Shown: piece after piece, positions 1 through 54,726 of the stretch | Layout: every line of letters begins with the position of its first letter | Numbering within the stretch: position 1 is the stretch's first letter | Source: an uncultured Candidatus Actinomarina sp. | GTDB taxonomy: Bacteria; Actinomycetota; Acidimicrobiia; Actinomarinales; Actinomarinaceae | Assembly (NCBI GenBank): GCA_902627635.1 | Contig: CACOKA010000003.1 | Span: forward strand, 1 to 54,726 | Length of the DNA: 54,726 nucleotides | Reading direction: 5' to 3' | Notes under the pieces: generated by a model | The model's input: the letters and a program-made list of their open reading frames with translations, nothing else | What the model was told of the DNA's origin: nothing | Databases searched by the model: none | Position numbers and translations under genes: made by a program

Positions 1-849
1 AAAAGTAAAAAGACATTAATTTTATTTTTTGCTTTAGCAATGGTTGCATCCGCATGTTCCAGTGCGGCAGTACCTTGTGATGAAGTAGAAATTACAACTG
101 GTGACAATGGTTTACCAGATCTTGATGGATGTGAGTTCACATTTGCAGTAGAAAATGCATACTTACCATTCAACTACATTGATCCAGCAGATGGAGAAGG
201 TAAAGGATGGGATTACGATGTATTTAACTATCTCGCAGAAGAAATGAATTTCACACCTGTTTTTGTAGCCGCAGCATGGGATGGAATGATACAAGCTGTT
301 GCTGATGGTCAATATATGATCGCAGGTGACGGAATTTCAATTACAGCTGAACGAGATAAAATTGTAGATTTTTCTGACAGTTACATTGTTCTACAACAAA
401 GAATGCTTGTAGCAGCAGATAATGATTCAATTACTAGTCCAGCAGATATTCAAAATGGTGACTTTAAAGTAGCTACTCAAAAAGGAACAACTAACTATGA
501 ATTAGCAGTGAGTCTTTTTGGAGCTGATAAAGTTGATGCTTATGATCAATTTGATTTTGCAATAGCAGCCGTTATCTCTGGTGATGCTGATGCATCAATT
601 GTTGATGAAGTAGCTGGATTAGGCTACATGGGTGCAAATAAGGACAAGGTTAAACTTGTGGGTGAAGGTCTACAAACTGACCCTCTAGGTTTTGCATTTC
701 CTGATGGCAGTCCACTTGTTGCAGTAGTTAACGAAGGACTTGCACACATGAAAGATAACGGAAAACTACAAGAGATTAATGATAAGTTTTTCTCACCAGG
801 GTTTACTGTTACTTATGACGATATAGCTGAAGTTACTTACGACGAGTAA
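1..849 (+). CDS. ABC transporter substrate-binding lipoprotein (polar amino-acid type), 5' truncated by window edge
   Basis: Frame 1 is open from base 1 (KSKKTLILFFALAMVASACSS = lipoprotein signal peptide and lipobox), then a periplasmic binding protein fold (NGDFKVATQKGTTNYELA, GDADASIVDE). The track start at 40 is internal to the signal peptide. Confidence 0.9.
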   Translation, partial: KSKKTLILFFALAMVASACSSAAVPCDEVEITTGDNGLPDLDGCEFTFAVENAYLPFNYIDPADGEGKGWDYDVFNYLAEEMNFTPVFVAAAWDGMIQAVADGQYMIAGDGISITAERDKIVDFSDSYIVLQQRMLVAADNDSITSPADIQNGDFKVATQKGTTNYELAVSLFGADKVDAYDQFDFAIAAVISGDADASIVDEVAGLGYMGANKDKVKLVGEGLQTDPLGFAFPDGSPLVAVVNEGLAHMKDNGKLQEINDKFFSPGFTVTYDDIAEVTYDE

Positions 850-868
850 ATTTTAATTATATTTGATT

Positions 869-900
869 CAATAGGCACGGTTATCCGTGCCTATTGTTTT
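869..900 (+). terminator. Intrinsic terminator
   Basis: Perfect 12-bp stem CAATAGGCACGG-TTAT-CCGTGCCTATTG followed by TTTT, 20 nt after the stop codon. Confidence 0.9.
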
Positions 901-944
901 ATCATATAAATAATGATTAAAAAAATTTTTAATGTAGAAAATTC

Positions 945-1052
945 ATGGGTTTTGATCCGAATAAACCATATAAAGCTAACAGAGTAGATTATGCAAATAT
1001 CATATTTGCGCTAATCATCACACTTGTGGTTGTTGCGTGGGCCCTAAGTTAA
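945..1052 (+). CDS. Candidate small single-TM protein (35 aa)
   Basis: ATG...TAA encodes MGFDPNKPYKANRVDYANIIFALIITLVVVAWALS; hydrophobic C-terminal helix; 3' end overlaps convergent rnhB. Confidence 0.5.
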   Translation: MGFDPNKPYKANRVDYANIIFALIITLVVVAWALS

Positions 1053-1620
1053 AAGAAAGTCTATGTATATCACAAACTCCATATTTTTGAATCATATTTA
1101 AATGTTCTCTTGTTCCGTAACCTTTATTTTTTTCAAAAAAATATTGAGGATATTTTGATCCAAAATCTACCATTAAATTATCTCTGTAGACCTTTGCAAC
1201 AATACTTGCCAGTGCAATGGAGTAACTATTATCTTCTCCCCTAACCAGAGATATAGAACCAAATTTGTCTATTTTGAAATGATCAACATAGACTTTGTCT
1301 GATTTCTGATATAACTCATTAATAGAATTAAACAATACTTCTTTGTTTGAGACAGATATGCCATTTTGGTCAATATGTAAATTTGAACATTCTGAAATAG
1401 AATATTCGATTCTATTTTCTTTTACCCTTTCATAAATTTCTTCTCTTTTTTTTGGGGATAATTTTTTAGAATCTTTTACATCACTTAACAAATCTAAATG
1501 TTGAAATTCAAGCTTAACGGCAGCTCCAACAATAGGCCCAGCTAATGAACCACGACCAACTTCGTCAGCACCGATAATACTTTGATTTTTATTTTTGGCC
1601 CAATTTTGATCTTCAATCAT
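1018..1620 (-). CDS. rnhB: Ribonuclease HII
   Basis: IIGADEVGRGSLAGPIVGAAV motif; rplS-lepB-rnhB synteny. Confidence 0.95.
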   Translation of the reverse strand: MIEDQNWAKNKNQSIIGADEVGRGSLAGPIVGAAVKLEFQHLDLLSDVKDSKKLSPKKREEIYERVKENRIEYSISECSNLHIDQNGISVSNKEVLFNSINELYQKSDKVYVDHFKIDKFGSISLVRGEDNSYSIALASIVAKVYRDNLMVDFGSKYPQYFFEKNKGYGTREHLNMIQKYGVCDIHRLSFNLGPTQQPQV

Positions 1621-2203
1621 TTAAATTCTTGAATTCACTGAATGGATATATTTTTAAATAGGCTTTACCAATTATTCTTTCGCTTGAGATAGGACCAAAC
1701 ATTCTCGAATCGAAACTGTTCTCTCTGTTATCTCCTAAAAGAAAATATTCATTTTCAGATAATTTAATCTCAAACATATCTCCGTTGTTTAGATTATTTA
1801 CATTTTGGATTTCTAACTCAATGTCATTTACGAAAATTGATCCATTACTTCCTATATTTACTTGATCACCAGGCGTACCTACTATTCGCTTAATATATAC
1901 CGTGCCTTGATCATTAACTTCATTTTGAGTAATTAGATTCCATATTTTTAAATTACTTATCAAAAGGTCGGTGTTTAATGGAATTGAGGACTGTGGAGCG
2001 TAAAATACGACAATATCACCTAAACTATATTCGTAATTAATAATCTCATCTTTTACAACTAAAACCCTATCGTCAATATTTATATTAGGAAACATTGACA
2101 AACTTGGAATGAAATATATTTGAAATAAAAATGTTCTTAAAACTGTAGCTAATACAAAGGCAGCTAATATGGTTGTGAAATTTTTAAGAAATTTAATAAT
2201 AAT
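1613..2203 (-). CDS. lepB: Signal peptidase I; start uncertain (track start 2101; open frame with TM anchor extends to about 2209)
   Basis: Catalytic IPSLSMFPN, RIVGTPGD, GDNRENSFDSR. The upstream in-frame extension IIIKFLKNFTTILAAFVLATVLRTFLFQIYF supplies the membrane anchor but begins at ATT codons. Confidence 0.85.
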   Translation of the reverse strand: MIIKFLKNFTTILAAFVLATVLRTFLFQIYFIPSLSMFPNINIDDRVLVVKDEIINYEYSLGDIVVFYAPQSSIPLNTDLLISNLKIWNLITQNEVNDQGTVYIKRIVGTPGDQVNIGSNGSIFVNDIELEIQNVNNLNNGDMFEIKLSENEYFLLGDNRENSFDSRMFGPISSERIIGKAYLKIYPFSEFKNLND

Positions 2204-2214
2204 TTTATTTTACT

Positions 2215-2562
2215 TTAGGTAGTTCTGTCTTCTTTGATTTTTGCAGATTTTCCGATTCTATCTCTTAGATAATAAAGTTTTGATCTTCTTACTTTACCTT
2301 TACGCGTAACCTCTATTGAATCAATAATTGGTGCATGTATTGGAAATATTCTTTCAACACCAACTCCAAAAGAAAGTTTACGGACTGTTATCGTTTTGTT
2401 GACAGAAACACCTTTTAAAGAGATAACAACACCCTCATAGGTTTGAATTCTTTCCCTATTGCCTTCTGAAACTTTGACGTTAACTTTTACAGTATCACCA
2501 GCTTTAATATCAGGTAAATCTGTTTTCAGTTGGTTGTTTTCAATTTCTTGTATTAAATTCAT
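2215..2562 (-). CDS. rplS: 50S ribosomal protein L19
   Basis: [15 protein letters not shown]...[10 protein letters not shown]...[11 protein letters not shown]. Confidence 0.97.
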
Positions 2563-2598
2563 GTTCCCTCAATTTGAAATTATAGATATGGAAAGAGT

Positions 2599-3237
2599 TT
2601 AAATGTCTTTTAAATTATTCTTTTTCCATTCTTCAATTCTTTTATGATCGCCAGATAGCAAAACTTCAGGAACATTAAGGTTTTCATAAATTTCAGGTCT
2701 TGTATACACAGGAAAATCAGATTTATTGTTTGTAAATGATTCATTTGTTAGAGATTCTGAATTTCCAAGAATTCCTGGAATTTTTCTTACTAGAGCTTCA
2801 ATTAAAAACATCGCAGGAACCTCTCCACCAGATACAACCGTCTGTCCGATCGCAATTTCATAATCGCTGTGCATTTCGAGTATTCTTTGATCAAAGCCTT
2901 CATATCTTCCACAAATGATATTTGCTGATTCATATCCGTGAAGATCTTGTATCAAATCTTCATTTAATTGTTGTCCACTTGGTGTCAAAAATATGTTGAT
3001 ATCTTTCTTTGATTCTTTAATTGCATTATCTAAAGGCTCAACCATTAATACCATGCCTGGTCCTCCACCGTATGGAGCGTCATCTACTTGTTTATAACTA
3101 CCAATGCCATAATCTCTTAAATTAGTACTGCTAAATTCAAATAATTTTTCTTCAATACCATGGGAAAGTACGCCAACATTAATCCACTTTTGAAATATCT
3201 CAGGGAATAAAGTAATAACGTTAAAGTTTGATAACAT
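2599..3237 (-). CDS. trmD: tRNA (guanine-N1)-methyltransferase
   Basis: NVITLFPEIF...DDAPYGGGPGMV...GRYEGFDQRI...SGGEVPAM. Confidence 0.97.
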   Translation of the reverse strand: MLSNFNVITLFPEIFQKWINVGVLSHGIEEKLFEFSSTNLRDYGIGSYKQVDDAPYGGGPGMVLMVEPLDNAIKESKKDINIFLTPSGQQLNEDLIQDLHGYESANIICGRYEGFDQRILEMHSDYEIAIGQTVVSGGEVPAMFLIEALVRKIPGILGNSESLTNESFTNNKSDFPVYTRPEIYENLNVPEVLLSGDHKRIEEWKKNNLKDI

Positions 3238-5092
3238 TCTCTAAATTTGAAATTGCAGACAAGCTCTTTTTTTCTGTATAAAGAGTATTTCTTAAATAAG
3301 GCTTCTTTTTACTTTTCTCAATAAGTTCAACAAATTCTATATCAGTTGTGTGCTGACCGTGATCAGCACCTGAAGCTCTACTAATATTTTCATTGATTAG
3401 TGTTCCACCAAGGTCATTTACACCTGCATGAAGTAGTTTTGAGGCACCATCGTGTCCCAGTTTTACCCAACTTGCCTGAATATTATCGATTGAACCATAA
3501 AAATAAATTCTTGCAAGAGCATGGATTAGGGTTACTTCATCCCAAGTAGGTCCTGGCATACTTTTTCCTTGAAGAAAAATTGGTGAACCCATGTGAACAA
3601 AAGGCAATGGAACTATTTCAGTAAAGCCCTTAGTTCTCTTTTGAATCCTTTTAATTAAATCAAAATGATTAACCCAAGATTTTATATCATCAATATGACC
3701 AAACATAATTGTTGCTGTAGATTTAATTTCTAAAGAATGGGCCACTTCCATAACATATCCCCATTGTTCAGATGTAATTTTATCTGGACATAAATATTTT
3801 CTTATTCTGTTATCAAGTATTTCAGCTGCTGTACCTGGTAGTGTATTTAATCCTGCATCCTTAAGTAAGTTTAGGTAATCTTCGACACTTAAATTTATAG
3901 TTTCAGCACCCTGCCAAATTTCTAACGGAGTAAATCCGTGTATATGTATATCAGGTATTTCTTTTTTAATCTGTTTTACAAGTTCTAAATAAAATTTACC
4001 AGTGTACTCAGGATTAATACCCCCTTGCAAGCATACTTCAGAAGCTCCGTCGTTAAAAGCTTCAACACTTCGTTTCACAACTTCTTTTGGCTCCAAATTG
4101 TATGGTTTTTCTTTGAGGTTAAGACTTTTTGGTCCTTTGGAGAATCCACAAAAGCCACACTTAAAATAGCATTGGTTTGTGTAGTTAATATTACGATTTT
4201 TGACAAAAGTTACATCATCTTTATTAATTGAACGATTTAAATTATCTGCAACTTCTGCGATTTTGTTTATGTACTTACCGGACGTTTTAAAAAGTTCTTC
4301 TAGTTCATCATTACTAATTTCATTTCCTTCTTGAGCTTTAGATAAGATTTTTTCAAAATTAGTTGATTTGAAGGATGATGAAACGTTATATGTTAATCCA
4401 TTTAGTTTAGGAATTTCCTTTCCAGAGCCTGGAGACCAATTTGTAGGAAATCGTTTATAACCTCTTACATCTCGTAATTGTAAAAAATTAGTAAATTGAA
4501 TTTTTGATAGTAATTTTCGAGCTTTATTTACATCAACAAGAGAAAATAGTGTTCTCTCGAATAATTCGAAGTTTGAATTATTTTTTAATTCTTTTATCTC
4601 TTTATAACTCCAGTCTCTTAGCCAAAGATCTTCCACTCCTTTTGCCATAGATTCCTTTGCCTCCTCTATGGAGTTAACATATTTTGAAATTTTAAAATTA
4701 AGTGAAGGTTGAATACTCTTTAAAAATTTTATGTTTTCTAAATCTGTAAGAAGTACATAGGATGGATTTAATCGTGTAATTACGTCCATGTCATTTTCTA
4801 AATTATTAGAGGATCTATAAACTATCCTAAGGGAATCAACATCTTCAAATTCTTTCCAGTTTTTGTAAGTTACAAACCATTGAAATGACTCATCAAGTTT
4901 GTTGTCTGAAATTGTTTGAAAATCTTTTTTATGTATTTTTTCAAGATCAACTGGTTTGTCTATATAAAAAGATGAAGTTCCCTCTTTTTTTCTTGAATTT
5001 AAATAAATTTCATTATCTGAATCACATGGACGAATCCTCAGAAAAGATATGTTATTTTGTAAATTCATGTTCTTTTGGGTATCCATTTTCAT
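3221..5092 (-). CDS. cofH: FO synthase subunit CofH (radical SAM) with about 290-aa N-terminal extension
   Basis: CX3CX2C (CYFKCGFCGF), LQGGINPEYTG, IHGFTPLEIWQGAE, LPGTAAEIL, HDGASKLLHAGVNDLGGTL. Confidence 0.9.
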   Translation of the reverse strand: MKMDTQKNMNLQNNISFLRIRPCDSDNEIYLNSRKKEGTSSFYIDKPVDLEKIHKKDFQTISDNKLDESFQWFVTYKNWKEFEDVDSLRIVYRSSNNLENDMDVITRLNPSYVLLTDLENIKFLKSIQPSLNFKISKYVNSIEEAKESMAKGVEDLWLRDWSYKEIKELKNNSNFELFERTLFSLVDVNKARKLLSKIQFTNFLQLRDVRGYKRFPTNWSPGSGKEIPKLNGLTYNVSSSFKSTNFEKILSKAQEGNEISNDELEELFKTSGKYINKIAEVADNLNRSINKDDVTFVKNRNINYTNQCYFKCGFCGFSKGPKSLNLKEKPYNLEPKEVVKRSVEAFNDGASEVCLQGGINPEYTGKFYLELVKQIKKEIPDIHIHGFTPLEIWQGAETINLSVEDYLNLLKDAGLNTLPGTAAEILDNRIRKYLCPDKITSEQWGYVMEVAHSLEIKSTATIMFGHIDDIKSWVNHFDLIKRIQKRTKGFTEIVPLPFVHMGSPIFLQGKSMPGPTWDEVTLIHALARIYFYGSIDNIQASWVKLGHDGASKLLHAGVNDLGGTLINENISRASGADHGQHTTDIEFVELIEKSKKKPYLRNTLYTEKKSLSAISNLENVIKL

Positions 5093-6218
5093 TAACTACA
5101 CTACTTACTTTTTCATAAATACTTGGGCTTAACCAGTCTTTATTTATATACGAAGGATAGACAGGTAAACGAGGGATAAGATTTTGATCTGTTTGTTTAA
5201 TTACATTTTTAAGTTCGATTAGATTTGGCCAATTATGATCTGGATTTACCCAATCAATTGTTTTTGGAGATATTCCTCCAAGATCATTTATTCCAGATTT
5301 TAAGAATAATTCTATATTGCTTGCTAAATTTGGGGGTATTTGTAATGAAATATGATTTGGCAAAAATAACCGTGTTGTTGCAATAATTCTCATAAATAGG
5401 TCGTTTACAATTTCTGAATGGTTCTTCATTAGTGTATTTTGCTTGGCTCTGAAATTTTGAAGTATCACTTCCTGAATCGATGTATTTACTTCGCAGGTTT
5501 TAATAAGTTGATATATGTCTTGAATGATTTCATTTTTAGTATCAGTAATTCCCAACAATAGACCAGTGGTCATTGGATATTTTTCACTCATTGCATTTTC
5601 AAGAGTTTCTAATCTTAAGTTTATATTTTTAGTTTTTGCCCCATAATGTGCTTTACCTTTTTGAGATAAATTTTTTGAAAAGGATTCAAGCATTAAGCCC
5701 CCAGATGGTGATTGTTGCCTGTATTCTTTAATTTCGTTTCTTGACATTAAACCAGGATTAATATGGGGAAATAAATGGTATTTTTCATTCACTCTTTTTG
5801 CATTTTCAATCAAGTAATCAAAAGTTGTACTAAAACCTAATCGTTCTAGCTCCTCTTTTGCAAAAGACCATTTAATTTCTGGTTTATCCCCGAGTGTAAA
5901 AAGAGCTTCAAAACATCCTGATTTATCTCCCACATTTGCGATAGCATCAACTTCTTCAAATGTAAGATATGTACCTCCATCTTTGGGAGTTTTTACAAAA
6001 GTGCAATAAGCACAAGCGTCCTGACATAATGTTGTTAAAGGGATAAATACTTTAGGACTATAAGTAATTGTTTTACCAAAATTTTGAACTTTAACATCAT
6101 AGGCTTTATCAAGTAACTCTGAAGTTGGCATATTTCCAAAAATATAATTTTCAATTTTTTTATCTAAAGTAGACATAATTTTCAACAATTCGATAATATT
6201 ATGATTTGATTGTACCAA
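5052..6218 (-). CDS. cofG: FO synthase subunit CofG (radical SAM); likely start at ATG 6176
   Basis: CQDACAYCTF CX3CX2C motif; GGLMLESFS; FLKSGINDLGGISPKTIDWVNPDHNWP; the track start at 6218 is a TTG. Confidence 0.9.
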   Translation of the reverse strand: MVQSNHNIIELLKIMSTLDKKIENYIFGNMPTSELLDKAYDVKVQNFGKTITYSPKVFIPLTTLCQDACAYCTFVKTPKDGGTYLTFEEVDAIANVGDKSGCFEALFTLGDKPEIKWSFAKEELERLGFSTTFDYLIENAKRVNEKYHLFPHINPGLMSRNEIKEYRQQSPSGGLMLESFSKNLSQKGKAHYGAKTKNINLRLETLENAMSEKYPMTTGLLLGITDTKNEIIQDIYQLIKTCEVNTSIQEVILQNFRAKQNTLMKNHSEIVNDLFMRIIATTRLFLPNHISLQIPPNLASNIELFLKSGINDLGGISPKTIDWVNPDHNWPNLIELKNVIKQTDQNLIPRLPVYPSYINKDWLSPSIYEKVSSVVNENGYPKEHEFTK

Positions 6219-6254
6219 TATTTTTGTAAAAAAAACAGAAGTGAGGAATGACAG

Positions 6255-7265
6255 TTGGTTAACATATCTTTAGTTGGTTTCGGAAGAGTTGGTAGGGACA
6301 TCTTTAGACAAACTCTGGAAGAAGACAATATAAATATCGTATCTGTATCTGATACTGCAGATAAAGATAATTTAATTTACTTACTTAAATACGATTCAAT
6401 TTATGGAAAATTGAGTCATGAAGTAAATATCTCTGATGACGTAGTAACGGTTAATGGACAAGAAACTATCTTTAATTCCTGGAAAAATGCAGATGAATCT
6501 GATTGGACGAGTCTAAATACGGATATTGTCATATTAGCTACTGGTAAACCTCAAAATTTAGATGAAGCTCAAAATCATATCTCTAAAGGTGCAAAGAAAG
6601 TATTTATAGCTTCAACTCCAGTTGATTTTTCAAATATTCCATTGCTCGTGTCTGGATGCAACGATGAATCAATCAGTTTGGAATCAGACATTATTTCTTT
6701 TGGCTCAAATACTGCAAATGCGGTTGGTCCCATTCTAAAAGTTATTGAGTCTGAGTATGGAATTAATGAAGTATTTTTAACGACGGTTCATGGATATTCA
6801 AATTCGAATCGTCTTGCTGATGTTGCGGGTGCTGGATTTAGAAAAAATCGAGCAGCTGGAGAAAATATCATACCATCAGTTACTAATTCATCAAAAGTTA
6901 TTGAGAGTGCGTTACCAATGCTTAAAGATAAAATAGCTTCGTTTTCAATGACAGTACCCGTACCAGATGGAAGTACGATCGATTTGACTCTGAATCTAAA
7001 AACTAAAACATCTAAAGATGAAGTAAATAGTTATCTTGAGAAAGTTACTGCAGATAATTTACTGAAAAATATTATTGGATTTACATATGATCCAATAGTT
7101 TCTTCAGATGTGGTTGGAAATTCTCTTTCTGGGTTAATTGATGGATTATCAACTATGTGTATTGATGAAGATAAATTAAAACTTATAATTTGGTTTGATA
7201 ATGGATGGGGTTATGCCTCAAGGATAATTGAAGCTGTGAAATCATCGGAGGTACAATTTGAATAA
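6255..7265 (+). CDS. GAPDH-family paralog lacking catalytic Cys (likely not a functional GAPDH)
   Basis: N-terminal NISLVGFGRVGRDIFRQ; SFGSNTANAVGPI aligns with SNASCTTNCLAPI of the adjacent GAPDH; WFDNGWGYASR C-terminal motif. Confidence 0.85.
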   Translation: MVNISLVGFGRVGRDIFRQTLEEDNINIVSVSDTADKDNLIYLLKYDSIYGKLSHEVNISDDVVTVNGQETIFNSWKNADESDWTSLNTDIVILATGKPQNLDEAQNHISKGAKKVFIASTPVDFSNIPLLVSGCNDESISLESDIISFGSNTANAVGPILKVIESEYGINEVFLTTVHGYSNSNRLADVAGAGFRKNRAAGENIIPSVTNSSKVIESALPMLKDKIASFSMTVPVPDGSTIDLTLNLKTKTSKDEVNSYLEKVTADNLLKNIIGFTYDPIVSSDVVGNSLSGLIDGLSTMCIDEDKLKLIIWFDNGWGYASRIIEAVKSSEVQFE

Positions 7266-8262
7266 TATTGGAATAAATGGCTTTGGAAGAATAGGTAGGT
7301 CCATTTTAAGAATAATTATTGAATCAAATTCAGATTTAAATGTAATTGCAATTAATGACCTAGGTGATAAGGAAACATTATCATATTTATTTAAACATGA
7401 TTCAATAATGGGAATTTTAAATATGAATGTTGAATTAGAAGATGATTCCTTAATTGTTGGAGATAGAAAAATTAAATTAATATCCCACAGTGATCCTGGA
7501 GAGATTCCTTGGAGTGATTTAGGTGTTGATTTGGTAGTAGAATCAACTGGCTTTTTTAGGGATAAAGACTCGTTAGATAAACATATCTCCTCAGGTGCAA
7601 AAAAAGTTGTTCTAACAGTACCCCCTAAAGATGAAATAGATGCAACAATAGTTTTAGGTGTAAACGACAATTCCTTAAATCCAGACGATAAATTGATTTC
7701 TAATGCATCTTGTACGACTAATTGCTTAGCTCCAATAGCAAAGGTATTAAATGATAACTTTAATATTAAATCAGGATTGATGACAACTGTTCATGCTTAT
7801 ACAAATGACCAAGCTCTAGCAGAGACAACTCATAGTGATTTTAGGAGAGGAAGAAACGCAACACAAAATATAATTCCAACATCTACTGGTGCTGCTAAGG
7901 CTGTTGGTATGGTTTTACCTGAGTTAAATGGAAAACTTGATGGTATGGCTATGAGAGTTCCTGTCCCGAATGGTAGTGTTGTAGACCTTGTTGTTGAAGT
8001 AGAAAAAGAAGTAACAATTGAAGACATAAATAATGCAGTAAAAAATGCCTCTGAAAATGAACTTAAAGGCATTTTAGATTACTCAGATATCCCCCTTGTT
8101 TCTACAGATATTCTCAAGAATCCTCATTCAAGTATTTATGATGCTTCATCAACACAAATACTAAATAACAACCATATCAAAGTAGTTTGCTGGTATGACA
8201 ACGAATGGGGTTATTCAAATCGTGTTGTAGATTTACTTGAAAAATTATCAAAATATGAATGA
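7258..8262 (+). CDS. gap: Glyceraldehyde-3-phosphate dehydrogenase (TTG start, SD GGAGG)
   Basis: NNIGINGFGRIGR; catalytic SNASCTTNCLAP; TTVHAYTNDQ; WYDNEWGYSNR. Confidence 0.96.
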   Translation: MNNIGINGFGRIGRSILRIIIESNSDLNVIAINDLGDKETLSYLFKHDSIMGILNMNVELEDDSLIVGDRKIKLISHSDPGEIPWSDLGVDLVVESTGFFRDKDSLDKHISSGAKKVVLTVPPKDEIDATIVLGVNDNSLNPDDKLISNASCTTNCLAPIAKVLNDNFNIKSGLMTTVHAYTNDQALAETTHSDFRRGRNATQNIIPTSTGAAKAVGMVLPELNGKLDGMAMRVPVPNGSVVDLVVEVEKEVTIEDINNAVKNASENELKGILDYSDIPLVSTDILKNPHSSIYDASSTQILNNNHIKVVCWYDNEWGYSNRVVDLLEKLSKYE

Positions 8263-8674
8263 TAAATTGCCTGAGGCACCAAAAGCAGCTGGCAACTATG
8301 TAACAGTGAAAAAGATTGGTGACTTTATATATACTTCAGGACATGTTCCGATTACTGACGAAAAGAAAATTATAGGGAAAATCCCTAATGAAATTTCTAT
8401 AGAGGAAGGGTATGATGCAGCGTCATTATGTGCGGAACTTACTATTGCTTCACTTTTAACAATTTCAGATATAAAAAAATTGATTCCTGTAAATGTACTA
8501 GGATTTGTAAATTCTTCATCTGACTTTACAGATCAACCAAAAGTATTAAATGGCTTTACTGATAAATTAGATGAGTTCTTTTCGGAAAAACCAACAAGGT
8601 CTGCAGTGGGAGTTTCAAGTTTGCCACTTAATGTCTGTGTTGAAGTTCAATCAGTGTTTTATATAAATGAATAA
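8255..8674 (+). CDS. RidA/YjgF-family protein
   Basis: GDFIYTSGHVP, RSAVGVSSLPLNVCVEVQSVF; ATG at 8255 overlaps the gap stop (track start 8237 is an in-gene TTG). Confidence 0.85.
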   Translation: MNDKLPEAPKAAGNYVTVKKIGDFIYTSGHVPITDEKKIIGKIPNEISIEEGYDAASLCAELTIASLLTISDIKKLIPVNVLGFVNSSSDFTDQPKVLNGFTDKLDEFFSEKPTRSAVGVSSLPLNVCVEVQSVFYINE

Positions 8675-9371
8675 TTTTATAGTAGGAATTAGTACAGGGA
8701 ATAAAGATGTAAAAATGTCTGCCGGTGAAATTGAATGCTCAGTTTTAAATTTTGATTTTATAAAACAATGTAACAATCATGGAGCACAAGTTAATATTAT
8801 CCCGCAACAAAATAGGGAATCAATTAATTTATCTGGAATAAACGCACTCATAGTTACTGGCGGAGGTGATATAAATCCGAAAATGTATGACCAAAACCAA
8901 GATGATACTGTAGAAAGAGTGGATGATTTACGTGACTCAACAGAATTGAACCTACTTAAAGAGGCTGAGAATAAAAATATTAGAACATTGGCTATATGCA
9001 GAGGACATCAACTATTAAATGTTTACAAGGGTGGAACACTTCATCAAGATCTAAAAAAAAGTGGTTTTAATGAAATTGAACACCAAAAACCTTATGATGA
9101 CGCGAGAAGATATGTTCATAAAATAAACATTGAAAAAGAGACAAAATTAGAAGGCATTGTCCAAGAAAGTAATTTTGAAGTTAATAGTATACATCATCAA
9201 GGTATCGATAAATTAGGTGATGATTTAATTATTTCTGCAAGATCTGAGGATGATGTTATCGAAGGAATTGAAATAACAAATGGCTGGGATGCAATTGGAA
9301 TACAGTGGCATCCTGAATATTTAGATGATGAACCAACAAGTAAAATATATGACTGGTTAATTAACAGTTAG
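8667..9371 (+). CDS. Class I glutamine amidotransferase-like (PuuD-type gamma-glutamyl-GABA hydrolase)
   Basis: VTGGGDINPKMY, LAICRGHQLLNVYKGGTLHQDL, SIHHQGID, QWHPEYL. Confidence 0.88.
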   Translation: MNNFIVGISTGNKDVKMSAGEIECSVLNFDFIKQCNNHGAQVNIIPQQNRESINLSGINALIVTGGGDINPKMYDQNQDDTVERVDDLRDSTELNLLKEAENKNIRTLAICRGHQLLNVYKGGTLHQDLKKSGFNEIEHQKPYDDARRYVHKINIEKETKLEGIVQESNFEVNSIHHQGIDKLGDDLIISARSEDDVIEGIEITNGWDAIGIQWHPEYLDDEPTSKIYDWLINS

Positions 9372-9833
9372 ATAAAGACTATCGTCTTTATAAAAAAAAT
9401 TATCTTTATCATAAGATACAACATATATCTCATCTTTTTTTTGAACATTACAAAGAATTAATTTTGACGAATAAAAGTAATCTAACACTATTACTTCATC
9501 AGATAATTCATAATTAATAAAAAATCCTGGCCATGGTAAGAGTTCTTTATTTTTTAAAGATCTGTACTTATCACTTATGTAGACATCGAAGTTTCTATTA
9601 TTTTCTGCTTCATCAATTGAGTTGATATGTTTAAATTTAATTAAATTTCTATCTTTCAGGTGTGATTTAAAGTCTTCAATTTGAAAGGAACGATTATCTA
9701 CAACGACGGAAACATCATTCATATTTATATCTCTAAAATATTTGTCAATATTTATGTACTGATATCCTTGAAGACCGTGAGGTTTACCTAATTTACCGAT
9801 TAAATATGAACTATTTTCAGTCAATAAATTCAA
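9357..9833 (-). CDS. rimM: Ribosome maturation factor RimM
   Basis: YLIGKLGKPHGLQGYQYI; position after rpsP-khpA. Confidence 0.85.
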   Translation of the reverse strand: MNLLTENSSYLIGKLGKPHGLQGYQYINIDKYFRDINMNDVSVVVDNRSFQIEDFKSHLKDRNLIKFKHINSIDEAENNRNFDVYISDKYRSLKNKELLPWPGFFINYELSDEVIVLDYFYSSKLILCNVQKKDEIYVVSYDKDNFFYKDDSLYLTVN

Positions 9834-10071
9834 CAGTTGATTGAAGACCCTCTTCGTCTGCAGCAGCTTGTGCTACAGTTCTGATTGCTCGGGCGACTCT
9901 TCCACGTTTTCCAATGACTCTTCCCATGTCACTTGGAGCAGTTCTTACTTCAATGGCAACATTCTCATCATCAGAAGATGAGATTTCTACTTTTACAGAT
10001 TTTTCATCTTCTACAATTTGTGAAATTATATATTCAACAACATTTCTGACAATTTTTCCATTATCACTCAT
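9817..10071 (-). CDS. khpA: KH-domain RNA-binding protein KhpA
   Basis: MGRVIGKRGRVARAIRTVAQAAA KH motif; rpsP neighbour. Confidence 0.93.
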   Translation of the reverse strand: MSDNGKIVRNVVEYIISQIVEDEKSVKVEISSSDDENVAIEVRTAPSDMGRVIGKRGRVARAIRTVAQAAADEEGLQSTVEFID

Positions 10072-10469
10072 TCTTCTTCGCCTTTATTTCCTTCATCAGT
10101 GGATTCTTCATTAGTGTCTTCAGCTTGATCTTCATTTTTCTTGTTGTGTGCTTTTGAGCTGCTTTTTATTTTTGGTTCCGGAGGTGTAGGAATAGATACA
10201 ACTTCACCTTTTGAGGATCTCCACTGGGCCCATGCTCCCGATATCTCCAATATCTTCTGTGCTCTTTCTGAAGGTTGAGCACCTTTTTCTAACCATGACA
10301 CAGCTTTTTCAACATCAATTTCAACTGATGAGGGATTATCTTGTGGATTATAAAATCCAAGGTCTTCAATGAATTTACCATCTCTCGGAGACCTTGAATC
10401 AGCAACAATAACTCTGAAAGTTCTATTCTTTTTTTTACCTCTTTGGGCTAGCCTTATTTTTACTGGCAT
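10068..10469 (-). CDS. rpsP: 30S ribosomal protein S16 with acidic C-terminal tail
   Basis: PVKIRLAQRGKKKNRTFRVIVADSRSPRDGKFIEDLGFYNP. Confidence 0.97.
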   Translation of the reverse strand: MPVKIRLAQRGKKKNRTFRVIVADSRSPRDGKFIEDLGFYNPQDNPSSVEIDVEKAVSWLEKGAQPSERAQKILEISGAWAQWRSSKGEVVSIPTPPEPKIKSSSKAHNKKNEDQAEDTNEESTDEGNKGEEE

Positions 10470-10482
10470 TTAAATCCTTATC

Positions 10483-10562
10483 TACTAGCAATTAACTATA
10501 TTAGTTAATATTTAACTTAATGACTTATGAATTATATTTACTATAAATAATTAGTGCTAGTA
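10483..10562. promoter_or_regulatory. Divergent rpsP/upp promoter region with nested inverted repeats
   Basis: ATTAACTA-TAT-TAGTTAAT (10491-10509), and outer TACTAGCA (10483-10490) / TGCTAGTA (10555-10562). Confidence 0.4.
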
Positions 10563-10593
10563 AAGATAAATTATTTAATGTACCCTAAGAAAT

Positions 10594-11214
10594 ATGGAAT
10601 TAATAGAAATTTCACATCCTCTTAAAGATCATTACCTAACTAATTTAAGAGACAAAAATACAGATTTTGATACATTTCGAGATTCTGCATCAAAACTATC
10701 TTATTTTTTAGTTGTTGAAGCTACAAAACATCTAACTACCCTTTCAAAAGAAATAGATACACCACTTACAAAGACTAAAGGTCTACAAATCGAAAATAAT
10801 TCGGTTGCGATTTCTGTTTTAAGAGCTGGTCTTGGACTCATGGATGGCGTGCAACAATTAATACCAAATATCTCATTTGGTTATATCGGAGTTCAAAGAA
10901 ATGAAGAAACAGCTCAACCAGAAAATTATTATGAAAAGCTTCCTGATTTAGTTGATAAAAATGTTTTTATCTTAGAGCCAATGTTAGCAACTGGAGGTTC
11001 ATTATCGTTCGCCATTGAAACTGTAAAAAAATATAATCCGAAAAATATTCATGCCTTAACAGTAATCTCAGCGCCAGAAGGCATAAACAAAATCAAGGAA
11101 AACCATCCTGACATTACGCTCATAACTGCTTCAATAGATGAAAAATTAGATGATAACTGGTACATTGTTCCTGGTCTTGGGGACATGGGCGATAGGCTAT
11201 TTGGAACAACTTAA
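10594..11214 (+). CDS. upp: Uracil phosphoribosyltransferase
   Basis: VAISVLRAGLGLMDGV, FILEPMLATGGS, YIVPGLGDMGDRLFGT. Confidence 0.95.
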   Translation: MELIEISHPLKDHYLTNLRDKNTDFDTFRDSASKLSYFLVVEATKHLTTLSKEIDTPLTKTKGLQIENNSVAISVLRAGLGLMDGVQQLIPNISFGYIGVQRNEETAQPENYYEKLPDLVDKNVFILEPMLATGGSLSFAIETVKKYNPKNIHALTVISAPEGINKIKENHPDITLITASIDEKLDDNWYIVPGLGDMGDRLFGTT

Positions 11215-11219
11215 AAATA

Positions 11220-12377
11220 ATGTCTAAATGCATTTTGATTGTAATAGATTCCCTAGGAGTTGGTGAAGCTCCTGATGCTGAGAGTTATGGTGACATAGGT
11301 GTAAATACTTTTGGTAATGTAGCAAAAGCAAATGGTCAGCTTGATCTACCTACTTTTGAAAAGCTTGGTTTTGGGGCAATCACTAATATAAACGGACTCA
11401 AAGATGAAGTAACTTGCTCTATTGTAGGAAAGCTTGCAGAGTCATCAAAAGGAAATGATTCAACTACTGGGCATTGGGAAATTGGTGGATTAATAACACA
11501 AAAAGATTTTTCAGTATTTCCAAAAGGTTTTCCAAGTGAATTAATTGATAAAATATCTTCAGAATCAGGATACGAATTTATAGGAAATTATCATGCATCT
11601 GGAACAGAAATAATTAATGAACTTGGTGAAGAACATCTTAGAAGCGGAAAATTAATTCTTTACACGTCAGGTGATTCAGTTTTTCAAATAGCAGCTCATG
11701 AGGATATTCTCCCAGTAAATGAGCTTTATAAAATTTGCAAGATATCAAGAGAATATTGTAACGAATACAATATTGGCAGAGTAATCGCTAGACCATTTAT
11801 TGGTGAGAAAGATAATTTTCAAAGAACTTACGATAGAAAAGACTTTGGAATTACTCCCCCAGGAGAAACAATTCTTAGCCAATTATTTAAATATGGAAAA
11901 AATTCTCTGGGAATTGGAAAAATTTCTGATTTATTTGGTGATGAATTTCTCAGTAATTCAATTCACACAGAAGGTGATAAAAATGGATTAGAAATATTGA
12001 TTAATGAATATGAAGATAACAGTTATGACTTTTATTTTATTAACTTAGTTGACCTAGACATGCTTTACGGACATAGAGAAGATCCAGCAGGATATTATGA
12101 AGGTTTAAAAATTATTGATGATGGTTTAGATAAGCTAATGAGTGTCTTGAATGATGAGGATATAATTATTATTACTGGTGATCATGGTACTGACCCAACT
12201 GATGGTAAAACTGATCATTCTAGAGAGTATGTACCTTTTGTTATTTACAAAAAGAATCTAAATCCGAAATATATTGGTGAAGGTAATACTTTTTCAGATA
12301 TTGCTTCAACTATTTCAGATATTTATGAAATCGAAAATATATTTCCAGGTAAAAGCAGAGCCAATCATTTATCATGA
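11220..12377 (+). CDS. deoB: Phosphopentomutase
   Basis: VIDSLGVGEAPDA, DSTTGHWE, RPFIGE, DLDMLYGHREDP, ITGDHGTDPT. Confidence 0.96.
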   Translation: MSKCILIVIDSLGVGEAPDAESYGDIGVNTFGNVAKANGQLDLPTFEKLGFGAITNINGLKDEVTCSIVGKLAESSKGNDSTTGHWEIGGLITQKDFSVFPKGFPSELIDKISSESGYEFIGNYHASGTEIINELGEEHLRSGKLILYTSGDSVFQIAAHEDILPVNELYKICKISREYCNEYNIGRVIARPFIGEKDNFQRTYDRKDFGITPPGETILSQLFKYGKNSLGIGKISDLFGDEFLSNSIHTEGDKNGLEILINEYEDNSYDFYFINLVDLDMLYGHREDPAGYYEGLKIIDDGLDKLMSVLNDEDIIIITGDHGTDPTDGKTDHSREYVPFVIYKKNLNPKYIGEGNTFSDIASTISDIYEIENIFPGKSRANHLS

Positions 12378-13213
12378 CTGATAGAAGCAAAATGTTAGAT
12401 AAAATTAATGAAGCAAGTAATTATCTGAAGGAAAACTTTAATTCAGAGGTTTCGTCTGCAATTATTTTAGGCTCAGGTATGGGAGGCTTTGAAAATAGCT
12501 TTGATCCAATTGCAACTTTTGATTATTCGGAAATACCAAACTTTATAAAACCAGCCGTACAAGGGCATTCTGGAACTCTGACCTTTGTTGAAGTTGAAGA
12601 TAAAATAACCGCAATATTATCTGGTAGGGCACATTATTACGAGGGTTATGACATTCATGACCTTGTATTACCCACTAGAGTCTTAGCTACCTTAGGAATT
12701 AAAAATCTAATTGTAACTAATGCAGCAGGTGGTATTAATGCTAATTACTCACCAGGAGACATAGTTGCAATAAAAGATCATATAAATTTAACAGGCAATA
12801 ACCCATTAATAGGTAAAAATTTAGATGAATTTGGACCAAGATTTCCTGATATGACAGAAGTTTATAATTTGAAGTTTAGAGCTTTAGCAAAAGAAATTTC
12901 TAAAGAATATTTTGAATACAAGGAGGGTGTTTATGCTTGGTTTACTGGACCAACTTATGAAACTCCTTCGGAAGTCAATTTTGCAAAAACTATTGGTGCT
13001 GATTTAGTTGGAATGTCCACTGTTCCAGAAGCAATAGTCGCAAAACATTCTGGAATTGATGTTACTGCTTTTTCACTAGTTACCAACTTAGCAGCAGGCA
13101 TTTCTGATTCACCATTATCTCATGAAGAAGTAATAGAAATTGCAGATAATACCTCAAAAACATTTCAAAATTTTATGAGAAGTTTTTTAGGTCAAATTAA
13201 TTTAGCTATTTAA
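12374..13213 (+). CDS. punA: Purine-nucleoside phosphorylase
   Basis: IILGSGMGGF, GRAHYYEGYD, TNAAGGIN, GPTYETPSE, GMSTVPEAIVA. Confidence 0.95.
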   Translation: MTDRSKMLDKINEASNYLKENFNSEVSSAIILGSGMGGFENSFDPIATFDYSEIPNFIKPAVQGHSGTLTFVEVEDKITAILSGRAHYYEGYDIHDLVLPTRVLATLGIKNLIVTNAAGGINANYSPGDIVAIKDHINLTGNNPLIGKNLDEFGPRFPDMTEVYNLKFRALAKEISKEYFEYKEGVYAWFTGPTYETPSEVNFAKTIGADLVGMSTVPEAIVAKHSGIDVTAFSLVTNLAAGISDSPLSHEEVIEIADNTSKTFQNFMRSFLGQINLAI

Positions 13214-13237
13214 ATTTGTAATATTAAAATAGAAAAT

Positions 13238-13987
13238 ATGAAAATAGCAGTCTGTGCAAAACAAATTCCAGATCCCGCTTTAGATATTACATATTCGGAA
13301 GGTCTTGTAAGTAGGCCAGATGAACAAGTTTTAGATGATACAGACAGGTATGGTATTGAAGTAGCGTTACAGTTAAAAGAAAAATTTGATGCAGAAGTAA
13401 CTGTCATTTCTATGGGGAAATTGGGAACAGAAAAGGGTATACAACAAGCTTTACAAATGGGCCCAGACAAAGCACTAGTTTTAGAAGATGATTCTCTTTC
13501 AGGATCAAATTCATTAATGACAGCAAATGTCCTAAGTGAACTTTCCAAAAAAGTTGGAGCTGATATTACAATTTTTGGTACTGAATCAACAGATGGATAT
13601 TCAGGTGTTATTCCTCAACAAGTCTCAAGAATGCTTGGATTACCCTGTATCTCATATATAAAAGCAGTAGAGATAGCAGATACTGTTTCTCTTACTAGAC
13701 AGACATCAACAGGTTCGGAAAAAGTTCAAATGCCATCAAATTGTGTCCTATCAGTTACAGCTGGAGGTGTAGAGCCAAGATATCCAAACTTTAAAGACAT
13801 CATGGCGGCAAAGTCTAAACCAGTTGAAAAAATATCACTTAGCGATATCGAATTTAGTGCTGTTCAGAATATTGAATTTATAGACATTAAAGATGTCTCA
13901 ACAACAAAACAAGGTGAAAAAATAGTAGATGAAGGCGAAGGCTTTCAAGTAATAATAGACAAACTTAAGGAATTAAAAGCTATATGA
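13238..13987 (+). CDS. etfB: Electron transfer flavoprotein beta subunit
   Basis: MKIAVCAKQIPDPA, LSVTAGGVEPRYPNFKDIMAAKSKP. Confidence 0.95.
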   Translation: MKIAVCAKQIPDPALDITYSEGLVSRPDEQVLDDTDRYGIEVALQLKEKFDAEVTVISMGKLGTEKGIQQALQMGPDKALVLEDDSLSGSNSLMTANVLSELSKKVGADITIFGTESTDGYSGVIPQQVSRMLGLPCISYIKAVEIADTVSLTRQTSTGSEKVQMPSNCVLSVTAGGVEPRYPNFKDIMAAKSKPVEKISLSDIEFSAVQNIEFIDIKDVSTTKQGEKIVDEGEGFQVIIDKLKELKAI

Positions 13988-14904
13988 AAACATTAATTAT
14001 TGGTGAAGTAGTAGAAGGTAACCTTTCAAGTGGAGCTTTGGAAATCATTGCAAAATCACAAGAGTTAGGACTAGAGTTTGAAGTTGCAACAGTGGGAACA
14101 GAGGAATCACCTAACATCGGATCTGAAAGTTTCAAAAACACATATTTAAAATGTAATGAAACGCAATTGAGTCTTGGGTCAGTTGCAAACACTTTAAAAA
14201 CAATGGTTGATGAACAATCCATTTCACTTATTATGGCTCCATCAACTTATGTTGGTAGAGATCTAATAGCATTTTTGTCTGTTGATTTTAGTTCTAGTCA
14301 AGTGTCAAATGTTATTAACTTCTCGATTGAGGAAGGCCATGTTATAACTTCTAATTCAATAAACGGTGGAGAAAGTGAATATAATTCAAAAATTACTTCA
14401 GATAAAAAGTTTCTTTTAATAAGACCTAAATCTTTTGAAGAGGTTCAAGTAGAACTTAGCAACACAAATTATGAGACGATTGAAATCAATTCTGAAGATC
14501 CTGAGGTATTTGATATATTTATTGAAGAGAAATCCGGTCCTCAGCTAGAAGATTCAAAAATAGTTGTATCTGCTGGAAGAGGAATGGTTGATAGCTCAAA
14601 CTTATCTCTGGTAGAAGATCTAGCAAGTAAGCTTAATGCAGCAATTGGAGGTACAAGAGCCATAGTTGATGCAGGTTGGATGCCATATTCACAACAAGTT
14701 GGTCAAACTGGTAAAACTGTCAAACCTGATGTTTATATTGCATTAGGTATTTCAGGAGCTACCCAACATCAAGTTGGAATGAAAGATTCAAAATATATTA
14801 TTGCAATTAATAAGGATGAAGAAGCTCCTATATTCCAAATTTCTGATCTTGGAATAGTCGCAGATACATTGTCTATTGTTCCAAAAATTACTGAAAATTT
14901 ATAA
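13984..14904 (+). CDS. etfA: Electron transfer flavoprotein alpha subunit
   Basis: VVSAGRGM, ALGISGATQHQVGMKDSKYIIAINKDEEAPIF. Confidence 0.95.
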   Translation: MKTLIIGEVVEGNLSSGALEIIAKSQELGLEFEVATVGTEESPNIGSESFKNTYLKCNETQLSLGSVANTLKTMVDEQSISLIMAPSTYVGRDLIAFLSVDFSSSQVSNVINFSIEEGHVITSNSINGGESEYNSKITSDKKFLLIRPKSFEEVQVELSNTNYETIEINSEDPEVFDIFIEEKSGPQLEDSKIVVSAGRGMVDSSNLSLVEDLASKLNAAIGGTRAIVDAGWMPYSQQVGQTGKTVKPDVYIALGISGATQHQVGMKDSKYIIAINKDEEAPIFQISDLGIVADTLSIVPKITENL

Positions 14905-14905
14905 T

Positions 14906-15295
14906 TTAAAACTTAAAGTCAAAAGGTAATACCTCTTCAAACTTATATTTTTGAAAGTCGTTATCATTTACGACGATTACATATTCAGTATTGAATTCTG
15001 ACATCCTCTGTCTTGAAATTCCACAAGGAAATATTGCTGTCTCGCTTTTTGCATCAATACATGCAACTGCAATTGTATCGATCTTTGTCTCACCTTCTGA
15101 TATAGCTTTCAAGATTGCTACATCTTCACCACATACTGTTGCAGGATATGAAGCATTTTCAATATTACAGCCTGTATATATGTTTCCAGAGTCAGTAATT
15201 AAAGCCGCGCCTACCCGAAAATTAGAGTATGGTGCATAGGCTTTTTTAGCGATCTCTTTTGCTAAGTCTGCTAATTTTTGATCGTTAGAAGACAA
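14906..15295 (-). CDS. cdd: Cytidine deaminase
   Basis: AYAPYSNFRVGAAL, GCNIENASYPATVCGED, PCGISRQRMSEF. Confidence 0.95.
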   Translation of the reverse strand: MSSNDQKLADLAKEIAKKAYAPYSNFRVGAALITDSGNIYTGCNIENASYPATVCGEDVAILKAISEGETKIDTIAVACIDAKSETAIFPCGISRQRMSEFNTEYVIVVNDNDFQKYKFEEVLPFDFKF

Positions 15296-17944
15296 TTACT
15301 CCCCTTTCGTAATTAAAGTTTCAAAATCTTTTTTAGTTTTTGTAAATACTCTTGAGCCAGATCCTGGTTGCATAGTTACTCCATAAAGAACATCGCCCGC
15401 CTGCATAGTTTGTTGCTGATGAGTGACAATTAAAAACTGTGCATCTTCCTTTACAAACTCAAGTAAATTTAGCATTCTATGTAAATTAGCGTCATCTAAA
15501 GCAGCTTCAACCTCATCTAGTATGTAAAAAGGACTTGGGAAAGATTTAAATACAGAGAATAAAAATGCAATCGCAGCTAATGATCGTTCTCCTCCAGAAA
15601 GTAAACTCAATTTTTTCACTTTCTTACCTCTAGGTTGAACACTTATTTCTATGCCTGATTCAAGTAAGTTTTCAGGGTTTGTTAATGTTAAAGATCCCTT
15701 ACCACCAGGGAAAAGCTTTTCAAAAACTTCTTCAAAATTTACAGAAATAGTGTTGAATGAGTTCTCAATTCTAAATTTAATTTCTTCTTCGATTTCGCTT
15801 ATATATTTTAAAAGTTCTTTTTTAGTTGTATTCAATTCCTCTATGTTTGTTGATATATCTTCATATCTAGTATTTAAAGATTCAAAATCTTCGGAGGCTA
15901 AGTAATTTACAGTACCAAGTTCATCCAGTTGGTTTTCAGTTTTTGAAATAATATTATCAATATCATTTATTGACTCATTTCCAGTTTCATATTCATTGAT
16001 TTGATCAATACTTAAGCCACTTATGTTTGTTAGATTTGAGTAATAAAGAGCTCTTTGTGACATATATTCTGATTCTTTAACCATTAAGTCACTTTTTTTA
16101 TCTTTGTAATTAAATAAACTATTTGAAACATCTTCAAGATTTTCTTCAATTTCATTTATTTGCTCATCATTGTCACTATAGTTTTCATCTAGTTTTTGAT
16201 TTCTCTCTGATAAATTTGAAGAGAGTTCATTTAAAATCTTATAAGCTTGTGATGCTTTTGAATTTATAACTTCATAATTATTTATTTCCTCAGAATTATC
16301 ATTTGAATTTAATTCTTTGACCTTGTTAGAAAGGTTTTTATTTTCATCTGTAAGATATTTAATCTTTTCAGAAGATGAAATAAGTTGTTCATTTATTGAT
16401 GAAGTTTCATTTTCTAAATATTCCTTTTCGGTAAGTAATGATTCCTCCCTGTCTTTTAAAGTCTGTTTAAATTTATCAGAATTGCTATATTCACTAATTA
16501 AAGAAAGTTTCTCATCAAGACTTTTTTGTATTTCATTTTTATTAAGTAATGCATTTTCTTGTTGAATACTCAAATCTGTAATCTCTCTATGTAACAAACT
16601 ATCTGTATGAATCTTTACTTTATTAAAGGATCTAGAATTTAATTTTTTTCTATTAAGGAATTTATCATGCTTCATTAAGTGTTTATTAATAATTTTTTCA
16701 TCTTTGATCCAATTATTTAAATTGTCTGTAAATTTATCAAGTATGTCGGTTTTTGATGATAGATCATTCTTTAAGAACTTAATCTCATTTTTAAGTAAAG
16801 CTTCATTTACTTCCAAACTAGATGATTGTTTACTTTTTACATCTTCAATTTCAAGATTCAAACTTTCAATCTTTTTTGAGTTAACTGTAGCAATTTCTTT
16901 TTTATCAATTATTAGTTTGGACAATTGTGAAATTTGGTTGTTGTTTTGATAAATCTGATTTGTGTATCTTTTTAATTCGCTGGTAGATTGTTCTTTTATT
17001 CTTTCTAATGACAATTGTCTTTCAGTTGAAATTTGATAAATAGACTTAAATTCTTCACTGTATTTGTTTACTTCAGTAATTGCATTTGAAAGAAAAGATT
17101 TTACAGAAACATTTTCTCCAAAATCTTTTCTAAGTTTGTTCTTGCTTAATTTGAAAACTTCAAGTTTAGACTCAAGATCATTAATAAATCGGTTTACTTC
17201 TTCTAGTTGTGATTTGATATCATCATACTTTTTATTGAAATTTCTATATTGGAGAATATTAAGTTTTGTTTTGTTAAATTTTAAAACTTCAGACAATTCC
17301 TTATGAAGCTGAGCTTGTTCAGCCTGTTTTCTTAATGGATCAATCTGTTTTTTTATCTCACGAAGAACATCTTTTGCTCTTTTAATTTCTTTTTCCCCAG
17401 ATTCTATTCTTTTTAAAGCTTTGTCTTTTTTTAATTTATATGGGAGTATCCCAGATGCTTCTTCAATAGTAATTCTATGGTCTTCAGGCTTAGCATTCAA
17501 AATTTCTGTGATTTGGCCTTGAGAGATAATTATATGCTGTTGTTTACCTATACCCACATCATTTAGAAATTCTTGAATATCAAGTAGCCTACAAGTTAGA
17601 CCATTCATGAAATATTCAGAAGTACCATCTCTGTATAATTTTCTTCCAATAGAAACTTCACTTGAATTGAAATTGTTATTATCGCCTAGGTCAAAGACTA
17701 AATATACTTCAGCAAAACCTTTTTCTCCGAGTTTTTCTGTTCCTGCAAAAATTACATCTTCCATTTTGTTTGTTCTTAGAGAACCCGGACTTTGATTACC
17801 TAATACCCATGAAATAGCGTCAACTATATTAGATTTTCCAGATCCATTAGGACCCACAATTACGTTTGTGTATTCAGATAAATTTACTGTAGTTTTTTCA
17901 GCAAATGACTTGAACCCACTCGCAACTATTGATTTTAAGTGCAT
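15296..17944 (-). CDS. smc: Chromosome segregation SMC ATPase, short (882 aa), no recognisable hinge
   Basis: Walker A GPNGSGKSNIVDAI, SQGQITEIL, signature LLSGGERSLAAIAFLF, Walker B FYILDEVEAALDDANL; rnc neighbour. Confidence 0.95.
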   Translation of the reverse strand: MHLKSIVASGFKSFAEKTTVNLSEYTNVIVGPNGSGKSNIVDAISWVLGNQSPGSLRTNKMEDVIFAGTEKLGEKGFAEVYLVFDLGDNNNFNSSEVSIGRKLYRDGTSEYFMNGLTCRLLDIQEFLNDVGIGKQQHIIISQGQITEILNAKPEDHRITIEEASGILPYKLKKDKALKRIESGEKEIKRAKDVLREIKKQIDPLRKQAEQAQLHKELSEVLKFNKTKLNILQYRNFNKKYDDIKSQLEEVNRFINDLESKLEVFKLSKNKLRKDFGENVSVKSFLSNAITEVNKYSEEFKSIYQISTERQLSLERIKEQSTSELKRYTNQIYQNNNQISQLSKLIIDKKEIATVNSKKIESLNLEIEDVKSKQSSSLEVNEALLKNEIKFLKNDLSSKTDILDKFTDNLNNWIKDEKIINKHLMKHDKFLNRKKLNSRSFNKVKIHTDSLLHREITDLSIQQENALLNKNEIQKSLDEKLSLISEYSNSDKFKQTLKDREESLLTEKEYLENETSSINEQLISSSEKIKYLTDENKNLSNKVKELNSNDNSEEINNYEVINSKASQAYKILNELSSNLSERNQKLDENYSDNDEQINEIEENLEDVSNSLFNYKDKKSDLMVKESEYMSQRALYYSNLTNISGLSIDQINEYETGNESINDIDNIISKTENQLDELGTVNYLASEDFESLNTRYEDISTNIEELNTTKKELLKYISEIEEEIKFRIENSFNTISVNFEEVFEKLFPGGKGSLTLTNPENLLESGIEISVQPRGKKVKKLSLLSGGERSLAAIAFLFSVFKSFPSPFYILDEVEAALDDANLHRMLNLLEFVKEDAQFLIVTHQQQTMQAGDVLYGVTMQPGSGSRVFTKTKKDFETLITKGE

Positions 17945-18012
17945 ATATTTAACCCTGTTGTTACCTTTAAGGATACTAAATATTTAGATTTTTGCTTAAA
18001 TTAGAAAAAGAT

Positions 18013-18696
18013 TTATTCCTTAATATCAGAAAATGCATTCTTTGCAGCCATTTGTTCTGCGTTTTTCTTCGATTTTCCAGTTCCTTTTCCTATGGCTTTA
18101 TTTTCAAGAAAAACAGTAGCTTCAAATTCTTTGTTATGATCTGGACCCTTTGATAAAGTTTCATAATTTACTTTTTTACCTTTTTTAGCAAAATGTTCTT
18201 GAAGACGTGTTTTGTAGTCTTTTTCTCCTGGATTTTTTGATAAATTTTCAATCAATGGATATATATATTTTGAAACAAAATTATTTACTTCTTTTAGTCC
18301 CCCATCAAAATAAATTGCAGCAATTAACGCTTCAACAGCATCCTCAATGATTGAACTTTTATCTCTCCCACCAGTGCTATCTTCTGCTTTGCTTAACAAT
18401 AAGTAATCACCTATCTCAATCTTCTTCCCAAGTTCAACGAGAGCATTTTGATCTACAGCGCCAGATCTTATTTTTGTAAGACTGCCTTCATCTAAGTTTG
18501 GATAATTGTTAAATAGAAATATTGATAAATCAAAATCAAGTATGGTATCACCGATGAATTCATATCTTTGATTAGTTTGTGAAGTTGGATCTTCATCAAT
18601 ATAAGACTTATGAGTTAGAGCTATTTTTAAATGTTCAATATCTTTAAACGAGTAACCAATGTTTTGTTCAAATTTTTTTAAATCCTTTACATTCAT
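18013..18696 (-). CDS. rnc: Ribonuclease III
   Basis: NQRYEFIGDTILDF, EDAVEALIAAIYFDGG, C-terminal dsRBD KSKKNAEQMAAKNAF. Confidence 0.96.
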   Translation of the reverse strand: MNVKDLKKFEQNIGYSFKDIEHLKIALTHKSYIDEDPTSQTNQRYEFIGDTILDFDLSIFLFNNYPNLDEGSLTKIRSGAVDQNALVELGKKIEIGDYLLLSKAEDSTGGRDKSSIIEDAVEALIAAIYFDGGLKEVNNFVSKYIYPLIENLSKNPGEKDYKTRLQEHFAKKGKKVNYETLSKGPDHNKEFEATVFLENKAIGKGTGKSKKNAEQMAAKNAFSDIKE

Positions 18697-19664
18697 AGTT
18701 CACTTGAAACTTCTGTAAATTTATTAATGAATCGCTTTTCTACAGCTCTACTTGTAAACAATAATGCGTTCTTAATAGCTTCAGAGTTTGATGAACCATG
18801 GCCAATAATTACAAGTCCATTAACACCAAGTAAATAAGATCCATTCGTTGAATTTGGATTAAGCATACTTTTTACAGGTGAAATTGCATTTTTTACAGGT
18901 ACTAAAAGAGGTTTGAATAAATTTTCTTTTAAAGATTTTGAAATAAGATCTTGCTGTAACTTTGCAACTCCTTGCAAAGTTTTTAGTACAACATTCCCTG
19001 TAAAACCATCTGTAACAAAAACATCAACTTTTGAATTTGCAAAATCTTTACCTTCAACATTTCCAATAAAATTTAATTGTGATGATTTGAGAAGCTTAAA
19101 TGTAGCTTTTTCTAACTCTCTTCCTTTTGAACTTTCTTCACCGTTGTTGATAAGTCCAATTCTTGGATTTTCGATATCAAATAAAAGTTCAGATAATTTT
19201 GAACCCATGATTGCAAATTGATATAGAACTTTTGGCTTTACTTCTAAGTTTGCCCCTGAATCAACCAGTATTACCTCATTTTCTTTACCTGGTAATACAG
19301 ATGCAATAGTAGGCCTTGTTACACCTTTAATTTTTCCTAATACTGATATTGCACCAATAAGTGTTGCCCCTGTTGAGCCTGCAGAAAATACTGCGTCAGC
19401 TTTTTTTTCCTTTACTAGATTTAATGCTCCAATAATTGATGAATCTTTATTTGATCTTATAGCTTTTGCAGGATCATCATCCATTGATATGACTTGTGGA
19501 TAATTTATTACCGGTATTTTTTCATTACCAAGATAACTTTTGATAAGATTTTCGTCACCTGAAAGAATTACATCGACTCCTTCTTTTTTTGCAAGAATAG
19601 CCCCTTTTACAACTTCTTCAGGTGCAGAGTCACCACCCATTGCATCAACAGCAATCGTACTCAT
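18693..19664 (-). CDS. plsX: Phosphate acyltransferase PlsX
   Basis: TIAVDAMGGDSAPEEVVKGA; SAGSTGATLIGA; DGFTGNVVLKTLQG. Confidence 0.96.
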   Translation of the reverse strand: MSTIAVDAMGGDSAPEEVVKGAILAKKEGVDVILSGDENLIKSYLGNEKIPVINYPQVISMDDDPAKAIRSNKDSSIIGALNLVKEKKADAVFSAGSTGATLIGAISVLGKIKGVTRPTIASVLPGKENEVILVDSGANLEVKPKVLYQFAIMGSKLSELLFDIENPRIGLINNGEESSKGRELEKATFKLLKSSQLNFIGNVEGKDFANSKVDVFVTDGFTGNVVLKTLQGVAKLQQDLISKSLKENLFKPLLVPVKNAISPVKSMLNPNSTNGSYLLGVNGLVIIGHGSSNSEAIKNALLFTSRAVEKRFINKFTEVSSEL

Positions 19665-19670
19665 AATTAA

Positions 19671-19853
19671 TTAATTTGATTCAGGGTCTTTTACTTGGCG
19701 ACCATTATAAGTTCCATCAACAGGATTAACCCTATGAGATTGTTTCGCAACACCAGTTTCGGGATCGATTATATAATGCGGTTTTGCAACTTTATGTTGA
19801 GCTTTACGCCTTCTTGTCCTAGATTTTGACATTTTCTTCTTAGGTACTGCCAT
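19671..19853 (-). CDS. rpmF: 50S ribosomal protein L32
   Basis: MAVPKKKMSKSRTRRRKAQHK; adjacent to DUF177 and plsX. Confidence 0.96.
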   Translation of the reverse strand: MAVPKKKMSKSRTRRRKAQHKVAKPHYIIDPETGVAKQSHRVNPVDGTYNGRQVKDPESN

Positions 19854-19870
19854 AGTTATTTCCTTTCAAC

Positions 19871-20371
19871 TTACAAATCTAGCTCACTTAGAGAAGAAAA
19901 TGGACTTTCTTTTATATTTTTTTTCGGATGTTTACAATCAATTAAATTTTGGTTTTTACCACAATCTGAACATAAGCCTTTACAGCTTGATTTACAAATA
20001 TATTGAATTTTCATTTCGTTTAAAATTACTTCAGAAATAACTGGTGACAAATCTATTTTTTCTGAACTAAAGTCAATCTCATAATCATTTTCTTGATTTT
20101 TATAAAAATCTAATTTCAAACTATTTTGCTTGTTAATGTAACTCGTCTCAAGACACCTTGAGCACTCTGACTTAAAATCAAAATCTAAATCCATAATTAT
20201 CCAAAATTTTTCGTACAAACTACTAATTTCTAACTTTAAATTTATAGTTTTATCTTTTAAGGTTTTATTTCCTGCATATTTAATATCAAAAAAACCATGT
20301 ACATCAAATTGAATAGTGTTATCGCTTACCATAAGTGAACTTACATCAAATTGAGTCTGAAGCTTATTCAT
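19871..20371 (-). CDS. DUF177/YceD family protein
   Basis: CSRCLETSY...CKSSCKGLCSDCGKNQNLIDC; adjacent to rpmF. Confidence 0.88.
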   Translation of the reverse strand: MNKLQTQFDVSSLMVSDNTIQFDVHGFFDIKYAGNKTLKDKTINLKLEISSLYEKFWIIMDLDFDFKSECSRCLETSYINKQNSLKLDFYKNQENDYEIDFSSEKIDLSPVISEVILNEMKIQYICKSSCKGLCSDCGKNQNLIDCKHPKKNIKESPFSSLSELDL

Positions 20372-20376
20372 TTTAA

Positions 20377-20901
20377 TTATTCAGGATCAGAAATTTTTCT
20401 TGGTTGTCTTAAGTTTGCTTTCTCGCGTTCAATAATTTCATTTAATTCATTAATTTTAAATTGAATTTCTTGAAGTTTTGTATCAAGTTTATCCTCGACA
20501 TTGGCTCTATTTAATATTGCTTCTTGCTCAGCTTGTTTTACAAGAGCATTAGCTTCCACAACCGCTTCTTGTAAAACAAAGGATTCTGAGATTAATCTTG
20601 ATGACTCTTTGTCTGCATTTGCAAGTATTTCCTCTGCTTCATCTTTTGCTTTTTTTAAATAAAGCTCTTGTTCTCTGACAATGAATCTAGCAGTTCGAAG
20701 TTCAACAGGCATTAAGTCAATTAAATTTTCAACAAGTTTAAGAAGTTCTTTTTTATTTGATTTATTATTTAGAAAAGAATTTGATGACAAATTTTCTTTT
20801 AGTAACTCAAGCTGATCAACATATTCCATTTTTACTTGACCACTCACAACATCTTCAATAGAAATTTCCCCTTTAGACATCTTTAAGTCTTTCAACGACA
20901 A
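20377..20901 (-). CDS. Coiled-coil protein, actinobacterial coaD neighbour (Rv2927c-like)
   Basis: ELRTARFIVREQELYLKKAKDEAEEILANADKESSRLI coiled coil; overlaps coaD. Confidence 0.6.
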   Translation of the reverse strand: MSLKDLKMSKGEISIEDVVSGQVKMEYVDQLELLKENLSSNSFLNNKSNKKELLKLVENLIDLMPVELRTARFIVREQELYLKKAKDEAEEILANADKESSRLISESFVLQEAVVEANALVKQAEQEAILNRANVEDKLDTKLQEIQFKINELNEIIEREKANLRQPRKISDPE

Positions 20902-21337
20902 TTGATGGAACTAATGCATTTACGTCACCACCATAAGAAAAAATTTCTTTAACCATCGAACTTGAAACATATCCATATTCAGGAGAAGCAGGGATAAATA
21001 TTGTTTCAAAATCAGCTAAATTAAAATTCATTTGAGCCATTTGAAACTCATAATCAAAATCAGTCATTGCCCTTAAACCTTTAACAATTGCACTTACATT
21101 CATTTGTTTTGCAAAATCTACCAACAATCCTTCAAAACTTTTAATTTCTACATTTTTGTAATCTTTAAGAATTTCTATCAACATACTTTCCCTTTGCTTT
21201 ACATCGAACATTGACTCTTTTTGAGGATTTACTACTACACCAACAATTACATCATCAAAAACGTTAGATGATCGTTTAATTACATCGATATGTCCATTTG
21301 TTGGTGGATCAAAAGATCCTGGTATTAAAATTTTCAT
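20873..21337 (-). CDS. coaD: Phosphopantetheine adenylyltransferase
   Basis: MKILIPGSFDPPTNGHIDVIKR; VKGLRAMTDFDYEFQMAQMN; YGYVSSSMVKEI. Confidence 0.97.
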   Translation of the reverse strand: MKILIPGSFDPPTNGHIDVIKRSSNVFDDVIVGVVVNPQKESMFDVKQRESMLIEILKDYKNVEIKSFEGLLVDFAKQMNVSAIVKGLRAMTDFDYEFQMAQMNFNLADFETIFIPASPEYGYVSSSMVKEIFSYGGDVNALVPSIVVERLKDV

Positions 21338-21867
21338 TTCTTCAATATAGTTATATTACTTTGGCCGTATTTTTTTTCCTTATATAATTCTAGTCCTTCT
21401 GGATAAACAAATTGCACTGAACTTTTATGTCTATGAATAATAAGTTTTGAGTTTTCTGACATTAAATTATGAATAGTATTCAAATCCGAATTTATTTCAT
21501 TAACTATCAAAGAGTACGGAGGATCATAAAAGATAATATCAAATTTTTTTTCAGACTGGGTTATGTAATCGCTAACACTTAAAACAAGAACGGTATAGTT
21601 TTGATCAATATTAGAGAGATTTTTATCTATAATTTTTTTACAATCTGTTGAAGTATCAACAAAAGTAACAAAGCTTGCACCACGGCTTAATGCTTCAATC
21701 CCAAGAGACCCAGAACCTGCAAATAAATCAAGTACTAAAGAATCGTCAAAGTCATTCTGAAGTGAATTGAATATACCCTCTCGAGCCCTACTCATCATTG
21801 GTCGTGTTGATGCATCATTGATAGTTTTTATATTCAAACCTTTAAATTTTCCGGCAATAATTCTCAT
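21334..21867 (-). CDS. rsmD: 16S rRNA (guanine966-N2)-methyltransferase
   Basis: MRIIAGKFKGLNIKT, TRPMMSRAREGIFN, LDLFAGSGSLGIEALSRGA, DPPY. Confidence 0.95.
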   Translation of the reverse strand: MRIIAGKFKGLNIKTINDASTRPMMSRAREGIFNSLQNDFDDSLVLDLFAGSGSLGIEALSRGASFVTFVDTSTDCKKIIDKNLSNIDQNYTVLVLSVSDYITQSEKKFDIIFYDPPYSLIVNEINSDLNTIHNLMSENSKLIIHRHKSSVQFVYPEGLELYKEKKYGQSNITILKK

Positions 21868-23990
21868 GTAGAATCTTTTGTCTTTCCAAAGTTAGGAAAT
21901 AATAAGTTTGCTTCTGCATAAAGATCTGATTTAATTTTTTCATCCTCTATTTTTGAAAAATATTCTTTTGACGTTTCAAGTATTTCATAATCAGTTCGTA
22001 AATTAGCTATCTTAAGATCTGACAGTCCAGATTGAGATGTACCAGTAACCTTGCCCTCACCTCGTATTTGTAAATCTAATTCAGACAATTTAAAACCATC
22101 ATCGTTTTGTTCTATAGCATTTAATCTATCCTGTCCATCTTTAGTAATCTTTGAAAAACTTTTTCCTTCTGTGATATGAAATATACATTCAGATTGTTTA
22201 TCTCCTCTACCTACTCTTCCCCTAAGTTGATGTAATTGATTTAAACCAAATCTTTCAGCACTTTCAATTATCATCAAGGTTGCATTTGTAATGTCTATAC
22301 CAACTTCAATAACAACTGTAGAGACCATAATGTCAATTTCCCCGTTTTTCATTTTTAACATTTTATTTTCTTTTTCATCAGCCTTCATTTTTCCGTGTAG
22401 TAATTCGACATTATATTTATCGAATTCAGACTTATATAACTCATAAACTTCTTCGGCAGCTTTTATATCACTATTTTCACTCTCTTCTATATATGGACAA
22501 ACAACAAAAATTTGTGAATTTTTATCTAGATGGTCACGTGCAATAGTATAAACTTCATTGCTTTCACGCTTTCCTCCAGAGAGAACTTTTGAATTAATTT
22601 TTTTTCTTCCTGGTGGCATCTCATCAATAATTGATAGTTCTAAATCGCCGTATATTGCAAGTGCGGTAGTTCTTGGGATTGGAGTTGCAGTCATAACTAA
22701 TTGATGGGGTGTTAAACCTTCACTTATCGTTAATTTTTTTCTTTGCTCTACTCCAAATCTTTGTTGTTCATCAATAATTGCCAATCCTAAATTGTTAAAT
22801 TTAATATTTTCTTGTATTAATGCATGGGTACCAATAATCAGCGATGGATCACCATTTTCGATTACTTTCATTACACTTTTTCTGTCCTTGACAGAAGATG
22901 TCAGAATATGCATATCAATATCAAAAAAATCAAGATACTTTTCAAATGAATTTAGATGCTGTTCTGCCAAAACTTCAGTTGGGGCCATTAATGCAACCTG
23001 CTTTCCGTTTTTAATTGCAGCATATACACCAGCTGCAGCAACAATAGTTTTACCAGATCCAACATCACCTTGCAGTAATCTTTTCATCGGGAAATTCCTA
23101 CTAAGATCCTCAAAAATTTCTTTAATGCAGCTTTTTTGTGAATTGGTAAGTGAAAATGGTATTTTTAATTCAAAACTCTCTAATAAGGAATTTTCGATTT
23201 TTATTGAATCAGATTTTTGTTCTGTATTAAAAATCTCTTTGGAATGACTAAATAGACTTTGCAAATATATAAACTCATCGAAAGCAAGACGTTTTTTAGC
23301 AAATTCGTATTCCTCAAAACTTTCAGGAAAATGGATTTTCTGATAACTTTCTAATCTCGAATAAAGAGAGAATTTATTTCTATCTTTATCAGAGATAATA
23401 TCTCTTAACTCTGGAATTCTTTCCAAAGCTTGTTTAATACCACTTCTCAATACTTTATTTGGTACACCATCAATTTTTGGATAAAAAGAAATGAAAGAAC
23501 CTGTTTCTGAAAGATCCTGCTCTGATGAAAAAGATTCAATTACTGGATTCTTAAATTCTACGGTTCCTGTTTTTTTGACATCAGGAAATCCTGCAACTGC
23601 AACAATATCATCTTTTTTAAATCTACTTTCAATGTATTGTGGACCAAACCATTTTGCCCTTGCAATTCCGGTATCATCCTTAATTGTTAAAGTTGTAATT
23701 CTAAGTCTTGTTTTTGTTGTGAAAACTGAAACATCCGTAATTTTTCCAAATATGGTTATCTCTTTTTCAATATTTGACGGAACTTCACTCAAGTTCATAA
23801 TTTTTGATCTATCGTAATGTTTTCTTGGAAATATTCTAATTAAATCTGTAACTGAATTAATTCCATGCTTTTTCAGAGAATTAATTCTTTTTTCACCGAA
23901 ACCTTTCAATTCAGAAACTGAAATTTCACTTAAATAATTTAAACTTCTCTCAACCACAATCAAACAATACCTAAAAAGATTTAAAATCAA
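21864..23990 (-). CDS. recG: ATP-dependent DNA helicase RecG
   Basis: LLQGDVGSGKT, IIDEQQRFGVEQR, MTATPIPRTTAL, HQLRGRVGRG. Confidence 0.97.
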   Translation of the reverse strand: MILNLFRYCLIVVERSLNYLSEISVSELKGFGEKRINSLKKHGINSVTDLIRIFPRKHYDRSKIMNLSEVPSNIEKEITIFGKITDVSVFTTKTRLRITTLTIKDDTGIARAKWFGPQYIESRFKKDDIVAVAGFPDVKKTGTVEFKNPVIESFSSEQDLSETGSFISFYPKIDGVPNKVLRSGIKQALERIPELRDIISDKDRNKFSLYSRLESYQKIHFPESFEEYEFAKKRLAFDEFIYLQSLFSHSKEIFNTEQKSDSIKIENSLLESFELKIPFSLTNSQKSCIKEIFEDLSRNFPMKRLLQGDVGSGKTIVAAAGVYAAIKNGKQVALMAPTEVLAEQHLNSFEKYLDFFDIDMHILTSSVKDRKSVMKVIENGDPSLIIGTHALIQENIKFNNLGLAIIDEQQRFGVEQRKKLTISEGLTPHQLVMTATPIPRTTALAIYGDLELSIIDEMPPGRKKINSKVLSGGKRESNEVYTIARDHLDKNSQIFVVCPYIEESENSDIKAAEEVYELYKSEFDKYNVELLHGKMKADEKENKMLKMKNGEIDIMVSTVVIEVGIDITNATLMIIESAERFGLNQLHQLRGRVGRGDKQSECIFHITEGKSFSKITKDGQDRLNAIEQNDDGFKLSELDLQIRGEGKVTGTSQSGLSDLKIANLRTDYEILETSKEYFSKIEDEKIKSDLYAEANLLFPNFGKTKDST

Positions 23991-24047
23991 AGTACCTAAT
24001 AATTAATAGACAAGTTATAGTTATACTTGTATTTTAGAGGGAATTTT

Positions 24048-24284
24048 ATGGCTAACAGATGTCAAGTAACAGGAAGGGTACCGAGATCAGGAAAACATGT
24101 TTCCTTTTCTCACAAAAGAAATCCACGTTGGTTTAAGCCAAACATTCAAACCAAAAAGTATTGGCTACCTAGTGAAAAGAGATGGATAAAGCTCAAAGTT
24201 AGCACCAAAGGTAATAAAATAATTGATAAGCGTGGTATCGAATCTGTTGTAAGAGATATTAGACAAAGAGGCGAAAAAGTTTAA
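24048..24284 (+). CDS. rpmB: 50S ribosomal protein L28
   Basis: MANRCQVTGRVPRSGKHVSFSHKRNPRWFKPNIQ; ATG 24048 preceded by AGAGGGA (track start 24027 is TTG). Confidence 0.95.
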   Translation: MANRCQVTGRVPRSGKHVSFSHKRNPRWFKPNIQTKKYWLPSEKRWIKLKVSTKGNKIIDKRGIESVVRDIRQRGEKV

Positions 24285-24499
24285 TGGCTCAAGGGGTTGT
24301 AAAGTCGTACGATCCTAATTCAGGAAACGGTATCGTAGTTTTAGATGATAATAAAACAGAGGTTTATCTAAAATCTGGTTCATTAAAAGGATCTATATTT
24401 AGAACTTTGAGACAAGGTCAAAGAATTAACTTTGATATTGTCGAAGAGGAAGATATAAAAACTATTTCAAATGTCAAAATTGGCCAAGGTGGCTACTAA
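24284..24499 (+). CDS. Divergent cold-shock-domain-like protein
   Basis: MAQGVVKSYDPNSGNGIVVLDDNKTEVYLKSGSLKG...RQGQRINFDI resembles a CSD with degenerate RNP motifs. Confidence 0.65.
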   Translation: MAQGVVKSYDPNSGNGIVVLDDNKTEVYLKSGSLKGSIFRTLRQGQRINFDIVEEEDIKTISNVKIGQGGY

Positions 24500-24505
24500 A
24501 TTTAA

Positions 24506-25702
24506 ATGCCTGAAATAAATTTAAAATATAGCAACAAAGAAATAATTGATAACTTCTTTGAAAACTTAACTTGTGACGAATATCAAGAATCTATTTTTAA
24601 AGGTGGTCAATCATATGCTGATCATGCTTTAAACAACCTGGATATAAATGGTTATGCAAAGAAACGAAATAATGTATACCCAAGCGAAAAAAGAGGTTCC
24701 TCTTATTTATCTCCATACATAAGACATGGACTATTAGGTTTAAAAGAAGTTTGGGATTATGTTGAGAACTTTGATTATCAAGATAGAAATAAATTCAGAG
24801 ATGAACTTTTATGGCAGGAATTTTCGAGACATTTATACGCAATAATTGGAAGAAAAAATAAAGAATTTTTAAATTTTTACATTAAAAATGATCCTGGTGA
24901 AATAGTTCAGAATCAGAAAATGAATTGTATTTCTACAATAGAGAATGAGCTTGAATCAACAGGTTACATGGTTAATCAAACAAGAATGTGGTATTCATCT
25001 CATCAAATGTTCAGAACAAGTAACCAGTGGCAAGAATCAGAGGATTATATGTATAAACACCTTGTAGATGGTTCCAGATTTGCTAATAGACTTGGCTGGC
25101 ATTGGGTAATGGGATCACAAACGGGCAAAATTTATGGATTTTCAAAATTCCAAGTAAAAAAAAGAGCACCAAAAATATGTAACGAATGCCAATTACAAAA
25201 TGAATGTCCAATTGAAGACTGGCCAAAGGTTATGAGCATATCAAACAAAGATATAGAAATAGATTTAAATATAGAAAACAACTTCGGGCCACAAACAATA
25301 TTAACTTCAAATGAAAAACCACATTATGTTTGGATCAACGGAGAATCACTAGGAGATGAGGATCCAGCACTTAGTCACTTTTCAGAACTTCCAGTCATAT
25401 TTATATTCGACAAGGGCCTATTAAAAAATCTAAATTTATCTACTAAAAGAATTAACTTTTTATTAGATACTCTAAAAGAGATAAATGAGAAGCGAGAGCT
25501 GACAGTATATTTAGACAACCCAGAAAATGTATTAATGAAAAAAAAGTATGCGTCCACTTTTGCTCCCGTACCAAAATATAAGAAGATTACTAAAAATGCA
25601 AAACCAACTGTAGAGTTCCCAGCAAAAAGATTGATTGCTCCAATAAATTTTTATCCTCGAAGTTTCTCTGCATGGAGAAAAAAAACAAAAATGGCGTTAT
25701 GA
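24506..25702 (+). CDS. Photolyase/cryptochrome-family protein with apparently permuted domain order and a four-Cys set
   Basis: FAD-domain motifs at N-terminus (SSYLSPYIRHGLLGLKEVW, FRDELLWQEFSRHL, STGYMVNQTRMW, EDYMYKHLVDGSRFANRLGWHWVMGSQTG); C-terminal HYVWINGESLGDEDPALSHF...RINFLLDTL resembles the photolyase alpha/beta domain. Confidence 0.8.
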   Translation: MPEINLKYSNKEIIDNFFENLTCDEYQESIFKGGQSYADHALNNLDINGYAKKRNNVYPSEKRGSSYLSPYIRHGLLGLKEVWDYVENFDYQDRNKFRDELLWQEFSRHLYAIIGRKNKEFLNFYIKNDPGEIVQNQKMNCISTIENELESTGYMVNQTRMWYSSHQMFRTSNQWQESEDYMYKHLVDGSRFANRLGWHWVMGSQTGKIYGFSKFQVKKRAPKICNECQLQNECPIEDWPKVMSISNKDIEIDLNIENNFGPQTILTSNEKPHYVWINGESLGDEDPALSHFSELPVIFIFDKGLLKNLNLSTKRINFLLDTLKEINEKRELTVYLDNPENVLMKKKYASTFAPVPKYKKITKNAKPTVEFPAKRLIAPINFYPRSFSAWRKKTKMAL

Positions 25703-26121
25703 GAAGAAAAATAATATTTTTTATACTTTTTTTACACAATTACATATACATCTATTCCAAAGGTCGATTTGGAAAAACAATATCTGATAGACCATGTTTA
25801 ATTCTTGAAAGTGTTGGTGGGAAGACTGGAAAATTACGAAAAAACGTTCTTGTGTACCTTAGAGAGAAAGATAACATTTGTGTAGTAGCTTCTAAAGGTG
25901 GTAATCCAAAGAATCCAGGATGGTATCACAATCTTAAAAACAATCCAGATGCAACAATCCAAATAGGTAGAGAGAGATTTGATGTTACCGCTACAGAAAT
26001 CTTTGAACTTGAGAGAATTGAGTGGTGGAAAAAAATGGACTATATGAATAATGGCATATATGATCAATACCAAGGTAGAACAAGTAGAAAAATTCCAGTT
26101 ATGTTACTCAAAGTAACTTAG
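25699..26121 (+). CDS. F420 (deazaflavin)-dependent nitroreductase/Ddn family protein
   Basis: LILESVGGKTGKLRKNVLVYL, VVASKGGNPKNPGWYHNLKNNPDATIQIG; ATG 25699 overlaps the photolyase stop. Confidence 0.88.
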   Translation: MRRKIIFFILFLHNYIYIYSKGRFGKTISDRPCLILESVGGKTGKLRKNVLVYLREKDNICVVASKGGNPKNPGWYHNLKNNPDATIQIGRERFDVTATEIFELERIEWWKKMDYMNNGIYDQYQGRTSRKIPVMLLKVT

Positions 26122-26174
26122 TCACAATTTGCGCCTAAGTCGATTTTGTAATTTATTTTAAAAAAAGTCAAAGA

Positions 26175-26807
26175 TTAAAGCTTTTCTAATAAGGATTTAA
26201 TTTCTGTAGGGTTTAAATTATCGACAATTAAATCTGCATTTGAAAGATGTTCAGGGCTAAATATACCTCTATTCACAGCAATGACAAAATTATTAGATTC
26301 TTTTCCAGACAAGATGCCAGTTGGACTATCTTCAATAATAATATTTTTAGATGTACCTAGCTGTTCAATTGCTTTTAAATATATATCAGGATTAGGTTTA
26401 TTTTTCTGCACTTCATTTCCACCAATAACAAAATCAAAATAGCTAATTATTTTTGCATCTTGTAATTTAAAATTAAGAACCTCTTTTGGAGATGCTGAAA
26501 CACAAGCTTGTGGAATATTTCCATGAAAATCTTTTAAACAATCTAAGGAATCTTTAAAGAGTATCTTTTCAGAAAACTCTACTCTCATTATTTTATGAAG
26601 CTCATCCATGGTTGATTCGAAATTGTCTAATTTAACGATCTTGGAAAATTCAGCATGTACGATTCTGTCATCAATCCCAACAAATTGATCAAACTCTTCA
26701 ATTGGTAGCTCTAATCCTTTCGAAGATAAAAAATCCTTCCATGCATAAGCATATGATTTTTCTGTGTCCATAATTGTTCCATCACAATCCCAATAAATTC
26801 CATACAT
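26175..26807 (-). CDS. HAD-superfamily phosphatase
   Basis: WDCDGTIMDTEKSYA; VIGGNEVQKNKPNPDIYLKA; IIEDSPTGILSG. Confidence 0.9.
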   Translation of the reverse strand: MYGIYWDCDGTIMDTEKSYAYAWKDFLSSKGLELPIEEFDQFVGIDDRIVHAEFSKIVKLDNFESTMDELHKIMRVEFSEKILFKDSLDCLKDFHGNIPQACVSASPKEVLNFKLQDAKIISYFDFVIGGNEVQKNKPNPDIYLKAIEQLGTSKNIIIEDSPTGILSGKESNNFVIAVNRGIFSPEHLSNADLIVDNLNPTEIKSLLEKL

Positions 26808-26810
26808 AAT

Positions 26811-27887
26811 TTATCCAAGCTTTGATGCAATGTCTTTTGCACTTTTCAATGCAATTCCATCGGATCCAGTAAGTGACCAGTTATTGAATTGATTGGACAA
26901 TGCCTCATCAATCATAGAATCTAAAAGTTCAAATTTTGAACTATTAAGATTTTTCCACAAGTAAAGAGCATGGCTTCCAGGAATTGTGTTAATTTCATTT
27001 ACATATAATTTATTCTCATGAAGTAAAAAATCATATCTGTATATTCCACGTGTCGGAATTATATGATTTATTTTTTGAACCATGTCTATCAATTTTTTTT
27101 CTATTTGTTCACTAAGTTTCGCCGGTAATTCTCTTTTTGAACCCTCTAGTCCCCCATTTTCCAAATATTTGTCATTGTACGAAAATAGTGTTTCATTTTT
27201 AAGTGGTTTTTCTATCTCAGATATATCAAAATCTGGAAAGTTTCTAACACCAATGAGTAAATCTGTTGAATTTTCTAAATACTTTTCAATCACAGCCCCT
27301 TGTGAATATAAATCTGAATTTTTTATTAGTTTCTGTGCTGTTATTACATCATTTATTATCTCAACTCCAATAGAAGAACCACCAAAACGTGGTTTTAATA
27401 CAAAATTTTCTTCGATATTTATTTCATCAGTATTTATTAATTGTTTTTCGATCACTGGTAGGTCATTTTCTTTCATTAGAGTGTAAAAGGCATATTTATC
27501 CATACAAATTTGGGCAGAAACTTGGTCTGGACCAGTATATTTTATACCAAATATATTTAGTAATGACTGTAATGAGCCATCCTCTCCAGGTCCACCATGA
27601 CAAGCATTGACTATCACATCAAAATCTAATTTTTTTCTTTTTTGATAAAATCCTGGATCTTCGTTAAATTTCATCTCAAGTTTGTTTTTATATATTTTTT
27701 TATTATTTAAAAAATCTACAGATTCATATTCATTATTAACTAAATACCATTTATTATCTTTCGACCAATATAAAGCTACAACCTCATACTTTTTTGATAA
27801 AATTCGGACACTTTGTAATCCAGTAAGAATAGAAATATCGTGTTCGGGGGAAGGTCCACCAAATATGACACCAATTGTTTTACTCAT
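26811..27887 (-). CDS. ddl: D-alanine--D-alanine ligase
   Basis: VIFGGPSPEHDISI, NACHGGPGEDGSLQ, KPRFGGSSIGVEI, NEINTIPGSHALYLW. Confidence 0.95.
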   Translation of the reverse strand: MSKTIGVIFGGPSPEHDISILTGLQSVRILSKKYEVVALYWSKDNKWYLVNNEYESVDFLNNKKIYKNKLEMKFNEDPGFYQKRKKLDFDVIVNACHGGPGEDGSLQSLLNIFGIKYTGPDQVSAQICMDKYAFYTLMKENDLPVIEKQLINTDEINIEENFVLKPRFGGSSIGVEIINDVITAQKLIKNSDLYSQGAVIEKYLENSTDLLIGVRNFPDFDISEIEKPLKNETLFSYNDKYLENGGLEGSKRELPAKLSEQIEKKLIDMVQKINHIIPTRGIYRYDFLLHENKLYVNEINTIPGSHALYLWKNLNSSKFELLDSMIDEALSNQFNNWSLTGSDGIALKSAKDIASKLG

Positions 27888-27892
27888 TTTAT

Positions 27893-29419
27893 TTAAGGAT
27901 AGTGGTCTGGTAAATCATTCTCATATAAAACAATATCTTCTGATTTTATAATAGAATTAAGATAGTTTACAGCTTCATCCCTGTTTGAAAAAATTTCGTA
28001 ATCAATATCATTCTCTTGAAATCCCGCTTTTAAAGAATTTTTATTTGTCTTACCAATAATGAGTGCTTTATCAATTATTTGACTTGCCTCTAATGCAAAA
28101 GCATAATTTATTGCATATTGATCACTACCAAGTTCGACCATTCCAGGGGTGACAAGATAACGTATAGATTCTTCATTTCCAAGCTCCTGAAGAGTCTCTA
28201 AACTGTATTGAATTCCCATGGGATTAGAGTTAAAGGAATTATCAATAATAGTGTGTCCTAAGTCACTATTAAAAATATTTTGACGATGTTTTGACTTATC
28301 AAGAGAGTCTGTTTTGTTAAGGTACTTTCTAACATCCAAATCTAATGCAAGCATAACTCCTATAGAAAGAGATATTGAAAGTTGTAGAAGTTTAGGACCA
28401 TTGATAGAACCTAATAAATTATTAGCAACGTAGATATCATGCTTACCGTTTTCATATTCAACACAAACTGTTGCTTCTCTCGTAGTAATAGAACAATCAT
28501 AAACATTTTTTTGATTTGTCCATAGCCTTGCTTCATTTAGGAGCATTTCGTCATCACCATTAATTACTACCGAACCGGCAAGTTCTACAATTTCAGACTT
28601 AGCATCAAGAATATTTTCTAAAGATTTCATTCTCTCTAAATGAACTGGGGCAATTCCAGTTATAACAGCAACATGTGGCCTAACCCATGAACAAATTTCA
28701 CGTATTTCCCCATTTGAATATGTTCCCATTTCGATAATTGCTAATTCGTGATCGTCATTAAATCCTTCATTGATTGATTTTGCTATCCCTAACCGATTAT
28801 TGTAACTTTCTGGAGTAACAAAAACATTATTTGATTCATCCAATATCTTTCCAAGTACATTTTTTGTTGTTGTTTTTGAGTATGAACCTGTTATTCCTAT
28901 TACAGGTATTGTCTTCGAGTTCAACTTTTTTGAGGCCTCATTAACAAACGATCTAGATTTATTTTTTTCATAATTGAACAAAAGCCTAAGTGCTTGATCA
29001 AAAATAAAAAAAGAAAACATATTTGCAGCTAAAGCAAGGAAGTAGCCATACCCTAAGGTGTAGGAAAAAATTGACACTAAAACGACAAGGATGTAATAAC
29101 AATAAGTTACTCGATTAAGACGTTCGGTTTTCTCAACTTTGCTTGTTCTTGACTTTAATGACAATCCAACGGGTGTGTAAATATTGATAACTGAAATAAT
29201 TATTGGAATATAAGGAAAGAAAAGAGAGATGATACAAAGAACTAATGTAATAAATAATATGAACCTATTTAATCCTCTTGATCTGACCCATCTAAAGTAA
29301 AATTTGGTAATGTAACCTGGAATGTAATGTTCTCTTTGAGCAATTCTTTGCCACCTAATTGCATTAAAACATGTTCCAATAGTAATTATCACTAATGTAG
29401 CTAAAGAGATTAAATTCAT
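27893..29419 (-). CDS. Mur ligase (MurF-like) with N-terminal multi-TM domain
   Basis: Several hydrophobic segments in the first about 150 aa, then P-loop VIGITGSYSKTTTKNVL, AIIEMGTYSNGEI, HTIIDNSFNSNPMG. Confidence 0.85.
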   Translation of the reverse strand: MNLISLATLVIITIGTCFNAIRWQRIAQREHYIPGYITKFYFRWVRSRGLNRFILFITLVLCIISLFFPYIPIIISVINIYTPVGLSLKSRTSKVEKTERLNRVTYCYYILVVLVSIFSYTLGYGYFLALAANMFSFFIFDQALRLLFNYEKNKSRSFVNEASKKLNSKTIPVIGITGSYSKTTTKNVLGKILDESNNVFVTPESYNNRLGIAKSINEGFNDDHELAIIEMGTYSNGEIREICSWVRPHVAVITGIAPVHLERMKSLENILDAKSEIVELAGSVVINGDDEMLLNEARLWTNQKNVYDCSITTREATVCVEYENGKHDIYVANNLLGSINGPKLLQLSISLSIGVMLALDLDVRKYLNKTDSLDKSKHRQNIFNSDLGHTIIDNSFNSNPMGIQYSLETLQELGNEESIRYLVTPGMVELGSDQYAINYAFALEASQIIDKALIIGKTNKNSLKAGFQENDIDYEIFSNRDEAVNYLNSIIKSEDIVLYENDLPDHYP

Positions 29420-30123
29420 CTTTTTATTATCTCAATAATTTGATCTTTTGAGGTATTCAAACAAAAATGATTTTCTTTATGCAACACAGTTAATTTAGAA
29501 TCAGGAATCAGACTATCAGCAATTTTTCCATTTTCAAGTGGAGCAATCAAGTCATGCTCTCCATAAACAAGTTGTACATTTGTATTTATCTTTGGAAGAA
29601 TTTCAGACATATTATGATTCACAGCCTTAACTAGTGTATCTCTCAAATCCTTATTGGCGTTTTTATAATCGTCAGAGCCATAATTTTTTTTAATCTTTTC
29701 CATTCTTTGATCACTAATAATATTTAAATTGTTCAAAAATTTAAATAATTTAAACAAAGAAAAAGGGCTTGGTTGAATAGGCGACCTTATAAGTGGTGAT
29801 CCAATTACAACTATTTTTTTATATTTTTTTAACTGAGATAAATGTACAGCAATCGTACCACCAAAAGAGTGACCGACAATTACCTCTACAGAATCTGGAA
29901 TTAACTCTACTAAATATTCTGCATAAAACTCAGGTGATCCGCTTTGCTCAAATGGCACCGATTTTCCAAATCCCGGAATATCAATAGCAATGCAATCAAA
30001 TTCTTTTGAAATATTTTTCCAGTCATTACTTTCTCCGCCCCAACCATGAAGAAAACAAATGCTTGGATTATTTGAATTAACTTGAGCATAAGTTAAATTA
30101 TCAGAAAGAATTTTAGCAATCAT
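29416..30123 (-). CDS. Alpha/beta hydrolase
   Basis: ICFLHGWGGESNDW, IVGHSFGGTIAVHLS, VYGEHDLIAP, ENHF. Confidence 0.9.
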   Translation of the reverse strand: MIAKILSDNLTYAQVNSNNPSICFLHGWGGESNDWKNISKEFDCIAIDIPGFGKSVPFEQSGSPEFYAEYLVELIPDSVEVIVGHSFGGTIAVHLSQLKKYKKIVVIGSPLIRSPIQPSPFSLFKLFKFLNNLNIISDQRMEKIKKNYGSDDYKNANKDLRDTLVKAVNHNMSEILPKINTNVQLVYGEHDLIAPLENGKIADSLIPDSKLTVLHKENHFCLNTSKDQIIEIIKR

Positions 30124-30494
30124 TAGTTAAGATATTCTCCAATAGTATTTATTGTTCTTATTTCAAGACCCATGAGATAAAGTAGAGCAATACCCCAATA
30201 AAGATAATATTTTTCATTCATTTGAAATCTATAAACGTACAAAAATGTAAGTGTAAATAGTACAACTACAGCATAAAACAAATAAAAAGACCCAATATTT
30301 TCATTCAATGTATAAGTATACGAAACAAGTAACGATTGAATTATCAATGAAATTACTGATATAAATATCAAAATATTTCCAATTTTTTTACTTTGATAGT
30401 TTTTCATGAAATTCATTATTAGCATGATAAACCCACTAATACCACAAATTGTAGCACTGACCATTCCTATAAAGTTTAAGGTACTTGTTTCCAT
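30123..30494 (-). CDS. Small membrane protein of unknown function
   Basis: Four hydrophobic segments; overlaps the downstream hydrolase start. Confidence 0.6.
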   Translation of the reverse strand: METSTLNFIGMVSATICGISGFIMLIMNFMKNYQSKKIGNILIFISVISLIIQSLLVSYTYTLNENIGSFYLFYAVVVLFTLTFLYVYRFQMNEKYYLYWGIALLYLMGLEIRTINTIGEYLN

Positions 30495-30518
30495 TAAATC
30501 ATTTTAATAGCTATTAAA

Positions 30519-31823
30519 TTGAGTATTTATGGTATTTCAGTTACAGTAAAATCTATGTCTGCGCAAAGTATGAGTTCAATTAAAAAAAATGTTCCTTCAG
30601 CATGGTATCCAACAATGGATTCTTTTATAGCTAAAGGTAAAAATGCAGAAATTTGGGATAAAAATAATAAACGTTACTTAGATTTTGTAGGTGGATATGC
30701 CGTCCTTAATACCGGACATTTAAACCCAAGAGTTGTGAGAAGAGTTAAAAAACAATTGAATGACTACTCACATTCATGCTTTGCATTTGCACCACATGAA
30801 AATGCTGTTGAGCTTTGTGACCAAATAAATAAAAGATATCCAATAAATCAAAAAACGAAAACCTTCCTTGTAAATAGTGGAGCTGAAGCAGTAGAAAATG
30901 CTATAAAAATAGCAAGGTATGCAACCGGCAGAGAAAAAATAATTGCATTCAAAGGGGGGTTTCATGGAAGAACTTACTTGGCTATGGGTTTAACTGGCAA
31001 AGAAAAACCATATAAAGTAGGATTTGGACCTTTTCCAAAATTTATAACCCATATTGATTTTCCTTATGATTACAGAGGTATATCTGATGATAAAGTTATA
31101 AAACAACTTCAAAACTTAATTTCCAAAAAAATTGACCCTAATGATATTGCTGCAATAGTCGTTGAAATTCAATTAGGTGAAGGAGGATACATACCTGCAT
31201 CCAATGGATTTCTTAAAAAACTCAGAGAGATAACCAAAAAACATAACATTTTGTTAATTTTTGATGAAGTTCAAACAGGATTTGGAAGAACTGGTGAAAT
31301 GTTTGGTGCAACAAAAGTAAATGTTGAGCCTGACATGGTTACTTTAGCTAAAGGTATTGGTGGGGGCTTTCCTCTTGCAGCTGTTGTTGGTAAATCTAAA
31401 ATTATGGACTCTGTTCATGATGCAGGAATTGGTAGTACATTTGGCGCTTCACCAATTTCATGCGCTGCTGCTCTTGGAGTACTGGATGTTTTTGATAAAG
31501 ACAATCTCCTACAAAAAGTACACAAGCAAGAATTAATTATGGAGAAATCACTTGAAACCATGAAAGAAAATTTTGAGTTTATTGGAGATGTTAGGGGTTA
31601 TGGAATAATGAAGGGTGTAGAAATTGTCGAAAATAAAGAAAATAAAACAGCATCTAAAGAATTGGCGACGAAAATCATAAGTAATTCAAAAAAGAATGGA
31701 TTGCTTCTTGTGAACTGTGGAAAAGAGGGAAACGTGATAAGGTTTATGGGTCCTTTAACTGCACCATTAAATCAAGTAAGAGAGGCAATGGAAATGTTTA
31801 ATAATGCTTTGGAGAAAATTTAA
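30519..31823 (+). CDS. Class III aminotransferase (4-aminobutyrate/ornithine type)
   Basis: FLVNSGAEAVENAIKIARYATGR, GGFHGRTYLAMGLTG, IFDEVQTGFGRTGEMF, TLAKGIGGGFPLAAV. Start may be the ATG at 30555. Confidence 0.9.
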   Translation: MSIYGISVTVKSMSAQSMSSIKKNVPSAWYPTMDSFIAKGKNAEIWDKNNKRYLDFVGGYAVLNTGHLNPRVVRRVKKQLNDYSHSCFAFAPHENAVELCDQINKRYPINQKTKTFLVNSGAEAVENAIKIARYATGREKIIAFKGGFHGRTYLAMGLTGKEKPYKVGFGPFPKFITHIDFPYDYRGISDDKVIKQLQNLISKKIDPNDIAAIVVEIQLGEGGYIPASNGFLKKLREITKKHNILLIFDEVQTGFGRTGEMFGATKVNVEPDMVTLAKGIGGGFPLAAVVGKSKIMDSVHDAGIGSTFGASPISCAAALGVLDVFDKDNLLQKVHKQELIMEKSLETMKENFEFIGDVRGYGIMKGVEIVENKENKTASKELATKIISNSKKNGLLLVNCGKEGNVIRFMGPLTAPLNQVREAMEMFNNALEKI

Positions 31824-32893
31824 TCTTCTTGATGTGTAAGTTCATGTAACTTTTTTAAAGTATCAGAATCTTTTGCAGCTTTAGCAGGAGCCTTCATTAA
31901 CCAAGCTGATACTAAATCAAGAGATTCTAAATCATCTCTATCTTTAAAAAATTTCATATATCTAACAGCATCAATTACAACACCTGCACTGTTTGGTGAA
32001 TCCCATACTTCTAATTGAACTTCTATATTAAGAGGTACTCCACCAAATGATTCACCCTCTAAGCGAATAAATGCTTTTTTTCTATCTTCAAGCCATTCGA
32101 CATAATCTGATGGACCGATTCTAACATTTTTTGGATCCATTCCTCTACCTTTGTTTGCAACAGATGTAACTGAAGACGTTTTACTTGTTCTTTTTGTTTC
32201 AAGACGATCCTCTTCAAGCATATTAAGAAAATCCATATTTCCACCAACATTCAATTGATAAGATCTTTTTAAATTAACCCCCCTATCAGAAAACAATTGA
32301 GCTAGAACTCTATGAACAATTGTTGCACCAACTTGACTTTTAATGTCGTCTCCAATAAGAGGGACATTATTGTCTTTAAACTTTTTATACCATTCATCAT
32401 CTCGGGCAATAAAAACAGGTATGCAATTTATGAACCCAACATTTGCAGCAATCGAACAATCAGCATAAAATTTAACCGCCTCATCAGATCCAACTGGAAG
32501 TAAATTTATTAATATTTCTGCACCAGATTCTTTTAAATCATTAATGATAGTTTCCGAATCTTCAGTAGGGTCAATAATGTCTTCTACAAATTTACCTATA
32601 CCGTCAAGAACTTTTCCTGGTTTTACTTTTACACCTAAATTAGGTACTTCGGCGAATTTTACAGTATTGTTTGGTTCTTGAAATATTGCTTCCGACAAGT
32701 CTTTTCCCACTTTTGATTTATTAATATCAAATGCACAAACAACTTCAATATCAGAAACACGATAGCCGCCAATTACATCTGAAATTAAACCATTTTCTTC
32801 TTGTTCACTTTTATAATATTCAAGTCCCTGTACAAAAGAGCTAGCACAGTTTCCTACTCCTAAAATTGCAACGTTTATTTTTGAATCGGTCAT
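31820..32893 (-). CDS. ino1: myo-Inositol-1-phosphate synthase, actinobacterial type
   Basis: NVAILGVGNCASSFVQGLEYY, GDDIKSQVGATIVHRVLA, LNVGGNMDFLNML, VQLEVWDSPNSAGVVIDAVR. Confidence 0.93.
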   Translation of the reverse strand: MTDSKINVAILGVGNCASSFVQGLEYYKSEQEENGLISDVIGGYRVSDIEVVCAFDINKSKVGKDLSEAIFQEPNNTVKFAEVPNLGVKVKPGKVLDGIGKFVEDIIDPTEDSETIINDLKESGAEILINLLPVGSDEAVKFYADCSIAANVGFINCIPVFIARDDEWYKKFKDNNVPLIGDDIKSQVGATIVHRVLAQLFSDRGVNLKRSYQLNVGGNMDFLNMLEEDRLETKRTSKTSSVTSVANKGRGMDPKNVRIGPSDYVEWLEDRKKAFIRLEGESFGGVPLNIEVQLEVWDSPNSAGVVIDAVRYMKFFKDRDDLESLDLVSAWLMKAPAKAAKDSDTLKKLHELTHQED

Positions 32894-32940
32894 TAGATTA
32901 CTCTAACTGATATGGGATATAACAAAAATAACAACTAGGT

Positions 32941-33057
32941 TTAACCACCAAATATATGGTTGTACCAACTTGCTGAATTATATAAAATTGCAACTAAGAA
33001 ATATAGAACAAAGGAAATAATTCCAATAATTTGTAGTACTTTAAGAAATAATGACAC
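32941..33057 (-). CDS. Candidate small TM protein (38 aa, GTG start)
   Basis: VSLFLKVLQIIGIISFVLYFLVAILYNSASWYNHIFGG in the otherwise empty gap upstream of ino1; no clear SD. Confidence 0.3.
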   Translation of the reverse strand: MSLFLKVLQIIGIISFVLYFLVAILYNSASWYNHIFGG

Positions 33058-33099
33058 AAATTAAGGTTAATTGAATATTTTCAAAACAATAAAAATATT

Positions 33100-34848
33100 T
33101 TAAGAATAATCGACATTAGATAATTTTTCTAAATTTGACTCAATAATGCTATACGTATCCATCAATTCTTTAATTTGTAATATTACTTTTGAACATAAAC
33201 TAATCATATCTTCAAAGTGAGGTTTGAAATTTTTGTTTGAGTTAGTTAAATCATCATAGTTCATTGTTTCAAGAGTTTTTAATTTATCTAACGATAAAGT
33301 GAGAAATTCCATAAAGCTTTTTTTGCCAAGGTAACTTAATTTATCTTTTCTGAATAACTTAAATTCAATTAATTTTTCTAAATCAGCAATGTAATCGGAC
33401 TCATTAAAATTATCAACTTCATTGAAATCATTCCAAATTATCCAGTGTCTACGAATGTCATCTATTTGTAATTTAAAATCATTTTCATAATCTAAAAGTA
33501 AAGATGTAAATGTATCATCTTGTAAATTATTCAAAATATCACTGATTATTTTCCAGTGATCGGTTTCGGAAATTTCACTGCTTAATTTAACAAGAGTTTT
33601 TTGATTTGGAACTAAAAAGGTATTCAATATATCATCATTTTTTTTAAGATTATCCAAGTTTGCAAGTTCTTGAAGTAACTTTTTTGTTTTGTTGGAGGCC
33701 TTTAATACTTCAGAATTTTCGATTTTTTGAGATTGTATTGATTTTAAGATTCTATGCAGGTTCTTTAAATCTTTAGATTTTAAATCTTCAAAATTTTTTT
33801 GAAACGCTAAATCTAAATCATTTATTTTGTAGAAGATATTTTTTACAGACTTCTGTATGTTGTCGTCAACTTTACTAAGACCTCCCAAATGTCTTAATTT
33901 TGTAAGTTTTGACTCTAAAATACTTGTGTCAATTTTTGTATATTGATCAATCCATATAGAACAACTGTGCTTATACCAACACCAATTACACAAGTGATTA
34001 ATTTTTGGTTGCCAAACATCAACTAATTTCTTATTTGTAAAGTTATTAATATCAGAAACGGTTTTTTTTGACATTTTTTCATAAGAGTTAACATAGTATT
34101 TTTCATTTTTATCAATATCCCTAATCGGTACTTCAAAAATTCTTTTTTCAGGATTTATATTTTTATTTCCAAGAAAGTAAATAAATCCACTTTCAATATT
34201 GTCTTCACCGTAAAGTAAAGCATAAGATTTTATCTGATCTGATTTTTCCTTATCTAATTTTGAGGGAGGTTTACCTGTTTTTATATCTATAATTATATGT
34301 TTGTCATTATATGTTTTTTGCAATCTATCGACATAGCCCCTTAAAACAAAAGTATCTTGACTTGAAGTAAATTCTTTTTTTAAAAATAATTCATTTTCAA
34401 TTTTTAATTCACCGATTGTTGACAAATCTTTAGAAAACTTGAGAAATTCAAAATTACTTTTGTTTTGAATCCAGTCTTCTAACTCAATGTAGTTTTTTAT
34501 CAATTCATTTATCCATTCCTCAAGGTTTTCAAACTCATTGTTGACTTTGCTCATTTGATTTACATATAACGATGTCAAGTATTTCTCTTGTTTGACCCAG
34601 AGCTCTTCGTATGAATCTTGAAGATAATTAAAGGTTTTTTCCCAGTTAAAATATGGATTTTTATTATCAGGATTCTTATAGTAATTTTCTATTACAGAAT
34701 GAACAAACGTACCAACTGCTGCATGAATGCTTGAGGGTTCACTTATACTTTCCAAATAATTAAATGAAAATTTTCTTTCACAATTTGAAAATGATGATAC
34801 TTTTGAATGTGAAAGAGGACTAATTTTTTTGAGATTGCTTTTTTCCAT
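33100..34848 (-). CDS. Cas4/RecB-like PD-(D/E)XK nuclease with Fe-S Cys set and long uncharacterised C-terminus
   Basis: SHSKVSSFSNCERKFSFNY, GTFVHSVIENYY, LRGYVDRL, IIIDIKTGKPP, DQIKSYALLY, HLCNWCWYKHSC. Confidence 0.85.
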   Translation of the reverse strand: MEKSNLKKISPLSHSKVSSFSNCERKFSFNYLESISEPSSIHAAVGTFVHSVIENYYKNPDNKNPYFNWEKTFNYLQDSYEELWVKQEKYLTSLYVNQMSKVNNEFENLEEWINELIKNYIELEDWIQNKSNFEFLKFSKDLSTIGELKIENELFLKKEFTSSQDTFVLRGYVDRLQKTYNDKHIIIDIKTGKPPSKLDKEKSDQIKSYALLYGEDNIESGFIYFLGNKNINPEKRIFEVPIRDIDKNEKYYVNSYEKMSKKTVSDINNFTNKKLVDVWQPKINHLCNWCWYKHSCSIWIDQYTKIDTSILESKLTKLRHLGGLSKVDDNIQKSVKNIFYKINDLDLAFQKNFEDLKSKDLKNLHRILKSIQSQKIENSEVLKASNKTKKLLQELANLDNLKKNDDILNTFLVPNQKTLVKLSSEISETDHWKIISDILNNLQDDTFTSLLLDYENDFKLQIDDIRRHWIIWNDFNEVDNFNESDYIADLEKLIEFKLFRKDKLSYLGKKSFMEFLTLSLDKLKTLETMNYDDLTNSNKNFKPHFEDMISLCSKVILQIKELMDTYSIIESNLEKLSNVDYS

Positions 34849-34883
34849 AAATACTTTATTTTCTAACTATATACTAAATAATA

Positions 34884-36323
34884 ATGAAATTAGATGAATC
34901 ACAGTCTTTCTTTCTCCAGAAGTTCAAAGACCATACTGAAAACTTCGATGTTGATTTTTTGATACTTACTGGTTCAGCCGGAACAGGTAAAACTGAACTT
35001 ATCAAAAAATGTGTAGAATATTTAAAAATTAATAATTTTGGCCATCAATGTCTAGCTTTTACTGGAAGAGCAGCATCTGTGCTTAGATCAAGAGGTTTAG
35101 AAAATGCAAAAACTATAGATTCGTGGTTATATCGTTTAAACAATAAAGACACATACGAAAAAGAATTAAATCCATACGATAATTTTATTTTTTTTATAGA
35201 TGAATCATCAATGATTTCAAATAGTGCAATTATTTTTGATGAAAAAGAACCTGAACTAGATTTCAAACTTGATGAAATAATGTGGTCGACTTTTAGACAT
35301 ATAAATTGTAAAAATATTCTTTTTATATTTGTAGGTGATAAAAATCAACTGCCTCCATTAAAGCACGATTATTGTCCAGCACTAAATGAAGAATACTTAA
35401 CAAATAGATATGGACTGTCAGGTAAAAGTTATTCTCTTAAAACAATGCATAGGCAAACAAGTGAATCTAACATTCCAAAACTTGCTGAAAATTTTATAAG
35501 TTTTGATAACGAGATTATTAGAGCGATTCCTTCGATCGAAAAAATTGAAAAAGATGTTCAAATAATTGAAAATTCAGAAGTAGTAGATATATTTTTCGAT
35601 TTATATTTCGAAAATAAACATGATGTCAAAATTATTACCGCAACCAATAAAAAAGCAGATTATTACAATTTTTTGATTAAAGAAAAATTAAGTACAGGAA
35701 AATCAAAATTTTTTACTCCTTATCAAATACCAAAAGATAATTTAGAACCACAGAAAGGAGATATTCTTCAAATATTTGCAAACTCTTCAGGGATTTTTGA
35801 TTTTCCAATGTTTAATGGTCAATTTCTTGAAGTTTTAGAATTAGGTAGTGTTTCAGAGACAATTTTAAAAAAAGGCAACCGTATCTTTGACAACATTCCT
35901 TTCATTACGCAGCAACTAACAGTTGATACAATATCCGATAGTGGAGAAAGAGCTGGTAATCCTCAGACTATTGAAATATCAATTGACCACTTAATAAACA
36001 GTTATATTTTAACCAAACAAGAATATGAATATTTTGATAAAAAAGATAAAGGCATGCTTTACAAAATTAAAGATTATATCAGTAAGATTGATTCAAAAAG
36101 AGTTTACTTTAATAAACTTTACAATCCAGTTCTAACAAGATATGGGTATGCAATAACTGGACATAAAGCGCAAGGTGGTGGTTGGAAAAATATTATTATT
36201 GATTTTTCAGGTTTTAATGATGATATGGGGCACTTGCCTCCTAGCTGGATATATACAGCTATTACTAGAGCTAAATCAAACCTTTTTGTAGCTAATTATC
36301 CAATTGAGGAAAAAAATGAGTAG
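34884..36323 (+). CDS. RecD/Dda-like SF1 DNA helicase
   Basis: LTGSAGTGKTELIKKC, AFTGRAASVL, IFFIDESSMIS, FVGDKNQLPPL, YAITGHKAQGGGW, WIYTAITRAKSNL. Confidence 0.92.
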   Translation: MKLDESQSFFLQKFKDHTENFDVDFLILTGSAGTGKTELIKKCVEYLKINNFGHQCLAFTGRAASVLRSRGLENAKTIDSWLYRLNNKDTYEKELNPYDNFIFFIDESSMISNSAIIFDEKEPELDFKLDEIMWSTFRHINCKNILFIFVGDKNQLPPLKHDYCPALNEEYLTNRYGLSGKSYSLKTMHRQTSESNIPKLAENFISFDNEIIRAIPSIEKIEKDVQIIENSEVVDIFFDLYFENKHDVKIITATNKKADYYNFLIKEKLSTGKSKFFTPYQIPKDNLEPQKGDILQIFANSSGIFDFPMFNGQFLEVLELGSVSETILKKGNRIFDNIPFITQQLTVDTISDSGERAGNPQTIEISIDHLINSYILTKQEYEYFDKKDKGMLYKIKDYISKIDSKRVYFNKLYNPVLTRYGYAITGHKAQGGGWKNIIIDFSGFNDDMGHLPPSWIYTAITRAKSNLFVANYPIEEKNE

Positions 36324-37062
36324 TAGCAGAGAAGTCTGGGAAAAATATTGGAATAGCAAAGTTACCAATGATGAAAGTAAAATTTTTGGACTAATTGATG
36401 CTTTACTAAGTCCTTTGAATATAGATGAGAGAAAATTCGTACTTACAAAACCGATATCATTATCAAGGTCTATATCAATTGTTTATAGATTGATTCATTA
36501 CAATTTTTTTAATATTGAAGAAGATAATGAAGAAATAGTAAAAGTAATTGAACCATTAGATTTACCTAATATCGATATTAAAAGTTCAAAAACATTTTCA
36601 AATAGTGGAGACTTCTCTCCATACAACACTCATTCAAGAGAATTATTTAAAGATTGGTGCCTTAATCAAATCAGTCAAGTAGATCCAAATTTACCAAATA
36701 GAACCCAAAGATTTGATTTAAATGAAATGAAAATGATAAAAAATTACTGGGACAATGCAGTTGACTATGAGCTTTATGAAAACTACCAATATACACTAAA
36801 AAACTTTGAATCAAGTATAAAAAAACTAGATAGTGAGACAAAACATAAATTAGAGGAAAAAATAATTTCTATATCAAGTAAATTTACAAAGGAAGATACA
36901 AGGTCTTTTACAGCGTTGATTCTATCAAATAATGAATTGAGAGACGAAATATTAGCGATTAGTGATGAGGATATTACAAAATATATAGAAGAAATACTTA
37001 AAAGGCTAAAAGATGATAATATTCAATATCAGCAATTGAAAAGCAAACTGATATTTGATTAA
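36316..37062 (+). CDS. Hypothetical protein (248 aa)
   Basis: ORF overlapping the helicase 3' end; ATG 36316 (MSSSREVWEKYWNS); no family recognised. Confidence 0.7.
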   Translation: MSSSREVWEKYWNSKVTNDESKIFGLIDALLSPLNIDERKFVLTKPISLSRSISIVYRLIHYNFFNIEEDNEEIVKVIEPLDLPNIDIKSSKTFSNSGDFSPYNTHSRELFKDWCLNQISQVDPNLPNRTQRFDLNEMKMIKNYWDNAVDYELYENYQYTLKNFESSIKKLDSETKHKLEEKIISISSKFTKEDTRSFTALILSNNELRDEILAISDEDITKYIEEILKRLKDDNIQYQQLKSKLIFD

Positions 37063-37064
37063 TT

Positions 37065-37271
37065 ATGATACAAAAATGTACGTGTGGATCAGAACAAAAT
37101 CACTCTATCTTTTGTTCAGGTAGTTTTTACAAGGATCCACTACGAGAACCAAAATATAAGCCTAAAAGTTCAGATGAAAAAACTTGTGATCAATGCTTCT
37201 TAATCTTAAACAAATCAGAGTTTATTGTTGGCTCAGAGACTTGTAAGAATTGTCATTCTCAACCAGTTTAA
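37065..37271 (+). CDS. Small Cys-rich (zinc-ribbon-like) protein
   Basis: MIQKCTCGSEQNHSIFC...CDQCFLILNKSEFIVGSETCKNC; 2 nt after the previous ORF. Confidence 0.65.
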   Translation: MIQKCTCGSEQNHSIFCSGSFYKDPLREPKYKPKSSDEKTCDQCFLILNKSEFIVGSETCKNCHSQPV

Positions 37272-37279
37272 AGATAAAT

Positions 37280-38542
37280 CTACGGAAATAATCCTCTAGT
37301 TAATTTTGCAGCAGCCACTTTTTTAATTCCTTTTATTAAAGCAGCTGTTCTTAAGTCAACTTTATTTTTTTCAGAAATAATCCATACCTCTTCAAAGGCT
37401 GAGGTTAGAACATCGATCAATCGTTCATGTAGTTCTTTTTCTTTCCATAAATAGTTTTGTGTATTTTGAACCCATTCAAAATAACTAGCAGTAACGCCGC
37501 CTGCATTAGCAAGAATATCAGGTATTAGTAAAACTCCATTTTCCCTAAGTATTTTATCTGCACTAAGAGTTGTTGGAGAATTTGCGCCCTCAGCAATAAT
37601 TTTTGCTTTAATATTTTCTGCGTTATTTGATGTTATAACACCGCCAACAGCGGCAGGAATCAAAATATCACAATCAATTTCCAAAATTTCATCGTCAAAA
37701 TTGTCGGCACCATCAAAATCCTTTACAGTTTTATTTTTAGCTGTGTGTTTAAAAAGTTCAGGAATATTAATTCCATCCTTATTATAAATAGCACCGCCTA
37801 GATCATTTACAGCAATCACTTTTGCTCCTCTTTCGTATGAGTCAAGAGCTGCATACCGCCCAACATTTCCAAATCCTTGGATAACAATTGTTGAGTTTTC
37901 ATATTGTAAATTTAATTTATTTAAAGCTGCGTTTGCAATGGCTATAACACCTCTTCCGGTTGCTTCTCTTCTTGTGATAGAACCACCAAGTGAAGCTGGT
38001 TTTCCAGTTACAATTCCTGGTTGTGGTGACCCAACGAAATTACTGTAGGTATCCATGATCCATGCCATAGTCTGTTCATCTGTTCCAAGGTCTGGACCTG
38101 GAATATCCTTATCAACACCAATCAATGGTAATAATTCAGCCGTGTATCTTCTTGTTACTCTTTGTTTCTCTTGTTTTGAAAGGGGGTTTGGATCAATTGC
38201 AACACCACCCTTTGCTCCACCATAAGGTAAACCTACTATTGCTGACTTCCATGACATCAAAATTGCCAGTGCTGTAACCTCTCCTAAATTTACATTTGAA
38301 GCATATCTAATACCACCTTTAGTTGGTCCCATTGATAAAACATGTTGTACTCGATATCCAATTACAGTTTCTACCTCATCATACTCATCTCTTCTGAATG
38401 GAAATGTCACTGTAAGTGCTCTTTGAGGGAGTTTCAATCTTTCTTTAATATTTGAATCAAGATTAATGAATTCAGTTACTTCATCATATTGCTTGATGAC
38501 CTCTCTATACATGCCTGACTCGAAAAGGTCTGAATTACTCAT
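37280..38542 (-). CDS. Glutamate dehydrogenase (Glu/Leu/Phe/Val family)
   Basis: GYRVQHVLSMGPTKGGIRYA, MSWKSAIVGLPYGGAKGGV, GPDLGTDEQTMAWIMDTY, IQGFGNVGRYAA, AEGANSPTT. Confidence 0.95.
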   Translation of the reverse strand: MSNSDLFESGMYREVIKQYDEVTEFINLDSNIKERLKLPQRALTVTFPFRRDEYDEVETVIGYRVQHVLSMGPTKGGIRYASNVNLGEVTALAILMSWKSAIVGLPYGGAKGGVAIDPNPLSKQEKQRVTRRYTAELLPLIGVDKDIPGPDLGTDEQTMAWIMDTYSNFVGSPQPGIVTGKPASLGGSITRREATGRGVIAIANAALNKLNLQYENSTIVIQGFGNVGRYAALDSYERGAKVIAVNDLGGAIYNKDGINIPELFKHTAKNKTVKDFDGADNFDDEILEIDCDILIPAAVGGVITSNNAENIKAKIIAEGANSPTTLSADKILRENGVLLIPDILANAGGVTASYFEWVQNTQNYLWKEKELHERLIDVLTSAFEEVWIISEKNKVDLRTAALIKGIKKVAAAKLTRGLFP

Positions 38543-38625
38543 TACATGGCTATATTATTCTAAAAAACAACTTGTTGTATGTTTTTTTACATTTTTTGTC
38601 ATATCCGTTTTCTATTATTTCTTTT

Positions 38626-38742
38626 ATGAAAAATAACAAAATTGAAGATATTCTTAAATCATGCGGATTGGAAGCAGTGATTGTTTGCTACCAACATAAT
38701 GACAGCTGTAAATGTCATGAAGATTATAGAAAAGCCGCTTAG
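38626..38742 (+). CDS. Candidate small Cys-rich protein (38 aa)
   Basis: ATG...TAG encodes MKNNKIEDILKSCGLEAVIVCYQHNDSCKCHEDYRKAA; directly upstream of the 38756 gene. Confidence 0.45.
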   Translation: MKNNKIEDILKSCGLEAVIVCYQHNDSCKCHEDYRKAA

Positions 38743-38755
38743 TTTAGGAGTAAAT

Positions 38756-39316
38756 ATGAGTAATAATTTAGATGAAATATTGTCTTTAACAAAAGAGATA
38801 ACATATCAGGATGGTGATGACTTTGATATTACTGTTACTGAATATGGAGAAGAACTTTCCAAAACAAACGATATTGAGTTCCTTTGGATAGCCAGAAATA
38901 CTAGCTCAACCGTAAAAAAAGCAACTACAAATATTAAGTCTTTTAATGATCAAAATATTGCAAAAAACGTTGAAGAAAATGGACCTGTAAGGCTTGGAGA
39001 TGAAGTATTTGTATTTAACAAATCTTACAATTGGAAAGTTCAAAATTTAAGAAAATTTATTGAGTGGATTATTGAAAAATCAGATAACAATGAAGAGCTA
39101 GTTGAATCATTACTTGCAATACTTGGACAAACCTTTGTTCCAAAATTAAAGGGACTTGATGCTTTTTCAAATTCTAAAAATATTAATCCTGAAATGATTC
39201 GTGACACTTTTTTGTATAAAGAATGGAAAGAAAAAGCTGACTTGAAGAGTATAAATACAAATAACAGCACCGCCCCAAAATGGGCAAAAGAGCTAGGTCA
39301 TAAAGAAAGGAAATAA
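38756..39316 (+). CDS. Hypothetical protein upstream of Rad52-like gene
   Basis: ATG 38756 preceded by AGGAG (track start 38681 is an upstream TTG); ends next to the Rad52-like ATG. Confidence 0.75.
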   Translation: MSNNLDEILSLTKEITYQDGDDFDITVTEYGEELSKTNDIEFLWIARNTSSTVKKATTNIKSFNDQNIAKNVEENGPVRLGDEVFVFNKSYNWKVQNLRKFIEWIIEKSDNNEELVESLLAILGQTFVPKLKGLDAFSNSKNINPEMIRDTFLYKEWKEKADLKSINTNNSTAPKWAKELGHKERK

Positions 39317-39744
39317 TGAATCAATTATACGAACTATCAAGACAATTTCCAGATGAGTGGATAAAACCCGCTCCAAAAGGAAAATTTGGAAACTATATTC
39401 CACATTCTGTCATTACTCAAAGACTTCTAGAAGTATGTGGGCCTTTCAATTGGGAGGTTGTTCAATTAATCAGACAAGAAAATAATGGAAAAGTAGTTGG
39501 TTGCTTTGGCAAACTGACAACACAAATTGATGGTAAATCAGTAACCATAACATCTATTGGAGATGTTGAACACGATCAAGGAAGTGATGGTATGAATGCT
39601 AAACATGCTGAATCAGATGCCTTCAAAAGATGTGCTATGAAAGTTGGTCTTGGATTACATCTTTGGGCTGGTGAAGAATATTACTTAGATAAAAAACTTA
39701 GCGAAGCTGAAGGAAAGAAAAACATAAAGTTACAATCTGCTTAA
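39316..39744 (+). CDS. Rad52-like single-strand annealing protein
   Basis: GNYIPHSVITQRLLEVCGPFNWEV, GKLTTQIDGKSVTITSIGDVEHD, AKHAESDAFKRCAMKVGLGLHLW. Confidence 0.75.
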   Translation: MNQLYELSRQFPDEWIKPAPKGKFGNYIPHSVITQRLLEVCGPFNWEVVQLIRQENNGKVVGCFGKLTTQIDGKSVTITSIGDVEHDQGSDGMNAKHAESDAFKRCAMKVGLGLHLWAGEEYYLDKKLSEAEGKKNIKLQSA

Positions 39745-40196
39745 CTCTGTATTTTTCCATCCCTTGATTCAATAAACATTGTTAAGGGGCCATCGTTAAC
39801 AAGTGAAACTTCCATTAAAGCACCAAAAATACCCTGCTTTACTGTACAACTATCAGAAAAAATCTGAGCAACATCATCGATCATTTCTTTTGCGATCTCA
39901 GGATCTTGAGAATTTATAAATGACGGCCTATTTCCTTTTTGAATATTTCCACTTAATGTGAATTGACTTACTAAAAGTATCTCTCCCCCTGCATCAATTA
40001 TTGATTTATTCATTTTTCCATTTTCATCAGAAAATATTCTTAAATTAATAATCTTCTTTGTCAAAGTTTCTATATCTTCTGAAGTATCACCTTTTTCGAT
40101 ACACCATAAAAGTAAATAACCACAGTCAATATTTGAAACTAAAGCGTTATCGACTTTCACAGAAGCAGATTTAACTCTTTGCAAAACAACTTTCAT
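39741..40196 (-). CDS. dtd: D-aminoacyl-tRNA deacylase
   Basis: MKVVLQRVKSASVKVDN, LLVSQFTLSGNIQKGNRPSF, GIFGALMEVSLVNDGPLTMFIES. Confidence 0.95.
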   Translation of the reverse strand: MKVVLQRVKSASVKVDNALVSNIDCGYLLLWCIEKGDTSEDIETLTKKIINLRIFSDENGKMNKSIIDAGGEILLVSQFTLSGNIQKGNRPSFINSQDPEIAKEMIDDVAQIFSDSCTVKQGIFGALMEVSLVNDGPLTMFIESRDGKIQS

Positions 40197-40215
40197 AATA
40201 TTCTATGATAATTAT

Positions 40216-40635
40216 ATGGGATTAGATAAAAAAACGATTGCAATGGCAAAAGAGCCTAATTATGCAACTTTAACTACACTTTTTAAAAGTGGTGCCCCCC
40301 AGACACATGTAATGTGGGTTGACACAGATGGTGAAAATATCTTAATAAACACAGAAATCCACCGAAGAAAATATTTAAATGTTCAAGATGATCCAAGAGT
40401 TAATGTAATGATCTGGAAACATGACAATGAATTTAAATTTGTTGAAATTAGAGGTGAAGTAGTAGGTGAAATTACCGGGGAAGATGCTTTAAAAAATATT
40501 AATGATTTATCACACAAATATTGGAATAAACCATATCCATTCGAAATTCAATCTGAAAGAATAATTTTAAAAATAAAAGCTAAAAGAGAATTCTTTTTCA
40601 ACCTTAAAGATCAAGATTTTGAAGGTTTGTCGTAA
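40216..40635 (+). CDS. PPOX-class (F420-dependent type) oxidoreductase
   Basis: NYATLTTLFKSGAPQTHVMWVD, NTEIHRRKYLNVQDDPRVNVMIW, VEIRGEVVG. Confidence 0.82.
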   Translation: MGLDKKTIAMAKEPNYATLTTLFKSGAPQTHVMWVDTDGENILINTEIHRRKYLNVQDDPRVNVMIWKHDNEFKFVEIRGEVVGEITGEDALKNINDLSHKYWNKPYPFEIQSERIILKIKAKREFFFNLKDQDFEGLS

Positions 40636-41477
40636 TTATAAAAACCTTCTCCTGTTTTTACGCCCAATTTTCCGTCTTTAACTTTTTCTTCTAAAAATTT
40701 CTTGGGTTTATCTTTTAGATTTTTTGTCTCGTTATAGATTTTAAGTTTTGAATAGTAACTAATGTCCAATCCTGAGTAATCAGTCAATTCAAATGGGCCT
40801 AATGGATGGTTCAATCCTTTCTTAATAGCCAAGTCTATATCTTTGAAGTCGGCTATCCCCTCATCATATAGTTCGTAGGCCTCATCAACTAACGCACCTA
40901 ACATCCTGTTTACAATAAAGCCTGGGGTTTCTTTTTTTAACGTTACGACTGTCCTTCCCATTAAATTACTTAATTCTTTAGTCCTATCAACCACTTCTTT
41001 ATTAGTAGATTCTGGAAATGAGATTTCAATAAGATCCATTCTTAATGGTGGGTAGAAGAAATGCATGTTTATAAATCTTTCAGGATGTTTACAGTGTTGT
41101 GCAATTTCTGACGCAGCTATAAATGAACTATTTGTCGCAAGAACTACATCTTTATCAAGTATGTTTGAAATAGAGGCAAAAATATCTTTTTTTACGTCAA
41201 ACCTCTCAACCACTGCTTCTATTACAAATGTTTTATCATTTACTACTGTTTCGAGTGAATCATAAACTTTGAGATTTTGATTGTAATTATCTAAGTTTTC
41301 TTTTTGTAATAAGTCTTTAGATACTAAATTTTCAATATTGTCTTTAGTAAAAATTAATTTACTTTCTAAATATTCTTTATTGTTATCAAAGATACTCGTT
41401 TCATGACCAGACATTGCTGATAAAGCAGCAATCTGACTTCCCATTTGTCCACCACCAATAACAGCAACTTTTTCCAT
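40611..41477 (-). CDS. 3-hydroxyacyl-CoA (3-hydroxybutyryl-CoA) dehydrogenase
   Basis: VAVIGGGQMGSQIAALSAMSGHE, NSSFIAASEIA, NMHFFYPPLRMDLIEI, GFIVNRMLGAL. Confidence 0.93.
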   Translation of the reverse strand: MEKVAVIGGGQMGSQIAALSAMSGHETSIFDNNKEYLESKLIFTKDNIENLVSKDLLQKENLDNYNQNLKVYDSLETVVNDKTFVIEAVVERFDVKKDIFASISNILDKDVVLATNSSFIAASEIAQHCKHPERFINMHFFYPPLRMDLIEISFPESTNKEVVDRTKELSNLMGRTVVTLKKETPGFIVNRMLGALVDEAYELYDEGIADFKDIDLAIKKGLNHPLGPFELTDYSGLDISYYSKLKIYNETKNLKDKPKKFLEEKVKDGKLGVKTGEGFYNYDKPSKS

Positions 41478-41479
41478 AA

Positions 41480-42685
41480 TTATCTATGTTTGTTAATTTC
41501 TCTTCTTGCAATTGATCTTAAATGAACTTCATCTGGCCCATCTGCAATTCTTAATACTCGAGCTCCAGCAGACATTCTTGCCAATGGTGTATCTTGAGAT
41601 AACCCCATTGCACCATGTGTTTGTATAGCTTTATCAATTACATAAGAAGCAGCCTCAACAACAGATACTTTTATAGATGAGATTTCTATTTTTGCCTCTT
41701 CTTTACCAACTGTATCGATTAGCCAAGCAGTTTTTAAAGTAAGCAGTCTTGCTTCTTCTATTTTTATTCTTGACCGAGCAATCCAATCCTGAATAACACC
41801 CTGTTCAGCTAATTTTTGACCAAATGTTTCTCTTTCAAGTGAGCGATCAATCATCAGAGATAATGCTCTCTCTGCCATTCCTATAGCCCTCATGCAATGA
41901 TGTATTCTTCCAGGTCCAAGCCTTGCTTGTGCTATCTTAAAACCCATTCCCTCTCCCCCAATGATGTTAGATTTTGGAACAACAACATTTTCAAATAAAA
42001 GCTCTGGATGTCCTGTATATCCATCGTCATATCCGAATACTTGCATTGGTCTAATTATTGATAATCCTTCGCTATCCATAGGAACTAATACCTGACTTTG
42101 CCTCTGATATGGTGGACTATCTGGATTTGTTACGCCCATAAAGATACATATTTTTGCGTTTGGATTTATTGCGTTTGAAGTCCACCATTTTCGACCATTT
42201 ATTACATAATTATCTCCATCACTGACAATTGAACTTCCTATATTTGTAGCGTCTGAAGAGGCAACATTTGGCTCTGTCATTGCAAAGCATGATCTTATTT
42301 TGCCTTCGAGAAGCGGTTCAAGCCATTGTTTTTTTTGCTCTGCTGTTCCAAATTCATTTAAGATTTCCATGTTTCCTGTATCTGGGGCAGAACAATTAAA
42401 CACTTCTGGTGCCCACCAATTATGACCTGTGATTTCAGCTAATGGTGCATAATCAACATTTGATAATCCGTATCCATATTCATTATCAGGAAGAAATAAA
42501 TTCCACAAATTTTCACTTTTAGCTTTTGATTTAAGCTCCTCCAAAATTTCGGGAATATGTAGTGGATCTCCTGAGTCAATAATTGCTTTCTCATATAATT
42601 CCTCATTTGGATAAATATGATCAGAAAAAAAAGTTTTTAGCTTATCTTGTAATTCAAGTGACTCTTTAGAGAAATTAAAATCCAT
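41480..42685 (-). CDS. Acyl-CoA dehydrogenase
   Basis: CFAMTEPNVASSDATNI, NGRKWWTSNA, QTHGAMGLSQDTPLARM, GPDEVHLRSIAR. Confidence 0.93.
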   Translation of the reverse strand: MDFNFSKESLELQDKLKTFFSDHIYPNEELYEKAIIDSGDPLHIPEILEELKSKAKSENLWNLFLPDNEYGYGLSNVDYAPLAEITGHNWWAPEVFNCSAPDTGNMEILNEFGTAEQKKQWLEPLLEGKIRSCFAMTEPNVASSDATNIGSSIVSDGDNYVINGRKWWTSNAINPNAKICIFMGVTNPDSPPYQRQSQVLVPMDSEGLSIIRPMQVFGYDDGYTGHPELLFENVVVPKSNIIGGEGMGFKIAQARLGPGRIHHCMRAIGMAERALSLMIDRSLERETFGQKLAEQGVIQDWIARSRIKIEEARLLTLKTAWLIDTVGKEEAKIEISSIKVSVVEAASYVIDKAIQTHGAMGLSQDTPLARMSAGARVLRIADGPDEVHLRSIARREINKHR

Positions 42686-42745
42686 TATTCTTATTGTATC
42701 AATTTAAACTTCTGAACCAAAAAACTTTCATTAATATGTTCTTAA

Positions 42746-43762
42746 ATGGACTTTTTTAATGAAAAACTTAAAAAATATATTTCTACAGTTGTAGATATTT
42801 CAGATGATTTTAATTTTGAACAATTTAAAGTAGGAAGATCTAACATTACATTCAAAATTTTTGATGATTCAAATTCATTTGTATTAAGAAGACCCCCATT
42901 CGGACTCAAATTAGAATCTGCACACAATATGGGTAGAGAGTACAAAATACTAAAAGTTCTAAATAAAAATGGTTTAAGGGTTCCAAAACCATTGTATCTA
43001 TATGACAAGATGGAGCTATCTTCAGATGATTTTTATATTATGGAATTTATTGAGGGTGAGACGATAGCTAACTACCAAGTAGCAGATAGCTATGACCAAA
43101 TACAAAAAAAAATAATTACTGAATCATTTATAAAAGCTCTTACAGAAATACATAATTTTGATGTTTTAAGTTCAGAATTAAGTGATTTGGGAAAACATGA
43201 GGATTATGTTGTACGACAAATTAACAGATGGAATAAACAATTCCAATCTCAAAAAGTTAGGGAGATAAAAGAATTAGAAAGTGCCACTAATTTACTTCTT
43301 GAAAACATACCTTCCCAACAAACTGTTGGAATAGTTCATGGAGATTACAGATTAGACAATGTACGAGTAAACAATAACGAAGTAACTGCCGTACTGGATT
43401 GGGAACTTTGCACTTTAGGAGACCCCCTTGCAGACATGGGGACAGTCATAGCATCTTGGAATACAAAGAAGGAAAAAGACTCACCATTTATCTATTCGCC
43501 TACCCTTTCAGACGGATTTCCCTCACGCAAGGATGTTATTGAATTATATTTAAATAATTCAAATCTAGATTTAAAAGATATTGAATTTTATACAAGGTTG
43601 TCTTATTGGAAACATGCAATGATTATGGAGGGGGTTTACATAAGATATTCTATGGGATCATATGGAAAAACAAATGAAAATGAAATAGAATCATTTAAGA
43701 ACAGTACAATAAAGTTTGCAAATAAAGCTACGAATAAAAATTTATTAGAGGAGATAACATGA
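42746..43762 (+). CDS. Aminoglycoside phosphotransferase-fold (ACAD10/11-type) kinase-like protein
   Basis: FVLRRPPFG, GIVHGDYRLDNVRVNNNEVTAVLDWELCTLGDPLADMG. Confidence 0.9.
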   Translation: MDFFNEKLKKYISTVVDISDDFNFEQFKVGRSNITFKIFDDSNSFVLRRPPFGLKLESAHNMGREYKILKVLNKNGLRVPKPLYLYDKMELSSDDFYIMEFIEGETIANYQVADSYDQIQKKIITESFIKALTEIHNFDVLSSELSDLGKHEDYVVRQINRWNKQFQSQKVREIKELESATNLLLENIPSQQTVGIVHGDYRLDNVRVNNNEVTAVLDWELCTLGDPLADMGTVIASWNTKKEKDSPFIYSPTLSDGFPSRKDVIELYLNNSNLDLKDIEFYTRLSYWKHAMIMEGVYIRYSMGSYGKTNENEIESFKNSTIKFANKATNKNLLEEIT

Positions 43763-44220
43763 TGATTGTACCTGCAGAAGAAATGGAAAAATATATTGGT
43801 CAAGAGGTTGGTGTTTCAGACTGGTTTGAAATAAATCAAGATAGGATAAATCAATTTGCAGAAGGTACAAACGATCATCAATTTATACATGTTGATGAAG
43901 AAATGGCTAAAAGTACACCATGGGGATCAACAATAGCTCACGGATTTTTGACATTGAGTATGATAACTTACTTATCTGTAGACAACACTGTTATGCCAGA
44001 GAATATACAAATGGCAATTAATTATGGGCTTGATAAGGTTCGTTTTATGGAAGCTGTTCCAGTAAATAGCAAAATAAGAGGAAGATTTGTTTTGTCAGAT
44101 GTTCAGTATAAAAAAGCTGGTAGATGGTTGGTAAAGCATACTGCTACAATTGAAATAGAAGGTAAGGATAAACCAGCAGCTATTGTTGAACCTTTAACTT
44201 TATTTGTAATTACAGAATAG
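43759..44220 (+). CDS. MaoC-like (R)-hydratase
   Basis: [36 protein letters not shown]. Confidence 0.93.
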
Positions 44221-44237
44221 AAGAAAGAAGACTAAAT

Positions 44238-45416
44238 ATGAGGGAAGCAGTAATTGTATCAGCAGCAAGAACACCTATTGGAAAAGCATACCGTGGGGCT
44301 TATAACAAAACAGATGCTCCTACATTGGGTTCTTATTCAATAAAAGAAGCTGTCGAAAGAGCAAAAGTTGATCCAAATGAAATAGAAGATGTCATTATGG
44401 GTTGTGCTCAACAACAAGGTTCACAAGCATTAAACATCGGAAGATTAAGTGGAATTGCAGCAGGGTTACCAATTACTGTTCCAGGAATGACTATTGATAG
44501 ACAATGTTCTTCTGGCCTAATGGCAATTGCTACTGGTGCAAAACAAATAATGACAGATAATATGAATGTTGTTGTAGCAGGTGGTGTTGAATCTATATCT
44601 TTAGTCCAAACTGCTGAATTACGATTTGCTCCAGACCCAAATGTCGTAAGACTTGCCGACAATGCTTATATGCCGATGATAGAAACTGCTGATTTTGTTG
44701 CTGAAAAATATAATATCTCAAGAGAGTATCAAGATGAATATTCATTACAAAGTCAACAAAGAACTGCAGCTGCTCAAGAAAGTAACAAGTTTGATGACGA
44801 AATTATTTCAACAAATACAACAAAGAGTGTAAAAAATAAAGAAACCGGTGAAGTTACCGATGAAGATGTTGAATTAACAAAAGATGAGGGAAATAGACCA
44901 GAGACAAATTTAGAAGGTCTTTCATCTCTACCTCCAGTTTACGGAGAAGGAAAATTCATTACAGCTGGTAATGCTTCTCAATTATCTGATGGTTCTGCTT
45001 CTGTTGTTTTAATGGAAGCAAGCGAAGCAGAAAAAAGAAGCTTGGAACCACTTGGATATTATAGAGGTATGACTGTTTCAGCACTAGCACCTGAAGAAAT
45101 GGGAATTGGTCCTGTATATGCAGTTCCAGATTTATTAAATAAATTTAATTTAAAAATTGAAGATATAGACCTTTGGGAGCTAAATGAAGCATTTGCTGTT
45201 CAAACTTTATACTGTAGAGATGAACTTGGTATAGACAACAGTATATATAACGTTAATGGTGGCTCAATATCAATTGGCCACCCATATGGAATGACTGGTG
45301 CAAGAATGACAATGCATGCACTAATAGAAGGTAAAAGAAGAAACGCAAAATTCGTGGTTGTGACTATGTGTGTCGGTGGTGGTATGGGTGCAGCTGGTCT
45401 ATTTGAGGTTATTTAG
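44238..45416 (+). CDS. Acetyl-CoA C-acyltransferase (thiolase)
   Basis: [51 protein letters not shown]. Confidence 0.94.
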
Positions 45417-45470
45417 GTCATAAATTTCTAACTAAATTTTAAATCACAATCTTACAATTTATAATGTTGT

Positions 45471-46925
45471 ATGGAAAAAATTCATACAAAAAGAGATTAT
45501 CTTGATTCTCTTAAAAATAGAAATCTAACTATCTATCTCATGGGTGAACTCGTAAAAGATCCCCTCTCTCACCCAATTATTAAACCAAGTATCGAAGCTA
45601 TGGCAGAAACTTATGCACTAGCAGATAGAGATCCTGAATTAGCCACAACTATTTCACCATATACAAATGAACCAATTAATAGATTCTTACATATTGCGAA
45701 TAGCAATGAAGATTTATTTATGCAAAATGAAATGCAAAGAAGACTTGGTCAACTAACCGGTACTTGTTTTCAAAGGTGCGTTGGAATGGATGCATTTAAT
45801 GCCCTTCATTCAGTTACTTATGAAATTGATGAAAAATACGATACAGATTACCATAAAAAATTTATCAGTTTCTTAACAAAAATGCACGAAGGAAACCTAG
45901 TTATTGGTGGAGCTATGACAGATGTTAAAGGCGATAGATCAAAACCTCCCCATCAACAAGCAGATCAAGATCTATATCTAAGAGTTGTAAATAGAGATGA
46001 TAATGGTGTTTATGTTTCAGGAGCTAAAGCACATCAGACAGGTTGTATAAATTCACACTGGATGGTGGTTATGCCGACATTAAGACTAACTGAAAATGAT
46101 AAAGATTATGCGATCGTAGGGGCATTGCCAATTGAAACTGAAGGTATTACATATATTTATGGACGTCAATCTTGTGATACAAGAAGTATGGAACCAGGAG
46201 AATATGATGTTGGAAATAAATATTTTGCTGGTCAGGAAGCAATGGTTATTTTTGATAATGTATTTATTCCAAATGAGCTCATATTTATGAATGGTGAATA
46301 TGATTTTGCTGCAATGCTTGTTGAAAGATTTACATGCTACCATCGAAGGTCCTACGTATGTAAATCTGGTGTTGGAGATGTAATGATTGGGGCTGCAGCC
46401 AGTATTGCAGAATATAACGGAGTTGAAGATAAGTCACATATCAAAGAAAAGCTGATTGAAATGAATAAATTGAATGAAACAATTTATGCCACAGGTATTG
46501 CTTCATCTTTGCAAGGTAAGAAAACAAGAAGTGGCAATTTCATAAATGATGATTTATTGGCAAATGTATGCAAACAGCATGTTACAAAGGAAACTTATGA
46601 AATAGGAAGGCTAGCTCAAGACTTAGCCGGAGGACTAGTTGCTTCGATGCCTTCAGGTATAGACATAAATGAAAGTGAGATGTCTCCAAATTTATTGAAA
46701 TATCTAAAGGGTAAAGAGGACATAAACACTGAAGATCGTGTGAGCATGCTTAGACTAATTGAAAATATGACACTAGGAAGGAATGCTGTTGCATATTTAA
46801 CTGAATCAATGCACGGTGCTGGTTCACCACAAGCTCAAAGAATACAAATTTCAAGAAAAGTTGATATTGAAGAGAAGAAAAACTTTGCTAAAAAACTTTC
46901 AGGAATAATAAATAGAGAAGATTAA
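45471..46925 (+). CDS. 4-hydroxybutyryl-CoA dehydratase / 4-HPA 3-monooxygenase family protein (AbfD-like)
   Basis: GTCFQRCVGMDAFNAL (CX3C), GAMTDVKGDRSKPPHQQADQDLYLRVV, CYHRRSYVCKSGVGDVMIGAA (candidate cluster His and Cys). Confidence 0.8.
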   Translation: MEKIHTKRDYLDSLKNRNLTIYLMGELVKDPLSHPIIKPSIEAMAETYALADRDPELATTISPYTNEPINRFLHIANSNEDLFMQNEMQRRLGQLTGTCFQRCVGMDAFNALHSVTYEIDEKYDTDYHKKFISFLTKMHEGNLVIGGAMTDVKGDRSKPPHQQADQDLYLRVVNRDDNGVYVSGAKAHQTGCINSHWMVVMPTLRLTENDKDYAIVGALPIETEGITYIYGRQSCDTRSMEPGEYDVGNKYFAGQEAMVIFDNVFIPNELIFMNGEYDFAAMLVERFTCYHRRSYVCKSGVGDVMIGAAASIAEYNGVEDKSHIKEKLIEMNKLNETIYATGIASSLQGKKTRSGNFINDDLLANVCKQHVTKETYEIGRLAQDLAGGLVASMPSGIDINESEMSPNLLKYLKGKEDINTEDRVSMLRLIENMTLGRNAVAYLTESMHGAGSPQAQRIQISRKVDIEEKKNFAKKLSGIINRED

Positions 46926-47896
46926 TGAAAGCTGTTGTTTGTACAAAAATAGGTGACCCTAATCTTCTTGAAATTAAAGAGATCGAAAAACCAAAACCAA
47001 ATAAAAATGAGGTACTTATAGATGTACAAGCTGCTGGTGTAAATTTTCCTGACGCTTTAATGGTTCAAGGTAAATACCAAATTGTTATGGAACCTCCTTT
47101 TACTCCCGGTAATGAGGTTTGTGGATATATTGAAGATTCTGGTGATGATGTAGATATAGAAAATGGAACAAAGGTAATAGCTCTTCCACCAATCGGAGGT
47201 TTTTCTGAATATGTTTGTGTAGATAAAAATTTAGTAATACCTGTATCAGAAAAAGTTGACTCAATGGCCGGCGCAAGCTTGCCTATAAATTATGGAACTT
47301 GTTATTACGCACTCAAAAGAAGAGCAAATATTAAAGAGGGTGAAACACTCTTGGTTCTTGGGGCATCTGGAGGGATAGGTACGGCAACAATTCAATTAGC
47401 AAAAATAATGGGAGTAAAGACTATATGTGCTGTAGGTAGTAATGAAAAAGCAGAATATGTTAAGTCACTAGGAGCAGATGAAATTATTAGATACGACCAG
47501 ATAGATTTGAAAGAAACCGTAAAAGATCTTACCAATGGAAAAGGCGTAGATGTTGTAATGGATCCTGTAGGTGGAAATATAACAGAACAAGCTTTGAGGG
47601 CTACCGCATGGAATGGAAGGCTACTTGTAGTTGGTTTTACTGATGGAAATATTCCTAAAATACCACTTAATTTAACTTTAGTTAAAGGTGTTTCAATAGT
47701 TGGTGTATGGTGGGGTCGTTGGACTACAACGTCACCTGAAGAAACTGCTGAAGACTTTAGTGAGTTATTAAGTTTTATTGAAAAAGGTGAATTAGATATT
47801 AAACCGAACAATGTTCACACAATAGAAGAAACTCCTCTTGCATTGGAAAATTTTCTTTCTCGTAAGAATATCGGTAAAACTGTTATAAGCTTTTAA
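46925..47896 (+). CDS. NADPH:quinone oxidoreductase-like zinc-independent MDR protein
   Basis: GVNFPDALMVQGKYQ, FTPGNEVCGYI, VLGASGGIGTATIQLAK, VDVVMDPVGG. Confidence 0.92.
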   Translation: MKAVVCTKIGDPNLLEIKEIEKPKPNKNEVLIDVQAAGVNFPDALMVQGKYQIVMEPPFTPGNEVCGYIEDSGDDVDIENGTKVIALPPIGGFSEYVCVDKNLVIPVSEKVDSMAGASLPINYGTCYYALKRRANIKEGETLLVLGASGGIGTATIQLAKIMGVKTICAVGSNEKAEYVKSLGADEIIRYDQIDLKETVKDLTNGKGVDVVMDPVGGNITEQALRATAWNGRLLVVGFTDGNIPKIPLNLTLVKGVSIVGVWWGRWTTTSPEETAEDFSELLSFIEKGELDIKPNNVHTIEETPLALENFLSRKNIGKTVISF

Positions 47897-48529
47897 TTAT
47901 TTTTTTGAAGATTCGAAATAAGGATTTGACCCTGAAGCATGATCTGTCGCATCAATAATATTTCCTATTTCTGGTACTGCATCTCTTAGGGCTTTTTCAA
48001 TACCTTGTGTTAAGGTTACCTGTGCCATGCCACATCCCTGGCAACCACCACCAAGTCTTAAATATATATCTTGCCCCTCTACGCCAACAAGACTTGCTTG
48101 TCCACCATGGGAAGCTATTGCAGGATTTATTTGGCTTTCTAAAACTGTCTGCACTTTCTCTGCTAATTCCCCAGTAAGCTCAGGCATTTCTTCAGGGTTG
48201 CCAAACATTGCTGGGCTTGGCGTATTAGGATTATCCATTGTTAAGCCAGGTGCGCTTGGATCATCTGACATGTCTAGACTTGCGCCATTAAAATTATCAA
48301 CATCCTTGCTTGCAATAACTACTGATAAACCACCAAATTCAATTCTTTTATCATCAGGCCTTGCTTGATCTAGGTCTAAGAAGCTTAAATCATATGTATA
48401 TTGATTGCCTTGGACTCCATCAATTTGCAAAAAAAGTGCATAATCTTTGTCGCCTGGTTCTTGTTCTCTTAATTCAAGAATTTTATCAACAGCAGTATCT
48501 CCAATATTGAATTTAAATTCGTCAGTCAT
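47897..48529 (-). CDS. NfuA-like Fe-S carrier (degenerate A-type N-domain plus NifU C-domain)
   Basis: VLESQINPAIASHGGQASLVGVEG, LGGGCQGCGMAQVTLTQGIE; N-terminal domain lacks the Cys set. Confidence 0.85.
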   Translation of the reverse strand: MTDEFKFNIGDTAVDKILELREQEPGDKDYALFLQIDGVQGNQYTYDLSFLDLDQARPDDKRIEFGGLSVVIASKDVDNFNGASLDMSDDPSAPGLTMDNPNTPSPAMFGNPEEMPELTGELAEKVQTVLESQINPAIASHGGQASLVGVEGQDIYLRLGGGCQGCGMAQVTLTQGIEKALRDAVPEIGNIIDATDHASGSNPYFESSKK

Positions 48530-48569
48530 ATACTTAATATTAGTAAGTTCAAGATATGTGTAAATAAAT

Positions 48570-49751
48570 ATGAAGAAACTATTACTTGTAATACCGGAAA
48601 ATAGCTATAAATCTAATGATTTTGTTACATCAGCAGAAAAATTAGATATAGATTTTTTAGTAATTACTGACAGCCAACAAGTTTCAGGTCAATTTTCAGA
48701 CACTGTAATAATCCACAGTTTTGATAAGCAAATAGATGATGATACAAAACAAAAATTAAAGGATATTACTCACGTACTTCCCGTTGATCATAGCGCATTA
48801 AAATTTTCTTCTTATCTTGTAGATTTATTAAATGCTAAAGGAAATAATAGTATTTCAATTAATAATGCTATGAATAAATTTAAATCAAGAAATATATTTA
48901 ATTCAATATCGAAAATAAAGATTCAGAACAAAGTTGTTAAGAATATCGAAGACATTGAGCTGTTTGTAAATAAAAATGGACCCTCAGTATTGAAACCAAT
49001 TTACGGAACTGCAAGTAAAAGTGTAATAAAAATTAAAAATCTTCAAGAAAACAGAATTGAAATAGAAAAACTAATGGAAGACTGCTCAGATCAGAATTTA
49101 ATTATCGAAAAATTTGTAGATGGAAAAGAATATGCATTAGAAGGAAATTTAATAAATTCTGTATTAAAAAAAATAGTTATATTTGATAAGCCAATAAATT
49201 ATAAAGAACCATACTTTGAAGAATCTATTTACATTACACCTGCAGAAATACCAGAGGAAACTCAAAAGGATATTATTGACCTAATTGGTAAAGCTTGCAG
49301 TGAATTAGGTCTTGAAAATGGACCAGTGCACGTTGAATTTAAAATACATGATGAAAAAATATTTATTATTGAGGTTAACCCAAGGATGATTGGTGGCTTG
49401 TGTTCAAGGTGTTTAAGTTTTGGTTTATTTAAAACCTCACTTGAAGAAATAGCTCTTCACGCTTTCTTAAATGATGAATTAAAAAGTATTGAATTACTTA
49501 GTAGTTTTGTAGGAGTATTAATGATTCCAACTCCTAAGTCCGGAAAATTTATTTCGATCAATAAAGATGATCTTGAGAAAATACCTAATATTTCAGGAGT
49601 TGAAATTACTGTATCAGAAAACTCCCATCTATTAGAACCTCCTTTTGGAGATAAATATTTAGGATTTGTTTTTTCACAAGGTGAAAGTAAAGAAAAAGTA
49701 TTAGAGTCATTAACTTTTGCTTTGAATTTAGCGAATCCAATTATTGAATAA
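48570..49751 (+). CDS. ATP-grasp-domain ligase of unknown specificity
   Basis: VLKPIYGTASKSVIKI, LIIEKFVDGKEYALEGNL, GPVHVEFKIHDEKIFIIEVNPRMIGG. Confidence 0.85.
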   Translation: MKKLLLVIPENSYKSNDFVTSAEKLDIDFLVITDSQQVSGQFSDTVIIHSFDKQIDDDTKQKLKDITHVLPVDHSALKFSSYLVDLLNAKGNNSISINNAMNKFKSRNIFNSISKIKIQNKVVKNIEDIELFVNKNGPSVLKPIYGTASKSVIKIKNLQENRIEIEKLMEDCSDQNLIIEKFVDGKEYALEGNLINSVLKKIVIFDKPINYKEPYFEESIYITPAEIPEETQKDIIDLIGKACSELGLENGPVHVEFKIHDEKIFIIEVNPRMIGGLCSRCLSFGLFKTSLEEIALHAFLNDELKSIELLSSFVGVLMIPTPKSGKFISINKDDLEKIPNISGVEITVSENSHLLEPPFGDKYLGFVFSQGESKEKVLESLTFALNLANPIIE

Positions 49752-49774
49752 AGTATGATAACCTTCAATAAAAT

Positions 49775-50392
49775 ATGAAAAATGCATTAATCATAAACGG
49801 TGGCAATAATACGACTGAAAGAGACCAGATCGGTGAGTTTGATTTTGTAGTTGCAGTTGATTCGGGTGCAGAACATGCCTATAAATTATTTTTAAAACCT
49901 GATTTAGTAATTGGTGATCTAGATTCCATTGATGAAAAAACATATGAAAGGGTAATAAAAGATAATATCGAAATAAAAGAGTATCAAGAATATAAAGATA
50001 ATACCGATTTTGAAATTGCTTTAAACCATGTGATGAATATGGAGATTAAAAATGTAACTGTAATTGGAGGAGAATATGGAGATATTGATCATTTATTTGG
50101 CACATTATTTACAATAGTTAACTTGCATACAGATGAAAATATTTTGTGGATTCATGGTGAGCAAAATATATTATTTCCAAACTCAGAAAGTATAGAAATT
50201 GGTATTAATAAAAATTTTAGTATTTTACCTTTTTCAGATTTAAAAAACTTAAGCATCTCTGGAGCAGAATGGAATTTAAAAAATGAAAATGTTGAATTTG
50301 GAAAATCTAGAACTCTTCGAAATATCTCAAGAAATAAACAAATAGATATTTCAGTTTCAAAAGGAAAATTCTGTTTAGTAATTAATGATTAA
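49775..50392 (+). CDS. Thiamine pyrophosphokinase-like protein
   Basis: VVAVDSGAEHAYKLFLKPDLVIGDLDSID, DNTDFEIALNHV, VIGGEYGDIDHLFGTLF. Confidence 0.85.
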   Translation: MKNALIINGGNNTTERDQIGEFDFVVAVDSGAEHAYKLFLKPDLVIGDLDSIDEKTYERVIKDNIEIKEYQEYKDNTDFEIALNHVMNMEIKNVTVIGGEYGDIDHLFGTLFTIVNLHTDENILWIHGEQNILFPNSESIEIGINKNFSILPFSDLKNLSISGAEWNLKNENVEFGKSRTLRNISRNKQIDISVSKGKFCLVIND

Positions 50393-51606
50393 GATCTAGG
50401 TAAGTCTTTCCAAGCTTTATCTTTATCTAATTTTGGTTCGCTAGGAAGACCAAGCACTCTCTCGGCAATAATATTTCTCATTATTTCAGAAGTGCCTCCC
50501 TCAATAGAATTTGCTCGAGATCTCAAAAATAAACTTTGTGTATCAGTAAATCCATAAGAATCGTTATCAAAATTTAATTCTGGCTGTGATAATTCATATC
50601 CTCTAGGGAATAATAAGCCATCATTTCCTAACATCTCCATACCAAATTCATAAGAAGATTTATTTATTTCAGCTTCATGAAGCTTGCTAGTAGATCCTTC
50701 TGGACCAGGTGTACCTTTTTCCCTTAATTCAGAAGCTCTCAAGTTCGTAAGGCGTACAGCTTCCTGTTGGATCCATAATTCAACCAATTTATCTTTGATT
50801 ACAGGATCATCTAGGTTACGATCTTTCCATAATTGAACTAGGTGTCCTGGTGCACCACTTCCTCTTTGTCTTACATTTCCACCTATTGCAACTCTTTCGT
50901 TCATCAAAATAGCTAATGATACTCTCCAGCCATCACCAACTTCGCCTAAAACGTTCTCTTTAGGAATTTTTACGTCTGTGAAATATACTTCATTAAATTC
51001 AGCTTCTCCAGTAATTTGTCTCAATGGCCTCACTTCAACTCCCTCTGATTCCATATCAACTATGAAAAAAGTTAAACCTCTATGTTTTGGAACATCAGGA
51101 TCTGTTCTGGTTACAAGTAAACCCCATTTTGAAAGATGTCCAAGAGTAGTCCATACTTTTTGTCCGTTTACAATATATCCATCTCCATCATCAACAGCTT
51201 TGGTAGATAGACTTGCTAAATCTGAACCAGAACCAGGTTCAGAGAATAATTGGCACCAAATTTCTTCAGCAGTAAACATTGGTTTCAAATATTTATCAAT
51301 TTGCTCTTTTGTACCATACTCCACAATTGTCGGAGCTCCCATTCCAATTCCAAGAAGATTTGCAATTCTGTTATTAATTGAAATACCCTCTTTTCTTAGT
51401 GTTTCATTTACCAAGAGCTGGAATTTTGGATTTACATTTAATCCTCCTGCTCCTTCTGGAAAATGAACCCAAGCTAAGCCTAAATCAAATTGTTTTGCCC
51501 AAAAATCTGTTTTAGAATCATTATCTTTTCTAAAGGAAATAAGCTCATCAAGTTTTTCACGAACTAAAACTTCTGGATTACTTATATCAGTTTTTGTATC
51601 TGACAA
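50389..51606 (-). CDS. Acyl-CoA dehydrogenase
   Basis: CQLFSEPGSGSDLASLSTKAV, NGQKVWTTLGHLSKWGLLVTRTD, SIEGGTSEIMRNIIAERVLGLP. Confidence 0.93.
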   Translation of the reverse strand: MSDTKTDISNPEVLVREKLDELISFRKDNDSKTDFWAKQFDLGLAWVHFPEGAGGLNVNPKFQLLVNETLRKEGISINNRIANLLGIGMGAPTIVEYGTKEQIDKYLKPMFTAEEIWCQLFSEPGSGSDLASLSTKAVDDGDGYIVNGQKVWTTLGHLSKWGLLVTRTDPDVPKHRGLTFFIVDMESEGVEVRPLRQITGEAEFNEVYFTDVKIPKENVLGEVGDGWRVSLAILMNERVAIGGNVRQRGSGAPGHLVQLWKDRNLDDPVIKDKLVELWIQQEAVRLTNLRASELREKGTPGPEGSTSKLHEAEINKSSYEFGMEMLGNDGLLFPRGYELSQPELNFDNDSYGFTDTQSLFLRSRANSIEGGTSEIMRNIIAERVLGLPSEPKLDKDKAWKDLPRS

Positions 51607-51607
51607 A

Positions 51608-52513
51608 TTACTCTCCTTGTTTCATTGCTTCAGTAAATAATGGTAGTTCATCAGCAAGGCTAGTAGGGTATATTGAATTTGATAAATCTCTAATCTTTTC
51701 AATATTTTGAAGAATATCTTCTGCACTTGCCTTGGGATTAAAATATCCTACATCTGTTGATATACCTACTCTTGAAAATCTTCCTCCACCTGCTGAAAAA
51801 ATTTCATGGGTAATATCACATTGTTCAGATGCTAGAAAAACTACAAGTGGAGTTATATTATCCACTGTTAACATATTTGCCATATCTTCACCAAACAATG
51901 ACTCTGTCATCCTCGTTGCTGCGTTTGGAGCAATGACATTTGCTTTTATGTTATATTTTGCACCTTCGATGGCAAGAACATTTGTTAGTCCTACGATTCC
52001 CATTTTTGCGGCTCCATAATTTAATTGACCAAAATTACCAAAAAGACCAGACGGTGATGAGACATTTACAAATCTACCATATCCTTGTTCTTTCATCTGA
52101 ACAAAAGCAGGTTGGCAAACAAAGAATGTACCTTTTAAATGAACATCAATAATTGCATTTAGATCTTCTTCTTCCATTTTTGCAAAACTTTTATCTCTTA
52201 ATATCCCTGCATTGTTCACAACAGCATGGATCCCACCAAACTCACTTAAAGCAGACTGAACTATGGATTCTCCCCCATTCTTTGTTGCTACTGAGTCATA
52301 ATTTGCAACTGCACTACCTCCATTATCAATGATTTCTTTTACAACAATGTCAGCAGGTGCATTTTCTGAGCCTTCGCCATTAACTGAACCCCCAATATCG
52401 TTTACAACTACATTTGCACCCCTATTTGCAAATTCGAGTGCATATGCTTTTCCAAGTCCATTTCCTGCACCAGTAACGACAACTGTTTTGTTTTCAAAAT
52501 TTACATCACCCAT
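51608..52513 (-). CDS. Short-chain dehydrogenase (multifunctional-enzyme-2 / 3-oxoacyl reductase type)
   Basis: VVVTGAGNGLGKAYALEFANRGANVVVND, VNNAGILRDKSF, LNYGAAKMGIVGL. Confidence 0.93.
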   Translation of the reverse strand: MGDVNFENKTVVVTGAGNGLGKAYALEFANRGANVVVNDIGGSVNGEGSENAPADIVVKEIIDNGGSAVANYDSVATKNGGESIVQSALSEFGGIHAVVNNAGILRDKSFAKMEEEDLNAIIDVHLKGTFFVCQPAFVQMKEQGYGRFVNVSSPSGLFGNFGQLNYGAAKMGIVGLTNVLAIEGAKYNIKANVIAPNAATRMTESLFGEDMANMLTVDNITPLVVFLASEQCDITHEIFSAGGGRFSRVGISTDVGYFNPKASAEDILQNIEKIRDLSNSIYPTSLADELPLFTEAMKQGE

Positions 52514-52515
52514 CT

Positions 52516-54444
52516 TTAGACCTCCTCGTACATGGATTCGATTTCATCTTTATATCTTTCAGTTACAACATGTCTTTTCAGTTTAAGAGAGGGCGTTAAT
52601 TCTCCACTACTGTCAGTCCACTCATTAGAAAGTAGTGTAAACTTCTTGATTTGTTGAACGTTTGCTACTTTACTATTTGATTTATCTACATGTGCTTGAA
52701 TTTCAGCAAGAACTTTTTCATTTTTAGACATGCTTTCAATGTCATACTCAATATTGTTTTCATTTGCCCATTTTTCAGCACCACCATCACCATCTAGAAC
52801 AATTAATGCACTTAAAAATTTCTTTCCATCACCAACCATGCAAATTTGACCAATTAAATCATGAGTTTTTATTAAATTTTCTAACTCAACAGGTGCTATG
52901 TTTTTTCCACCGGAAGTAATAATTATTTCTTTCTTTCTTCCAATTATTTTTGCAAAACCATTTTCATCAATTTCAGCTAAATCACCTGTGTGAAGCCATC
53001 CATCTTCATCAAATGTAGCTTTTGTTTCTTCTTCTGCTTTGTAATATCCCTTTGCAACATGTTTTCCTCTAATGCACAGTTCACCATCGTCTAATACTTT
53101 AATTTCAGTACCCATTATTGGCATGCCAACCTTTCCAATTGGATTCATCACATCTGGAACAGGTAGATTATTAGATTTTAATAAACTATTAAAGTAGCTA
53201 TTTGCAAAATTAGGAACACAAAAAGTAGCTGGACCAGTGTCTTCAGTCATTCCATATACTTCTGCAACATCAATATGAATTGCATGAAACCATTTTTGTA
53301 CATCTGGATTCATTGGTGCAGCTGCAGTAATAAAAACTTCTGAATTATCTAACCCAAGACCAACTTTAAATGATTTTTCAAACACAAGTTTATTGAATAT
53401 TGCGTCTTTAATTCTTACTCCAAGCGGTGGGGTTTCACCTCTCTGTTCATACTCAACTCTCTCTAAGCCATTATCAATTGCTTTTAAAGCTAGGTCTTTT
53501 TTATCTGACTCATTAATTTTATTAATTAATCCTGATTGAAATCTTTCCCAAACTCTAGGTACTGCGAAGAACAACGTTGGCTTAATTGTTGGTAACGCAG
53601 TAGCCATATCTTCAAGAACAGGCACTGGGAATAACTGTCCTTTTCTAAAAATTGATTGATAATGGTCTGTCAATCTTGCAGCAATATGGGCCATTGGCAA
53701 ATATGAGACTATTCTTGGATTTGTACCTAAGCTGACTGACTGTTCTATTAAGCTCTGAATTGTGAATAAGACATTTTCATGAGTCAACATAACTCCTTTT
53801 GGATTTCCTGTTGTACCAGATGTAAATATTAGGCAAGCCAGAGAATCTGATTTTACAGTATTTATCCTGTTTTCTAATTCTGATTTATCATTATTGTTTA
53901 TTTCTTTTCCTTTGTTAATTAAATCTTCATAGCTAAGTACATAATCTAAATCCTTATATTGTTCAAAGTCCTCAATCATTACTATGTATTTCATATCTGG
54001 ACAATTTTCTTTTGCTTTATTAACTTCCTCGAAAAGTTCAGCATCTCCAACAAAGGCAACTTTGGCTTCTAAAAGATTTGAAATATATTCAATTTGTCCA
54101 GATTTTAGTTGTTTATAAATAGTCGAAGGCACAGCTCCAGCATGCATAATTCCAAGATCACAAATAAAGTGTTCTTTTACATTATTTGCAACAATGAACG
54201 CATTATCTTCTGCTTGAAGACCAATATCAATAAGACCAGAAGCTAAATTATGAACAGTTTCTCTATAAGCAGACCATGATAAAGAATCCCAACCAGTGTA
54301 TTCAGAGTTTATTGGCGTATTCAATGCCGGATATTCAGGTACTTCCTCAGCATTATTATTGAAGTAGTCAATTATAGTTTTACCTTTAACAGTGCTCATC
54401 ACTGACTTCTCTTGATTCTTTAAAAATTCTTGTATTTTGCTCAT
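52516..54444 (-). CDS. Long-chain acyl-CoA synthetase (AMP-forming)
   Basis: LIFTSGTTGNPKGVMLTHENV, VYGMTEDTGPATF, GWLHTGDLAEIDENGFAKIIGRKKEIIITSGGKNIAP. Confidence 0.94.
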   Translation of the reverse strand: MSKIQEFLKNQEKSVMSTVKGKTIIDYFNNNAEEVPEYPALNTPINSEYTGWDSLSWSAYRETVHNLASGLIDIGLQAEDNAFIVANNVKEHFICDLGIMHAGAVPSTIYKQLKSGQIEYISNLLEAKVAFVGDAELFEEVNKAKENCPDMKYIVMIEDFEQYKDLDYVLSYEDLINKGKEINNNDKSELENRINTVKSDSLACLIFTSGTTGNPKGVMLTHENVLFTIQSLIEQSVSLGTNPRIVSYLPMAHIAARLTDHYQSIFRKGQLFPVPVLEDMATALPTIKPTLFFAVPRVWERFQSGLINKINESDKKDLALKAIDNGLERVEYEQRGETPPLGVRIKDAIFNKLVFEKSFKVGLGLDNSEVFITAAAPMNPDVQKWFHAIHIDVAEVYGMTEDTGPATFCVPNFANSYFNSLLKSNNLPVPDVMNPIGKVGMPIMGTEIKVLDDGELCIRGKHVAKGYYKAEEETKATFDEDGWLHTGDLAEIDENGFAKIIGRKKEIIITSGGKNIAPVELENLIKTHDLIGQICMVGDGKKFLSALIVLDGDGGAEKWANENNIEYDIESMSKNEKVLAEIQAHVDKSNSKVANVQQIKKFTLLSNEWTDSSGELTPSLKLKRHVVTERYKDEIESMYEEV

Positions 54445-54505
54445 TAAATCCTATCTTTCATGAGTTAATTTTAATGTTCAAAGTTAAAATTCTCTAATTT
54501 GAAAC

Positions 54506-54726
54506 TCAAAATTGTTGACTTATTTTTTTCCAACCACTATCCAAGTTATAGGAATTTAAAGCGCACATAACTTCAAGAATGTGAAATGGAACAGAGAGTT
54601 CATCTTCAGAAACTGTATTATATTTTATAGCTTCAACCATGTTTACAACACCTAAACCTCTGTAAAAATTATTTTGATTATCAGGAGATGAATAAATTAA
54701 TTCCCATTGATACAAATCTTTGTCGA
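54506..54726 (-). CDS. C-terminal part of a probable Gfo/Idh/MocA-family oxidoreductase (truncated by window end)
   Basis: Frame stays open to the window edge; RGLGVVNMVEAIKYNTVSEDELSVPFHILEVMCAL resembles C-termini of this family. Confidence 0.5.
   Translation of the reverse strand, partial: DKDLYQWELIYSSPDNQNNFYRGLGVVNMVEAIKYNTVSEDELSVPFHILEVMCALNSYNLDSGWKKISQQF

What the first reader, a model, noticed from the sequence alone, without database searches (positions are those of the whole stretch)
24506..25702. Photolyase/cryptochrome-like protein with apparently circularly permuted domains
Seen: photolyase FAD-domain signatures occupy residues about 60-235, and the C-terminal third starts PHYVWINGESLGDEDPALSHFSELPVIFIFDKGLL...RINFLLDTLKEI, which resembles the usual N-terminal alpha/beta domain (VWFRxDLRxxDNPAL...FLLESL). 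Known: canonical order is alpha/beta then FAD domain. Inference: circular permutation or fusion in swapped order, possibly with altered antenna or DNA-repair specificity.
Basis: partly seen in the sequence, partly recalled or inferred. Interest (0 to 1): 0.76.

Follow-up and report, generated by a model that had tools for sequence, protein, structure and literature searches.

The report
Photolyase with swapped domains, known family
This marine actinobacterial gene encodes a probable light-driven DNA-repair enzyme whose two halves sit in the opposite order from the textbook version; the swap is real, but the family has already been described in cyanobacteria and other bacteria, so this is a new, well-conserved member and not a new kind of enzyme.

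Summary
Confirmed: the 398-aa gene at 24506-25702 (Ca. [quoted passage not shown] Pfam alone does not recognise the module here; profile-profile comparison with canonical photolyases (score 47 versus at most 21 in 200 shuffles), a bridge through Deinococcus relatives and a confident AlphaFold model do. The order is kept at full length in 71 of 395 sampled genomes of the class and in many other Actinobacteria. Fold order and cysteines match a published group: SPL/NewPHL proteins and picocyanobacterial Phr4/Phr5/Phr6. Conserved pocket residues favour cyclobutane-dimer repair over (6-4) repair; activity, antenna pigment and strand preference are untested. Added here: the Actinomarina orthologue, genus-wide synteny with ATGA overlap to an F420-dependent reductase gene, a split Deinococcus version, clade-wide pocket substitutions, and evidence that actinobacterial members of a group said to lack the alpha/beta domain carry it at the other end.

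The parts
24506..25702 (+). Reversed-domain SPL-type photolyase gene, 398 aa
   Evidence: ORF; relatives of the same length and order
24506..25225 (+). FAD-binding helical domain, about residues 1-240
24926..24928 (+). Codon of C141, first cysteine of the putative [4Fe-4S] site
   Evidence: invariant in 81 of 81
25178..25207 (+). Codons of C225, C228 and C234 (C-x2-C-x5-C-P)
   Evidence: invariant in 81 of 81; same spacing as Phr4 C254, C257, C263 in PMC9426592
25226..25315 (+). Linker, about residues 241-270
   Evidence: alignment, model
25316..25699 (+). C-terminal alpha/beta (photolyase N-domain-like) module, about residues 271-398
25699..26121 (+). F420H2-dependent quinone/nitro-reductase family gene overlapping the photolyase stop by ATGA; neighbour, not part of the enzyme
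   Evidence: PF04075 E 2.8e-37; overlap read; neighbour in 34 of 35 Actinomarina loci

Best explanation
The gene encodes a reversed-domain, iron-sulfur short photolyase-like (SPL) protein, the Actinomarina orthologue of a family common in Actinobacteria and apparently related to cyanobacterial Phr4/Phr5 and Phr6. Most likely it is a light-driven repair enzyme for cyclobutane pyrimidine dimers. FAD in the N-terminal helical domain is reduced through a tryptophan relay, absorbs blue light and passes an electron to a flipped-out dimer held by E100, W103, N157, M161 and W200. The four cysteines hold a [4Fe-4S] cluster that stabilises the domain and its DNA-facing surface. The C-terminal alpha/beta module is the usual antenna-type domain moved to the other end; it may carry 8-HDF or serve only as scaffold. 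Shown: domain order, conservation, cysteines, pocket residues, predicted fold. Inferred: cofactors, substrate, antenna, strand preference.
For: FAD domain; C-terminal module homologous to the canonical N-terminal domain; same order in relatives; four cysteines and pocket residues invariant in 81 sequences, mapped on E. coli photolyase by the alignment; same cysteine spacing and order as Phr4/5/6; genome already has a separate PhrB-type and a class II-like photolyase; FO synthase genes in the same window.
Against: No biochemical test. Three pocket positions differ from E. coli photolyase in the whole clade (Q104, Q158, S190 for R278, R342, D374). The third tryptophan of the classical relay is not seen. 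The authors of PMC9426592 predict (6-4) activity for Phr4/Phr5, and light dependence was not seen for it in E. coli after UV-C. No cyanobacterial Phr4/5/6 sequence could be aligned directly here.
Confidence: 0.72

Rival explanations
1. It is a (6-4) photolyase with reversed domains, as the authors of PMC9426592 propose for Phr4/Phr5 on the strength of the Fe-S cysteines.
For: The four cysteines resemble those of PhrB-type (6-4) enzymes; loss of Phr4/Phr5 matters more after UV-C than UV-B in Synechococcus.
Against: The CPD-pocket residues of class I enzymes, including E274 and W277 equivalents, are invariant, the FAD domain matches class I best, and the genome has its own PF04244 PhrB-type gene.
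Confidence: 0.15
2. It is a cryptochrome-like light or redox sensor without repair activity.
For: Clade-wide substitutions at R278, R342 and D374 positions; overlap with an F420-dependent reductase gene.
Against: Lesion-pocket residues stay invariant over 81 sequences, which a sensor would not need.
Confidence: 0.08
3. The C-terminal segment is an unrelated HUP- or Rossmann-type domain fused by chance, and its likeness to the photolyase N-domain is convergent.
For: PF00875 is sub-threshold for this protein; Foldseek also lists PPAT and universal stress proteins with similar E-values.
Against: Profile comparison far above shuffles; Deinococcus bridge in the same position, aligned over 107 columns; the family profile finds both ends of canonical photolyases in swapped order.
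Confidence: 0.05

Closest known systems
Picocyanobacterial Phr4/Phr5 and Phr6 (PMC9426592)
   Same: FAD domain first, photolyase-type domain last; four cysteines with the same C-x2-C-x5-C spacing; split and fused versions exist, as in Deinococcus.
   Different: One gene in Actinomarina, two in most Synechococcus.
Short photolyase-like proteins, SPL (Xu et al. 2021, cited in PMC9649867, PMC9178010, PMC9498864)
   Same: Class I-like FAD domain without an N-terminal alpha/beta domain; Fe-S cysteines in at least some. From memory, the tested member is from Rhodococcus fascians; a Rhodococcus orthologue is 42% identical here.
   Different: SPLs are described as lacking the N-terminal domain; here such a domain is found at the C-terminus.
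NewPHL / Phr7 single-strand CPD photolyases (Emmerich et al. 2020, cited in PMC13274461 and PMC9426592)
   Same: FAD domain first, inverted topology.
   Different: NewPHL-type sequences lack the cysteine motif, fall in a separate group, and their C-terminal region is not significantly similar to the module here.
Class I CPD photolyases (E. coli, Anacystis, Thermus)
   Same: Homologous FAD and alpha/beta domains, same lesion-pocket residues.
   Different: Opposite domain order, no Fe-S cysteines, R278/R342/D374 instead of Q/Q/S.
FeS-BCP (PhrB-type) (6-4) photolyases
   Same: Four cysteines in the FAD domain.
   Different: Canonical order with a PF04244 N-terminal domain, absent here; the genome has a separate PF04244 gene.

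Membership tests
Reversed-domain SPL / Phr4-Phr6 group | Class I-like FAD domain at the N-terminus | tested here: met
Reversed-domain SPL / Phr4-Phr6 group | Photolyase-type alpha/beta domain at the C-terminus | tested here: met
   sub-threshold in Pfam alone
Reversed-domain SPL / Phr4-Phr6 group | Four cysteines with C-x2-C-x5-C spacing | tested here: met
   spacing compared with PMC9426592
Reversed-domain SPL / Phr4-Phr6 group | Groups with cyanobacterial Phr4/5/6 or the characterised SPL in a tree | not tested
   no cyanobacterial or R. fascians sequence was obtained; the tree holds other relatives only
CPD photolyase | Lesion-pocket residues E274, W277, N341, M345, W384 (E. coli numbers) | tested here: met
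   mapped, invariant
CPD photolyase | Light-dependent CPD repair | not testable with these tools
   needs purified protein
[4Fe-4S] photolyase | Bound cluster | not testable with these tools
   only the cysteines are seen
NewPHL / Phr7 | No Fe-S cysteines, Z-domain at the C-terminus | tested here: not met
   cysteines present; C-terminal profiles not similar (0.3%)
FeS-BCP (PhrB-type) (6-4) photolyase | PF04244 N-terminal domain | tested here: not met
   no PF04244 match; separate gene has it
Circularly permuted photolyase in the strict sense | Same relative placement of both domains in three dimensions | not testable with these tools

The most novel reading that the evidence does not exclude
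Fe-S SPLs of the actinobacterial type are not primitive photolyases from before the antenna domain was gained. They carry that domain, somewhat trimmed, at the C-terminus, so the SPL/Phr4-6 group (and perhaps NewPHL) descends from two-domain photolyases by one domain transposition. This would weaken the published use of SPLs as the antenna-less root of the photolyase/cryptochrome family.
Probability: 0.5. Interest if true: 0.45.

Novelty: new member of a known kind. Interest (0 to 1): 0.3.

Why it matters
Reversed-domain photolyases are a natural experiment on how the antenna and catalytic domains cooperate. If actinobacterial SPLs keep the alpha/beta domain at the other end, the claim that SPLs are antenna-less ancestors of all photolyases and cryptochromes needs another look. 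The gene is also part of the probable UV defence of a streamlined surface-ocean lineage that carries three different photolyase-family genes in a genome of about 1 Mb.

Tried and rejected
Pfam and NCBIfam on the C-terminal segment alone: no significant hit. PDB sequence search with the module profile: best E 0.024, cryptochrome/photolyase N-termini, not significant alone. Scan of genome contigs with the single protein found nothing; the alignment query worked. Phages: only weak matches, mostly in the FAD domain. Plasmids gave the Deinococcus and NewPHL-type comparators. FAD-domain tree: the 19 actinobacterial-type sequences form one group (100/99) and the canonical ones one side of a branch (76/93); this allows one origin of the reversed order but does not prove it, because the outgroup branches are long and the root is unknown. 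DUF2256 as partner: next to the gene in 10 of 45 loci outside Actinomarina, but not detected in the Actinomarina genomes searched. The cold-shock query was mistranslated out of frame and is not used. Primary papers Emmerich 2020 and Xu 2021 were not held.

Full report
What is there. The gene at 24506-25702 (+) encodes 398 aa and lies on contig C3 of an 812,883-base assembly, about 77% complete. Close relatives are named Candidatus Actinomarina. The start methionine is invariant among 13 relatives. Downstream, overlapping the stop codon by ATGA (read), is an F420H2-dependent reductase gene (PF04075, E 2.8e-37). The order coaD, recG, bL28, this gene, reductase, HAD, ddl is kept in nearly all Actinomarina loci (reductase in 34 of 35) but in none of the 45 loci from other taxa.

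FAD domain. Residues 43-216 match photolyase FAD-domain models (PF03441 E 4.6e-8; photolyase_8HDF E 4e-12). A profile of 27 relatives hits Anacystis photolyase with E 3e-24 over positions 36-207. The AlphaFold model (pLDDT 93.2, pTM 0.92) matches class I and III photolyases with Foldseek probability 1.00.

C-terminal module. Pfam alone does not recognise it in this protein (PF00875 E 0.22), so stronger tests were needed. (a) hhalign of 27 modules against 19 canonical Acidimicrobiia photolyase N-termini gives score 47.1 and probability 93%; 200 column shuffles reach at most 21.0 and the reversed profile 13.4. The aligned part is 49 columns, strand 2 to strand 3. (b) The whole-family profile, run over 20 canonical photolyases, matches all their FAD domains with its N-terminal part and, in 15 of them, their N-terminus with its C-terminal part; these second matches are individually weak (i-E 0.0005 to 1.3) but consistently placed. 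(c) Deinococcus plasmid relatives have PF03441 at the N-terminus and PF00875 at the C-terminus (E 7e-4). Their C-terminal domain aligns to canonical N-termini over 107 columns (probability 96%) and to the module here (99%). (d) The module modelled alone (pLDDT 88.9) has a class II photolyase as best PDB match (E 4e-3, probability 1.00), followed by PPAT and universal stress proteins of HUP-type fold. Together these support a photolyase-type alpha/beta domain moved to the C-terminus and somewhat shortened.

Not an artefact. Matches occur in 41 of 59 genomes searched first, 29 of them of the same genus, the window's own included. In a sample of 395 genomes of the class I count 71 with a full-length match and six with fragments only. 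In genome contigs 520 stretches encode relatives; the best 80 include Rhodococcus, Pseudonocardia, Patulibacter, Conexibacter, Aeromicrobium, Mycolicibacterium and a Myxococcota MAG. In Deinococcus sp. QL22 the two domains are separate overlapping genes (L156, 2896-3669 and 3666-4187), paralleling the split phr4/phr5 of Synechococcus.

Residues. Across 81 sequences C141, C225, C228 and C234 are invariant, as are E100, W103, N157, R160, M161, W162, W175, D188, N194, W198 and W200. By the alignment to E. coli photolyase, E100, W103, N157, M161 and W200 correspond to E274, W277, N341, M345 and W384, which from general knowledge of class I enzymes line the CPD pocket; W175 and W198 correspond to W359 and W382 of the tryptophan relay. 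A third relay tryptophan is not evident; whether W162 substitutes is open. Equally invariant are Q104, Q158 and S190 where E. coli has R278, R342 and D374, so the pocket is uniformly altered in this clade; Deinococcus and canonical sequences keep WR and DGD.

Literature. PMC9426592 describes Phr4/Phr5 and Phr6 of marine Synechococcus and Cyanobium with FAD domain first and photolyase domain last, the reverse of all previously described photolyases, with cysteines C169, C254, C257 and C263; the spacing from C254 on equals that seen here. [quoted passage not shown] The original Emmerich 2020 and Xu 2021 papers were not held; that the tested SPL from Rhodococcus fascians had FAD, an Fe-S cluster and CPD activity is from memory.

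Function. The best-supported reading is a CPD photolyase with an Fe-S cluster. The genome also encodes a PhrB-type photolyase (PF04244) and a class II-like photolyase, so the three probably divide the work, for instance by lesion or by single- versus double-stranded DNA. An FO synthase cofH gene (window 3272-4318, over the NCBIfam cut-off) and a weaker cofG-like match (5853-6131) are in the same window, and PMC7771536 reports F420 synthesis in this order, so 8-HDF could be available as antenna. Nothing here shows that it is bound.

Evolution. In the FAD-domain tree the actinobacterial-type sequences form one group (100/99), NewPHL-type sequences another (100/100), and canonical class I sequences lie on one side of a branch (76/93). 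This allows one transposition for all reversed proteins but does not prove it. The C-terminal region of NewPHL-type proteins was not significantly similar to the module here (0.3%) and only marginally to Deinococcus (46%).

Verdict. What is added is membership of Actinomarina and many Actinobacteria, genus-wide synteny, clade-specific pocket changes, and evidence that these SPL-type proteins have kept the alpha/beta domain at the other end.

Noticed in passing
window 3272-4318 (-) and about 5853-6131 (-): FO synthase genes for F420/8-HDF: cofH (TIGR03551, 452 bits, over cut-off) and a weaker cofG-like match, about 20 kb from the photolyase gene.
   Followed up: partly
window 25699-26121 (+): F420H2-dependent reductase family gene overlapping the photolyase stop by ATGA and conserved beside it throughout the genus.
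   Followed up: partly
L156 2896-3669 and 3666-4187 (Deinococcus sp. QL22 plasmid): The FAD and alpha/beta domains are encoded by two overlapping genes, like phr4/phr5 of Synechococcus; the second is annotated as hypothetical protein.
   Followed up: partly
L030 78-1067 and 965-1432; L108 3504-3944: Outside Actinomarina a DUF2256-DUF3253 protein lies next to the gene in 10 of 45 loci; in L030 a flavin amine oxidase-like gene is also adjacent.
   Followed up: partly
G008, G013, G014, G020, G028, G032, G079 and G022 (same genus): Seven same-genus genomes show no match and one shows two copies; incomplete assemblies, real loss and mixed bins were not told apart.
   Followed up: no
L153 535-2076 (G000:C11) and L155 1237-2712 (G000:C5): Two more photolyase-family genes in the same genome: a PF04244 PhrB-type protein without the C-x2-C cysteine motif and a class II-like one.
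   Followed up: partly
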